Source: Bacteroidaceae bacterium (lineage in GTDB: Bacteria; Bacteroidota; Bacteroidia; Bacteroidales; Bacteroidaceae). Taken from it: 42,521 nt of DNA. The translations under genes and the position numbers were made by a program. Under the pieces are notes generated by a model that made no database searches, was not told the DNA's origin, and was given only the letters and a program-made list of their open reading frames with translations. Positions 1 to 42,521 of the stretch are shown one piece after another. Location: the NCBI GenBank assembly GCA_017471185.1, contig JAFUVZ010000040.1, forward strand, positions 1 to 42,521, in the 5' to 3' direction. Positions within the stretch are counted from its first letter, which is position 1. The number at the start of each line of letters is the position of its first letter.

Positions 1-148
1 TACCACCGCACATATAATGAGCCGCAGGTCTTACGGGGATATATTCTTTCGTAATGTCAATGCCGATAGACAGGCATTTCTTGTAGATGTTGGGGAAATG
101 ACGCTTAGTCTCTTCCGGGTCTTTATGAGTAACGTCTAAGCCTGCCAT
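1..148 (-). pseudogene. nadB: 5'-truncated L-aspartate oxidase fragment
   Basis: The reverse strand reads 49 codons ending in PAAHYMCGG at the window edge, preceded by [16 protein letters not shown] and [11 protein letters not shown]. This matches the middle of L-aspartate oxidase (NadB), the flavoenzyme that makes iminoaspartate for NAD synthesis; PAAHYxCGG is its conserved active-site region. A full NadB has about 300 residues before this point. Here the frame opens at an ATG at 146-148 and meets a stop just upstream, so the N-terminal flavin-binding part is missing. The break coincides with a perfect inverted repeat at 149-183. The 3' part continues outside the window. It is read as a gene remnant or rearrangement breakpoint; an assembly artefact at a contig edge is possible. 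Confidence 0.75.
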
Positions 149-183
149 TAGCTACCGCTAAGCAAGGCATCAGGCGGTAGCTA
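149..183. repeat. Perfect 10-bp inverted repeat at nadB breakpoint
   Basis: TAGCTACCGC at 149-158 and its exact complement GCGGTAGCTA at 174-183 enclose 15 nt. There is no T-tract, so it is not an obvious terminator. It begins at the exact base where nadB homology ends, suggesting an element end or a recombination scar. Confidence 0.6.
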
Positions 184-243
184 TTGAGTAAAGCGCCAGT
201 TAATCCATACTTATAGATTTCTTACACGAGAATTTCGGGAAGA

Positions 244-380
244 AGTCTTCACTCTTCATAAAATGACAATAATATGCAGTATCACAGTGAGTTAAATACA
301 TGAAGTGACACGCTGCCTCTTCATACACTTAAACGTATCAATATCAACACATTAATATTACTTTATGAAGAGTGAAGACT
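244..380. repeat. MITE-like element with 19-bp terminal inverted repeats
   Basis: AGTCTTCACTCTTCATAAA at 244-262 is the exact reverse complement of 362-380. The 99-nt interior is AT-rich and has no reading frame. Size (137 bp), long perfect termini and lack of coding content fit a miniature inverted-repeat element. I see no clear target-site duplication, so transposition is not shown. Confidence 0.5.
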
Positions 381-434
381 ATTTTTTAAAATGGAGGTTT
401 TGCGCAAGATTTTACATCAATATAATTTGTTTAT

Positions 435-614
435 GTTTTCGGCTTGCACTATCTTTAGATAACATAGGCTGCGCCTCAACTAATACAAATTAAAGCGAGC
501 TTTATTTGTATTTGTTTTCGGCTTGCACTATCTTTAGATAAAATAGGCTGCGCCTCAACTAATACAAATTAAAGCGAGCTTTATTTGTATTTGTTTTCGG
601 CTTGCACTATCTTT
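435..614 (+). repeat. 79-bp tandem repeat, two copies plus partial third
   Basis: Units start at 435, 514 and 593 (period 79 nt); the third stops after about 22 nt. Each unit holds GGCTTGCACTATCTTT, a GGCTGCGCCTCAACT segment, and a hairpin (AATACAAAT...AAAGC / GCTTTATTTGTATT). Only the last partial copy has an intact -7 box (TATCTTTG); copies 1 and 2 read TATCTTTA. The array directly abuts the GH13 gene and supplies its promoter. Confidence 0.85.
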
Positions 615-615
615 G
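584..615 (+). promoter_or_regulatory. Bacteroidota-type promoter of GH13 gene
   Basis: TTTG at 584-587, 20 nt, then TATCTTTG at 608-615, matching the -33/-7 consensus. Transcription would start near 621, about 14 nt before the ATG at 635. An upstream TTG at 602 lies inside the promoter and cannot be the start codon. Confidence 0.75.
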
Positions 616-634
616 CCAAAACAAAAGACTTATT

Positions 635-2368
635 ATGATGAAGAACCTGATACTTTCTTTGCTGGCTTGCTGCACCTTCACTTGGGCCTCAGCCCAGCAC
701 AAAGCCCCGAAATGGCTGGAAGACGCTGTGTTTTACCAGATTTACCCTTCTGCGTTTATGGATTCGGATGGGAACGGTACGGGCGACTTGCCTGGCATCA
801 CCAGCAAACTCGACTATATCAAAGGCCTGGGCGCCAACGCCATCTGGCTCAACGCATGTTGCGTTTCCGGATGGAAAGACGGGGGCTATGACGTGATTGA
901 CTATTATAAGATTGACCCTCGCTTCGGCACGAATTCTGATTTGGTTAGCCTCGTGGAGGAAGCCCACAAGCGTGGCATCCGTGTGTGCATGGATTTGGTG
1001 GCAGGGCACTCCAGCGACCAAAGCGAATGGTTCCTGCAGTCGAAGAGCGGCAAGGATATGCGATACAGCGACTACTACATCTGGACTGACGAGATCAGCG
1101 ACAAGGAGAAGGAACTGATCAAGCAACGCCATCAGGAGGTGAACCCAGCCGCCAGCTTCACAGGCAGGTTTGTGGAGGCAAACGCCCCTCGCGCCAAGTA
1201 TTTTGAGAAAAACTACTACGAGAGCCAGCCCGCCTTAAACTATGGTTATGCGAATCCTGACCCTAACCATCCGTGGGAGCAACCCGTAACGGCTCCCGGG
1301 CCTCAGGCCTTGCGCAGGGAAATGCGTAACATCATGGCTTTCTGGTTTGACAAGGGAGTTGACGGATTCCGTGTGGATATGGCGCAGAGTCTGGTGAAGA
1401 ACGATACAGACGGACAGGCAACCGCCGCCTTGTGGCACGAGATGAGAAGCTGGGTTGACGAGCATTATCCAGAGCATATCCTGTTGGCGGAGTGGTCGGC
1501 TCCATTGACCTCTATTCCAGCTGGTTTCGACATCGACTTTTTCTTGCCTTGGCGCGACAAGAACGGCTATAAGGAACTGATTCTTCCTGAACCATACGGA
1601 GTGCACAAGAAAGATTATTTCCATCCTGACGGCAACGGTAGCATCAAGGAGTTTGTGCCTTATTACACCAACTGCCTGAAGGAGCTGGGCGACAGAGGCT
1701 ATGTGGCTCTGCAGACATCGAACCACGATTTCCATCGCCCCAACTATGGCGACCGTAATACCATTGAGCAGCTGAAGGTTTCCACCATGTTCTTCCTCAC
1801 GCTCCATAGCATGCCTTTTATCTATTATGGTGATGAAATCGGCATGAAATATAATGTGAATGCGCCAGAGAAAGAAGGCTCTCGCGAAGACCGTCCCGGA
1901 TTCTTCAACGAACGTTCGGGAGAGCGCACGCCGATGCAATGGACCAACGGCAAGAATGCCGGATTCTCTACCTGCGAACCTGAAAACCTCTTCCTGCCAA
2001 TTGATACTGACAACGGCAAGCTGACGGTGGAGACTCAGGAACAAGACCCAAACTCTCTGCTGAACTTCGTGAAGCAGATTCTTCAGTTGCGCAAAGACCA
2101 CAAGGCGATGGGCAACACGGGCGACTGGACCTACGTGGGTGACATCAACCAGCCTTATCCGATGATTTACAAGCGCACGGATGGTAAAGAGACATTCATG
2201 GTAATACTGAATCCAAGCGCGAAGAAGGTGAAGGCTTCCGTGCTCGCACAAGGTTTTGGCAAAGTGTCTTATATCATGGGAAACGGCAAAACAAGCTATA
2301 AGCCAGGCAAATCGGCAGACAAGATTGAGATGAACGGCATCTCTTGTGCCATCTATAAACTTGACTGA
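635..2368 (+). CDS. Secreted GH13 alpha-glycosidase
   Basis: A 577-aa glycoside hydrolase family 13 protein acting on alpha-glucans or maltooligosaccharides outside the cytoplasm. Residues 1-20 form a signal peptide (MMKNLILSLLACCTFTWASA, likely cut before Gln21; LLAC could alternatively be a lipobox). The TIM barrel starts at DAVFYQIYPSAF. The catalytic set is visible: nucleophile Asp248 in GFRVDMA, acid/base Glu286 in LLAEW, and transition-state Asp365 in SNHD. A GxGDLPGI segment near residue 55 and GYDVIDYYKIDP are typical of the alpha-glucosidase and related subfamilies. A short beta-sandwich domain follows from about residue 490. The start at 635 follows a promoter at 584-615. No SusCD partner is adjacent. 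Exact substrate is not readable. Confidence 0.88.
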   Translation: MMKNLILSLLACCTFTWASAQHKAPKWLEDAVFYQIYPSAFMDSDGNGTGDLPGITSKLDYIKGLGANAIWLNACCVSGWKDGGYDVIDYYKIDPRFGTNSDLVSLVEEAHKRGIRVCMDLVAGHSSDQSEWFLQSKSGKDMRYSDYYIWTDEISDKEKELIKQRHQEVNPAASFTGRFVEANAPRAKYFEKNYYESQPALNYGYANPDPNHPWEQPVTAPGPQALRREMRNIMAFWFDKGVDGFRVDMAQSLVKNDTDGQATAALWHEMRSWVDEHYPEHILLAEWSAPLTSIPAGFDIDFFLPWRDKNGYKELILPEPYGVHKKDYFHPDGNGSIKEFVPYYTNCLKELGDRGYVALQTSNHDFHRPNYGDRNTIEQLKVSTMFFLTLHSMPFIYYGDEIGMKYNVNAPEKEGSREDRPGFFNERSGERTPMQWTNGKNAGFSTCEPENLFLPIDTDNGKLTVETQEQDPNSLLNFVKQILQLRKDHKAMGNTGDWTYVGDINQPYPMIYKRTDGKETFMVILNPSAKKVKASVLAQGFGKVSYIMGNGKTSYKPGKSADKIEMNGISCAIYKLD

Positions 2369-2391
2369 CCCCTACCAGAACTACAAAAGGC

Positions 2392-2637
2392 ATGATAACG
2401 AAAGACAGTATAGAGACCGCATATAGTTTCCTGCATCAGAAACGGAACGTGTATATCCATTCCAGACTTGGCTGGCAGAAGGATGACATCGAGGTATCCA
2501 TAGCCGATTATGCCGATAGCATGAACAAGGAGCTATATGATACCATCGCTGGCGGAAGGCCTGATTTCCTGAGGGATCATAAGCGCTTCGGGGAAGACAT
2601 TACGCTTGCCGTAGAATTGCTGGAGAAGATGTTGTGA
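2392..2637 (+). CDS. Small hypothetical protein (81 aa)
   Basis: I do not recognise a family. The 81-aa product is soluble, with no signal peptide or membrane segment, mixed charge, and likely a helix-rich fold (MITKDSIETAYSFLHQKRNV... ending in VELLEKML). It starts 23 nt after the GH13 stop on the same strand, so co-transcription with that gene is likely. Codon use resembles its neighbours and there is no overlapping alternative gene, which supports it being real. Function unknown. Confidence 0.6.
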   Translation: MITKDSIETAYSFLHQKRNVYIHSRLGWQKDDIEVSIADYADSMNKELYDTIAGGRPDFLRDHKRFGEDITLAVELLEKML

Positions 2638-2761
2638 GAGACAGAGACTTCCCATAGCATTTTTTCGTTGTCACCAATGCGGTAACACCATTGATTATTC
2701 TTGCAGGAACAAACTGCAATACTAATAACACATTTTATTAACAGCTAAACATCAATTGAGT

Positions 2762-3469
2762 ATGAAAAAGACAGTTTTGGTAACAGGTGCCAACAAAGGC
2801 ATCGGATTCGGAATCGCGAAACACCTCGGACTGAACGGGTGGAATGTAATCATTGGCGCACGTAATCAAGAACGTGCCGAGAAAGCCATCAGCGAGTTAT
2901 CGTCATCAGGCATATGCGTATCGGGATGGATAAACATCGAGCTTTCTAACCTGGAAAGTATCGGGCAAGCAGCAAGAGAAGTGAATGACAAATTCCCAGA
3001 CTTAAGTCTCTTAGTGAACAATGCCGGCATACCTGGCGACATGAGCGTAGATGGCTTGCATACGGAGATTTGTGACATCAAGCAAACCATAGAAGTGAAC
3101 TTCATTGGAACTTTCGCCCTCACCAAGGCACTGATACCCTTGCTCACAAGAAATACGGGCAGGATTGTCAACGTCACAGTACCATCAGAAATCAGTCCAT
3201 ACTGGCACCCGTTGGGGTACGTGGCGAGCAAAGCCGCACAAAACGCCATGATGGGTGTGATGGCAATGGAGTTCCAGCAGCAGGAAAAGCCTTTGGAAAT
3301 CTTCTCTGTACATCCCGGCCCCACCACAACGGACCTCAATGGCAACATGTGCCTGCCTGGATTTCATGACATTGACACCGTAGGGCAGAAAATGGCAGAG
3401 CTCATCAATGACGGCAAGACCCACCAAGGGGAGTTTATCGAGTTATACCCTATCGTCAAGGAGGACTGA
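2762..3469 (+). CDS. SDR-family oxidoreductase
   Basis: A 235-aa short-chain dehydrogenase/reductase, a cytoplasmic NAD(P)H-dependent oxidoreductase. The Rossmann motif TGANKGIGFGIA lies at residues 8-19, followed by GAR (cofactor selection), NNAG near residue 85, and the catalytic Tyr/Lys pair in YVASK near residue 156. The usual NVSS stretch before the active site reads NVTVPSE, so the catalytic Ser is probably the one in VPSE or ISP; this is slightly unusual. Length fits classical SDRs (about 250). I chose the ATG at 2762; a TTG two codons upstream is less likely. Substrate cannot be inferred. A large hairpin follows the gene. Confidence 0.85.
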   Translation: MKKTVLVTGANKGIGFGIAKHLGLNGWNVIIGARNQERAEKAISELSSSGICVSGWINIELSNLESIGQAAREVNDKFPDLSLLVNNAGIPGDMSVDGLHTEICDIKQTIEVNFIGTFALTKALIPLLTRNTGRIVNVTVPSEISPYWHPLGYVASKAAQNAMMGVMAMEFQQQEKPLEIFSVHPGPTTTDLNGNMCLPGFHDIDTVGQKMAELINDGKTHQGEFIELYPIVKED

Positions 3470-3494
3470 CGCTGTATTTGTGGAAAGATGTATC

Positions 3495-3544
3495 GCAAGT
3501 ATCACTACACCATGCCATCAATGGTTTATTAGAGTGATACTTGC
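3495..3544. terminator. Long palindromic hairpin after SDR gene
   Basis: GCAAGTATCACT (3495-3506) pairs perfectly with AGTGATACTTGC (3533-3544), and an inner ACCAT/ATGGT stem adds to it. No clean T-tract follows, so termination is plausible rather than certain. It marks the left edge of the restriction-modification block. Confidence 0.45.
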
Positions 3545-3652
3545 TGATAACCTTGGAAAAAACAGTGCATATTGAAAGACTGTCCATGTTTTTGCGAGAT
3601 AGTTAACAGAAACACACAAAGTGCTAAAAACGAGATAATATTCAACATCAAG

Positions 3653-3684
3653 TTGGGCGGTTTAACAAATTATGTTTATCTTTG
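3653..3684 (+). promoter_or_regulatory. Promoter of restriction-modification operon
   Basis: TTG at 3653-3655, 21 nt, TATCTTTG at 3677-3684. Transcription would start near 3691, about 22 nt before the XRE regulator ATG. No obvious C-box palindrome is visible around it. Confidence 0.65.
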
Positions 3685-3712
3685 CACATATAAATAGCTA
3701 AAATCAAAATAA

Positions 3713-4132
3713 ATGACGAAGAAAGATTGTCAAAACAGAATCAGAGTGGTTTTGGCCGACAAGCAAATAACAAATAGATGGCTTGCCGAGCAGATGGGTG
3801 TCACCGACATGACTGTCTCCCGGTGGAAAACCAACAAGATACAGCCCTCTATGGCGCAATTTGTAGAAATCGCCCACCTGCTTCAGGTTGATATTAAAGA
3901 CCTGCTGGAAGTGGATTTTAACGCAGAGAAAAAGGCTATATCGGGTATTGACACAATGGCTAAAGATCTTGCTGATGAGATGACCAATGTAAATATCCAT
4001 ACCAAAAAACTTCAAGGCAAGGCATCTATCACACGGGAATATGTCGACAACAATGCCGCAGTTCGTAAGATGCTCACAGAACTAGGCATTATATCTGAAA
4101 CTCTGTCGCGCCTAGGAGATATCAAAAAATAG
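3713..4132 (+). CDS. XRE-family regulator with DinD-like C-terminal tail
   Basis: A 139-aa protein with two parts. Residues about 5-65 are a Cro/CI-type helix-turn-helix (NRWLAEQMGVTDMTVSRW... QPSM... LLQVDIKDLLE). Residues about 81-139 (MAKDLADEMTNVN, KKLQG, ITREYVDNNAAVRKML, GI, DIKK) resemble the C-terminal end of DNA-damage-inducible protein D as I remember it from Bacteroidota. This is not the usual end of an XRE controller. The gene is 57 nt upstream of the methyltransferase and the first gene of the operon, so it probably controls restriction-modification expression. The fusion is an inference from recalled family patterns; the HTH assignment is solid. Confidence 0.75.
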   Translation: MTKKDCQNRIRVVLADKQITNRWLAEQMGVTDMTVSRWKTNKIQPSMAQFVEIAHLLQVDIKDLLEVDFNAEKKAISGIDTMAKDLADEMTNVNIHTKKLQGKASITREYVDNNAAVRKMLTELGIISETLSRLGDIKK

Positions 4133-4189
4133 AATGCCATTTGACAAGCGAAGATAAGAAGATGTTGATGAGCAAAAAGAACAATTATT

Positions 4190-5923
4190 ATGGCAGGCAA
4201 ATATAAAAAACAGCAACCTCAGCAATTGGACTTATTCCAGTTGCAAATGGAATACCCTAAGGAGATTATCCAGAATTCGAGTCAGGAGATTGACTTGGAC
4301 AATTTGGATGTTTCTAAGAATGTTCTTATCTGCAATGTCAAGAAAGACAATACCCGCCATTTTCTTGATGGTACGGCAAAAATATACTATACCGGTAAAG
4401 AATTCCCTTCGACCATTGCCCTTAACAAGCTATACTATTTCATTCCATACTTTGGCACGAAATGTGGACTAGGCTTTACGGGCTTTCGCGACTTGTACTT
4501 GATAAAGATTGCACGTGTGGGAACAAGAAAAGAGGGTGAGCCGGATAACGACCCTAAGGATTTGCGTCTCGTTTTTGAGCTGCAGTTTGTAAAGCGCCTG
4601 TTCGAACAATATCATCCACACCGACTGAACATTTGGAACTCTTTTACTGATACCACTTTGGCAGCCCTTTCTGAGGCAGGCAAAAAGCAAACTGTAGCCC
4701 TCGAAGATACAATTGTTTTTAATGAGGGCGATGTGAGAATCCAGAAAGGGAAACTAACTCATATTGATTGTTTTGCCGGTCCTGGTGGAATATGCACAGG
4801 GTTGCATGCCGCTGGTATGCAGACATTGGTTGCTATCGAATATATCAAGAGTTGTTGTGAGACCTATACAGCTAATCACCCCGAAGTACACGTTATCCAC
4901 TCAGACATTCGTGAAGTGATGGCAGAACAGATAGTTCCCTATATTCCAGCCAACGGTGTAGATTTAGTTACATCTGGTATGCCTTGTGAGACTTTTTCAA
5001 CGGCAGGCAACACTTCTCGTTCATTCTATGATGACCGTCAATTCCTGTTCCGCGAAGGAATTCGTATAGCGCAAATAGCTAATGCGAAAATGATACTCTT
5101 TGAGAATGTACCAGCCATTACCTCAAAGCGAGAGGCTAAGCAATCAGGAGATTTGATAGTTAACATCCTCAAAAGAGAACTCCGTGCAGCTGGGTATGGG
5201 AACTATATTGAGGTGGTTCTGGATTCCACTAAATATGGCGTACCACAGAAGCGGAATCGCTTTTTCATTCTCGCCTGCCGTTTTCCAGAATGGAAACTCG
5301 GGATACCAAAACCATTAGACAGTCCTATAGTAACGGTGAAAGAAGCGTTGGCAGGTCTTCCTAATGTAATAGCTAACAGCAATCAAGAAGGCAAAGAATA
5401 TACAGACGAACATTCTGATTTTGAGCAATTGATGCGCAACGATGCTTTTTGGGACAGAGAGATGATGTCTTCGAAAAGCATCATGAACCACATGCCTATG
5501 AAACACCGCGAATGTACGCTCAAACGCTTTGCTTTACTTAGACAGGGCGAAAGTTTGAAATCCCTGTTTGACCGATATCAGGGCGATGAACGTGAACGCT
5601 TGCAAGATGAACGCATCTTACCGAAGAAAATGTTTATTAAGCGCAACTATCGCCTGCTGCCAGATGAACCTTCCCCTACTGTAACAAGCCATTGTCTAGA
5701 CGAATTTGTACATCCAGACTATGATCGAGCATTAACAGTCCGAGAATGTGCCAGATTGCAGTCTTTTCCAGACTCGTACACCTTCGCAGGTGGTCCATAT
5801 ATCGTACCTCACATTGACCGTACTGTACAGGACAAGTATGAGCAAATCGGTGATGCAGTACCACCATTGCTGGCCTACGCATGGGGAAAGAAAATCATAG
5901 AACTTTTTGAAACAAATGATTAG
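4190..5923 (+). CDS. DNA (cytosine-5)-methyltransferase
   Basis: A 577-aa C5-cytosine methyltransferase, the protective half of a type II restriction-modification system. The first ~190 residues form an extra N-terminal domain I cannot name (CNVKKDNTRHF, LNKLYYFIPYF). The catalytic domain then shows motif I (DCFAGPGG, 193-200), motif IV with catalytic Cys266 in GMPCETFS (PCE rather than the common PCQ), motif VI FENV, motif VIII VPQKRNRFFI, motif IX RECARLQSFPD, and motif X GDAVPP. The target-recognition region between VIII and IX is short. It lies between the XRE regulator and, 9 nt downstream, the endonuclease. If the endonuclease is BsaWI-like, the target should contain CCGG. Confidence 0.92.
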   Translation: MAGKYKKQQPQQLDLFQLQMEYPKEIIQNSSQEIDLDNLDVSKNVLICNVKKDNTRHFLDGTAKIYYTGKEFPSTIALNKLYYFIPYFGTKCGLGFTGFRDLYLIKIARVGTRKEGEPDNDPKDLRLVFELQFVKRLFEQYHPHRLNIWNSFTDTTLAALSEAGKKQTVALEDTIVFNEGDVRIQKGKLTHIDCFAGPGGICTGLHAAGMQTLVAIEYIKSCCETYTANHPEVHVIHSDIREVMAEQIVPYIPANGVDLVTSGMPCETFSTAGNTSRSFYDDRQFLFREGIRIAQIANAKMILFENVPAITSKREAKQSGDLIVNILKRELRAAGYGNYIEVVLDSTKYGVPQKRNRFFILACRFPEWKLGIPKPLDSPIVTVKEALAGLPNVIANSNQEGKEYTDEHSDFEQLMRNDAFWDREMMSSKSIMNHMPMKHRECTLKRFALLRQGESLKSLFDRYQGDERERLQDERILPKKMFIKRNYRLLPDEPSPTVTSHCLDEFVHPDYDRALTVRECARLQSFPDSYTFAGGPYIVPHIDRTVQDKYEQIGDAVPPLLAYAWGKKIIELFETND

Positions 5924-5932
5924 TTATCATAT

Positions 5933-6799
5933 ATGGAGAATAAGTATTACCAATTTTGTCTGAGAACCTATCAGAATGAATACACACGTTGCTTTCAAAA
6001 ATTGAAAGCAGAGCATAAATCCCCTGTATCCAATAAACTTGCAGAGGACTTTGACCGCGAGGCCCAAAAATCAGCCATCCGCATTGCAATCACCAAAGCC
6101 TTGCGTCAATTTCCCGATGAACCAGTAGCAGAGTTGTGGAGTGCCATCTATCGTGCTCATTTATTCCGAAAATCGGGGATTTCAGATCTCGAAACCATCA
6201 ATAAAGTTATTAGTGCCGACCAAAGTTGGAAAAAATCAAGCGGTCATGCTTTCGAAGAAATGGTCAAAGAATTAGCTTCTCTTGCACTTTATGGAACGGG
6301 TGTTGAAATCATATTGCAGCGCGACCTTAACACGTTGATTAAAGCTGGTGAACTGGCCAATGAGCCACGGGATATTAGTTGGCTGAAAGAGCAAATAAAG
6401 GCCAATATCTTTGACTTGTACGGCATCTTGACTATTGAAGGAAAGAAGTTCTGCTTTGGTTGCGTGCAAGCAAAAACGAGTATTCGCGACCGAGTGACTC
6501 GCGACAGGGAGCCATCCATCCATGCTATGCAATCGTTTTTCTGGAGTGTGGTCTTCGTGTTAGATGGTGATTTCCTGCGTCTTCCCAAATTTGTCAGTAT
6601 GATTAATGGTGGCTCAGAAGAGTTCCGTGAAAATGGTTGGCACGGCATGTATGTGCTGTCGGCCAAAGAAACAAACCAACGTATTTACCCGCTGACAATG
6701 GACTTTGACATTTTCAAGTCCCATGCTCTACAGGCTGCAGAGCAATGGCAAAAACGTCGTCAGTGGTTTGATAGCAGATGGATTGCTGTGACCTCATGA
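5933..6799 (+). CDS. Type II restriction endonuclease, BsaWI/CCGG-like
   Basis: A 288-aa protein directly after the methyltransferase, with the layout of a PD-(D/E)XK nuclease: Asp161 in FDLYG, then CVQAKTSIRDRVTRDREPS with Lys181. The Lys followed by an RDR...RDRE cluster is the hallmark of CCGG-cutting enzymes (Cfr10I, Bse634I, BsaWI), in which the second acidic residue sits downstream of the Lys. The early segment SGHAFEEMVKELA fits the usual N-terminal helix. The BsaWI-family call is from memory of its QxKTSIRDR motif; WCCGGW is a guess at the target. Length is normal for the family. It is the third gene of the operon, and a separate AlbA_2 gene follows 44 nt later. Confidence 0.8.
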   Translation: MENKYYQFCLRTYQNEYTRCFQKLKAEHKSPVSNKLAEDFDREAQKSAIRIAITKALRQFPDEPVAELWSAIYRAHLFRKSGISDLETINKVISADQSWKKSSGHAFEEMVKELASLALYGTGVEIILQRDLNTLIKAGELANEPRDISWLKEQIKANIFDLYGILTIEGKKFCFGCVQAKTSIRDRVTRDREPSIHAMQSFFWSVVFVLDGDFLRLPKFVSMINGGSEEFRENGWHGMYVLSAKETNQRIYPLTMDFDIFKSHALQAAEQWQKRRQWFDSRWIAVTS

Positions 6800-6843
6800 T
6801 AAGAGACACTTTAACTTAGCATAAGTATTCCTCTATTATAATA

Positions 6844-7380
6844 ATGACCATACAAGAAATAATAGTTCGGAAAGAAGACCAAACGTTTGACTGCAAGAGC
6901 ATTCAAATAGACCCGAAGGCTTTGGCAGTGCCCATTGTAGCATTTGCCAATGCGGATGGTGGTGTGATAGCCATTGGGGTATCGGATAAGACTCGGAAGA
7001 TTGAGGGGGTTGACCAACATACGGAGAAGTTGAACGAACTGCTGCGTGTGCCATTTGATTTCTGCAATCCATCGGTTCCAGTGACATGCTCATACCTGCC
7101 TTGCACAGATAAGGATGGGAACGAGAACCGTATCTTGTTGATGGAGATTCCTGCCAGTTCGAGCCTGCATACCAACCAGGCAGATGAAGCCTTTATGCGT
7201 GTTGGCGATAAGAGTCGGAAACTGACCTTTGATGAGCGTGTGCAACTGATGTACGACAAAGGGGAACGCTACTACGAAGATACAGCAGTGTATGGCGCAA
7301 CCATCGATGACATTGACATGGATGCTGTGGCCGACTATGCCAAATTGGTCGGCTATGGAAAAAGTCCCCTGCAATACTAG
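6844..7380 (+). CDS. AlbA_2-domain regulator, N-terminal half
   Basis: 178 residues carrying the AlbA_2 (Schlafen-type) domain: EDQTFDCKSIQID near the start, VAFANADGGVIAIGV, FMRVGDKSRKL. These proteins normally continue with an ATPase-like domain and a winged helix. Here the frame is closed by TAG at 7378-7380, and the same frame goes straight on as RENNGFV and then the downstream half. So this is the front of one gene of about 525 codons interrupted by a single in-frame nonsense codon (probably TTG to TAG, since relatives read YLRENNGF). It lies in the restriction-modification block. It may be a pseudogene, or two separate polypeptides may be made. Confidence 0.75.
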   Translation: MTIQEIIVRKEDQTFDCKSIQIDPKALAVPIVAFANADGGVIAIGVSDKTRKIEGVDQHTEKLNELLRVPFDFCNPSVPVTCSYLPCTDKDGNENRILLMEIPASSSLHTNQADEAFMRVGDKSRKLTFDERVQLMYDKGERYYEDTAVYGATIDDIDMDAVADYAKLVGYGKSPLQY

Positions 7381-7398
7381 CGAGAAAACAATGGTTTT

Positions 7399-8418
7399 GT
7401 GAGGACCAACAAAAAGGCTGCGATTAAGCGAGAGCAGAGCGATGCTCGCATCAGCTCTGCCGAGCGTGAGCAGGCTCGACCGGAGGTCAATGGTGAAGAG
7501 GATGTGAGCACGGCATGTATTCTTCTCTTTGGCAAGTATCCCCAGAAGTTCTTCCCTCGTGCCCGTACTCGCTTCATCAGATATGAAGGTGTTGACGAGA
7601 AGGTAGGTGCTGAAATGAACGTCATCAAGGATGTTACTTTTGAGGGAACCATCTTGAACCAGATCAAGAAAACGATTGAGTTTATCGAGACGCAGGTTCG
7701 TGAGCATACGTTCCTGGGACAACATGCCCAGTTCGTGACAAAGCGCGACTACCCTGAGTTCGTCATTCAAGAGATGACAGTCAACGCTTGTTGCCATCGA
7801 GCCTACAATATCAAGGGTACGGAAATACAAATCAAAATGTTTGATGACCGGTTGGTGTTCGAATCCCCTGGTAAACTCCCAGGACAGGTAAAGCCCAACA
7901 ATATCCGGCACACACACTTCTCTCGTAATCCCAAGATAGCAGCCTTCCTCAAAGCATATCACTTTGTCAAGGAATTCGGCGAGGGCTTTGATCGTATCTG
8001 TCGTGAACAGGAGGCCAATGGTGCCAACGTCCCATCCTTCAGGACCGACGAGTTCATCCTAAAGATTACGGTACCAAAGGTAGCAGAAAACGTACAGAAG
8101 CAAACTGGAAACGTAACAGAAAACGGTGGAAAGGTAGCAGAAAACCATAATAAGGTAGCAGAAAAGGTAGCAGAAAATCATGGCAAGGTCACAGAAAAGT
8201 TGAAAGAAAAGGCTGCGGCATTAGGAGATACATTAACAGCTAATAAAATCAAGATACTTGAACTGATGATTGAAGATCCGTACATATCGAGAGCTGACTT
8301 GGCCAATAATGTCGGAATTAGTGAAACTTCGATTTACCGCAATATCGAAGCCATGCGTGGTAAGTATCTCCGTCGTGTCGGTCCCGACAAAGGTGGTTTT
8401 TGGGAAATAATTTCTTAA
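7399..8418 (+). CDS. AlbA_2/ATPase regulator, C-terminal half
   Basis: This open frame is in the same phase as the N-terminal half, 18 nt past its TAG; a GTG at 7399 is the first possible restart. After an odd ~30-residue Arg/Glu-rich insert (7414-7505) come STACILLFGKYPQ, RTRFIRYEG and the GHKL-like ATP-binding domain (VNACCHRAYNIKG, FESPGKLPG, EFGEGFDRI). A repetitive linker follows, with several KVAEN/KVTE units, then a winged helix-turn-helix (ADLANNVGISETSIYRNIEAM) at the end. Relatives are DNA-binding regulators often found near mobile genes. Whether this half is translated alone is unknown. Confidence 0.72.
   Translation: MRTNKKAAIKREQSDARISSAEREQARPEVNGEEDVSTACILLFGKYPQKFFPRARTRFIRYEGVDEKVGAEMNVIKDVTFEGTILNQIKKTIEFIETQVREHTFLGQHAQFVTKRDYPEFVIQEMTVNACCHRAYNIKGTEIQIKMFDDRLVFESPGKLPGQVKPNNIRHTHFSRNPKIAAFLKAYHFVKEFGEGFDRICREQEANGANVPSFRTDEFILKITVPKVAENVQKQTGNVTENGGKVAENHNKVAEKVAENHGKVTEKLKEKAAALGDTLTANKIKILELMIEDPYISRADLANNVGISETSIYRNIEAMRGKYLRRVGPDKGGFWEIIS
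7434..7460. repeat. Palindromic insert translated inside the AlbA_2 gene
   Basis: GCAGAGCGATGC (7434-7445) pairs with GCATC-a-GCTCTGC (7448-7460), a 12-bp stem with one bulged A. It sits in a stretch of about 90 nt (7414-7505) that encodes a peptide with no place in the family alignment (AAIKREQSDARISSAEREQ), so a palindromic repeat appears to have inserted in frame. Confidence 0.55.
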
Positions 8419-8460
8419 AAAGCTCATTGTTGCATCATTTGTACGCCTCAATAACAAACA

Positions 8461-8492
8461 ATCCCTTGCAAGCTAAACGCTTGCAAGGGATT
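8461..8492 (-). terminator. Terminator of tRNA-Leu
   Basis: ATCCCTTGCAAGC (8461-8473) pairs with GCTTGCAAGGGAT (8479-8491) around a 5-nt loop. On the minus strand the hairpin follows the tRNA and is followed by a T-rich stretch (TTGTTTGTTA). Confidence 0.75.
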
Positions 8493-8504
8493 CACTTTAC
8501 CATG

Positions 8505-8586
8505 TACCCAGACCCGGGGTCGAACCGGGATGGGTTGCCCCACTGGTGTTTGAGACCAGCGCGTCTACCGATTCCGCCATCTGGGC
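8505..8586 (-). tRNA. tRNA-Leu (anticodon CAA)
   Basis: The reverse strand folds as a class II tRNA. The acceptor stem is GCCCAGA/TCTGGGT (first pair G-U), the D-arm is GGCGGAATCGGTAGACGC, and the anticodon stem CTGGT/ACCAG holds loop CTCAAAC with anticodon CAA. A short variable arm follows, then the T-arm CCGGTTCGACCCCGG. The discriminator is A and CCA is not encoded. The 3' end points left, toward the AlbA_2/restriction block, and tRNA 3' ends are common integration sites, but I see no duplicated end at the block's other side. Confidence 0.93.
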
Positions 8587-8612
8587 ATTCTGCTTTTGGC
8601 AAAATTGCGGTG

Positions 8613-8642
8613 CAAAGATACGAACATTTTCCGAATTAGCAA
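8613..8642 (-). promoter_or_regulatory. Promoter of tRNA-Leu
   Basis: On the minus strand TTG (8642-8640), 19 nt, TATCTTTG (8620-8613). This places the transcript start near 8606, about 20 nt before the mature tRNA 5' end. Confidence 0.7.
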
Positions 8643-8749
8643 ACTTGAAACATAAAAAAATACGGATGTAAGCAAATTCTTGCAGAAAGTTGCCGTTGTT
8701 CATAAAAAAAGCGTATATTAGCAAAAGAATAACACTAACCTTAAATATC

Positions 8750-9829
8750 ATGATTGATAAAAGAAACAACTATTGCGTGATTATGAGCGGTGGCGTGGGT
8801 AGCCGCTTCTGGCCATATAGCCGGAAGAATCTGCCAAAACAGTTTCTAGACTTCTTTGGCACAGGACGTTCTCTCTTACAACAGACGTTTGACCGCTTCA
8901 ACAGAATCATTCCCACAGAAAACATACTGATTGTGACTAACGAGCTATACGCCAATCTAGTGCAGCAGCAACTGCCACAATTGAATCCTTCACAAATTTT
9001 GCTCGAACCAAGTAGAAGGAATACAGCACCCTGCATCGCTTGGGCTTCTTACCACATCAAGGCTATGAACCCAGAAGCTAATATTGTGGTGGCTCCATCA
9101 GACCATTTGATCTTGAAAGAGGATGAGTTTCTGACTGCCATCAGCAGGGGATTGGAATTTGTGGGACAATCAGACAAATTGCTAACGCTGGGCATCAAGC
9201 CTAACAGACCTGAGACAGGCTACGGATATATTCAGATAGCTGCCAAAGAGAAAGAAAATGTTTATAAGGTGAAGACTTTCACTGAGAAGCCTGAGCTGGA
9301 ATTAGCAAAGGTATTCCTTGCAAGCGGTGAGTTCTACTGGAACTCGGGTTTATTTATGTGGAACGTGAACTCCATCATCAAGGCGTTTGAGAAATACTTG
9401 CCTGACATCGTGAGGAACCTGAGCTCTGACATTTATGGTACAAAGGAGGAAACGACCTTCATCAATGAGCATTTCCCTGCTTGCACGAATGTTTCCATTG
9501 ACTTCGGCGTGATGGAGAAGGCAGACAACGTTTATGTTTCATTGGGAGACTTCGGTTGGAGCGACCTGGGCACATGGGGTTCTCTGTACGACCTCTCTAA
9601 CAAAGACGCAAACGGAAACGTGTCGCTGAAATGCCACACTCAGCTGTATGACAGCAAGAACAACATCATCGTATTGCCAAGCGGCAAGTTGGCTGTGGTT
9701 TCAGGACTGGAAGGCTATCTGGTGGCAGAGTCCGACAATGTTTTGCTGATTTGCAAGAAAGATGAGGAAAGCGCTATCCGCAAGTATGTGAATGACGCTC
9801 AACTGAAACTGGGAGATGAGTTTATTTAA
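8750..9829 (+). CDS. manC: Mannose-1-phosphate guanylyltransferase
   Basis: A 359-aa nucleotidyltransferase that makes GDP-mannose from mannose-1-phosphate and GTP for surface glycans. Motifs: GGVGSRFWPYSRKNLPKQF at residues about 14-33 (GTP-binding loop), RRNTAPC, PSDH, TFTEKPE and YWNSGLFMWN. It lacks the C-terminal isomerase cupin of bifunctional ManC/AlgA, which agrees with its length. The ATG at 8750 (MIDKRNN) is chosen over a longer in-frame opening at 8690 because the protein family begins here. A bidirectional terminator follows at 9859-9894. No glycan cluster is adjacent. Confidence 0.9.
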   Translation: MIDKRNNYCVIMSGGVGSRFWPYSRKNLPKQFLDFFGTGRSLLQQTFDRFNRIIPTENILIVTNELYANLVQQQLPQLNPSQILLEPSRRNTAPCIAWASYHIKAMNPEANIVVAPSDHLILKEDEFLTAISRGLEFVGQSDKLLTLGIKPNRPETGYGYIQIAAKEKENVYKVKTFTEKPELELAKVFLASGEFYWNSGLFMWNVNSIIKAFEKYLPDIVRNLSSDIYGTKEETTFINEHFPACTNVSIDFGVMEKADNVYVSLGDFGWSDLGTWGSLYDLSNKDANGNVSLKCHTQLYDSKNNIIVLPSGKLAVVSGLEGYLVAESDNVLLICKKDEESAIRKYVNDAQLKLGDEFI

Positions 9830-9833
9830 TGGA

Positions 9834-9854
9834 GAATGAATAATGAATAATGAA
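9834..9854. repeat. Heptamer repeat (3 x 7 bp)
   Basis: GAATGAA-TAATGAA-TAATGAA directly after the manC stop; one of nine 7-bp-period arrays in this window. Confidence 0.7.
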
Positions 9855-9858
9855 CAGG

Positions 9859-9894
9859 AAAAGTAAAAGCGGTTGAAAAACCGCTTTTACTTTT
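9859..9894. terminator. Bidirectional terminator between manC and HIT gene
   Basis: A 16-bp perfect stem (9859-9874 with 9879-9894) with a GAAA-type 4-nt loop. It has A-rich and T-rich arms, so it can terminate both convergent genes. The HIT stop codon lies inside its right arm. Confidence 0.85.
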
Positions 9895-10285
9895 ATAACT
9901 CCTTGCGAATCTTCTCGGCTATCTCTGCCAGTTCTTCGTTGGTGAGCTTCAGCTTAGGATTAGAGAATATCAGGTCTTTCTCACTCTGCATAGGCACCAG
10001 ATGAATATGGGCATGACGCACCTCAAGCCCGAGTACACCCATGCCTACCTTGATACAAGGAAATGCCTTCTTGATAGCGATAGCGATGTGCTTGGCGAAG
10101 ACAATCATCTCTGCCAGGTCTTCATCACTGACATCAAAGATATAATCAATCTCCTGCTTAGGAATCACCAATACATGTCCTTTTACCAATGGGTTGATGT
10201 CCAGAAATGCATAAAACTTATCGGTCTCGGCAATCTTGTGAGAAGGAATCTCACCTGCCACAATCTTACTGAAAATACTTGCCAT
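9893..10285 (-). CDS. HIT-family protein
   Basis: A 130-aa histidine-triad nucleotide hydrolase/transferase. The triad HAHIHLVP lies near residue 99, and an N-terminal segment MASIFSKIVAGEIPSHKI, with FLDINPLVKGHVLVIPK, is characteristic of the HINT branch (purine nucleotide phosphoramidases). The start at 10285 is supported by a strong Shine-Dalgarno-like AGGAGG 6-7 nt upstream, rare in this group; a longer opening at 10330 is rejected. It follows greA by 19 nt and is probably co-transcribed with it. Confidence 0.9.
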   Translation of the reverse strand: MASIFSKIVAGEIPSHKIAETDKFYAFLDINPLVKGHVLVIPKQEIDYIFDVSDEDLAEMIVFAKHIAIAIKKAFPCIKVGMGVLGLEVRHAHIHLVPMQSEKDLIFSNPKLKLTNEELAEIAEKIRKEL

Positions 10286-10304
10286 ATCGTTTCCTCCTAT
10301 ATAT

Positions 10305-10769
10305 TTACAAGGTAATGTCAAGAATCTCAAAGGTCATTACGCCACGCGGCACCTTGATATCGACCACATCGCCCACCTTCTTGCCAAGCAGACCCTGAGC
10401 GATAGGCGTATTGACAGAAATCTTACCCTCACGCAGATTAGCTTCCGTATCAGAAACAATGGTGTAGGTCATCTTCTGATTTGCCTTCACGTTCTTCAAA
10501 GTCACCTTAGTAAGAATCTGAACAGAATCAGCATTCAACATCGACATGTCGAGAATCTTTGAATCAGCAATCGTCTGCTTCAACTGGTTAATCTTTGTCT
10601 CGAGCATTGACTGAGCCTCCTTAGCAGCATCATACTCAGCGTTTTCCGACAGGTCTCCCTTGTCACGTGCCTCCCTGATAGCTTCAATAATCTTAGGGCG
10701 CTCCACAGCTTCCATGTGTCTCAATTGGGCTACAAGCTTGTTATAGCCCTCTTCTGAAATGTATCCCAT
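10305..10769 (-). CDS. greA: Transcription elongation factor GreA
   Basis: 154 aa, normal length for GreA, which stimulates cleavage of backtracked RNA by RNA polymerase. The N-terminal coiled coil shows the signature EAVERPKIIEAIREARDKGDLSENAEYDAAKE, with the acidic tip residues (D, E in GDLSENAEYD) that reach the polymerase active site. The C-terminal FKBP-like domain includes TPIAQGLLGKKVGDVV. The gene is first in an operon with the HIT gene. Its promoter lies at 10864-10894 and its leader carries an intrinsic terminator hairpin, suggesting attenuation. Confidence 0.95.
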   Translation of the reverse strand: MGYISEEGYNKLVAQLRHMEAVERPKIIEAIREARDKGDLSENAEYDAAKEAQSMLETKINQLKQTIADSKILDMSMLNADSVQILTKVTLKNVKANQKMTYTIVSDTEANLREGKISVNTPIAQGLLGKKVGDVVDIKVPRGVMTFEILDITL

Positions 10770-10802
10770 ACTATTAATGTTTTAATTTTTTTACAACTAC
10801 AA

Positions 10803-10839
10803 CAAAAAAGAATTCCAACACAACTCCGGTGCGTTGGAA
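10803..10839 (-). terminator. Terminator hairpin inside the greA leader
   Basis: On the minus strand TTCCAAC (10839-10833) pairs with GTTGGAA (10819-10813), extended by two more pairs past a mismatch, and is followed directly by TTCTTTTTTG (10812-10803). It lies between the greA promoter and start codon, so it should attenuate greA and may release a short leader RNA. It could also stop readthrough from the upstream TlpA-like gene. Confidence 0.65.
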
Positions 10840-10863
10840 CCCTTTTTACCTTAATTCACGCTA

Positions 10864-10894
10864 CAAATTTAGGGCTTTATGTTGTAATAAACAA
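10864..10894 (-). promoter_or_regulatory. greA promoter
   Basis: Minus strand TTG (10894-10892), 20 nt, TAAATTTG (10871-10864). Predicted transcript start near 10857 gives a leader of about 88 nt. Confidence 0.65.
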
Positions 10895-10938
10895 AAACTT
10901 ATGCGAAAATTTGCATTGATTTTTCTTTTTTTTACCTC

Positions 10939-12090
10939 TTAAAGCAGTTTCTTAATCGCCGCTTCAAGTTTTTCCATATTGTCAACCCTCGCACTCAACT
11001 CGCTGTCACGATTGATGACATAAACTGAAGGCAACGACTGGAAGTTGTACAGGTTGAGCAAATCTGAATAAACTCCTCTTGGTTCTCTTACACATACCCA
11101 AGGCAGATTGTCGGCTGCCGTCTTCCAAAAATGTTCGCTGCTATCGAGAGAAACCTGGTAGATTTCAACGCCTTTACTTGCATATTTGCCATAAAGCTCA
11201 CGCATAGCCAGATTATGTTCCGCAGAGAAATCACTCTGGTATGCGGTAAAGTCGAGCACCACTACCTTGCCCTTAAGGTCGCTAAGTTTACGCACGTTGC
11301 CGTCAATATCACGAAGCTCAATTTCAATGATGCCAGTCTCTGACACCTTGCTGTCGTCAACAGACACTGTAGCGTCAGCCTGACGGACGTTTCGCATGCC
11401 TTTGATGGCAATGTTGTAGATATTTTTCGCACGCTCAGAATGAGGATAGAGGTTGTTAAAACTGGTAGCCACCGCACCGAAAGCCTTCACATCATCACGG
11501 TTTGACAACGGATCAAACAGAGCGTACTGACCTATGCGCTGAAACAGGGCGTAATAAGCGTAAGGGGTATTAGGAGCGGCATAAATATATTTAGCCTTCA
11601 CCTCTTCCTTATAAGCATTTACCATCTTATCCAGGCTATCTGTAAACACCATGTTTGAAATCTTGTTGGCATTATAGCCGTCAGTCAGCTTGTCCACCTT
11701 GTCCTGCAGGTCTGCCAGTTTCAAGCTCAGCTCCTTGATCTTGGCGTTATTGTCAGAGCCTTCGATATTATAATCAGTGGCGAACTTAGGATAGTCTGCC
11801 CTCACCTTAATGGTCTCTGTTGAGTCAACAGTGAAATTGATAATCTTGTCCTCTATTCTCAGACGATAGAAGTCTGGAGCGTCAGGAGCCGCATGGTGGA
11901 ATTTGAAAGAGCCACCAGAGCCAAGTTTGACAGAATCTGTCAGCAGAATGCCATTCAAAGCCGACTGCTCGAAATAAAGGGTCTTGCCACTTGCCCCATC
12001 CACTTGCCCTTCCACGGTAAACTGCTGTCCGTTGCCACCACAGGCGGTCAAAATGGCTGCAGAGAATACCCAAAACAATGTTTTCTTCAT
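10939..12090 (-). CDS. TlpA-like lipoprotein lacking CxxC
   Basis: A 383-aa lipoprotein (signal [17 protein letters not shown], lipidated Cys17) probably anchored in an outer or inner membrane. Residues about 24-130 look like the DUF4369 beta domain found before thioredoxin folds in Bacteroidota ([19 protein letters not shown]). A helical middle (120-240) follows. The C-terminal TlpA/AhpC-type fold runs from about 255 ([39 protein letters not shown]). The redox motif WCxxC is replaced by TAYQSDF, so it is probably not a thiol oxidoreductase. Divergent from pnp. Confidence 0.82.
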
Positions 12091-12121
12091 ATTTTTCAGT
12101 TCATTTATTCAAAAATCGGTG

Positions 12122-12159
12122 CAAAGATAAGGTTTTGATAAATATAATGTGTAACTTTG
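12122..12159. promoter_or_regulatory. Divergent -7 boxes for TlpA-like gene and pnp
   Basis: TATCTTTG on the minus strand (12129-12122) faces the lipoprotein gene, and TAACTTTG on the plus strand (12152-12159) faces pnp. Neither has a well-spaced TTG -33 element, so the calls rest on the -7 boxes and position. Confidence 0.45.
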
Positions 12160-12200
12160 CGCGATTTTTATTAAGATATACACAGTTTTTTAAAGATTTT

Positions 12201-14468
12201 ATGATTAATCCAATTGTTAAGACGATCGAGTTACCTGATGGAAGAACCATCACTCTCGAGACGGGAAAGCTCGCAAAGCAGGCAGATGGTTCTGTTATGC
12301 TGCGTATGGGCAACACCATGCTGCTGGCTACTGTTTGTGCGGCAAAAGATGCAGTTCCCGGAACAGATTTTATGCCTTTACAGGTAGAGTACAGAGAAAA
12401 ATACGCTTCATTTGGCCGCTTCCCCGGTGGTTTCACAAAGCGTGAGGGCAAGGCTTCAGATTATGAGATCCTGACCTGCCGTCTGGTTGACCGCGCTCTG
12501 CGCCCTCTTTTCCCAGACAATTTCCATGCTGAGGTTTATGTGAACATCATCCTTTTCTCTGCCGATGGCGTTGATATGCCAGACGCACTGGCTGGTCTTG
12601 CAGCATCCGCTGCGCTGGCAGTGTCAGACATTCCATTTAATGGCCCTATCAGCGAAGTGCGCGTCGCACGCGTTGACGGCCAATATGTGATTGACCCTAC
12701 TTTCGAACAGCTGGCTAAGGCTGATATGGATATCATGGTAGGCGCTACCTATGACAACATCATGATGGTGGAAGGCGAGATGGAAGAGGTATCTGAGCAG
12801 GATCTGCTGGGTGCCCTGAAGGCAGGTCACGATGCTATCAAGGTAATGTGCAAGGCTCAGATGGAACTGGCTGAGGAGGTTGGTTCCACCGTAAAGCGTG
12901 AATATAACCACGAAGAGAATGATGAAGACTTGCGTAAAGCAGTACGCGACTTCAGCTACCAGCGTCTGTATGACCTGGCTAAGGAAGGTTGCGCAGACAA
13001 GCACAAGCGTGAGGATAACGCCACCGCTATCTGCGATGAGTTCAAGGCTCAGTTCACTGAGGAAGAGCTTGAGGAGAAGGCTGGCATGATAGACCGCTAT
13101 TTCTCTGAGGTTACACGTGACGCTATGCGCCGATGCGTGCTTGATGAGGGCAAGCGTCTCGATGGCCGTGTGCCTACTGAAATCCGTCCTATCTGGTGCG
13201 AGGTAAGCCCATTGCCTGGACCTCACGGATCAGCTATCTTCACCCGTGGTGAGACTCAGTCGTTGGCCACTTGTACACTGGGTACCAAGCAGGATGAGAA
13301 GATTGTTGACGATGTGCTCGATCAGAGCAAGATGCGCTTCCTGCTGCATTATAACTTCCCACCATTCTCAACGGGTGAGGCAAAGGCACAGCGTGGCGTA
13401 GGTCGTCGTGAGATTGGTCACGGACACTTGGCTTGGCGTGCTTTGAAGGGTCAGATTCCTGCTGATTATCCATACGTGGTTCGCGTGGTTTCTGACATTC
13501 TGGAATCTAACGGTTCTTCTTCAATGGCTACCGTGTGTGCTGGTACCCTGGCTCTGATGGATGCCGGTGTGAAGATCAAGAAGCCTGTATCTGGTATCGC
13601 TATGGGTCTGATCAAGGATTCTGAAAGCGACAAATACGTTGTGCTGTCTGATATCTTAGGTGATGAGGATCACTTGGGTGACATGGACTTCACGGTAACT
13701 GGTACTCGTGACGGTATTACCGCTACTCAGATGGATATCAAGGTAGATGGTCTGAGCTACGAGATTCTGGAGAAGGCATTGCTGCAGGCAAAGCAGGGCC
13801 GTGAGTACATTCTCGGCAAGCTGACCGATTGCATCGCTGAGCCTCGCGAAGACCTCAAGCCTCATGCTCCTCGCATCGTGACTATGATGATTCCTAAGGA
13901 GTTCATCGGTGCTGTGATTGGCCCGGGCGGAAAGATTATCCAGGGTATGCAGGAAGAAACCAAGACTACCATCTCTATCGAAGAGGTAGAGGAAGGCGGA
14001 CGCGTAGAGATCGCTGCCAACAACAAGGAAAATATCGATGCAGCAGTTTCTATGATTCGCGCTATCGTAGCTGTGCCTGAGGTTGGTGAGGTTTATACTG
14101 GTACCGTTCGCTCTATCATGCCTTATGGAGCTTTCGTTGAGTTCCTGCCTGGCAAAGATGGTCTGCTGCACATTTCAGAAATCGACTGGAAGCGTCTGGA
14201 GACTGTTGAGGAAGCTGGTATCAAGGAAGGCGATCAGCTGCAGGTGAAACTGCTTGAAATCGATCCTAAGACTGGCAAGTTCAAGCTTTCACGCAAGGTA
14301 TTGCTGCCTAAGCCAGAAGGTTATCAGGAGCGTCCTGAGCGCCGTCCTCGCCCTGAGCGTCCTGAACGCAACAATGGTGAGCGCAACAATGGCGAGCGTC
14401 GTAACAACAGTGAGCGTCGCCCTCGTCCGGCTTTCAACAACAATCACAACAATAATAGCGAAGAGTGA
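12201..14468 (+). CDS. pnp: Polyribonucleotide nucleotidyltransferase
   Basis: A 755-aa PNPase, the phosphorolytic 3'-5' exoribonuclease of mRNA turnover. The first RNase PH domain starts at residue ~15 ([18 protein letters not shown]) with [11 protein letters not shown] and [14 protein letters not shown]. An all-helical linker leads to the second PH domain ([30 protein letters not shown]). The KH domain ([14 protein letters not shown]) is near residue 570 and the S1 domain ([26 protein letters not shown] is one run; key part MPYGAFVEF) near 630-700. A ~50-residue tail rich in Arg, Pro, Glu and Asn ends the protein, longer than in E. coli. The ATG at 12201 is chosen because homology begins there. 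Confidence 0.95.
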
Positions 14469-14489
14469 TATTGCCGAACATATCCAATC

Positions 14490-14520
14490 ATGCTCCTGGC
14501 CTTGGTCAGGAGCATTTTTT
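14490..14520 (+). terminator. pnp terminator
   Basis: ATGCTCCTG (14490-14498) pairs with CAGGAGCAT (14507-14515) around an 8-nt loop and is followed by a run of six T. Confidence 0.85.
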
Positions 14521-14530
14521 GTATCAATTC

Positions 14531-14563
14531 TTGCCGATATTTGCAGCAAGTGTTGTAAATTTG
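14531..14563 (+). promoter_or_regulatory. Promoter of LD-carboxypeptidase gene
   Basis: TTG at 14531-14533, 22 nt, TAAATTTG at 14556-14563; start codon follows at 14590. Confidence 0.6.
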
Positions 14564-14589
14564 CAAGCGTGATTATTATAAACAAGGAA

Positions 14590-15513
14590 ATGAATACAGC
14601 TTTTCAATATCCAGCACCACTGCAAAAAGGTGATAAGGTATGGGTGGTGTCGCCATCCAGTAAGATAGAACCTGAGATACTGAGAGGAGGCATCGGCTGC
14701 CTGCGCCAATGGGGACTGCAGGTTAAGAAAAGTCATTTTGCAAGCAGCTGCTATGGCAATTTCTCTGGAACCGTGAAACAACGTCTCGGCGATTTACAAC
14801 GTGCGATGGATGACCCTGATTGCAAGGCTATCTTCTGTAGTCGTGGAGGATATGGAGCCAACAACCTGCTCAATCAGCTGGATTTCACAGAGTTCCGCAA
14901 GCATCCGAAATGGCTCATCGGTTTCAGCGACATCACTGCCTTGCATTGCCTCTGGCAGCATGAGGGATTCGTTTCTCTCCACGCTCCGATGCTGAAGCAT
15001 TTGATTGAGCAAGGAAAGGATGATTTCTGCAACCGTACTATTCACGATATCCTGTTTGGTGAAGCATTGGCGAAAGGCATGTCTTATACCACTGAAGGAC
15101 ATACACTGAACCATACGGGTAAGGCGGAAGGAATCCTGAGAGGCGGTAACCTGGCCGTTTGGCACGGATTGCGTGGCACTCCCTATGACATCAATCCAGA
15201 GGGTACTATCCTCTTTATCGAGGATGTGGGCGAGAAGCCTCACGCCATCGAGCGTATGTTTTATAACCTCAAGCTCAGCGGATTTCTCGACAAGCTTGCA
15301 GGCTTAATCGTCTGCCAGTTTACAGAGTTTGAAGAACACAAGCAATTAGGCAAGGAGCTGTATCCAGCCTTGGCTGATTTGCTGAAGCCTTATAACTACC
15401 CCATCTGCTTCGGATTCCCTGTAGGACATGTGTCTATGAACTTTCCGATGATTGAGGGTGCTGAGGTAGATCTGAAAGTCAGCAAGAAAGAAGTTAAACT
15501 GAAATTTGTATGA
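14590..15513 (+). CDS. LD-carboxypeptidase (peptidase S66)
   Basis: A 307-aa serine peptidase of the LdcA/S66 family, which trims the terminal D-Ala from tetrapeptides during murein recycling. The N-terminal domain begins with GDKVWVVSPSSKI; CSRGGYGANNLL and the nucleophile Ser113 in GFSDITALH follow. The catalytic Glu lies in FIEDVGEKPHAIERMF and the His in GFPVGHVSMNFP. No signal peptide is visible, fitting the cytoplasmic recycling enzyme. A longer upstream opening (from 14254) overlaps pnp and is rejected because a promoter at 14531-14563 precedes this ATG. Its stop overlaps the next gene by 4 nt. Confidence 0.9.
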   Translation: MNTAFQYPAPLQKGDKVWVVSPSSKIEPEILRGGIGCLRQWGLQVKKSHFASSCYGNFSGTVKQRLGDLQRAMDDPDCKAIFCSRGGYGANNLLNQLDFTEFRKHPKWLIGFSDITALHCLWQHEGFVSLHAPMLKHLIEQGKDDFCNRTIHDILFGEALAKGMSYTTEGHTLNHTGKAEGILRGGNLAVWHGLRGTPYDINPEGTILFIEDVGEKPHAIERMFYNLKLSGFLDKLAGLIVCQFTEFEEHKQLGKELYPALADLLKPYNYPICFGFPVGHVSMNFPMIEGAEVDLKVSKKEVKLKFV

Positions 15514-16505
15514 CAAACATGAAATATCTATTGATGACCATCTTATCCCTGGCAAGTTTCATCTCTTGCGGAGGCAATACCCAAGGCAAGACTGCCGATG
15601 AAGTTGACGAATCCGACAAGCGAGTAGTGAACGTGCCGCAGTTTGATGCCGACAGTGCTTTTTACTTCGTAAAGGCACAGGTGGATTTCGGACCTCGAAC
15701 GATGAATTCGGCGGCTCATGATGCTTGCGGCGACTATCTCGCCGCTAAGCTGGAGCAATATGGAGCCAAGGTTTATAGCCAACGTGCCGACCTGCCTTCT
15801 TACGAGGGTAAAATGCTCAGGGCACGAAACATTATCGGGGCATTTAATCCCGATGCCAAGAAACGTGTGGCCCTGTTCTCTCATTGGGATAGCCGTCCTT
15901 GGGCGGACAATGATCCTGACAAATCAAAGCACTACACTCCTATCTTAGGTGCTAACGATGGAGCCAGCGGTGTGGGCGTATTATTGGAAGTGGCACGGCA
16001 GCTGCAGGCACAAGCCCCATCCATCGGCATTGACATCATCTTACTCGATGCAGAGGATGTGGGCAATCATCGCGATTCTGGCAAGAGTGACGAGAACTCC
16101 TGGTGTTTAGGCTCGCAATATTGGGCTCGCACCCCTCATATACAGGGATATAATGCCCGCTTTGGCATCCTTTTGGATATGGTGGGTGGGGCAAATGCCC
16201 GTTTCCTTTATGAATATTATTCAGAGCAATATGCCCGTGATATAAACCGTAAGGTGTGGAAGGCAGCCAATTCCATTGGCTACAGCAACTATTTCATAGC
16301 TGAAGCTGGTGGCGGAGCCACTGACGACCATCTGTTTATTAACCAGATAGCGCGTATTCCTACCATTGACATCATTCCTACCAGCCAGCAATACACGTTC
16401 TTCGAACATTGGCATACGGTGAAGGATGATATGGATGTGATTACAGTGCCCACGCTGAAAGCCGTTGGCCAAACCCTGCTACAGGTAATCTACAACGAGA
16501 AATAA
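15510..16505 (+). CDS. M28-family zinc peptidase-like lipoprotein
   Basis: A 331-aa lipoprotein (lipobox SFISC, Cys20) with the M28/glutaminyl-peptide cyclotransferase fold. Visible metal and active-site motifs: FSHWDSRPWAD (His/Asp ligands), GANDGASGVGVLLEVARQL (bridging Asp), LLDAEDVGNH (catalytic Glu/Asp region), DMVGG (ligand Asp) and FFEHWHTVKDDMD (last His). The mix suggests either an aminopeptidase or a glutaminyl cyclase; I cannot separate them by eye. The ATGA overlap with the LD-carboxypeptidase gene indicates one operon. Confidence 0.85.
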   Translation: MTNMKYLLMTILSLASFISCGGNTQGKTADEVDESDKRVVNVPQFDADSAFYFVKAQVDFGPRTMNSAAHDACGDYLAAKLEQYGAKVYSQRADLPSYEGKMLRARNIIGAFNPDAKKRVALFSHWDSRPWADNDPDKSKHYTPILGANDGASGVGVLLEVARQLQAQAPSIGIDIILLDAEDVGNHRDSGKSDENSWCLGSQYWARTPHIQGYNARFGILLDMVGGANARFLYEYYSEQYARDINRKVWKAANSIGYSNYFIAEAGGGATDDHLFINQIARIPTIDIIPTSQQYTFFEHWHTVKDDMDVITVPTLKAVGQTLLQVIYNEK

Positions 16506-16507
16506 CT

Positions 16508-16561
16508 CATTATCCATTATTCATTTTCCATTATCCATTATTCATTTTCCATTATCCATTA
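16508..16561. repeat. Heptamer array, 7 full units
   Basis: CATTATC-CATTATT-CATTTTC repeated as a 21-bp higher-order unit about 2.5 times, filling the gap between the M28 and sufE genes. Confidence 0.85.
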
Positions 16562-16571
16562 AACAAAGACT

Positions 16572-17000
16572 ATGACAATAAACGAAATACAAGACGAAAT
16601 CATCGCTGAGTTCAGCGACTATGATGATTGGATGGACAAATATCAGTTACTGATTGACCTCGGCAACGAACAGCAGCCGCTCGATGAGAAGTATAAGAAC
16701 GAGAGCAATCTCATTGAGGGATGCCAAAGCCGTGTATGGCTGCAAGCCGACCTTACTGACGAAGGCAAGGTGCATTTCCAGGCGGAGAGTGACGCTCTGA
16801 TTGTGAAAGGCATTATCACCCTACTTATCAAGGTGCTTGACAACCAGACCCCTTCTGATATTCTCAATGCCGACCTTTACTTTATCGAGCAGATTGGTTT
16901 GCGTGACCACCTCTCCCCCACACGCAGCAACGGACTGTTGGCTATGATGAAGCAAATGCGTATGTATGCTTTGGCATTTCAAGCCAAGCTGCAAGGCTGA
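16572..17000 (+). CDS. sufE: SufE-family sulfur acceptor
   Basis: A 142-aa SufE-like protein that accepts persulfide sulfur from the SufS cysteine desulfurase for Fe-S cluster assembly. The acceptor Cys51 is in LIEGCQSRVWL, with the family N-terminal pattern EIIAEFSDYDDWMDKYQLLIDLG (partial: DDWMDKYQLLIDLG) and the C-terminal GLLAMMKQMRMYA helix. Length is normal. No suf operon genes are adjacent. It follows the M28 gene after a heptamer array. Confidence 0.92.
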   Translation: MTINEIQDEIIAEFSDYDDWMDKYQLLIDLGNEQQPLDEKYKNESNLIEGCQSRVWLQADLTDEGKVHFQAESDALIVKGIITLLIKVLDNQTPSDILNADLYFIEQIGLRDHLSPTRSNGLLAMMKQMRMYALAFQAKLQG

Positions 17001-17114
17001 TGTGAGGAATAACTGTCCCAAAAGCGGAGTATGTCATAAATTATGTTAACGACATGCAAGATTTCGCATTTTCGCCGTTTATAGGATAAAAAAGAGACCC
17101 AAAATGTATCCGTT

Positions 17115-18428
17115 ATGATAACGAAGAGCTTTTTATTCAGTATAGCAGCCGTTCTCTGCCTGTGTGCTTGCGGCGATAAAGAGAATAACGTGCTGACACC
17201 TGAACCTGTGGCACCTGTCCAAGTGGAACCAGCACCGGCAAAGCCAGAAGAACCAGTTGAACCTGAGACGCGACACAGCTATAAACCTGTGCAGCTTAAC
17301 GAGAAAGAGCAGGCTATCAATGCCAAGCTGCATGAATTCTCTTGGAAACTATTCAAGGAAGTTTATCGCGGACGTAAGGCAGGAGAGAACCTGATGATCT
17401 CACCTATCAGCCTGGAGGTAGATCTGGGTATGTTCCTCAACGGACTGGAAGGCAACTCCTATCAGGAATTACTCAAGACAATGGGACTACAGGACTATTC
17501 AAAGCAGGAACTCAACTCTTTCTTCCAAACCATGATGACAGGCATAGAGAAAGCGGATGAAGCTGCTATCTTCAAGGGTGCCAACGCTTTCTGGTACAAT
17601 CAGAATAGAAAAGCTAACCAGACTTTCCTCAACGCCATAACGAACTACTATGCTGCCAGAGCTGAGGCGATGGATTTCTCCAACCCCCAAACGAAAAATA
17701 TCATCAACGTCTGGTGTGCTGAACAGACCAACGACCGCATCAAGGATATGGTGGACAGGACTGACGAGAGTGATCTTTTTCACCTCATGAACGCCGTGTA
17801 TTTCAAAGCCGACTGGGACGAGCCGTTTGACAAGCAGCTGACCAGCAAGATGCCTTTCCAATATGCTAATGGCAAAAGCGAGGAAGTGGACATGATGTAC
17901 GATGTATATGAAGGAACATATGCTGAGACCGAGCAATACCAGTTGGGCGTGAGACCTTTTGTTGACGGATCTTTCCAGATGGTATTCATCTTACCTAAGA
18001 AAGGGGTGGCAATGGAGGATGTGATTCCTGCTGTCTTGGATTATAAGGTAACGATTACTGCCGAATGGTATCCTGGCAAGCCTCAGCAGGCTACGATAGA
18101 GCTATACGCTCCCAAGTTCACATCGGAATATACAGAGGAACACCTCTTTGATTATATGAAGACCATCAATCCGAACCTGAAGTTCGATTGGCATGAACTG
18201 TCACTTATGGAAGAGAAAGAGCCTTTGGATTTAAGCGCCTTGCAGAAAACATTCTTCCTGATGGACGAGGAAGGGGCAGAGGCTGCTGCCGTGACCGACA
18301 TCATCGCCAAAAACACATCGATAGGTCCTTCAAGGGTGGCTCAGTTACACCTCGACCGTCCGTTTATCTACGCCATTGTGGAGACAAACACCAGTTGCCC
18401 ATTGTTCATCGGCTACTACGGCAAGTGA
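17115..18428 (+). CDS. Serpin-family lipoprotein
   Basis: A 437-aa serine protease inhibitor. The signal ends in the lipobox LCAC (Cys19), followed by a ~30-residue Pro/Glu/Val-rich linker that would hold the domain off the membrane, then the serpin fold (MISPISLEVDLGMFLNG, FKGANAFWYN, LMNAVYFKADWDEPF). The hinge EEGAEAAAVT matches the inhibitory consensus, so loop insertion and inhibition are expected. Counting from the hinge (P17 Glu) puts P1-P1' at about Thr-Ser in KNTSIG. The end LDRPFIYAIVE is the classic C-terminal motif. Probable role: inhibits host or competitor proteases at the surface. Confidence 0.93.
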   Translation: MITKSFLFSIAAVLCLCACGDKENNVLTPEPVAPVQVEPAPAKPEEPVEPETRHSYKPVQLNEKEQAINAKLHEFSWKLFKEVYRGRKAGENLMISPISLEVDLGMFLNGLEGNSYQELLKTMGLQDYSKQELNSFFQTMMTGIEKADEAAIFKGANAFWYNQNRKANQTFLNAITNYYAARAEAMDFSNPQTKNIINVWCAEQTNDRIKDMVDRTDESDLFHLMNAVYFKADWDEPFDKQLTSKMPFQYANGKSEEVDMMYDVYEGTYAETEQYQLGVRPFVDGSFQMVFILPKKGVAMEDVIPAVLDYKVTITAEWYPGKPQQATIELYAPKFTSEYTEEHLFDYMKTINPNLKFDWHELSLMEEKEPLDLSALQKTFFLMDEEGAEAAAVTDIIAKNTSIGPSRVAQLHLDRPFIYAIVETNTSCPLFIGYYGK

Positions 18429-18432
18429 TTCC

Positions 18433-19164
18433 CTATTTGCAACGATCCAATTTCCGAACTGACAAGATCAACAGGCGGATGGAGAGAGCCAGGCAAATAA
18501 AGACGAGGGTAGGACCAAGCAACTGAATCAAGCTGTCTTCTTCTGGATAAGTCTGGGTGAAATAGACAGACAAACTGTTGTTCATGACATGCACCAGGAT
18601 GCCTGGCCACAAGCTCTGCGTCTTATAATAGAGCCACGCCAGCAACAGACCTATCAGGAAAGCGGTGAGTATCTGAGCTGGATTGAGGTGAAAAATGCCG
18701 AAGAAAAGGGCTGACAGGAAGATGGCATACTTAGGATTGTAACATTTCAGCAATTCCGTAGTGATGGCGCCTCGGAAAAGCATCTCCTCCAACACGGGCC
18801 CTACGATGGTGATAGCCAGAACACCTGCCCAGGATGACTCAATGGAGGCAAACGAATCTTCCAGCAGGTCAGGTAGGAAGTCAGCCAATGAGGAAATGGT
18901 GTCAGTGATGAAGATGGCAGAGATACCTGCCACGAAGGTCCACAGCATAAAGGAAGGAGCAACAGGTTCCCACTGCTTCTTGTCACGCATATAGCCCATA
19001 TAAAGCAGAACGCCCGCCATCAGAAAATCAGAAATCAGCAAGCCAAGAACGGTGGTTTGTTGGATGTTGACCGTTGACCCTTGATTAATGATCAAGGCTA
19101 TAAGTCCCGTTGCCAGTAGTTGCAACAGGAAATATACCAGAACCAATGCTATCGACCTCTTCAT
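18433..19164 (-). CDS. CPBP-family intramembrane metalloprotease
   Basis: A 243-aa membrane protein with about seven to eight hydrophobic segments. The CPBP (Abi/Rce1-like) motifs are present: EEMLFRG (Glu126, Glu127), FFGIFHLNP (His159) and HVMNNS near residue 200. Such proteins cleave prenylated or peptide substrates, or act in bacteriocin self-immunity; the role here is unknown. Residues 30-36 (STVNIQQ) are encoded by a heptamer array. The stop is 4 nt from the convergent serpin stop. Confidence 0.88.
   Translation of the reverse strand: MKRSIALVLVYFLLQLLATGLIALIINQGSTVNIQQTTVLGLLISDFLMAGVLLYMGYMRDKKQWEPVAPSFMLWTFVAGISAIFITDTISSLADFLPDLLEDSFASIESSWAGVLAITIVGPVLEEMLFRGAITTELLKCYNPKYAIFLSALFFGIFHLNPAQILTAFLIGLLLAWLYYKTQSLWPGILVHVMNNSLSVYFTQTYPEEDSLIQLLGPTLVFICLALSIRLLILSVRKLDRCK
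19060..19084. repeat. Heptamer array inside the CPBP gene
   Basis: TTGGATG-TTGACCG-TTGACCC-TTGA on the plus strand, translated on the minus strand as part of a periplasmic loop. Confidence 0.6.
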
Positions 19165-19190
19165 CTTCTTTTTATTATAAAGATTACCCT

Positions 19191-20099
19191 CTACGCCAGA
19201 ACACTCCTGATATCCGCCTCATCCTGCTTCAGCTGCAAGACAAGCTGTTCTGTATTGGCAAACTTCACTTCGCCACGCATACGCTTCACCAGCGAAAGTC
19301 TCAACTTCTTATTATATATATTCTCGTCAAAATCGAAGATATGCACCTCGATACTACGTTCATCGCCATTAGCCAATGTGGGGCGTGTACCGATGTTGAG
19401 CATACCCTGATAATGTCCTTCGCCTAACTCAACCCTTACGGCATATACGCCATTGGCTGGTATGAGCTTCTCCGCTTGTACCTCCAGGTTGGCGGTAGGA
19501 TAGCCGATGGTATGTCCTACATGAAATCCGTTCACCACCCTGCCTTGAAGCAGATAGTCATAACCCAGACACTGATTGGCTACCTTCAAGTCACCACAAA
19601 GCAGCAGTTCTCGAATCCTTGACGAGCTGACCGCCGGAAACTGGTTAGCTTGAATCACCTCAATGTCCAAATCGTTTCCATAGCTCACATAGTCGTCAAA
19701 TCCTTCAGACCGATTGTGTCCGAACCGATGGTCATAACCTATCACAAGAGCTTTCACCCTATATTGGTCATGAAGCTTCTGCATGAACTCCCTGGCTGTC
19801 ATACTGGCAAGTTCCGGGGTAAACTCCATCACCTCGCAACGGCTTACGCCAACCTCTTTGAGTAGATGGAGTTTCTCGTCAAGTGTGGTGAGCAGGCAGT
19901 TGCGTGCTGCCTCATGATGAATAACCTGACGGGGGCGTTGTACGAAAGTAATGGCTAATGGTTCCAGCCGACGGTCATGAGCCATCTGAAGCACCTGATT
20001 GATAAGGTGCCGGTGTCCCAAATGCACGCCATCAAAGAAACCAATGGTGGCGATAAATGACACTTGACCGTTGACCGTTGACCGTTGAACATTAATCAT
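19191..20099 (-). CDS. ribF: Bifunctional riboflavin kinase/FAD synthetase
   Basis: A 302-aa RibF that phosphorylates riboflavin to FMN and adenylates it to FAD. The N-terminal adenylyltransferase domain has GFFDGVHLGHRHLI and the ISSSxIR-type motif (VSSSRIRELL). The C-terminal kinase domain has GHTIGYPTANLE (PTAN motif) and GVYAVRVELG. The first ~12 residues (MINVQRSTVNGQ) are encoded by heptamer repeats and are not part of the usual family start, so the true N-terminus may have been rebuilt by the repeat. The start overlaps the end of the upstream P-type ATPase gene by 8 nt, so translation is probably coupled. Confidence 0.93.
   Translation of the reverse strand: MINVQRSTVNGQVSFIATIGFFDGVHLGHRHLINQVLQMAHDRRLEPLAITFVQRPRQVIHHEAARNCLLTTLDEKLHLLKEVGVSRCEVMEFTPELASMTAREFMQKLHDQYRVKALVIGYDHRFGHNRSEGFDDYVSYGNDLDIEVIQANQFPAVSSSRIRELLLCGDLKVANQCLGYDYLLQGRVVNGFHVGHTIGYPTANLEVQAEKLIPANGVYAVRVELGEGHYQGMLNIGTRPTLANGDERSIEVHIFDFDENIYNKKLRLSLVKRMRGEVKFANTEQLVLQLKQDEADIRSVLA
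20064..20091. repeat. Heptamer array encoding the RibF N-terminus
   Basis: TTGACCG three times then TTGAACA. On the minus strand it encodes residues 3-12 of RibF. Confidence 0.8.
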
Positions 20100-22797
20100 T
20101 TCTCCGAATTCTTCTAATCAGTCTTTCTATTTCTCCTATCCACAGAACACAGGACGTAGTGCCCAAGATAGCAAGCCATTCCTTGATGCTAAGTGGCTCC
20201 GTGCGGAACACCTCGCCCCCAATCTGTACAATCAACACTTGCCCCACCAAAATCAGTACGGCTACCAGCAGCAAACCATAAGAATGACCCAGGTTGCTGA
20301 ACGCAGAATCTGTAGAGCCAAAAGTCTTGGCATTAAACAGATTCCAGAACTGGAGCATCACGAATACAGTGAAGAATATGGTGAGCCTATGAAGTGTCAT
20401 ACCCCCGGCAGCATGGTTGTATAGATAGAGCAAGGCCATGAGCGCCACCACGAATAACATGCTATAGCCGAAGATGAAGTTCCTCATCGGACTGGTGATG
20501 ATGAAGTCTGTCGGTCTGCGCGGCATTTCCTTCATCACGCTGTCACTGGGAGGAATAGAAGCCAGAGCCAGGGCAGCAAATGTGTCCATGATGAGATTCA
20601 CCCACAACATCTGGGTAACCGTCAACGGCAGTTCGGTACCGAAGAAAGCGCCAAAGAGCACGATGAGCAGCGCCACCAGATTAATTGTAAGCTGGAAGAG
20701 GATGAAACGCTGGATATTGCGGTAGAGTGAGCGTCCCCACATCACAGCTGTGCCGATGCTGTTGAACGAATCATCCAGCAGGGTGATGTCTGAAGCCTCT
20801 TTTGCCACTGAGGTACCTGAGCCCATCGACAATCCCACCTGCGCATGATTCAAGGCCGGGGCATCATTCGTACCATCGCCAGTAACAGCCACCACAGCTC
20901 CCTTCTTCTGCAGGAGCTGCACTAATCGTTGCTTGTCAGTTGGTCTGGCTCTCGACATAATCTTCAGGTCAAGTACCCTGTCTAACGCCTCCTCGTCATT
21001 CAATGCGGCAAAGTCAGTACCCGTTATGCGGTTACGGTCTGTATCCTGTTCAGTCCAAAGACCTATCTGACGACCTATCTCGGTAGCTGTGGCAGGCGTG
21101 TCACCTGTCACGATTTTCACTTGGATACCGGCATCCTGACATCGCTTCACGGCAGCAGGGACATCAGCACGTACAGGGTCGCTGATGGCGACGTAGCCTA
21201 AGAAAACACTTTGACCGTTGACCGTTGATAATAAATCATGTTCAATGTTCAATGCTCCATGTTCAATAATCCTGAAGGCGAAGCCAAGCGTACGCATGCC
21301 CTCGTTCTGGTAGTTCAGCAAGTCCTGACTGATGGCCTGCTGATACTCCTCAATCGGCTTCAGTCCGTTGGTTGTAGCCACTTGACCGCACATAGCGCAC
21401 ACAATTTCTGGTGCACCTTTTATATATAAGATATCCTTGTCCAACAATGGTGAATGCACTAATGTCGCCATATATTTGCGTTCCGTAGAGAACGCCAGCT
21501 GGTCTATCACCTTCGCCTCCTGCCTTAGCTTGAGGTAATCAATGCCTTGCTGATACAGCCAGAGCAACAATGCCACCTCTGTAGGATTACCAATTCCAGT
21601 AGGTTTGCTTCCGTCGGCAGGTATCTCCAGGAACGAGGTTGAATTGGCACATATTCCCTCTGCGATTATTGTTGAACATTGAGCATTGAACATTGATTTA
21701 TTATCAACGGTCAATGGTGAACGGTCAACGGAATAAAAACAAGCTTTCCTAACCTGCATCTGGTTCTGAGTCAGCGTGCCCGTCTTATCGGTGCAGATCA
21801 CATTGATGGCGCCCATCGTCTCGCAGGCGTGCATCTTGCGCACCAGATTGTTGGTAGAGAGCATACGCCTCATGTTCAAAGCCAAGCTCAGGGTAACGCT
21901 CATAGGCAACCCCTCAGGAACTGCCACTACAATCAGCGTGACAGCCATCATGAATATCTGCAGCGTGTCCTTCACAGGTTCCAGCCAATCCTCGAAAGTA
22001 TGCAGTTGTGAAAAATCATATATCAGCAGCACGTCTTTGACGAAGAAAAGCACAAAAGCAAGACCAGCCACCGTAAATCCCACATAGCCAATCAGTCTCG
22101 CCAGTTTATCCAGCTGTTTGTTCAGCGGTGTCTCCTCATGCGTCTCCTCCATACTCTGCCTTGCCACCTTGCCTATCTCCGTAGCGTCGCCCACAGCACG
22201 CACCTCCATCACACCATGCCCATCGAGTACAGTCGTACCTCGCATCACCATATCATCAGCATAGGTGGCATCCTTGTGGAAATGCGTCTTATCAGTGGTC
22301 TTCGAGGCAGAAGGCTCACCAGTCAGCGATGACTCGTTCACGAGCAATGACACAGCTTCAGTCAGCTGTCCGTCTGCAGGCACCTCCTCACCCGTCTCCA
22401 GCAGCACGACATCGCCCACCACCACCTCCTTGCGTGGTACCTCGCACACACTGCCGTTGCGTATCACTCTGACGGCATTGTCGTCATTTACGGTATTGAG
22501 CAAGTCAAACTTGCGGTTGGCATCATATTCAAAGAGGAAGCCCACGCCCGTAGCCAGCAGGATAGCGGCTATAATGCCAATGGTCTCCGCATATTCGTTC
22601 TCAAACACGGAAATACCCAGTGACAGGCATGCCGCCACCAGCAGTATGCGTATCACCGGGTCTTCAAACTTCTCCAGGTAGAGCTTCCACATAGATTTGC
22701 GCTTGGGAGGCGTGAGCACGTTTCTTCCATGTTCCTCACGGCTGCGTTGCACCTCTATATCGGAAAGCCCTTTCAATATATGGTTGTTTTCTGTCAT
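20092..22797 (-). CDS. Ca2+-type P-type ATPase
   Basis: A 901-aa cation pump of the P2 class. Motifs: phosphorylation site CTDKTGT (Asp337), TGES-type actuator loop (here SLTGEPS), KGAPE nucleotide-binding loop, TGDGTNDAPAL hinge, and VPEGLP in TM4 as in plasma-membrane Ca2+ pumps, so Ca2+ export is most likely. There are about ten membrane segments. The start at 22797 (MTENNHIL) is chosen over 22818 because the promoter -7 box ends at 22827, leaving no leader for the longer form. Two heptamer elements (21211-21268 and 21672-21731) are read in frame in the cytoplasmic nucleotide domain. Downstream ribF overlaps. Confidence 0.92.
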   Translation of the reverse strand: MTENNHILKGLSDIEVQRSREEHGRNVLTPPKRKSMWKLYLEKFEDPVIRILLVAACLSLGISVFENEYAETIGIIAAILLATGVGFLFEYDANRKFDLLNTVNDDNAVRVIRNGSVCEVPRKEVVVGDVVLLETGEEVPADGQLTEAVSLLVNESSLTGEPSASKTTDKTHFHKDATYADDMVMRGTTVLDGHGVMEVRAVGDATEIGKVARQSMEETHEETPLNKQLDKLARLIGYVGFTVAGLAFVLFFVKDVLLIYDFSQLHTFEDWLEPVKDTLQIFMMAVTLIVVAVPEGLPMSVTLSLALNMRRMLSTNNLVRKMHACETMGAINVICTDKTGTLTQNQMQVRKACFYSVDRSPLTVDNKSMFNAQCSTIIAEGICANSTSFLEIPADGSKPTGIGNPTEVALLLWLYQQGIDYLKLRQEAKVIDQLAFSTERKYMATLVHSPLLDKDILYIKGAPEIVCAMCGQVATTNGLKPIEEYQQAISQDLLNYQNEGMRTLGFAFRIIEHGALNIEHDLLSTVNGQSVFLGYVAISDPVRADVPAAVKRCQDAGIQVKIVTGDTPATATEIGRQIGLWTEQDTDRNRITGTDFAALNDEEALDRVLDLKIMSRARPTDKQRLVQLLQKKGAVVAVTGDGTNDAPALNHAQVGLSMGSGTSVAKEASDITLLDDSFNSIGTAVMWGRSLYRNIQRFILFQLTINLVALLIVLFGAFFGTELPLTVTQMLWVNLIMDTFAALALASIPPSDSVMKEMPRRPTDFIITSPMRNFIFGYSMLFVVALMALLYLYNHAAGGMTLHRLTIFFTVFVMLQFWNLFNAKTFGSTDSAFSNLGHSYGLLLVAVLILVGQVLIVQIGGEVFRTEPLSIKEWLAILGTTSCVLWIGEIERLIRRIRRND
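21211..21268. repeat. Heptamer element E in the ATPase gene
   Basis: TTGACCG x2, TTGATAATAAATCA, then TTCAATG-type heptamers. It is similar in reverse complement to the element at 21672-21731. Confidence 0.8.
21672..21731. repeat. Heptamer element F in the ATPase gene
   Basis: TTGAACA-type heptamers, TGATTTATTATCA, then TCAACGG-type heptamers: the inverted counterpart of element E, about 400 bp away in the same gene, also read in frame. Confidence 0.8.
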
Positions 22798-22826
22798 GTA
22801 TATTTTCTCAGATATCAAAATCGCTA

Positions 22827-22858
22827 CAAAATTACATAAATAATCCTTTATTTCCCAA
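22827..22858 (-). promoter_or_regulatory. Promoter of P-type ATPase-ribF operon
   Basis: Minus strand TTG (22858-22856), 21 nt, TAATTTTG (22834-22827). It overlaps the 3' end of the Na/Pi cotransporter gene and gives a transcript start near 22820, which decides the ATPase start codon at 22797. Confidence 0.6.
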
Positions 22859-24536
22859 ACCTTGCCTCGACAACATTCACAATATAGTCGCCTAATTTCT
22901 CACATTCGTTGACTATATCCATATACATACTGCCAGAGGCGTAGTTGTAGCGATGTTCATTCAGGTCAATGATGTTATTGCTTTTCAACAGGTCACGATA
23001 ACTGTTGAGTTCATTCTCCAGATTGTAGGTCTGATGCACATCCACCTCTTTCCTGGGTTTCTTCAGCGACAAGGTCATGTGAGTCAGGAAATAAGATACC
23101 AGGTTCATCATGCTGTCCACGCTGTTTTCCTGGGCAGCTGTAAACTTCTCCTTCTTCTCTTGTTTCCTCATCAGCACCCTGGCTATGTTGTAGCAAGAGT
23201 CACTCACACTTTCCAGTTCGCCTATTTCTCGCAGCATCGAACGAATCTTGCCCTTTGTATCATCACTCAGGTGTGCATTACTAACATTTCCCAAGTATTG
23301 GGCGATGTCCTGTTCCAGACGGTCGCAGATATTCTCATATTTCTCAATGCGCGCATAGAGCTTGACGCTCTTCTCCTCTTCATGTTCATGCAGCATCTCG
23401 CGGACCATAGCGAACATACGCTCCAGCCGTTCGCTGAAGGAAACTATTTCTTTCCTGGCCTCCAGCACAGAGAGTTCAGGCGTCTTCATCAGACCGGAAT
23501 GGATAAACTGCAAGCGGAATTCCTCATCATCTTCCGTAGAGCCTGGCTTGACAATCCAGCATACCAGTTTCTCCATCTGGGGGATAAACCAAATCAGCAG
23601 GAACGAGTTGGTGATGTTGAACATGGTGTGAAAGGCGGCCAGTGCGTACGACAGTTTGTCAACTGCTACGTTGGAAGATTCGGGATCTACCCCCACCAAG
23701 CTGCAAGCCATATTGGCAAACGGATAGAACAGCGCCATCATCCACACAACACCAATGACGTTGAACACCAGGTGTGCCATAGCCGCCCTCCTGGCTTGCG
23801 TGTTACCAGTCATCGCAGCCAGGTTAGCGGTCATGGTGGTACCGATATTCTCACCCATCACCAAAGCGATGCCTAAGTAAATAGACAGCACACCGCTGGA
23901 GCAAAGCACCATCGTGATAGCCATCAGCGCAGCTGACGACTGAACGATGCAGGTGAGTATCGTACCTATAATCAGGAAGATGAAAATACTGCCGTAACTA
24001 CTGGTATTGAATGAAGAGAAAAACTCCACCATTGTTTCGTTATGTCCCAAATCCAGTTCCTTTCCTGCCACACTTAGTGTAGCCAATGAGAAGAACATGA
24101 ATGCCACGCCAAAGAGGAAATCGCCGAAATAGCGGTACTTACGCCAGTAAACCATCAGGGCGATGCCCACCACGAAGGCTGGCCATACGAAATCCGTGAT
24201 GTTCATGGTGAATCCGGCAGACATAATCCAGGCAGTTAGTGTGGTGCCGATGTTGGCACCCATAATCACGGAGATAGCCTGCGCCAAAGGCAGCAGACCT
24301 GCATTGACAAAGGAAACGGTCATCACCGTGGTGGCAGAAGAAGATTGCACGGCTACCGTGATGAGCATACCCGTAAGCAAACCAGTCCAGCGGTTAGTGG
24401 TCATCGCCCCCAACACATGCCTCAGTTGCGGACCCGCCATTTTCTGCAGCGCCTCGCTCATGATCTTCATACCGAATATGAGCAAAGCTAAGGCTCCAAG
24501 AATCTTGGAGCCTATAATCAAATAAGTTTCATTCAT
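22848..24536 (-). CDS. Na/Pi cotransporter with PhoU-like domain
   Basis: A 562-aa member of the NptA/PNaS family that imports phosphate with sodium. Two inverted membrane repeats are marked by the signature AVQSSSATTVMTVSFVNAG (near residue 64) and VQSSAALMAITMVL (near 200), with GANIGTTLTAW and GENIGTTMTANLA after them. From about residue 340 to the end is a soluble helical PhoU-like domain that probably senses or regulates phosphate uptake. Overlaps the PepSY-like lipoprotein gene by 4 nt, so both are in one operon. Confidence 0.93.
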   Translation of the reverse strand: MNETYLIIGSKILGALALLIFGMKIMSEALQKMAGPQLRHVLGAMTTNRWTGLLTGMLITVAVQSSSATTVMTVSFVNAGLLPLAQAISVIMGANIGTTLTAWIMSAGFTMNITDFVWPAFVVGIALMVYWRKYRYFGDFLFGVAFMFFSLATLSVAGKELDLGHNETMVEFFSSFNTSSYGSIFIFLIIGTILTCIVQSSAALMAITMVLCSSGVLSIYLGIALVMGENIGTTMTANLAAMTGNTQARRAAMAHLVFNVIGVVWMMALFYPFANMACSLVGVDPESSNVAVDKLSYALAAFHTMFNITNSFLLIWFIPQMEKLVCWIVKPGSTEDDEEFRLQFIHSGLMKTPELSVLEARKEIVSFSERLERMFAMVREMLHEHEEEKSVKLYARIEKYENICDRLEQDIAQYLGNVSNAHLSDDTKGKIRSMLREIGELESVSDSCYNIARVLMRKQEKKEKFTAAQENSVDSMMNLVSYFLTHMTLSLKKPRKEVDVHQTYNLENELNSYRDLLKSNNIIDLNEHRYNYASGSMYMDIVNECEKLGDYIVNVVEARFGK

Positions 24537-24988
24537 GATATGATTTTCCCGTCTTCAGTTACTTTAACCTTGATATCCATACTTCCCCGCTTCTCCAGTT
24601 CTACCAGGTAATACTTTTCCGTAGGAGTTTCAATCAAGTCAGTATCATCAATATGATAACCTGGATAAGTGGATTCCAGCATCGTTTTGATTGAATTTGG
24701 CAAATCCCTTGCTACCAGGTCAGTTTCTGAGCGCACCCATTTCCCGTTGTTGTCAAACCAAGCGTCAACATCCCTCCTGTCTTTGCGGAACTCCGCCTTC
24801 AGCATACCACGTTCCATTTCCCAGGTAGCTTTAGAGCCAGGATATTTATCATTAAACGACTGCATGACAGCCTGTGGCACATAGCTCTGCGGGATATCGT
24901 CATCCACACCGATGCTGTTGTCGCATCCTGCCGCCATCATGGCAGAACAGAGCATCAAACTAAGTAGTAATACGTTCATTCTTTTCAT
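24533..24988 (-). CDS. PepSY-like lipoprotein
   Basis: A 151-aa lipoprotein (MAAGC, Cys22) with two tandem PepSY-like units: AVMQSFNDKYPGSKATWEME ... AWFDNNGKWVRSE and SIKTMLESTYPGYHIDDTDLIETP ... YLVELEKRG ... VTEDGKI. This is the Bacteroidota putative 'beta-lactamase-inhibitor-like PepSY' fold, commonly encoded beside two-component systems. It is the first gene of the operon with the Na/Pi transporter. Its promoter region carries three 11-bp-spaced repeats likely bound by the neighbouring response regulator. Molecular function unknown. Confidence 0.82.
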   Translation of the reverse strand: MKRMNVLLLSLMLCSAMMAAGCDNSIGVDDDIPQSYVPQAVMQSFNDKYPGSKATWEMERGMLKAEFRKDRRDVDAWFDNNGKWVRSETDLVARDLPNSIKTMLESTYPGYHIDDTDLIETPTEKYYLVELEKRGSMDIKVKVTEDGKIIS

Positions 24989-25037
24989 TGTCTCATCATA
25001 TTATAATTACATCCAATATCGGATATCGCTGCAAAGT

Positions 25038-25064
25038 TCTGACACAATTCTGAAAAGAATCTGA
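25038..25064 (-). promoter_or_regulatory. Three 11-bp-spaced TCTGA repeats (response-regulator site)
   Basis: TCTGA begins at 25038, 25049 and 25060, exactly 11 bp apart, each followed by A/C-A. The array covers the region where a -33/-7 promoter of the PepSY gene would lie (a weak -7, GAACTTTG, at 25039-25032). One turn-and-a-bit spacing is typical of OmpR/PhoB-family binding sites. Confidence 0.6.
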
Positions 25065-25094
25065 AATAAGAAAAAAGTTTGTAAGATAATAATG

Positions 25095-25129
25095 TTCAAT
25101 GCTCAATGCTCAATGTTCAACGTTCAACG
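25095..25129. repeat. Heptamer array at the histidine-kinase 3' end
   Basis: TTCAATG-CTCAATG-CTCAATG-TTCAACG-TTCAACG. The kinase stop codon (25117-25119) is inside it. Confidence 0.85.
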
Positions 25130-26388
25130 GCAAAATGGTGTTTCCCTTCGCCGAAGCGATAACGAATCGTCATGCCATACTGGTCGCATATTGCCTTTGC
25201 GATAGAAAGTCCCAAGCCAGTTGACGATTTCTTGCCAGAAGCATGATAGAAACGACTGAACACTTTTTTTTCATCCAACGCCACAAAGGAACCCGTGTTA
25301 GAGATACGCAGCTCGTTCTGCCTCATCATCACCACTATACGTCCCATCATTATGTTATGCACGAAAGCGTTCTTCAGTAGATTCGACAGCAGCACTGATG
25401 CCAGCGACTCATCCATCTGTACAATAAAAGGTTCCTGTATCTTCAAGTTCACAGTTATCTGTTTGTGTGAATAAACCTCCTTAAAATCAGCCAGCAACTG
25501 CTCCAGCAACTGAGCCATATCCACGCGCGTCTTGTCATTAAACTGTCCGTTTTCAATCTTGCAGAGCAACAGCAACGAGCGGTTCAGTCTCGACATATTA
25601 CCCAGCGTCTGTAGCGTCTTCCCCAGTTCCTCTATCTGATGCTCGTCCAACTTCTCATCATCCAGCAGCATCTCCAGTCGGTTCTGGCATACCGCGATAG
25701 GTGTCTGCAGCTCATGTGCAGCGTTGCCTATAAACTGCTTCTGCTGTTCAAACAGCTTCTCGTTCCTCTCCATGCTGTGCATCACCGTCTCGTTCAGTTT
25801 AACAAACTCCTTGATGTCCGTAGGATTATCTAACTGCTTGTTATCCTTCCCCAGCCTGTAGGCATCAAGCCATCGCAACAGGTTCTGTAGGGGTCTCATA
25901 CTGTTCTGTACCACCCAAACGTTTACCACCACGATAGCCAGCATGATGGCAGTAAGCAGAAACAAAAGCCATGAGAAAATCTCCTCACGCAGTTCCTCCT
26001 TGTCCACATGAGGCGTTGACACCTCAATCTCGTTCCAGGAGCCATCCGTATCCTGATAGACATGTGTATAGACACGGGCGGGCTCACGTTCACCCGTTTC
26101 GCTGACATACACATCCCTGTCCTCAAACCTATCCTCCGGCTGGCTCTGCGCATATTCAGCCGTCACTTTACGGATAAAGAACTGGTTGTTAGATCCGCTC
26201 GACACGGTGGGCAGTTCCTCTCCCCTCGCCTCTCTGATGATGATGCTTTCAGCATACTGCTCCAGGGCCTCGTCAGCTTCATCACTGATTTCCTGCATGA
26301 TGCCACGATAGAAAAATACCGACCATAGCGTCAGTACCAGTGCCGTAAGCAGCAACAACCTTATACCTATCACATGCAGTAGTTTCAT
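25117..26388 (-). CDS. Sensor histidine kinase
   Basis: A 423-aa membrane kinase. TM1 lies at about residues 8-27, a periplasmic sensor region at 28-136, and TM2 at about 138-160, followed by a linker and the HisKA dimerisation domain with phospho-acceptor His225 in NAAHELQTPI. The ATPase domain has LLSNLLKNAFVHN (N box), SNTG (G1) and STGLGLSIAKAI (G2). The final residues VER and the stop codon come from a heptamer array, so the native C-terminus was replaced. Its start overlaps the response-regulator stop by 4 nt. Confidence 0.93.
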   Translation of the reverse strand: MKLLHVIGIRLLLLTALVLTLWSVFFYRGIMQEISDEADEALEQYAESIIIREARGEELPTVSSGSNNQFFIRKVTAEYAQSQPEDRFEDRDVYVSETGEREPARVYTHVYQDTDGSWNEIEVSTPHVDKEELREEIFSWLLFLLTAIMLAIVVVNVWVVQNSMRPLQNLLRWLDAYRLGKDNKQLDNPTDIKEFVKLNETVMHSMERNEKLFEQQKQFIGNAAHELQTPIAVCQNRLEMLLDDEKLDEHQIEELGKTLQTLGNMSRLNRSLLLLCKIENGQFNDKTRVDMAQLLEQLLADFKEVYSHKQITVNLKIQEPFIVQMDESLASVLLSNLLKNAFVHNIMMGRIVVMMRQNELRISNTGSFVALDEKKVFSRFYHASGKKSSTGLGLSIAKAICDQYGMTIRYRFGEGKHHFAVER

Positions 26389-27062
26389 TCCTCCACCAGT
26401 TTATAACCGAATCCGTAAACAGTCTTTATCTCGATAGATGCGCCAGCCTGACTGAGTCTCTTCCTCAGGTTCTTCATCTGCGCATAAACGAAATCGAAGT
26501 TGTCGCTCTGGTCAATATGGTCACCCCATACTGCCTCAGCCAGCATCCCCTTCTCAATCATGCGGTTAGGCCGGTGCATCAAATACTCCAGGATGTCATA
26601 TTCCTTCCTGCCCAGTTCCACACATTGTCCACCCACTTTCACCTCATAGGTTTCTGGGTTCAGGCATACGTTTCCCAGTTGCAGCGTCTGCTCTCCTCCA
26701 CGTTGGTTGCGTCTGAGCAGGCTCTTGATGCGTGCGTGCAGTTCCGCCAGATGGAACGGCTTGGTCAGATAGTCATCAGCACCCAGGTTCAGTCCAGCCA
26801 CCTTGTCCTCAATGGAATCCTTAGCAGATATGATAATCACATTCTCCCGTCTGCCTTTGGCAAAGAGCTCACGCAGCAGGTCAAGTCCGCTTCCGCCAGG
26901 CAGCATGATATCCAGCAGTATGCAATCATACTGATAGACAAAAACCTTCTGCCTTGCTTCCTCAAAGGTGGCGGCAGCTTCCACCACTGACCTCTCCTTT
27001 TCAAGCGAGCGTATGATTATCTCGCGCAGGTCATCATCATCTTCTATTAACAGCACTTTCAT
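26385..27062 (-). CDS. OmpR-family response regulator
   Basis: A 225-aa regulator. The receiver domain has the acidic pocket EDDDD (7-11), phospho-acceptor Asp51 in LLDIMLPGGSGLD, the signalling residues in IIISAKDS and the Lys in YLTKPFHLAEL. The C-terminal winged helix (about 128-225) ends in TVYGFGYKLVEE, typical of OmpR/PhoB. It is first in an operon with the kinase. Probable target: the PepSY-Na/Pi operon through the 11-bp repeats at 25038-25064. A single TTCTGACA is also present upstream of its own gene at 27089-27096, hinting at autoregulation. Confidence 0.95.
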   Translation of the reverse strand: MKVLLIEDDDDLREIIIRSLEKERSVVEAAATFEEARQKVFVYQYDCILLDIMLPGGSGLDLLRELFAKGRRENVIIISAKDSIEDKVAGLNLGADDYLTKPFHLAELHARIKSLLRRNQRGGEQTLQLGNVCLNPETYEVKVGGQCVELGRKEYDILEYLMHRPNRMIEKGMLAEAVWGDHIDQSDNFDFVYAQMKNLRKRLSQAGASIEIKTVYGFGYKLVEE

Positions 27063-27117
27063 GGGGCAATATTACGCAAATCTTCCCATTCTGACAAAGA
27101 ATAATGGCAAAAATATT

Positions 27118-27146
27118 TTGTTTTCGTCAGAAGATTGCTAACTTTG
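27118..27146 (+). promoter_or_regulatory. Rubredoxin promoter
   Basis: TTTTG ending at 27120, 18 nt, TAACTTTG at 27139-27146, about 52 nt before the rubredoxin ATG. Confidence 0.7.
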
Positions 27147-27197
27147 CAACAAGAGACAAGTAATAATGATTAGCTAACTTTTTAATTTTTGAGAATT

Positions 27198-27356
27198 ATG
27201 GATAAGTACATTTGCTCAGTATGCGGTTATGAATACGACCCAGCTAAGGGTGATCCAGACAACGGCATCGCTCCAGGCACTGCCTTTGAAGACATACCTG
27301 AAGATTGGGTATGCCCACTCTGCGGTGTTGGCAAGGAAGATTTCGAGAAAGCATAA
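27198..27356 (+). CDS. Rubredoxin
   Basis: A 52-aa rubredoxin, a small one-iron electron carrier. Both Cys pairs that bind the Fe(SCys)4 centre are present: [18 protein letters not shown] at residues 4-21 (CxxCGY) and [15 protein letters not shown] at 36-50 (CPLCG). The sequence length and the Asn-Gly-Ile, [12 protein letters not shown] core are standard. The ATG at 27198 is preceded by a promoter at 27118-27146 and the gene is followed by a terminator at 27392-27426. It probably serves oxygen or peroxide detoxification in an anaerobe; the partner enzyme is not in the window. Confidence 0.96.
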
Positions 27357-27391
27357 AAAAGACGAGGCAAGCCTCGCATCATGATGCTTAG

Positions 27392-27426
27392 ATAGGGTGC
27401 AGGGTTAAGACCCCCACCCTATTTTT
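27392..27426 (+). terminator. Rubredoxin terminator
   Basis: ATAGGGTG (27392-27399) pairs with CACCCTAT (27415-27422), with an inner GGG/CCC, followed by T's. A smaller GAGGC/GCCTC hairpin precedes it at 27364-27375. Confidence 0.75.
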
Positions 27427-27445
27427 CATTATTCATTTTCCATTC
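27427..27445. repeat. Short heptamer array at Fur-family gene 3' end
   Basis: CATTATT-CATTTTC-CATTC, the same motif family as at 16508-16561, lying between the rubredoxin terminator and the Fur-family stop codon. Confidence 0.55.
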
Positions 27446-27858
27446 TATCCGCATTTAGGGCAAACTCCTTTAATCAGGTAGTTGATGGTGTTCATGCGAT
27501 AGCCGTCGGGCAGGTTCACCTGCGGTACTGGTATGTCATAGAGGCAGAATGTCTGATGGCATCGTTCGCAATAAAAGTGGGCATGCACATCGCTGTCACG
27601 CTCCGCATTATGGCTATGGCACAGTTCATATCTCACGGCATTGTCGCCATCCTCCATAACGTGTACCAAGTGTTGCTCCCTGAGCAGCATGAGCGTTCTA
27701 AACACGTTCGATTTGTCAATGGTCTCCACGCGGTCCTCCAGTTCCGTCATAGTCAGTGCCTTTCCCGCCAGAGCCAGTTCCTTCACCAGCATCAGTCGGT
27801 TAGCCGTAGGTCTGATGCCATGCTCCAGCAGCATCTCCATAATCTTTGCCTCATCCAT
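27445..27858 (-). CDS. Fur-family transcriptional repressor
   Basis: A 137-aa Fur/Zur/PerR-type repressor. The N-terminal winged helix (GIRPTANRLMLVKELA, TMTELEDRVETIDKSNVFRTL) is followed by the metal-binding half: HAHFYCERCHQTFCL (Cys pair CxxC, His) and a C-terminal CPKCG giving the second structural zinc Cys pair. The HNAERDSDVHAH segment holds the regulatory metal ligands. The spacing does not let me separate Zur from PerR or Fur. The start is taken at 27858 (MDEAKI), as an upstream TATCTTTG box at 27887-27880 excludes the longer frame. Confidence 0.92.
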   Translation of the reverse strand: MDEAKIMEMLLEHGIRPTANRLMLVKELALAGKALTMTELEDRVETIDKSNVFRTLMLLREQHLVHVMEDGDNAVRYELCHSHNAERDSDVHAHFYCERCHQTFCLYDIPVPQVNLPDGYRMNTINYLIKGVCPKCG

Positions 27859-27879
27859 AATCTTTCCCAGTTTTGTTTG

Positions 27880-27887
27880 CAAAGATA
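27880..27887 (-). promoter_or_regulatory. -7 box of Fur-family gene
   Basis: TATCTTTG on the minus strand, 22 nt before the start codon. The -33 TTG is not convincing. A plus-strand TTTG-N21-TAATTTTG (27876-27908) overlaps and could serve rightward transcription. Confidence 0.5.
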
Positions 27888-28009
27888 CAATAATAATTCG
27901 TAATTTTGATGCAGGTTTAATGACAATCAATCATGGCGACGACACCGATAGAATAGCGAGAAAAGGCTTAGTCTCAAAAAGTGACATTATCGTCTCGGAT
28001 AGTCTTTCA

Positions 28010-28036
28010 TTGTTCGGGATTTTTATCGTACCTTTG
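28010..28036 (+). promoter_or_regulatory. Promoter of esterase gene
   Basis: TTG at 28010-28012, 16 nt (slightly short), TACCTTTG at 28029-28036. The ATG is at 28046, so the transcript may be leaderless or have only a few nucleotides of leader. Confidence 0.5.
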
Positions 28037-28045
28037 CAACCAGAT

Positions 28046-28744
28046 ATGAAACATACATTACAGATTGGCGGGCGCGAATGCCTGCTTTACGCTGAAGGAG
28101 AACAGCAACCGCAGTTGTTGCTTATACAGACATTAGGCGCACAGGAACTGGGCAGTATTGACAGCGAGGTAACCATGATTAGCGAGGCTACAGGTACATC
28201 GTTCGTCATGGCAGCATTTACCATCGGTGACTGGGAAGTGGAACTCACACCGTGGCACGACCCTGCTGTGTCAAAGCGCCAGGCAGTGGGCGAACATGCC
28301 CTCGATACACTAAACTATATCACTGGCAGCCTTATTCCCTATTTGAAAGAGCGATTTGGCAGTCTGCCGGTTATTCTGGGCGGCTATTCCTTGGGCGGGC
28401 TTTTCTCTCGCTGGGCTGCATCTAAAGCCGAGTGTTTCGAGGCCGTAGCTGCCGTGTCACCATCGTTGTGGATAGATGCCTGGTGTGGTTTCTCGGATGC
28501 CCATGCCGTCTATGCGCATTACGTCTATCTCAGTCTTGGCGACCGCGAGGAGCACAGCCGCAACAAGGCCATAGCACAAGTGGGCAACAATGTGCGTTGG
28601 GAGCATGAGCACCTGAAACAAATCCTGGGTCCAGACCACACGACGCTGGAATGGAACACGGGCAATCATTTCATGGATAGTGCCTGCCGCACCGCCAAGG
28701 GCTTTGCGTGGTGCATTAGAAAGATTAAGAATAGTAAATTATAG
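28046..28744 (+). CDS. Alpha/beta hydrolase (esterase-like)
   Basis: A 232-aa cytoplasmic alpha/beta hydrolase. The nucleophile elbow is GGYSLGGLFS near residue 115, and the catalytic His is likely in GNHFMDS near 212; the acid is probably the Asp in SLGDREEHS. The fold resembles the esterase D/putative esterase group, acting on small esters. A longer upstream opening exists, but the -7 box TACCTTTG lies at 28029-28036 and homology begins at this ATG. It is first in a co-directional group ending with the THUMP-like methyltransferase. Substrate unknown. Confidence 0.78.
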   Translation: MKHTLQIGGRECLLYAEGEQQPQLLLIQTLGAQELGSIDSEVTMISEATGTSFVMAAFTIGDWEVELTPWHDPAVSKRQAVGEHALDTLNYITGSLIPYLKERFGSLPVILGGYSLGGLFSRWAASKAECFEAVAAVSPSLWIDAWCGFSDAHAVYAHYVYLSLGDREEHSRNKAIAQVGNNVRWEHEHLKQILGPDHTTLEWNTGNHFMDSACRTAKGFAWCIRKIKNSKL

Positions 28745-28749
28745 TTTTC

Positions 28750-28875
28750 ATGGTGAAGATACAGGAGATTGAAGTGAAGCCAGTGATGACGAAGTCGAAC
28801 CTGCCGGTAGCAGACTTATCGGTGAATCCATACGTGGGTTGTCTGCATGGCTGCAAGTACTGCTATGCCTCGTTT
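28750..28875 (+). pseudogene. Radical-SAM (SPL-like) N-terminal remnant
   Basis: 42 codons reading MVKIQEIEVKPVMTKSNLPV, then VNPYVGCLHGCKYCYASF. This is the N-terminus of SPL-like radical SAM proteins (I recall it as radical SAM mobile pair protein B), including the complete CxxxCxYC cluster motif. The rest of that enzyme (about 250 residues) is missing. The reading frame continues without a stop into the VanX-type gene, because the two sequences join at the shared FMK. The remnant alone cannot be functional. Confidence 0.75.
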
Positions 28876-29592
28876 ATGAAGCTGACTTGTGCCTTATTAT
28901 TCCTGACACTCTATTCCTGCCAGTTACATGCGAGGCAGGATATTACGGTTATGCCTGAAGATTCCATTACACAACCTCAGCCATCCGTCGAACCTTTGCA
29001 TGAGCTTAGCCATACAGCGTTGTATTTAGACTCGTTGGGCTATGTGAATGTAATGGAACAGGACAGTAGCATACGGGTAAGCCTGATGTATGCCCGTGAG
29101 GATAACTTCACTGGAAAACTCTTGTATCAGGATCTGAAAGAGGCCTATCTCCATCCTGATGCGATTGCTCCCCTGCTGAGAGCGCAACAATTATTGCGCC
29201 AGAGGCATCCTGATTATTCCCTGATTATCTTCGATGCTGCAAGACCTATGCATGTCCAGCAGCAGATGTGGGAAGTGGTGAAAGGCACACGCCAGCAGAA
29301 TTACGTGTCGAATCCTGCGCATGGCGGAGGTCTCCATAATTATGGCCTGGCAGTGGATATCAGCATAGCCAATGCGGAAGGTGATACAATACCGATGGGT
29401 ACCAAGGTGGACCATTTGGGTAGGGAAGCCAATACTGATTATACTGCAATCAGCCAAGAGGCCCTACAGAACAGGCGTTTATTGATTCAAGTAATGCGTC
29501 AGGCTGGCTTCAGGTCATTGCCTACGGAATGGTGGCATTTCAACTTAGTGAGCCGTCAGACTGCCAAAGAGAAATACCGAGTGATACCATGA
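28876..29592 (+). CDS. D-Ala-D-Ala dipeptidase (VanX/M15D-like)
   Basis: A 238-aa zinc dipeptidase of the M15D family, which cleaves D-alanyl-D-alanine. The signal ends in LYSC (Cys15), so it is probably a periplasmic lipoprotein. Motifs: SLMYAREDNFTGKLLY near the N-terminus, FDAARP, the zinc pair in SNPAHGGGLHNYGLAVDIS (His and Asp), and the catalytic Glu/zinc His in EWWHFN. The open frame starts earlier, at 28750, with a radical-SAM remnant; I take 28876 as the true start because it gives a clean signal peptide. Overlaps the next gene by 4 nt. Confidence 0.88.
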   Translation: MKLTCALLFLTLYSCQLHARQDITVMPEDSITQPQPSVEPLHELSHTALYLDSLGYVNVMEQDSSIRVSLMYAREDNFTGKLLYQDLKEAYLHPDAIAPLLRAQQLLRQRHPDYSLIIFDAARPMHVQQQMWEVVKGTRQQNYVSNPAHGGGLHNYGLAVDISIANAEGDTIPMGTKVDHLGREANTDYTAISQEALQNRRLLIQVMRQAGFRSLPTEWWHFNLVSRQTAKEKYRVIP

Positions 29593-30791
29593 AGCAGTTT
29601 ATCCGCGGACATAGGGAGGATGATGTGAGACAATTGGCCTTGCAGGCAGGCAGATATCCCGATATTGACATACTGTATGCGCTCACACAGATTGCGGGAT
29701 GGCAAAGCATTCGTGAGAAAGTGCCTACATGGGCAGCCTGTGAGGATATCATCTATCCACCTCATTTGCCTTTGGAGCAATGTTCTTCTGAAGCTACAGC
29801 TATATATAAATATGGTGTAGTCGCAGCATCTGGTCAGACTGACTCATTCATTGACCTGACTGGCGGATTCGGCATCGACTGCTGGTTTATCTCCCGTGCT
29901 TTTAAGCAAGCAATATATGTTGAAAGGCAAGAAACACTTGCCGAAATAGCGGGTCACAACTTCCATATTTTGCAACAAGAGAATCCGATTGCCAACTGCC
30001 AATTATCAATTGTCAATTCCGATAGTGTTTCCTGGCTAAAGCAGCTGAAAGTACCCGTTGATTGGATTTTCATTGACCCGGCACGTAGAGATGGGCATGG
30101 AGGAAAGACTGTAGCCATCAGCGATTGCGAGCCTGACATCTGCGCCTTGGAATCATTGCTTGTCTCTAAAGCCAGTCATGTGATGGTAAAGCTATCGCCT
30201 ATGCTTGACCTCAGCCTGGCGATGAGCCAGCTGAAACATATTCAAGAGGCACACATCATTTCAGTAAATAATGAATGTAAGGAACTGCTGCTGATTCTCA
30301 ACGCCAATACTGAGACACAAGCGGAAACAATACCCATCCATTGCATCAACATTCGGAAAGACCATACAGAAACATTCTGTTTCACCAAGCAAGAGGAAGT
30401 AACCGCCTCATGTCCTATGGCTTCAGGTATCGGACAATATCTGTACGAGCCCAACGCTTCCATCATGAAAGCTGGCGCATTCCGCAGTATTGCGGAGAGA
30501 TTTGAAACAGCAAAATTGCAGACCAACAGCCATCTCTACACTTCAGACAAGCTGATTACCGACTTCCCTGGCAGAACTTTTGCAGTGGAATCCGTCAGCG
30601 GATTTAGCAAGAAAGAGCTGAAGGCCTTATTAGCAGATACGTCTAAAGCTAACCTGACCGTCAGGAACTTCCCTACTTCAGTAGCCGACCTTCGCAAACG
30701 CCTGCACATCACAGAAGGCGGAGACACCTACCTCTTCGCCACCATCCTGCATCCACAGGAGAAAGTCATCATCAAGTGCAGGAAGATATAA
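29589..30791 (+). CDS. THUMP-like SAM-dependent methyltransferase
   Basis: A 400-aa class I methyltransferase. The SAM-binding motif DLTGGFGIDCWFIS is near residue 92, motif II/acid YVERQ follows it, and DPARRD near 160 is the equivalent of motif IV. The C-terminal part (FPGRTFAVESVSGFSKKELKA, VRNFPTSVADLRKRLHI) matches the THUMP-like domain that follows this methyltransferase in Bacteroidota. Substrate is probably RNA but not known. Residues about 135-144 (ANCQLSIVNS) are encoded by a heptamer array. The start at 29589 overlaps the dipeptidase stop (ATGA). Confidence 0.85.
   Translation: MKQFIRGHREDDVRQLALQAGRYPDIDILYALTQIAGWQSIREKVPTWAACEDIIYPPHLPLEQCSSEATAIYKYGVVAASGQTDSFIDLTGGFGIDCWFISRAFKQAIYVERQETLAEIAGHNFHILQQENPIANCQLSIVNSDSVSWLKQLKVPVDWIFIDPARRDGHGGKTVAISDCEPDICALESLLVSKASHVMVKLSPMLDLSLAMSQLKHIQEAHIISVNNECKELLLILNANTETQAETIPIHCINIRKDHTETFCFTKQEEVTASCPMASGIGQYLYEPNASIMKAGAFRSIAERFETAKLQTNSHLYTSDKLITDFPGRTFAVESVSGFSKKELKALLADTSKANLTVRNFPTSVADLRKRLHITEGGDTYLFATILHPQEKVIIKCRKI
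29991..30018. repeat. Heptamer array inside the THUMP-like gene
   Basis: GCCAACT-GCCAATT-ATCAATT-GTCAATT, four units read in frame as ANCQLSIVN. Confidence 0.65.
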
Positions 30792-30797
30792 AAAGAG

Positions 30798-30826
30798 AAG
30801 CCTGAGCTTCTCGCCCAGGCTTTCTC
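30798..30826. terminator. Terminator between THUMP-like and SusE-like genes
   Basis: AAGCCTG (30798-30804) pairs with CAGGCTT (30816-30822); moderate T-richness follows. It serves convergent genes. Confidence 0.55.
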
Positions 30827-30849
30827 ATTTCATTATGCTTATTCAGACG

Positions 30850-31635
30850 TTATTTAATCTGAATGATTTCATGAGCCGGTCCGAATGAACCTACGCCAGG
30901 TACATAAAACTCAATGGTCATATCAGCAACACCGTTTGCGAAAGTGCCTTCACCTTCAGCCCAGATGTCACCATAGCTGCTTGAGTAGTCACAAGCGTGA
31001 GGCTTCACGGTTACCTTGCTACCCTCTACCCAGAACTGGAGAGAATAGCCCTTAATATAGACGTTGTATGCCCTGTAGAGGGTAGAAGTGCCTTCAGCCA
31101 CCTCCAGCACATCGTCCCATTCATCACCCATCCACTCAGAGATGATGTGCATGCCGTTAGGCATACGGGTCCATACGTAATCCTTCATCACGGATACATC
31201 CATACTGTTCACGGGGTCAATCTCAGGAGCAGCAGAAGTGTCTGTAATAGAGATTCTCACAGGGTAAGAAGTTCCCAAAGTAATGTCACCAACAGTTACA
31301 GGAACCAGAACAGAGCCTTCGCCAGCCTTGAAAGTAACGCTTGAAGGAACAGAGATACCGTCAGGCAGAGGAGCAAGCACCTCGTTGCCTTCACTATCCT
31401 TTGATACAAGACCTGCTGTCAAACCAACGGTCAAGTCAGAGCTTGCATCACTACGGAACAGATAGACACTACCACCTGTATCAGAAGGATTCAGCGTGAT
31501 GGCAGCACTTTCTACCTGGAACTTAACGCCAGCATTTGAAGGATGATAGATAGCACCTTCGTTGTCAGTGTTGCAGGCTGCGAACATGGTAGCCATTGCA
31601 AAACCTAAGCCTAAAATATATTTATTGATTCTCAT
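30850..31635 (-). CDS. Surface lipoprotein of a SusCD locus
   Basis: A 261-aa lipoprotein (MFAAC, Cys21), last gene of the susC-susD operon and 21 nt after susD. Beta-rich, with a DUF4843/SusE-like N-terminal Ig-like segment (VKFQVESAAITLNPSDTGG, FKAGEGSVLVPVTVGDI) and a compact C-terminal domain. It is placed where SusE/SusF-type glycan-binding lipoproteins normally are, and probably sits on the outer surface to capture the same substrate. No enzyme motif visible. Confidence 0.7.
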   Translation of the reverse strand: MRINKYILGLGFAMATMFAACNTDNEGAIYHPSNAGVKFQVESAAITLNPSDTGGSVYLFRSDASSDLTVGLTAGLVSKDSEGNEVLAPLPDGISVPSSVTFKAGEGSVLVPVTVGDITLGTSYPVRISITDTSAAPEIDPVNSMDVSVMKDYVWTRMPNGMHIISEWMGDEWDDVLEVAEGTSTLYRAYNVYIKGYSLQFWVEGSKVTVKPHACDYSSSYGDIWAEGEGTFANGVADMTIEFYVPGVGSFGPAHEIIQIK

Positions 31636-31656
31636 TGTTCAATTACATTTTAAAGG

Positions 31657-33171
31657 TTATTGATCACCAGTAGGATTCTGATCCTTAGAAGCATCCAGTG
31701 CAGCATTTCCATCGAACTCAGCCTGAGGGATAGTCAGCACCCACATGTAGTTCTCAGGATTGTCTGTAGGACGGTTAGACAACAGGGCAGCATCTGGCCA
31801 GCCCTGAGCAGATGTACGGCGGAAGCCCTGCTTCAGACGACGGATATCGAATACACGTCCGTACTCACCCCACAGCTCGATACGACGCTGGTTGATGATT
31901 TCCTCACGCAGAGAACCAGTAACGTCAGATGTCAGCGCACCCATTGCGGTACCAGTCTTGGTGCAGTTGTAAGCAGGATCACGCTTTGCCATCAACTGGT
32001 TCAGCCAGTTTTGAGCAGAGCTGTTGTCACCCAGCATACAGTTAGCCTCAGCAGCAGTCAGGTAAGCTTCCTCAACACGCATCCAGATATAGTCACCCAT
32101 CCAAGTCTGCATATCAGCGAACTTCAGCTTGTCATTAACTAAGTCAGCAGTCCACCAAGCAGCCTTACGCTCATCGGTATCGTTCATCTTAGCATACAGC
32201 TCAGCATTGATAGCCTTCAGTGCACGACCACCATAAGGAGCATCTGGATCCATGTGAGTGAAGAAACCGGCATACATACCGCTCTGGTCAGATATAATCT
32301 GAGCTCCCCACATCACGTTGCCTGCATCGACACTGTTCACACCGTCGAATGCAGCCACTGGCTGAATGGTGATACCATTGCTGTTAGCCCAAGCAATGGC
32401 AGCTTCAGAAGCAGTCTTTGCAGTCTGCCAGTCTTCCATAGTAAGGGCGATACGAGCCTGCAACTGACGAGCTACGCCGTAGCTGATGTGGCTCTTATGA
32501 GCCTGAGTAGTTCCTTCCAGGTACTGAACAGCCTTCTGGATATCAGAAGTGATCTGTGCATAAACCTGAGCAACGGTAGAACGAGGCTGACCTTCAGTCT
32601 CAGGAGAAGTTGGCTCAGTATAGATAGGAACGCAAGGCTCGCTCTCATGACCCACGTATGTACGAGCAAAGAACTGTGACAGCATGAAGTATGAGTAAGC
32701 ACGGATAGCGTAAGCCTGACCCATTACATAGTTTACGTTGTCACCTTCCATAGTTTCCTCAGCAGCCAGGATATAGTTAGCGTTTGAAATCCACTGATAG
32801 AAAGCAAACCAGAGGTCGTATGAACGCCATGAGCTGCTGGTGAAATGAGCCTTTACATTATATACAGCGTCATACCAGAACCAACCGCTACCAGAGGCTT
32901 TCATGATAAGGTCATCGCCCATCACATCACCTGTCAGATTATAGGCAATGATACCAAAGCACTGGTGAGTGTTACCGGTAGTTGACCAACCGGAAGTGTA
33001 CATAGAACGGTAGATACCGTTCAGAGGAACCATAGCAGCGTCTGAAGTAGTCATCAAGCTGGCACCAGACATAGAGTTGGTTGGCTGGGTATCAAGCTGA
33101 TCTTCAGAGCAAGCGGTGAACATACCACCTGCCAACAAGCCGATTAATGTATATTTAAAAATTGATTTCAT
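31657..33171 (-). CDS. SusD/RagB-family lipoprotein
   Basis: A 504-aa SusD-like protein (lipobox FTAC, Cys21), the substrate-binding lid of the adjacent SusC pore. The helical TPR-like core is seen in NANYILAAEET, YAIRAYSYFMLSQFFAR, AQIARIALTMEDW-like segments and the C-terminal SusD domain (WIRVEEAYLTAAEANCMLGD with IRREL-like GYVDIRRL region FDIRRLKQGF). The gene follows susC by 24 nt. Substrate is unknown because no glycoside hydrolase is linked; a peptide or oligosaccharide are both possible. Confidence 0.92.
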   Translation of the reverse strand: MKSIFKYTLIGLLAGGMFTACSEDQLDTQPTNSMSGASLMTTSDAAMVPLNGIYRSMYTSGWSTTGNTHQCFGIIAYNLTGDVMGDDLIMKASGSGWFWYDAVYNVKAHFTSSSWRSYDLWFAFYQWISNANYILAAEETMEGDNVNYVMGQAYAIRAYSYFMLSQFFARTYVGHESEPCVPIYTEPTSPETEGQPRSTVAQVYAQITSDIQKAVQYLEGTTQAHKSHISYGVARQLQARIALTMEDWQTAKTASEAAIAWANSNGITIQPVAAFDGVNSVDAGNVMWGAQIISDQSGMYAGFFTHMDPDAPYGGRALKAINAELYAKMNDTDERKAAWWTADLVNDKLKFADMQTWMGDYIWMRVEEAYLTAAEANCMLGDNSSAQNWLNQLMAKRDPAYNCTKTGTAMGALTSDVTGSLREEIINQRRIELWGEYGRVFDIRRLKQGFRRTSAQGWPDAALLSNRPTDNPENYMWVLTIPQAEFDGNAALDASKDQNPTGDQ

Positions 33172-33195
33172 ATATATATTCTCCTGTTTTAAAAG

Positions 33196-36100
33196 TTAGA
33201 ACTTCACTTCCACACCTAATGACCATGTCTTATTTGGAGCATAATCATAGTTCGTTCGGCCGTCAAAGCTGTTCTGAGGATCCATACCGTTCAGGTGAGT
33301 GAACAGGGCAAGGTTATCAACAGAACCGAATACACGTACATTGCTCAGACCAGCAGCACGGGTCCATGCCTTTGGCAAGGTGTAACCCAGTGTGATGTTC
33401 TTGATAGCGAAATATGAAGCGTTAACCAAGAAGCGGTTAGTACGAACATTTGAGCTTGCCACTTCAACGCGAGGAACATCAGTGATGTCACCTGGCTTCT
33501 GCCAACGGCGCAACAGATTCTTGTGGAATGCATTGTTGTAGTACATGTTGTCCATAGCCTGTGCATACAGAGCGTCATATACCTTACCACCGATTGAGTA
33601 AGTTGTCAGGATAGAGAGGTCGATGCCCTTCCAAGAGAAGTCAGTTGAGATACTACCATACAGGTCAGGAATACGGCTACCGAAATAGTACTTGGTAGTG
33701 TTAGCCTTAGAGTAGTCAGAAGTAATAGTCTCAGTGCCTGGGATCATATCGCCATTGTCATCCTTGTCATAAGTCCAATAGAGCTGAGCACCTGTTGCAG
33801 GGTCAACGCCGGCAGACTTAGGCATGTAGAATGTACGGAGGGTCATGCCTTCCTTGATGATATAGTTACCACTGATAATCTCAGGAGACTCAGCAGTCAG
33901 CTTCAGCACCTTATTCTTCTGGGTTGAACCCATCCAACGAACGTTCCATTCAAAATCCTTGTTGCGGATGATGGTACCAGTCAAATCCAACTCAATACCG
34001 CTGTTGCGCATATCACCCACGTTAGCATAATAGCCATCGAAACCGGTTGACAGAGGCATCGGGTAGTTCAGCAACATGTCTGTAGTCTTACGAACGTAGA
34101 ACTCACCGCTGAAACGGATGCGGTTATCGAGGAATGTACCTTCAACACCCACGTTGAAGTTGCCGTTCTTCTCCCAAGAGATACCACGGTTTTCCAGAGT
34201 GCTGATGAAACCACCGATCTGGTTAGCGTTAGGGTACTCAAGACTGTAGAGAGACTGCCATGCATAGTAGGTATCGAGGTTATCGTTACCCTGCTGACCG
34301 TAGCTGACCTTCAAAGAGAGGTTGTTGATCCAAGAGATATCCTCCATGAAACGTTCCTTAGAGATACGCCAGTTAGCACCTACTGACCAGAAGGTACCGT
34401 AGCGGTTGTCCTTATAGAAACGGGAAGAACCGTCACGACGGATAGAAGCGTCAAAGTAGTACTTGTCATCATAGTTGTACTGAGCACGGCCCAGCCAAGA
34501 GTTGATGCGGTAATTATGAGTATAAGAGTCAGCATCATACATAGTAGTTGCAGGACGCAGTTCGAGGATACCATCCACGAGGTTTGTCTTACCAGCCTGC
34601 AGATACTCATACTTGTAAGCATAGAACTCATGACCAGCCAACAGACTGATGGTGTGCTTGCCGAAACTGCGGTCCCAAGTGAGCAACTGGTTGAAAGTGT
34701 AGCTCTGGGTGCGTGTGTTACGCTTGGTCAGCAAACCGCCGGCGTTAGCCTGGTTACCATGATACATATTCATATAGTTCATACGGTTCAGGCTGCTGTA
34801 GTCAACACCGAAGTTCAGCTGCAGCTTGATACCCTGTGCCCAGCCCATAGACTCCTTGTCAGAGCCGAAGGTCATGCTGGTACGCAGACCAGCTGCGTCA
34901 CGACGGTCGCGAGCCTTATCCTGAGTCAACATACCTAAAGAGTTGAAGTCGCTCAGTGTACCGGGACGGTTAGCACCTGGCTGATCACCCCAGTCGAGCT
35001 GTGGCTGACCGTTGGCATCCAGTACATTGTTACCGCTGGCATCCTTCACATACATAGGCATCAATGGAGAGAGGAACTGAGCGGTGTACCATACGTTAGA
35101 CGTAGATGTATCTGAATAGTTGCTGAAGTTAGAGTCAGTATGAGTCAGGTTAGTATTGATGCTGGTGTTGAACCAGTCAGTAATCTGAGAAGAAATGTTG
35201 GCACGAGCACTGTAACGCTGGAAAGCCGTAGTCTTCAAGATACCGTCCTCGTTCAGGTAACCTAATGAGAACATATACTTGGTTCTGTCAGTACCACCGT
35301 TTACTGACAGCTGGTGCTCATGACGGAAAGCGTTGTTGTGCTTAACCATGTCAAACCAGTTTTCATTCCATGCTGCCTTAGCATCAGCGTGAATCTGACC
35401 GGTAGCAGGGTCAATCAGCTGGTCCCAAGTGTAGTTCTTGAATGGGTTGTAAAGCTCACCACCCTGGCCACCGAGGTAGTTAGCGCCACCTAAGTTAGCT
35501 CGTGCAGCAGCCTCAGCCTCATTCCAAGAATAGCCATTGTCAAACGCGTATGCGTTACGGATTGCCTCGTAAGTCAGCTGAACGAAGTCCTTCTGGTCAA
35601 CCAAGTCATACTGCTTGATGGCACGAGAAGACCAGCCTAAAGTTGAACGCCAGGTTACCTGAGCCTTACCTTCCTTACCACGCTTAGTAGTGATCATTAC
35701 GACACCGTTAGCACCACGGGCACCATACAGAGCACCGGCAGATGCATCCTTCAGGATAGTCATGCTCTCGATATCAGAAGGGTTCAGAGAGTTCAATTGA
35801 CCATCGTAAGGAATACCATCCACAACATACAGAGGGTCAGAATAAGCATTGATAGAGCCGAAACCACGAACGCGGATTTCAGGAGAAGAACCCGGCTGAC
35901 CAGAACCTGAAGTCATCAGGACACCGGTAGTCTGACCTTCCAGACCCTTGGTTACGTTAGTGATAGGACGAAGCTCCAGTTTCTCATTGTCCACCACAGA
36001 AGCAGAACCAGTGAATGAAGACTTCTTAGCCGTACCGTAAGCCACTACCATCACCTCGTCAAGCAGCTCAGCTTCAGGAGACAGCACTACCTGCACGTTA

Positions 36101-36363
36101 TTGGCGATAGCCACCTCCTGAGTACGGAAGCCGACGAATGAAATCATCAGGGTCGTAGCGTTAGAGGGGACGTTTGGCAGAACGAAAGCACCTTCCACGT
36201 CAGTGATAGTACCAGTAGTCGTTCCTTTTACCAGTACGGAAGCACCGATAACGGGATCTCCCGCCTCATCAACAACGGTACCACGTACTGAACGTGTCTG
36301 TGCCATTGCCAATGTGAAACTTGCAAACAAGCAAGCCAAAAGCACTAATACTCTTTCTTTCAT
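33196..36363 (-). CDS. SusC/RagA TonB-linked outer-membrane protein (leftward)
   Basis: A 1055-aa TonB-dependent transporter. The signal peptide MKERVLVLLACLFASFTLAM is followed by a carboxypeptidase-D-like domain (about 26-110: VRGTVVDEAGDPVIGASVLV), the TonB/plug region (VMVVAYGTAKKSSFTGSA, VRGFGSINAYSDPLYVVDG, ESMTILKDASAGALYGARGANGVV is longer; key part GARGANGVVMITTKRG) and a 22-strand barrel ending in aromatic VEVKF. Together with SusD it imports oligomers across the outer membrane. Its promoter lies at 36566-36597 with a long ~196-nt leader. Its first 66 bp are a near-perfect inverted copy of the start of the divergent susC. Confidence 0.95.
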   Translation of the reverse strand: MKERVLVLLACLFASFTLAMAQTRSVRGTVVDEAGDPVIGASVLVKGTTTGTITDVEGAFVLPNVPSNATTLMISFVGFRTQEVAIANNVQVVLSPEAELLDEVMVVAYGTAKKSSFTGSASVVDNEKLELRPITNVTKGLEGQTTGVLMTSGSGQPGSSPEIRVRGFGSINAYSDPLYVVDGIPYDGQLNSLNPSDIESMTILKDASAGALYGARGANGVVMITTKRGKEGKAQVTWRSTLGWSSRAIKQYDLVDQKDFVQLTYEAIRNAYAFDNGYSWNEAEAAARANLGGANYLGGQGGELYNPFKNYTWDQLIDPATGQIHADAKAAWNENWFDMVKHNNAFRHEHQLSVNGGTDRTKYMFSLGYLNEDGILKTTAFQRYSARANISSQITDWFNTSINTNLTHTDSNFSNYSDTSTSNVWYTAQFLSPLMPMYVKDASGNNVLDANGQPQLDWGDQPGANRPGTLSDFNSLGMLTQDKARDRRDAAGLRTSMTFGSDKESMGWAQGIKLQLNFGVDYSSLNRMNYMNMYHGNQANAGGLLTKRNTRTQSYTFNQLLTWDRSFGKHTISLLAGHEFYAYKYEYLQAGKTNLVDGILELRPATTMYDADSYTHNYRINSWLGRAQYNYDDKYYFDASIRRDGSSRFYKDNRYGTFWSVGANWRISKERFMEDISWINNLSLKVSYGQQGNDNLDTYYAWQSLYSLEYPNANQIGGFISTLENRGISWEKNGNFNVGVEGTFLDNRIRFSGEFYVRKTTDMLLNYPMPLSTGFDGYYANVGDMRNSGIELDLTGTIIRNKDFEWNVRWMGSTQKNKVLKLTAESPEIISGNYIIKEGMTLRTFYMPKSAGVDPATGAQLYWTYDKDDNGDMIPGTETITSDYSKANTTKYYFGSRIPDLYGSISTDFSWKGIDLSILTTYSIGGKVYDALYAQAMDNMYYNNAFHKNLLRRWQKPGDITDVPRVEVASSNVRTNRFLVNASYFAIKNITLGYTLPKAWTRAAGLSNVRVFGSVDNLALFTHLNGMDPQNSFDGRTNYDYAPNKTWSLGVEVKF
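36298..36363 (-). repeat. 66-bp inverted repeat, left copy (susC signal peptide)
   Basis: The first 66 bp of the leftward susC match the first 66 bp of the rightward susC (37085-37150) at 64 positions, in inverted orientation. The match is nearly complete up to the end of the signal peptide and then drops. Similarity just upstream of the ATG is weaker. Confidence 0.85.
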
Positions 36364-36481
36364 AAAACAATTTATTAAAATTAATAACTAAAATCTCCTA
36401 TATCTTTGTGTCATAAGCGATAACGCTCATATCATACCCTTTATTTCCCAAATCTGTTCAGAGGCACTAATAATTGCTTCA

Positions 36482-36494
36482 AAAATCCCCGTTT
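36482..36494 (-). repeat. Inverted AAACGGGGATTTT motif, left copy
   Basis: The 13-nt complement AAAATCCCCGTTT occurs here, in the leader of the leftward susC, with its inverted partner at 37035-37047 in the leader of the rightward susC. Confidence 0.5.
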
Positions 36495-36565
36495 TTTATT
36501 ACACCATATTTATATATAGCTCATTAAACCCCTCCTCTTTTCACATTTTTTAGAAGATATTTCCG

Positions 36566-36597
36566 CAAAGATACAAAATATTTTAAATACGCACCAA
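36566..36597 (-). promoter_or_regulatory. Promoter of leftward susC
   Basis: Minus strand TTG (36597-36595), 21 nt, TATCTTTG (36573-36566), giving a start near 36559 and a leader of about 196 nt. No equally good promoter faces the rightward susC in 36364-37084; the plus-strand TATCTTTG at 36401 has no -33 partner. The remaining intergenic DNA is AT-rich. Confidence 0.65.
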
Positions 36598-36823
36598 ATT
36601 TCTTAAAAGATTTATTACAATGACAATTTGAAAGGAAAACAGCCACATTTTTTGCGAAAGTATAATTTATCTTGCCAAATGATAGGCTTAGACAATCTAC
36701 AACAAGTATCAAAACAATGCCACACTAACATAATGACAGAAACTATACTGGAAAAATATGTAAAATAATTCCCTTTTTTCTCTTTCTTATGTCATTTTAC
36801 CAGTGCAGAAGTGAACTATCTTG

Positions 36824-36856
36824 TGAAACAGGACAATGAAACAATACTGTGAAACA
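36824..36856. repeat. Three TGAAACA repeats at 13-bp spacing
   Basis: TGAAACA at 36824, 36837 and 36850, and two more copies at 36967 and 36991, all direct and in the intergenic region between the divergent susC genes. Regular spacing suggests a protein-binding array, upstream of the rightward susC. Confidence 0.55.
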
Positions 36857-36896
36857 AATAAATCATTTTCTACTAAAAGATTAATAGAAACAAATA

Positions 36897-36918
36897 CTTT
36901 CTGAGATGACTCAGAAAG
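36897..36918. promoter_or_regulatory. 22-bp palindrome in susC intergenic region
   Basis: CTTTCTGAG (36897-36905) pairs with CTCAGAAAG (36910-36918) around ATGA. It could be an operator or the arm of a recombinase site; no T-tract suggests it is not a terminator. Confidence 0.45.
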
Positions 36919-37034
36919 CACTCCCTAATCTATAATCTCAAAACTTCCCTTTGATAGGGCGTTTTATGAAACAGGAATCTAACGATATTATGAAACAATT
37001 ATTATAAACTCCTCTTTTTCAAAAGGTCTTGAAT

Positions 37035-37047
37035 AAACGGGGATTTT
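37035..37047 (+). repeat. AAACGGGGATTTT motif, right copy
   Basis: Plus-strand copy of the 13-nt motif, 38 nt before the rightward susC start codon; the inverted copy is at 36482-36494. Confidence 0.5.
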
Positions 37048-37084
37048 GCTGAAACTTTTATTACTAATTATAACAGTTATTTTT

Positions 37085-37150
37085 ATGAAAGAAAGAGTAT
37101 TAGTGCTTTTGGCTTGCTTGTTTGCGAGCTTCACATTGGCAATGGCACAG
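37085..37150 (+). repeat. 66-bp inverted repeat, right copy
   Basis: The inverted partner of 36298-36363; differs at two positions (GCGAGC instead of GCAAGT). Confidence 0.85.
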
Positions 37151-40100
37151 AATTCAACGGTTTCAGGTACCGTAGTCGATGAGACTGGAGAGCCTGTCAT
37201 CGGAGCTTCTATTCTTGTGGAGGGTACTGCAAGAGGTACCATCTCAGATGTAGAAGGTAAATTCACCATAACCAATGTCCCTGCATCGGCTAAGAACCTG
37301 CAGGTGTCTTTTGTAGGTATGAGAACCCAGCTGGTTCCTATTACTAACGGTAACATACAGATAGTATTAAGGAATGACGCTGAAGTACTTGACGAAGTGA
37401 TGGTCGTTGCATACGGCACCACGACCAAGGCTTCTTTTACAGGCTCTGCTTCTGTGATGCGAGATACTGACATGTCCGCTCAACGCCAGTCTCTGGTTAA
37501 GTCATTAGAAGGTAAGGTAGCCGGCGTTCGTGTTGGTGCTTCCACTGGTGACCCTGGGTCAGACCAGGCGATAACTATCCGCGGTATCGGCTCTGTAAAC
37601 GGATCTACCCAACCCCTGTATGTTGTTGACGGCGTGCCCATCACCAATGAAAGCATGATCAGTTCTGGCGTACGTTCACAGTCTGTTCTTTCAACTATCA
37701 ATCCTGACGATATTGAGAGCATGACCGTATTGAAGGATGCTGCCGCTTCTTCACTTTATGGTTCGCGTGCTGCGAATGGTGTCATCATCATTACCACCAA
37801 GCGTGGTGCCATTGGCCGCACCAAGGTAACTTACGATGGTGAAGCAGGTTGGAGCAGTGTAGCAGTTCCAAGCGCACTGAAAATGATGAACTCCAAAGAG
37901 CTGAAACAATATTACAAGGATGCGTTAGCCGGGTATTTTGAGGTACGTGCAGGTCAGGATGCGGCTACTGCCGCTGAATATGCGCAGGAAGAGGTTGATA
38001 CACCTTGGGATGAAGGCGGATGGTTCCATGACCCTACCAGCAGTGTCAATACCGACTGGAGTAAAGAGGTTTATCGTACTGGCTTTACAACCAACCATCA
38101 GGTAGGCGTAAGCGGTGGGTCTGACAGGACCCAGTTCTATGCAAGTTTTGGTTACAACAAAGTAAACGGTACTGTTAAGAACAGTGAGTTTGAGCGTTAC
38201 AGTGGCCGTATCAACTTAGACCATCAGGTAACCGATTGGCTGAAGGTGGGTGTAAAACAGATGATATCTTACTCTAATACCGAAGGTTTCCGTGACCAAG
38301 GCGACCAGGCGCAGGGCTTCGGAACAACAGCGCCGCTTTCAATTATGTTCTCTTCTGACCCAAGCGCAACAGTAAAATTGCCTAATGGAGAGTATAACCC
38401 TGACACTGCATTCGGCAAGGTGGCAAATCCAAACCTGATGCTGAGCCGTACACTGAATGAATATGCTGAGTTCGTCAAGACCAACACCATGCGTAGTATG
38501 ACAAACGCTGACGTTGAAATCAAGTTGCCTTTCAACTTAACAGCACGATCTGTCTTCGGCTATGACTTTATTAATAATAAGGTGCATGAATTCTGGGCTC
38601 CAGGATCTGTGAACGGTGAATCTCTGACAGGTCTGTCTCAGCGTTGGGACTATACTAACCGGACTTTGACCTCTTCGACTACATTGAACTATGCCAACAA
38701 TTTCGGGTTGCACAACCTTCAAGTATTAGCAGGTTTCGAGGTTGAAAAGCGCAAATATGAATCGCTGACAGCCTCCGCTAAGCAGTTTGTAACATATAAA
38801 CTGCCTGAAATCTCCAATGGACAGACTTATGGTACTGGCGGTTCAGTGAGTGAGAATTCCATCATGTCCTGGTTAGCTAACGCCAACTACAACTATGACA
38901 ACAAGTATTATGTATCCGCTTCTTTCCGTCGTGACGGATCTTCACGACTGGCAACGGACAACCGTTGGTCTAACTTCTGGTCAGTTTCTGGTGCTTGGAG
39001 AATCAGCGGTGAGGAGTTCTTAAAAGATAATCCTTGGTTCAATGACTTAAAACTCCGTGTATCATACGGTACTAACGGCAACTTGCCCACGGGCAACTAT
39101 TCATACATGGGCCTTTACTCAACTACAGGCGGTTACGGTACAAGTTCTGCATACTACTGGTCACAGCTTTCTAACACAGCATTAGGTTGGGAGAAGTCAA
39201 AGAACTTCAACATAGGTTTGGATTGGAATCTGTTCGGACGTGTAGGCCTGACTGTTGAATACTATAATAAGGTAACCAGTGACATGCTGTTCGCAACGCC
39301 TATCTCATGGGTTACAGGCTTCGGCAGCAAGACATCCAACCTTGGTAAATTAGGCAACAGTGGCGTTGAAATCGCTATCAGTTCACAAAACATCGTGACC
39401 AAGAACTTCAGCTGGTCAACAGACTTCAACATTACCTTCCAGAGCAACAAGATTAAGGAACTTCCTAATGGAGAGGACGTTCAGTATGGTGACGGTAGCA
39501 TGTACCTGCTACGCGAAGGAGAATCTATGCATACTTTCTATCTGCCAGAGTATATCGGCGTGAATAAGGAAACCGGTCTGGGTGAATTCTGGATTGACCC
39601 GGAAGACCACTCAAAAGGTGTGACTAACTACTACACTCAGGCTGGAAGTACTATCGTGGGTAAAGCTATACCAGACTTCCTCGGTGGTATCACCAACCGC
39701 TTCACTTGGAAGAATTTCGACCTTTCATTCATGATTTCATTCCAGGGTGGCGCAAGTATGTTCGATTATCCGGGTTACTTCCTGCAGTTCTCTGATGGTG
39801 TTCGCGTAGGTTCTTTCAATGTCGTGAAGGAAGTTGCAGGCAACTATTGGACTCCGACCCATACGGATGCAGAATATCCACGTCCTATCTACGGTAACCC
39901 ATACCGTTCAGACCGTTTCTCTTCTCGCACCATTCGTTCTACCGACAATATCCGTATGCGCGATATTACCTTCGGTTACAGAATTCCCGTGAAGAAGAGT
40001 GTCATCAGCAATATGCGTGTATATTTCCGTGCAACCAATCCGTTCTTGATTTACTGTGCTACCAAGAACATTGATCCGGATGTAGATGTGAACGGTTATC

Positions 40101-40159
40101 GTCAGACTGACACACCTCCAACGCGCTCATTTGTATTTGGATTGAACTTTGAATTATAA
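37085..40159 (+). CDS. SusC/RagA TonB-linked outer-membrane protein (rightward)
   Basis: A 1024-aa SusC-like transporter. The signal peptide (MKERVLVLLACLFASFTLAM, the same as the leftward paralogue) leads to a carboxypeptidase-D-like domain (VSGTVVDETGEPVIGASILV), plug (VMVVAYGTTTKASFTGSA, IRGIGSVNGSTQPLYVVDG, LYGSRAANGVIIITTKRG) and a barrel ending in FGLNFEL. The paralogues diverge beyond the signal peptide, so substrates probably differ. The ATG at 37085 is chosen; an upstream in-frame opening (37046) falls in the leader. The gene is followed by susD 20 nt downstream. No canonical promoter is visible. Confidence 0.95.
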   Translation: MKERVLVLLACLFASFTLAMAQNSTVSGTVVDETGEPVIGASILVEGTARGTISDVEGKFTITNVPASAKNLQVSFVGMRTQLVPITNGNIQIVLRNDAEVLDEVMVVAYGTTTKASFTGSASVMRDTDMSAQRQSLVKSLEGKVAGVRVGASTGDPGSDQAITIRGIGSVNGSTQPLYVVDGVPITNESMISSGVRSQSVLSTINPDDIESMTVLKDAAASSLYGSRAANGVIIITTKRGAIGRTKVTYDGEAGWSSVAVPSALKMMNSKELKQYYKDALAGYFEVRAGQDAATAAEYAQEEVDTPWDEGGWFHDPTSSVNTDWSKEVYRTGFTTNHQVGVSGGSDRTQFYASFGYNKVNGTVKNSEFERYSGRINLDHQVTDWLKVGVKQMISYSNTEGFRDQGDQAQGFGTTAPLSIMFSSDPSATVKLPNGEYNPDTAFGKVANPNLMLSRTLNEYAEFVKTNTMRSMTNADVEIKLPFNLTARSVFGYDFINNKVHEFWAPGSVNGESLTGLSQRWDYTNRTLTSSTTLNYANNFGLHNLQVLAGFEVEKRKYESLTASAKQFVTYKLPEISNGQTYGTGGSVSENSIMSWLANANYNYDNKYYVSASFRRDGSSRLATDNRWSNFWSVSGAWRISGEEFLKDNPWFNDLKLRVSYGTNGNLPTGNYSYMGLYSTTGGYGTSSAYYWSQLSNTALGWEKSKNFNIGLDWNLFGRVGLTVEYYNKVTSDMLFATPISWVTGFGSKTSNLGKLGNSGVEIAISSQNIVTKNFSWSTDFNITFQSNKIKELPNGEDVQYGDGSMYLLREGESMHTFYLPEYIGVNKETGLGEFWIDPEDHSKGVTNYYTQAGSTIVGKAIPDFLGGITNRFTWKNFDLSFMISFQGGASMFDYPGYFLQFSDGVRVGSFNVVKEVAGNYWTPTHTDAEYPRPIYGNPYRSDRFSSRTIRSTDNIRMRDITFGYRIPVKKSVISNMRVYFRATNPFLIYCATKNIDPDVDVNGYRQTDTPPTRSFVFGLNFEL

Positions 40160-40179
40160 TTAAAAAGAGAAGAAGAATT

Positions 40180-41568
40180 ATGAAGAAAATATACTTAACA
40201 ATCGGAGTTGTCACTGGCTTTGTTCTGTCGTCATGCAGCGGTTTCTTAGACAGAGAGCCTTCTACCGCATTGCCAGTTGACGGAGCTATTACTACCGTAG
40301 CCGATTTGGAAAATGCCGTCAATGGCGTGGGTTACGTAGTATCTGGTGAAAGAGGCACCTACGGCGCTGAGTTTACCCTCTATGCGGACCTTCTGACCAA
40401 TGAGTTTGCTGTAATTCAAAGCAACAACCAAAGCGTGCCTATCTCCAGCTATAACCTGACAAAGTATGACGAACTGGCTACCAACCCATATCGCGTACAT
40501 TATCAGGGCATTGCTAATGTAAATAAGGCACTTGAAACTTCAAACGAACTGGCAGGCAGTGAAGTTACCAACCTGCAGGGTCAGCTCTATGCTTGGCGAG
40601 GACTACTCCACTTTGACTTGGCCCGTATGTTCGCCCATATTCCATCTACCGTCAGCAACACGTCAGAGGCAAACTCCGGCGTGCCTTTGGCAGACCAGGT
40701 ATTTGATCCAGAATACAAGCCAACACGCGCCACATTAGCAGAGACTTATAGCCTGATTATTTCTGATTTCACCAAGGCTATCAGTATGTTGGATGAAGAC
40801 AACGGCATAGGTTATATGAACAAATGGGCAGCTCAGGCTTTACGTGCACGCGCTTATCTCTATATGGGTGACTATAGCAATGCATTGGCTGATGCAAATG
40901 CCGTTATCAACAGCGGCGCATACCAGCTCTACACACCATCCAATTATGCAAGCGTTTGGGCAGCAGAAGGAACTTCTGAGTCTATCTTTGAATTCTTGAC
41001 CACAGACAACTATAATGCACAGCGTTATTCACCTGGCTATTACACGGATGCGAGTGGCTATGCAGAGTGCGCTTTCAATGTGGAGGGAGAACTGTTTAAG
41101 TATCTGTCAACTCATCCTGAAGACGTACGCTCTAAAATGATCAAGGACCAGACTTCTCACAAAGATGCTCCTGGATTCTATCCAGCCAAATACCCTGGCC
41201 GTGGCGGTTCTATTTATGTGAATAACCCCAAGATCATCCGTCTGTCTGAGGTATATCTGATTGCTGCTGAGGCATCTTTCCATCTCAATGGCGGCAGTGA
41301 GGCTGCTGCTTACATTAATGAGATTGAGAAAAACCGTGTTGAAGGTTATACTGATGTGGCTTCAGTTACTATTGACGATATCATCTTCGAATATACCAAG
41401 GAACTGTTTGCTGAAAACCAGATTGCATTCGCATACTGGCGCAACGGCAAATCTGTCACTAACTCTTTAGGCCAGCAGATAGGCGCGGACAACCAACGTG
41501 CCATCATGCCAATTCCACAGCGTGAAATCGACATGAACGCTGCTTTGGTCCAGAATCCAGGCTATTAA
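40180..41568 (+). CDS. SusD/RagB-family lipoprotein (rightward locus)
   Basis: A 462-aa SusD-like lipoprotein (lipobox LSSC, Cys19: VLSSCSGFLDREPSTALP). The N-terminal SusD-like motif NVNKALE, the repeated helical hairpins (YAWRGLLHFDLARMF, AAQALRARAYLYMGDYSNAL) and the C-terminal SusD domain (RLSEVYLIAAEASFHLNGG) are visible. Pairs with the SusC just upstream to import a glycan or peptide. A strong terminator follows at 41605-41635. Confidence 0.92.
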   Translation: MKKIYLTIGVVTGFVLSSCSGFLDREPSTALPVDGAITTVADLENAVNGVGYVVSGERGTYGAEFTLYADLLTNEFAVIQSNNQSVPISSYNLTKYDELATNPYRVHYQGIANVNKALETSNELAGSEVTNLQGQLYAWRGLLHFDLARMFAHIPSTVSNTSEANSGVPLADQVFDPEYKPTRATLAETYSLIISDFTKAISMLDEDNGIGYMNKWAAQALRARAYLYMGDYSNALADANAVINSGAYQLYTPSNYASVWAAEGTSESIFEFLTTDNYNAQRYSPGYYTDASGYAECAFNVEGELFKYLSTHPEDVRSKMIKDQTSHKDAPGFYPAKYPGRGGSIYVNNPKIIRLSEVYLIAAEASFHLNGGSEAAAYINEIEKNRVEGYTDVASVTIDDIIFEYTKELFAENQIAFAYWRNGKSVTNSLGQQIGADNQRAIMPIPQREIDMNAALVQNPGY

Positions 41569-41604
41569 ACAATAGCGGTTTAGTTATTTAGATAGTTGTG
41601 AAGG

Positions 41605-41635
41605 GAGGTCTCCATGCGAATGGGGACCTCTTTTT
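41605..41635 (+). terminator. Terminator of rightward susCD
   Basis: GAGGTCTCCA (41605-41614) pairs with TGGGGACCTC (41621-41630), one G-U pair, followed by T5. Confidence 0.85.
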
Positions 41636-41663
41636 CATCCTACATAAAACCACATTAATTCTT

Positions 41664-41742
41664 GGAAAAGCGGACAAAATAACGTAATTTTGCCTAGGAA
41701 AAACGGACAAAATAATATAATTTTGCCTTGGAAAAACGGACA
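41664..41742 (+). repeat. 33-bp tandem promoter repeat, 2 copies plus partial
   Basis: Units GGAAAA(A/G)CGGACAAAATAA...TAATTTTGCC start at 41664, 41697 and 41730 (period 33). Unit 1 carries TTG (41662-41664), 20 nt, TAATTTTG (41685-41692). Unit 2 has a mutated -33 (TAG) but an intact -7 at 41718-41725. The third copy stops before the -7 box. They precede the AAA-ATPase stub. Confidence 0.75.
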
Positions 41743-41745
41743 ATC

Positions 41746-41886
41746 ATGATACAAAGGAAAGTAAATCAGCAACTTGAAAGATTCTATAAGAATGAAAAGA
41801 AAGCCTTGCTCGTTACCGGGGCACGTCAAACAGGAAAACGTACTCCATCAGAGCATTTGGCAAGAGCCATTTTACCAATTTCCTGA
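41746..41886 (+). pseudogene. Truncated AAA-type ATPase (DUF4143-like) stub
   Basis: 46 codons beginning MIQRKVNQQLERFYKN, EKKALLVTGARQTGK, matching the N-terminus and Walker A of the AAA_14/DUF4143 ATPases common in Bacteroidota. Intact family members have about 400 residues. Here homology stops right after GARQTGK; a foreign stretch (TPSEHLARAILPIS) ends at TGA. Probably an insertion/deletion remnant retaining its promoter. Confidence 0.75.
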
Positions 41887-41984
41887 CTTCGGCGATGCGT
41901 CACCCTATTCGCGCGTGCGTCTGTTAGTTTAATTCTGCTTTTTGTCGAGGATGGTCTTCCTGACTTCGTCGATGCGTCACCCTA
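41881..41984. repeat. Two 27-bp direct repeats in degenerate end
   Basis: TCCTGACTTCG(G/T)CGATGCGTCACCCTA occurs at 41881-41907 and 41958-41984 (one mismatch, 77 nt apart). A partial inverted relative (ATCGACGAAGTCAAG) occurs at 42214-42228. The first copy begins at the stop of the ATPase stub. Confidence 0.6.
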
Positions 41985-42152
41985 ATTGCCCAACAGACTT
42001 CTTAAGTCGAAGAGTGACTTGATTGCCATCTGCTCCTCAGTGAGAAACAGAGTCCTCTTAGAAACGCCATCGACTTCGTCTGTCTTGATGTCGATGGTGG
42101 CTATTGTCTTTGCGATATCCAAGACCTTAGTAAGCCTGCCAGAACAGCATGA
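41982..42152 (-). pseudogene. C-terminal remnant of unidentified protein
   Basis: Minus-strand frame of 56 codons ending GRLTKVLDIAKTIATIDIK..., FLTEEQMAIKSLFDLRSLLGN and a TAG. An in-frame TAA bounds it upstream, beyond which the frame continues as NFNAKNRDKGVARLE. The sequence looks protein-like, perhaps a transposase or mobile-element end, but I cannot identify it. It has no start codon of its own. Confidence 0.35.
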
Positions 42153-42232
42153 TTACTCCAGTCTTGCCACGCCCTTGTCCCTGTTCTTGGCATTAAAGTT
42201 TTAATTGACAAAAATCGACGAAGTCAAGAAGG

Positions 42233-42322
42233 AAGAAACTCCGCTATTCCGCTAAACTGAGATAATTCATATATTACAATAGTTATCATAGCGGAATTAT
42301 TAGCGGAATAGCGGAGTTTCTT
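42233..42322. repeat. 23-bp perfect inverted repeat with AGCGGAA repeats
   Basis: 42233-42255 (AAGAAACTCCGCTATTCCGC...) is the exact reverse complement of 42300-42322. Between and within are direct copies of TAGCGGAAT (42289-42297, 42301-42309). It forms a strong hairpin; it could be a mobile element end or replication-type site. Confidence 0.7.
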
Positions 42323-42521
42323 TATCAAAACCTTCAAAAAAAGGCTTGTTTTCTTTAAGAATACGCTTCTTTCTGAACAGGATTTCAAGTCTGCTTTTGC
42401 AGTATCTGCAAGGCCGTCACGGTTTCAAAATAAAGGCTTTCATCCCACGAGAACTCGCACCCTTCAAAGTCCTCCTGTAACTAACTGATACTTAGCACTG
42501 GTTGAGTCCCCGCCTTTCCGA
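42323..42521. other. Degenerate DNA, no supported gene
   Basis: No start-supported ORF. A minus-strand open stretch (42385-42480) ending SLYFETVTALQILQKQT looks protein-like but is closed upstream by a stop; likely a remnant. Confidence 0.3.

What the first reader, a model, noticed from the sequence alone, without database searches (positions are those of the whole stretch)
36298..37150. Divergent susC genes may share a seamless promoter-swapping inversion
The two divergent susC genes begin with 66-bp sequences that are inverted copies (64/66). They span the start codon and signal peptide and flank 721 bp of intergenic DNA. A recombination between them would flip the whole upstream region, moving promoters between the two loci while leaving both reading frames intact. 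Only the leftward gene has a canonical promoter (36566-36597); I find none pointing right. That would make the pair an either/or switch between two import systems. Alternative: the match reflects gene conversion or recent duplication of the signal peptide. No recombinase gene is in the window.
Basis: partly seen in the sequence, partly recalled or inferred. Interest (0 to 1): 0.8.

Follow-up and report, generated by a model that had tools for sequence, protein, structure and literature searches.

The report
Flippable promoter between paired nutrient transporters
A bacterium related to ruminant-stomach species appears to carry one reversible promoter between two back-to-back nutrient-import systems; relatives suggest that it flips at short repeats beside it, while the longer repeated signal-peptide sequence is where the two genes have swapped front ends during evolution.

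Summary
In detail: 36298-36363 and 37085-37150 are inverted copies (64/66), the only two in the assembly, at the starts of two susC genes whose bodies are 31% identical. The locus is a relative of the Bacteroides SusC/SusD shufflon that lacks its recombinase. G028 and G114 have a tyrosine recombinase between such arms, G239 beside the one arm its contig holds; the yak genome G237 has arms without one.

The either/or promoter logic is supported by comparison: five of five complete intervals hold exactly one canonical promoter, inside an inverted repeat. But the likelier switch sites are inner short repeats (here 36482-36497/37032-37047, 15/16), not the signal-peptide copies. A relative pair with unlike signal peptides (G026/G238) has perfect inner repeats, and the one assembly gap in the G238 stretch lies exactly between them.

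The 66-bp block is where 5' ends were exchanged in evolution: the G239 susC_R orthologue carries the upstream region of the other gene, joined inside the block; in G114 two unlike bodies share one leader. Whether the block also inverts actively is open; no reads could be tested. New variant of a known kind.

The parts
36298..36363 (-). outer inverted repeat, left arm: start codon and signal peptide of susC_L
   Evidence: 64/66 to the right arm; only two copies in the assembly
37085..37150 (+). outer inverted repeat, right arm: start codon and signal peptide of susC_R
   Evidence: 64/66 to the left arm
36482..36497 (+). inner inverted repeat, left arm (proposed switch site)
   Evidence: 15/16 with the right arm; 1 of 300 shuffles as good; exact motif only here and at the other arm in the assembly
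37032..37047 (-). inner inverted repeat, right arm (proposed switch site)
   Evidence: as for the left arm
36566..36598 (-). only full promoter consensus match of the interval, pointing to susC_L
   Evidence: TTTG-N21-TATCTTTG
33196..36363 (-). susC_L, 1055 aa
   Evidence: TIGR04056 SusC/RagA 854.7 bits; Plug and CarbopepD_reg_2
31657..33171 (-). susD_L, 504 aa
   Evidence: SusD-like_3 and SusD_RagB
37085..40159 (+). susC_R, 1024 aa
   Evidence: TIGR04056 SusC/RagA 853.7 bits; 91% to G028
40180..41568 (+). susD_R, 462 aa
   Evidence: SusD-like_3 and SusD_RagB
36824..36997 (+). five TGAAACA heptamers, the first three 13 bp apart; role unknown, possibly binding sites

Best explanation
This is a recombinase-less relative of the Bacteroides SusC/SusD shufflon, reduced to two complete, divergent susC-susD operons that share one promoter. 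Proposed mechanism: an invertase supplied from elsewhere (or since lost, or absent from this 80%-complete assembly) inverts the promoter segment at the inner short repeats 36482-36497 / 37032-37047, so that the promoter drives either susC_L (the state assembled here) or susC_R. The outer 66-bp signal-peptide repeats are a second, slower level: recombination there (inversion or gene conversion) has at times exchanged the 5' regions of the two genes without breaking either frame. Shown by sequence: both nested repeats, the single promoter, the same plan in relatives, exchanged 5' regions in relatives. Inferred: that inversion happens in cells, which site is used, and that only one operon is on at a time.
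For: Exactly one full promoter match in each of 5 complete intervals (G000, G026, G028, G237, G114), each inside the innermost inverted repeat. Inner repeats: 16 bp perfect in G026/G238, 17 bp perfect in G237, 23 bp at 91% in G028 around recombinase and promoter, 15/16 in the window. Shuffles at least as good: 1 of 300 (window), 0 of 600 (G026), 0 of 600 (G237). The window motif has two exact matches in the assembly, these two. G238 has one N run in 19,001 bases, exactly between the inner repeats, with flanks identical to G026 over 80 and 84 nt. G026 has inner repeats although its signal peptides match only 39/66. Recombinase between the arms in G028 and G114; G028 and G239 copies at dN 0.09, dS 0.48. 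Exchanged 5' regions: G239 versus G028, G114 leaders versus bodies, susC_L upstream resembling that of G028 susC_R, 0 of 2000 shuffles.
Against: No reads or transcripts. The inner repeat of the window is short, not the same sequence as in relatives, and set unevenly (118 and 37 nt from the two start codons); earlier shuffle runs gave 1 of 100 and 1 of 60 unweighted. Inverted repeats are common in such genomes: 1,997 were listed for B. thetaiotaomicron (passage of PMC10994844). No invertase is tied to the site in this assembly. No flipped interval was seen: only the own genome matched among 399 family genomes. The G238 gap may have another cause.
Confidence: 0.55

Rival explanations
1. One reading: the 66-bp signal-peptide repeats are themselves the active switch site, and the whole interval flips, carrying promoter and leaders from one gene to the other.
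For: Arms 64/66 in the window, 65/66 in G028, 64/66 in G237, 65/66 in G114; recombinase between the arms in G028 and G114; the G239 leader exchange has its join inside the block; in shufflon loci the inverted repeat also lies in susC coding sequence.
Against: G026/G238 have a one-promoter interval with inner repeats and unlike signal peptides (39/66). Leaders are also alike between species (62-66 of 66 among G000, G026, G028, G237, G239), so within-pair likeness alone does not show active inversion. A near-perfect 66-bp coding match is long for such sites, and gene conversion explains it as well.
Confidence: 0.2
2. No switch here: the signal peptides are kept alike by occasional homologous recombination or recent acquisition of a shared 5' end, the inner repeat is a relic or chance, and the promoter is fixed towards susC_L.
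For: No recombinase on the contig; inner repeat of the window only moderately significant; leader sharing also occurs in unpaired genes such as G057 and the third G114 copy.
Against: susC_R and susD_R are full-length open frames with no promoter match pointing to them, which would be odd for a gene never switched on; the same one-promoter plan recurs in 5 of 5 complete intervals.
Confidence: 0.22
3. Nucleotide-level constraint (translation start, secretion or RNA regulation) rather than recombination keeps the first 66 nt alike.
For: The block is more conserved than the next blocks between orthologues, e.g. G000_R against G028_R 94% then 68, 85, 80%.
Against: In G114 both leaders changed together (65/66 to each other, 51-52/66 to their orthologues), an unpaired R paralogue in G239 is at 55/66, and the G026 partner gene has an unlike leader. 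No Rfam family matches the window.
Confidence: 0.06
4. Assembly artefact: the inverted arms are a chimeric join.
For: Draft assembly of 85 contigs, 80% complete.
Against: G028, G237 and G114 show the same arrangement with orthologous susC_R; the arms differ at two bases.
Confidence: 0.02

Closest known systems
Bacteroides SusC/SusD shufflon (Tsr0667-type inversions of B. fragilis; Nakayama-Imaohji 2009, not held, known here through passages of PMC4747536)
   Same: SusC/SusD pairs, tyrosine recombinase beside them in relatives, inverted repeats at the 5' end of susC; susC_R is 55-63% identical to susC genes of genus members, including intact and truncated ones in shufflon-like loci.
   Different: Two complete divergent susC genes rather than one expressed and truncated silent copies; no recombinase; no inverted repeat starting near +201 as in 24 of the 26 loci where one was found.
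Bacteroidales invertible promoters (inverted repeats flanking one promoter, e.g. capsule loci; passages of PMC12632263 and PMC10939037)
   Same: One canonical promoter between short inverted repeats, surface-protein operons.
   Different: A complete operon on each side, so a flip would choose between two systems rather than on or off; a second, outer repeat lies in coding sequence.
Salmonella Hin flagellar phase switch (recalled, no call)
   Same: One invertible promoter segment decides between two surface-protein states; in G028 the recombinase lies inside the inner repeats, as hin does.
   Different: Hin is a serine invertase and the second choice is made through a repressor; no repeated signal peptide.

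Membership tests
Bacteroides SusC/SusD shufflon | susC/susD genes of the shufflon kind | tested here: met
   TIGR04056 over cut-off for both genes; susC_R related to intact and truncated susC genes of shufflon-like loci, 55-63%
Bacteroides SusC/SusD shufflon | cognate tyrosine recombinase at the locus | tested here: not met
   none on the contig; no relative of the G114 recombinase at E 1e-30 in the assembly; present in G028, G114, G239
Bacteroides SusC/SusD shufflon | inverted repeat starting near +201 of susC | tested here: not met
   24 of 26 loci with a repeat found start at +193 to +202 (30 loci tested); in the window that block is 59% identical
Bacteroides SusC/SusD shufflon | 5'-truncated silent cassettes | tested here: not met
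   both susC genes are complete; contig ends 953 bp beyond susD_R, so cassettes further out are unseen
invertible promoter (inverton) | promoter between short inverted repeats | tested here: met
   promoter 36566-36598 inside 36482-36497/37032-37047
invertible promoter (inverton) | both orientations present in a population | not testable with these tools
   no reads; only an assembly gap in G238 hints at it
invertible promoter (inverton) | cognate invertase | tested here: inconclusive
   6 Phage_integrase matches elsewhere in the assembly, none assigned to this site

The most novel reading that the evidence does not exclude
A nested two-level switch: inner repeats flip the promoter between two transporter operons, and the coding-sequence signal-peptide repeats are a second active inversion site, so that promoter direction and 5' leader are assorted separately (four states) without breaking either reading frame.
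Probability: 0.18. Interest if true: 0.75.

Novelty: new variant of a known kind. Interest (0 to 1): 0.52.

Why it matters
If true, it shows how a cassette shufflon can be reduced to a two-way transporter switch, and it suggests a simple rule (the signal peptide as the joint) by which SusC genes take on new regulation without losing secretion. It would also predict which of two nutrient receptors, possibly phage receptors too, a cell displays.

Tried and rejected
Chance as the source of the 66-bp arms: rejected. General likeness of susC signal peptides in this genome: rejected, no other copy is close. A decayed recombinase in the interval: no tblastn match with the two recombinases tried. The shufflon site near +201: not in this pair. 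A known structural RNA: no Rfam match at gathering score in the window. A flipped or similar interval elsewhere: only the own genome matched among 399 family genomes. Solved structures for the G028 recombinase: no meaningful match; it is a tyrosine recombinase by Phage_int_SAM_5 over the cut-off and Phage_integrase just under it, 25.6 against 27.1 bits. The G028 recombinase is rare: 1 of 399 family genomes at E 1e-70, at 37% identity. The nearest relative in the own assembly is 37% identical on a 3.1-kb contig, with no susC seen there.

Literature: six searches. Among the papers listed I saw none whose title or shown abstract describes repeated signal peptides as inversion sites between divergent susC genes. 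I saw listings, and passages only, of PMC10939037, PMC12632263, PMC12548429, PMC4747536, PMC8042965, PMC12118408 and PMC10994844; no paper was read whole. Nakayama-Imaohji 2009 and Porter 2020 were not held. The promoter consensus, the Hin comparison and the meaning of RUG/RUI codes are recalled.

Full report
Observation. The window is contig C72 of an unnamed assembly (G000, 2.76 Mb, 85 contigs, 80% complete). The susC starts at 36363 (-) and 37085 (+) match 64/66 over the first 22 codons in inverted orientation. The next 66-nt block is 65% identical and, beyond residue 110, the proteins are 31% identical. The assembly holds only these two copies, although 20 matches to the domain that follows the signal peptide were found. 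One full promoter match lies in the interval, pointing left, at 36566-36598. No tyrosine recombinase is on the contig.

Relatives. The 66-nt sequence matched 8 of 198 genomes, own included. A pattern scan of named species genomes gave nine stretches from seven metagenome-assembled genomes titled as Bacteroidaceae or Bacteroidales; three titles name goat or yak forestomach samples. Divergent pairs with matching signal-peptide arms were seen in four genomes: G000 64/66, G028 65/66, G237 64/66, G114 65/66. G028 and G114 carry a tyrosine recombinase between the arms; the two recombinases are 21.6% identical over 315 residues. In G239 a copy of the G028 recombinase lies beside the R gene and the contig ends there, so the partner arm is not seen; the two copies show dN 0.09 and dS 0.48. 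The G237 and G000 intervals (335 and 721 bp) have none.

Link to the shufflon. Relatives of the G114 recombinase occur in 95 of 158 genus genomes at E 1e-60. I looked at 30 loci, which include G114 itself. Many have an intact susC on one side of the recombinase and a susC without its 5' end on the other. An inverted repeat was found in 26 of 30; in 24 of these it begins 193-202 nt after the start codon; the exceptions are G114 (-102 to +232) and L049, with a weaker match further in; four gave none in the DNA held. A search with susC_R matched 10 of 158 genus genomes; two of these, G218 and G222, match at the places of G237 and G239. The matches at 55-63% include two intact susC genes beside such a recombinase and two without a normal 5' end; one more, G235, is intact with no open frame of 70 codons in the 1.5 kb held upstream. 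So the window locus is related to the shufflon but fails tested features of it (recombinase, repeat near +201, truncated cassettes).

Inner repeats. G026 has 16-bp perfect inverted repeats 207 bp apart; G238 has the same arms; G237 has 17 bp perfect, 205 bp apart; G028 has 23 bp at 91%, around recombinase and promoter. In the window 36482-36497 and 37032-37047 match 15/16. Composition-weighted shuffles at least as good: 1 of 300, 0 of 600, 0 of 600 for G000, G026, G237; an earlier run gave 1 of 100, 1 of 200, 0 of 200 and an unweighted score 1 of 60, 2 of 150, 0 of 150. The window motif has two exact matches in the assembly, these two, and nine matches at 2 mismatches; the reversed control pattern has six at up to 2. 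Five of five complete intervals have one full promoter match, each inside the innermost repeat; G238 has none because that segment is missing; the cut G239 interval has one, with a 23-nt spacer, pointing away from its R gene and outside the repeat. In G238 the only N run in 19,001 bases stands exactly between the inner repeats, and its flanks equal those of G026 over 80 and 84 nt. Assemblers can leave such a gap when both orientations are present, but this is indirect, and the collections also mask some stretches.

Exchange in the signal-peptide block. The G239 R gene follows G028 susC_X upstream (75.7% over 202 nt, E 2e-33) and G028 susC_R downstream (91% body identity), with the change inside the 66 nt. 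The upstream region of susC_L in the window resembles that of G028 susC_R (0 of 2000 shuffles as good), while that of susC_R does not (825 of 1000); against G028 susC_X the figures are 102 of 1000 for susC_L and 586 of 1000 for susC_R. In G114 the R and Z bodies belong with G000_R (89%, open piece of 632 aa) and G026_Y (78%), but their leaders belong together (65/66) and not with those orthologues (51 and 52 of 66); the G000_R and G026_Y leaders match 64/66. An unpaired R paralogue in G239 is at 55/66 to its paired copy, though later blocks are 79-97% alike. Inversion and gene conversion both fit. Against a special tie between the two arms of one genome: G026_Y, paired with an unlike gene, has the common leader; orthologous R leaders of G028 and G237 match 66/66, no less than arms within a genome; and unpaired genes in G057 and G114 share the second leader type (58-62 of 66).

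Interpretation. The best reading is a promoter switch at the inner repeats plus occasional recombination in the signal-peptide block. If the inner segment flipped, the promoter would lie at about 36931-36963 pointing right, some 120 nt before susC_R; this is arithmetic on coordinates, not an observation. The genus label of the assembly was not given; that it is Bacteroides in the wide sense is inferred from its relatives. No read, transcript or experiment was available, so inversion in cells remains inferred.

Noticed in passing
G000 contigs C30, C1, C75 (L097, L093, L094): A possible second susC shufflon in the same assembly: recombinase genes of 314 and 309 aa beside susC genes, with two contigs ending inside a shared susC N-terminal sequence.
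   Followed up: partly
L110 versus L029: The whole susD_R-susC_R / susC_X-susD_X cluster is turned round relative to the flanking sdhAB-like and D-Ala-D-Ala dipeptidase-like genes in the yak genome G237 compared with the goat genome G028.
   Followed up: partly
window 36824-36997: Five TGAAACA heptamers on the + strand of the 721-bp interval, three of them 13 bp apart, against 17 on both strands of the whole window.
   Followed up: no
window 4190-8418: C-5 cytosine DNA methylase gene followed by a BsaWI-type restriction endonuclease, then Schlafen/AlbA_2 and HATPase_c_4 genes: a likely restriction-modification cluster.
   Followed up: no
G212:C1 and G202:C1: Each has two copies of the shufflon-type recombinase with equal scores on opposite strands (11 kb apart in G212), perhaps a larger inverted arrangement.
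   Followed up: no
window 17115-18428: A serpin (serine protease inhibitor) gene, 437 aa.
   Followed up: no
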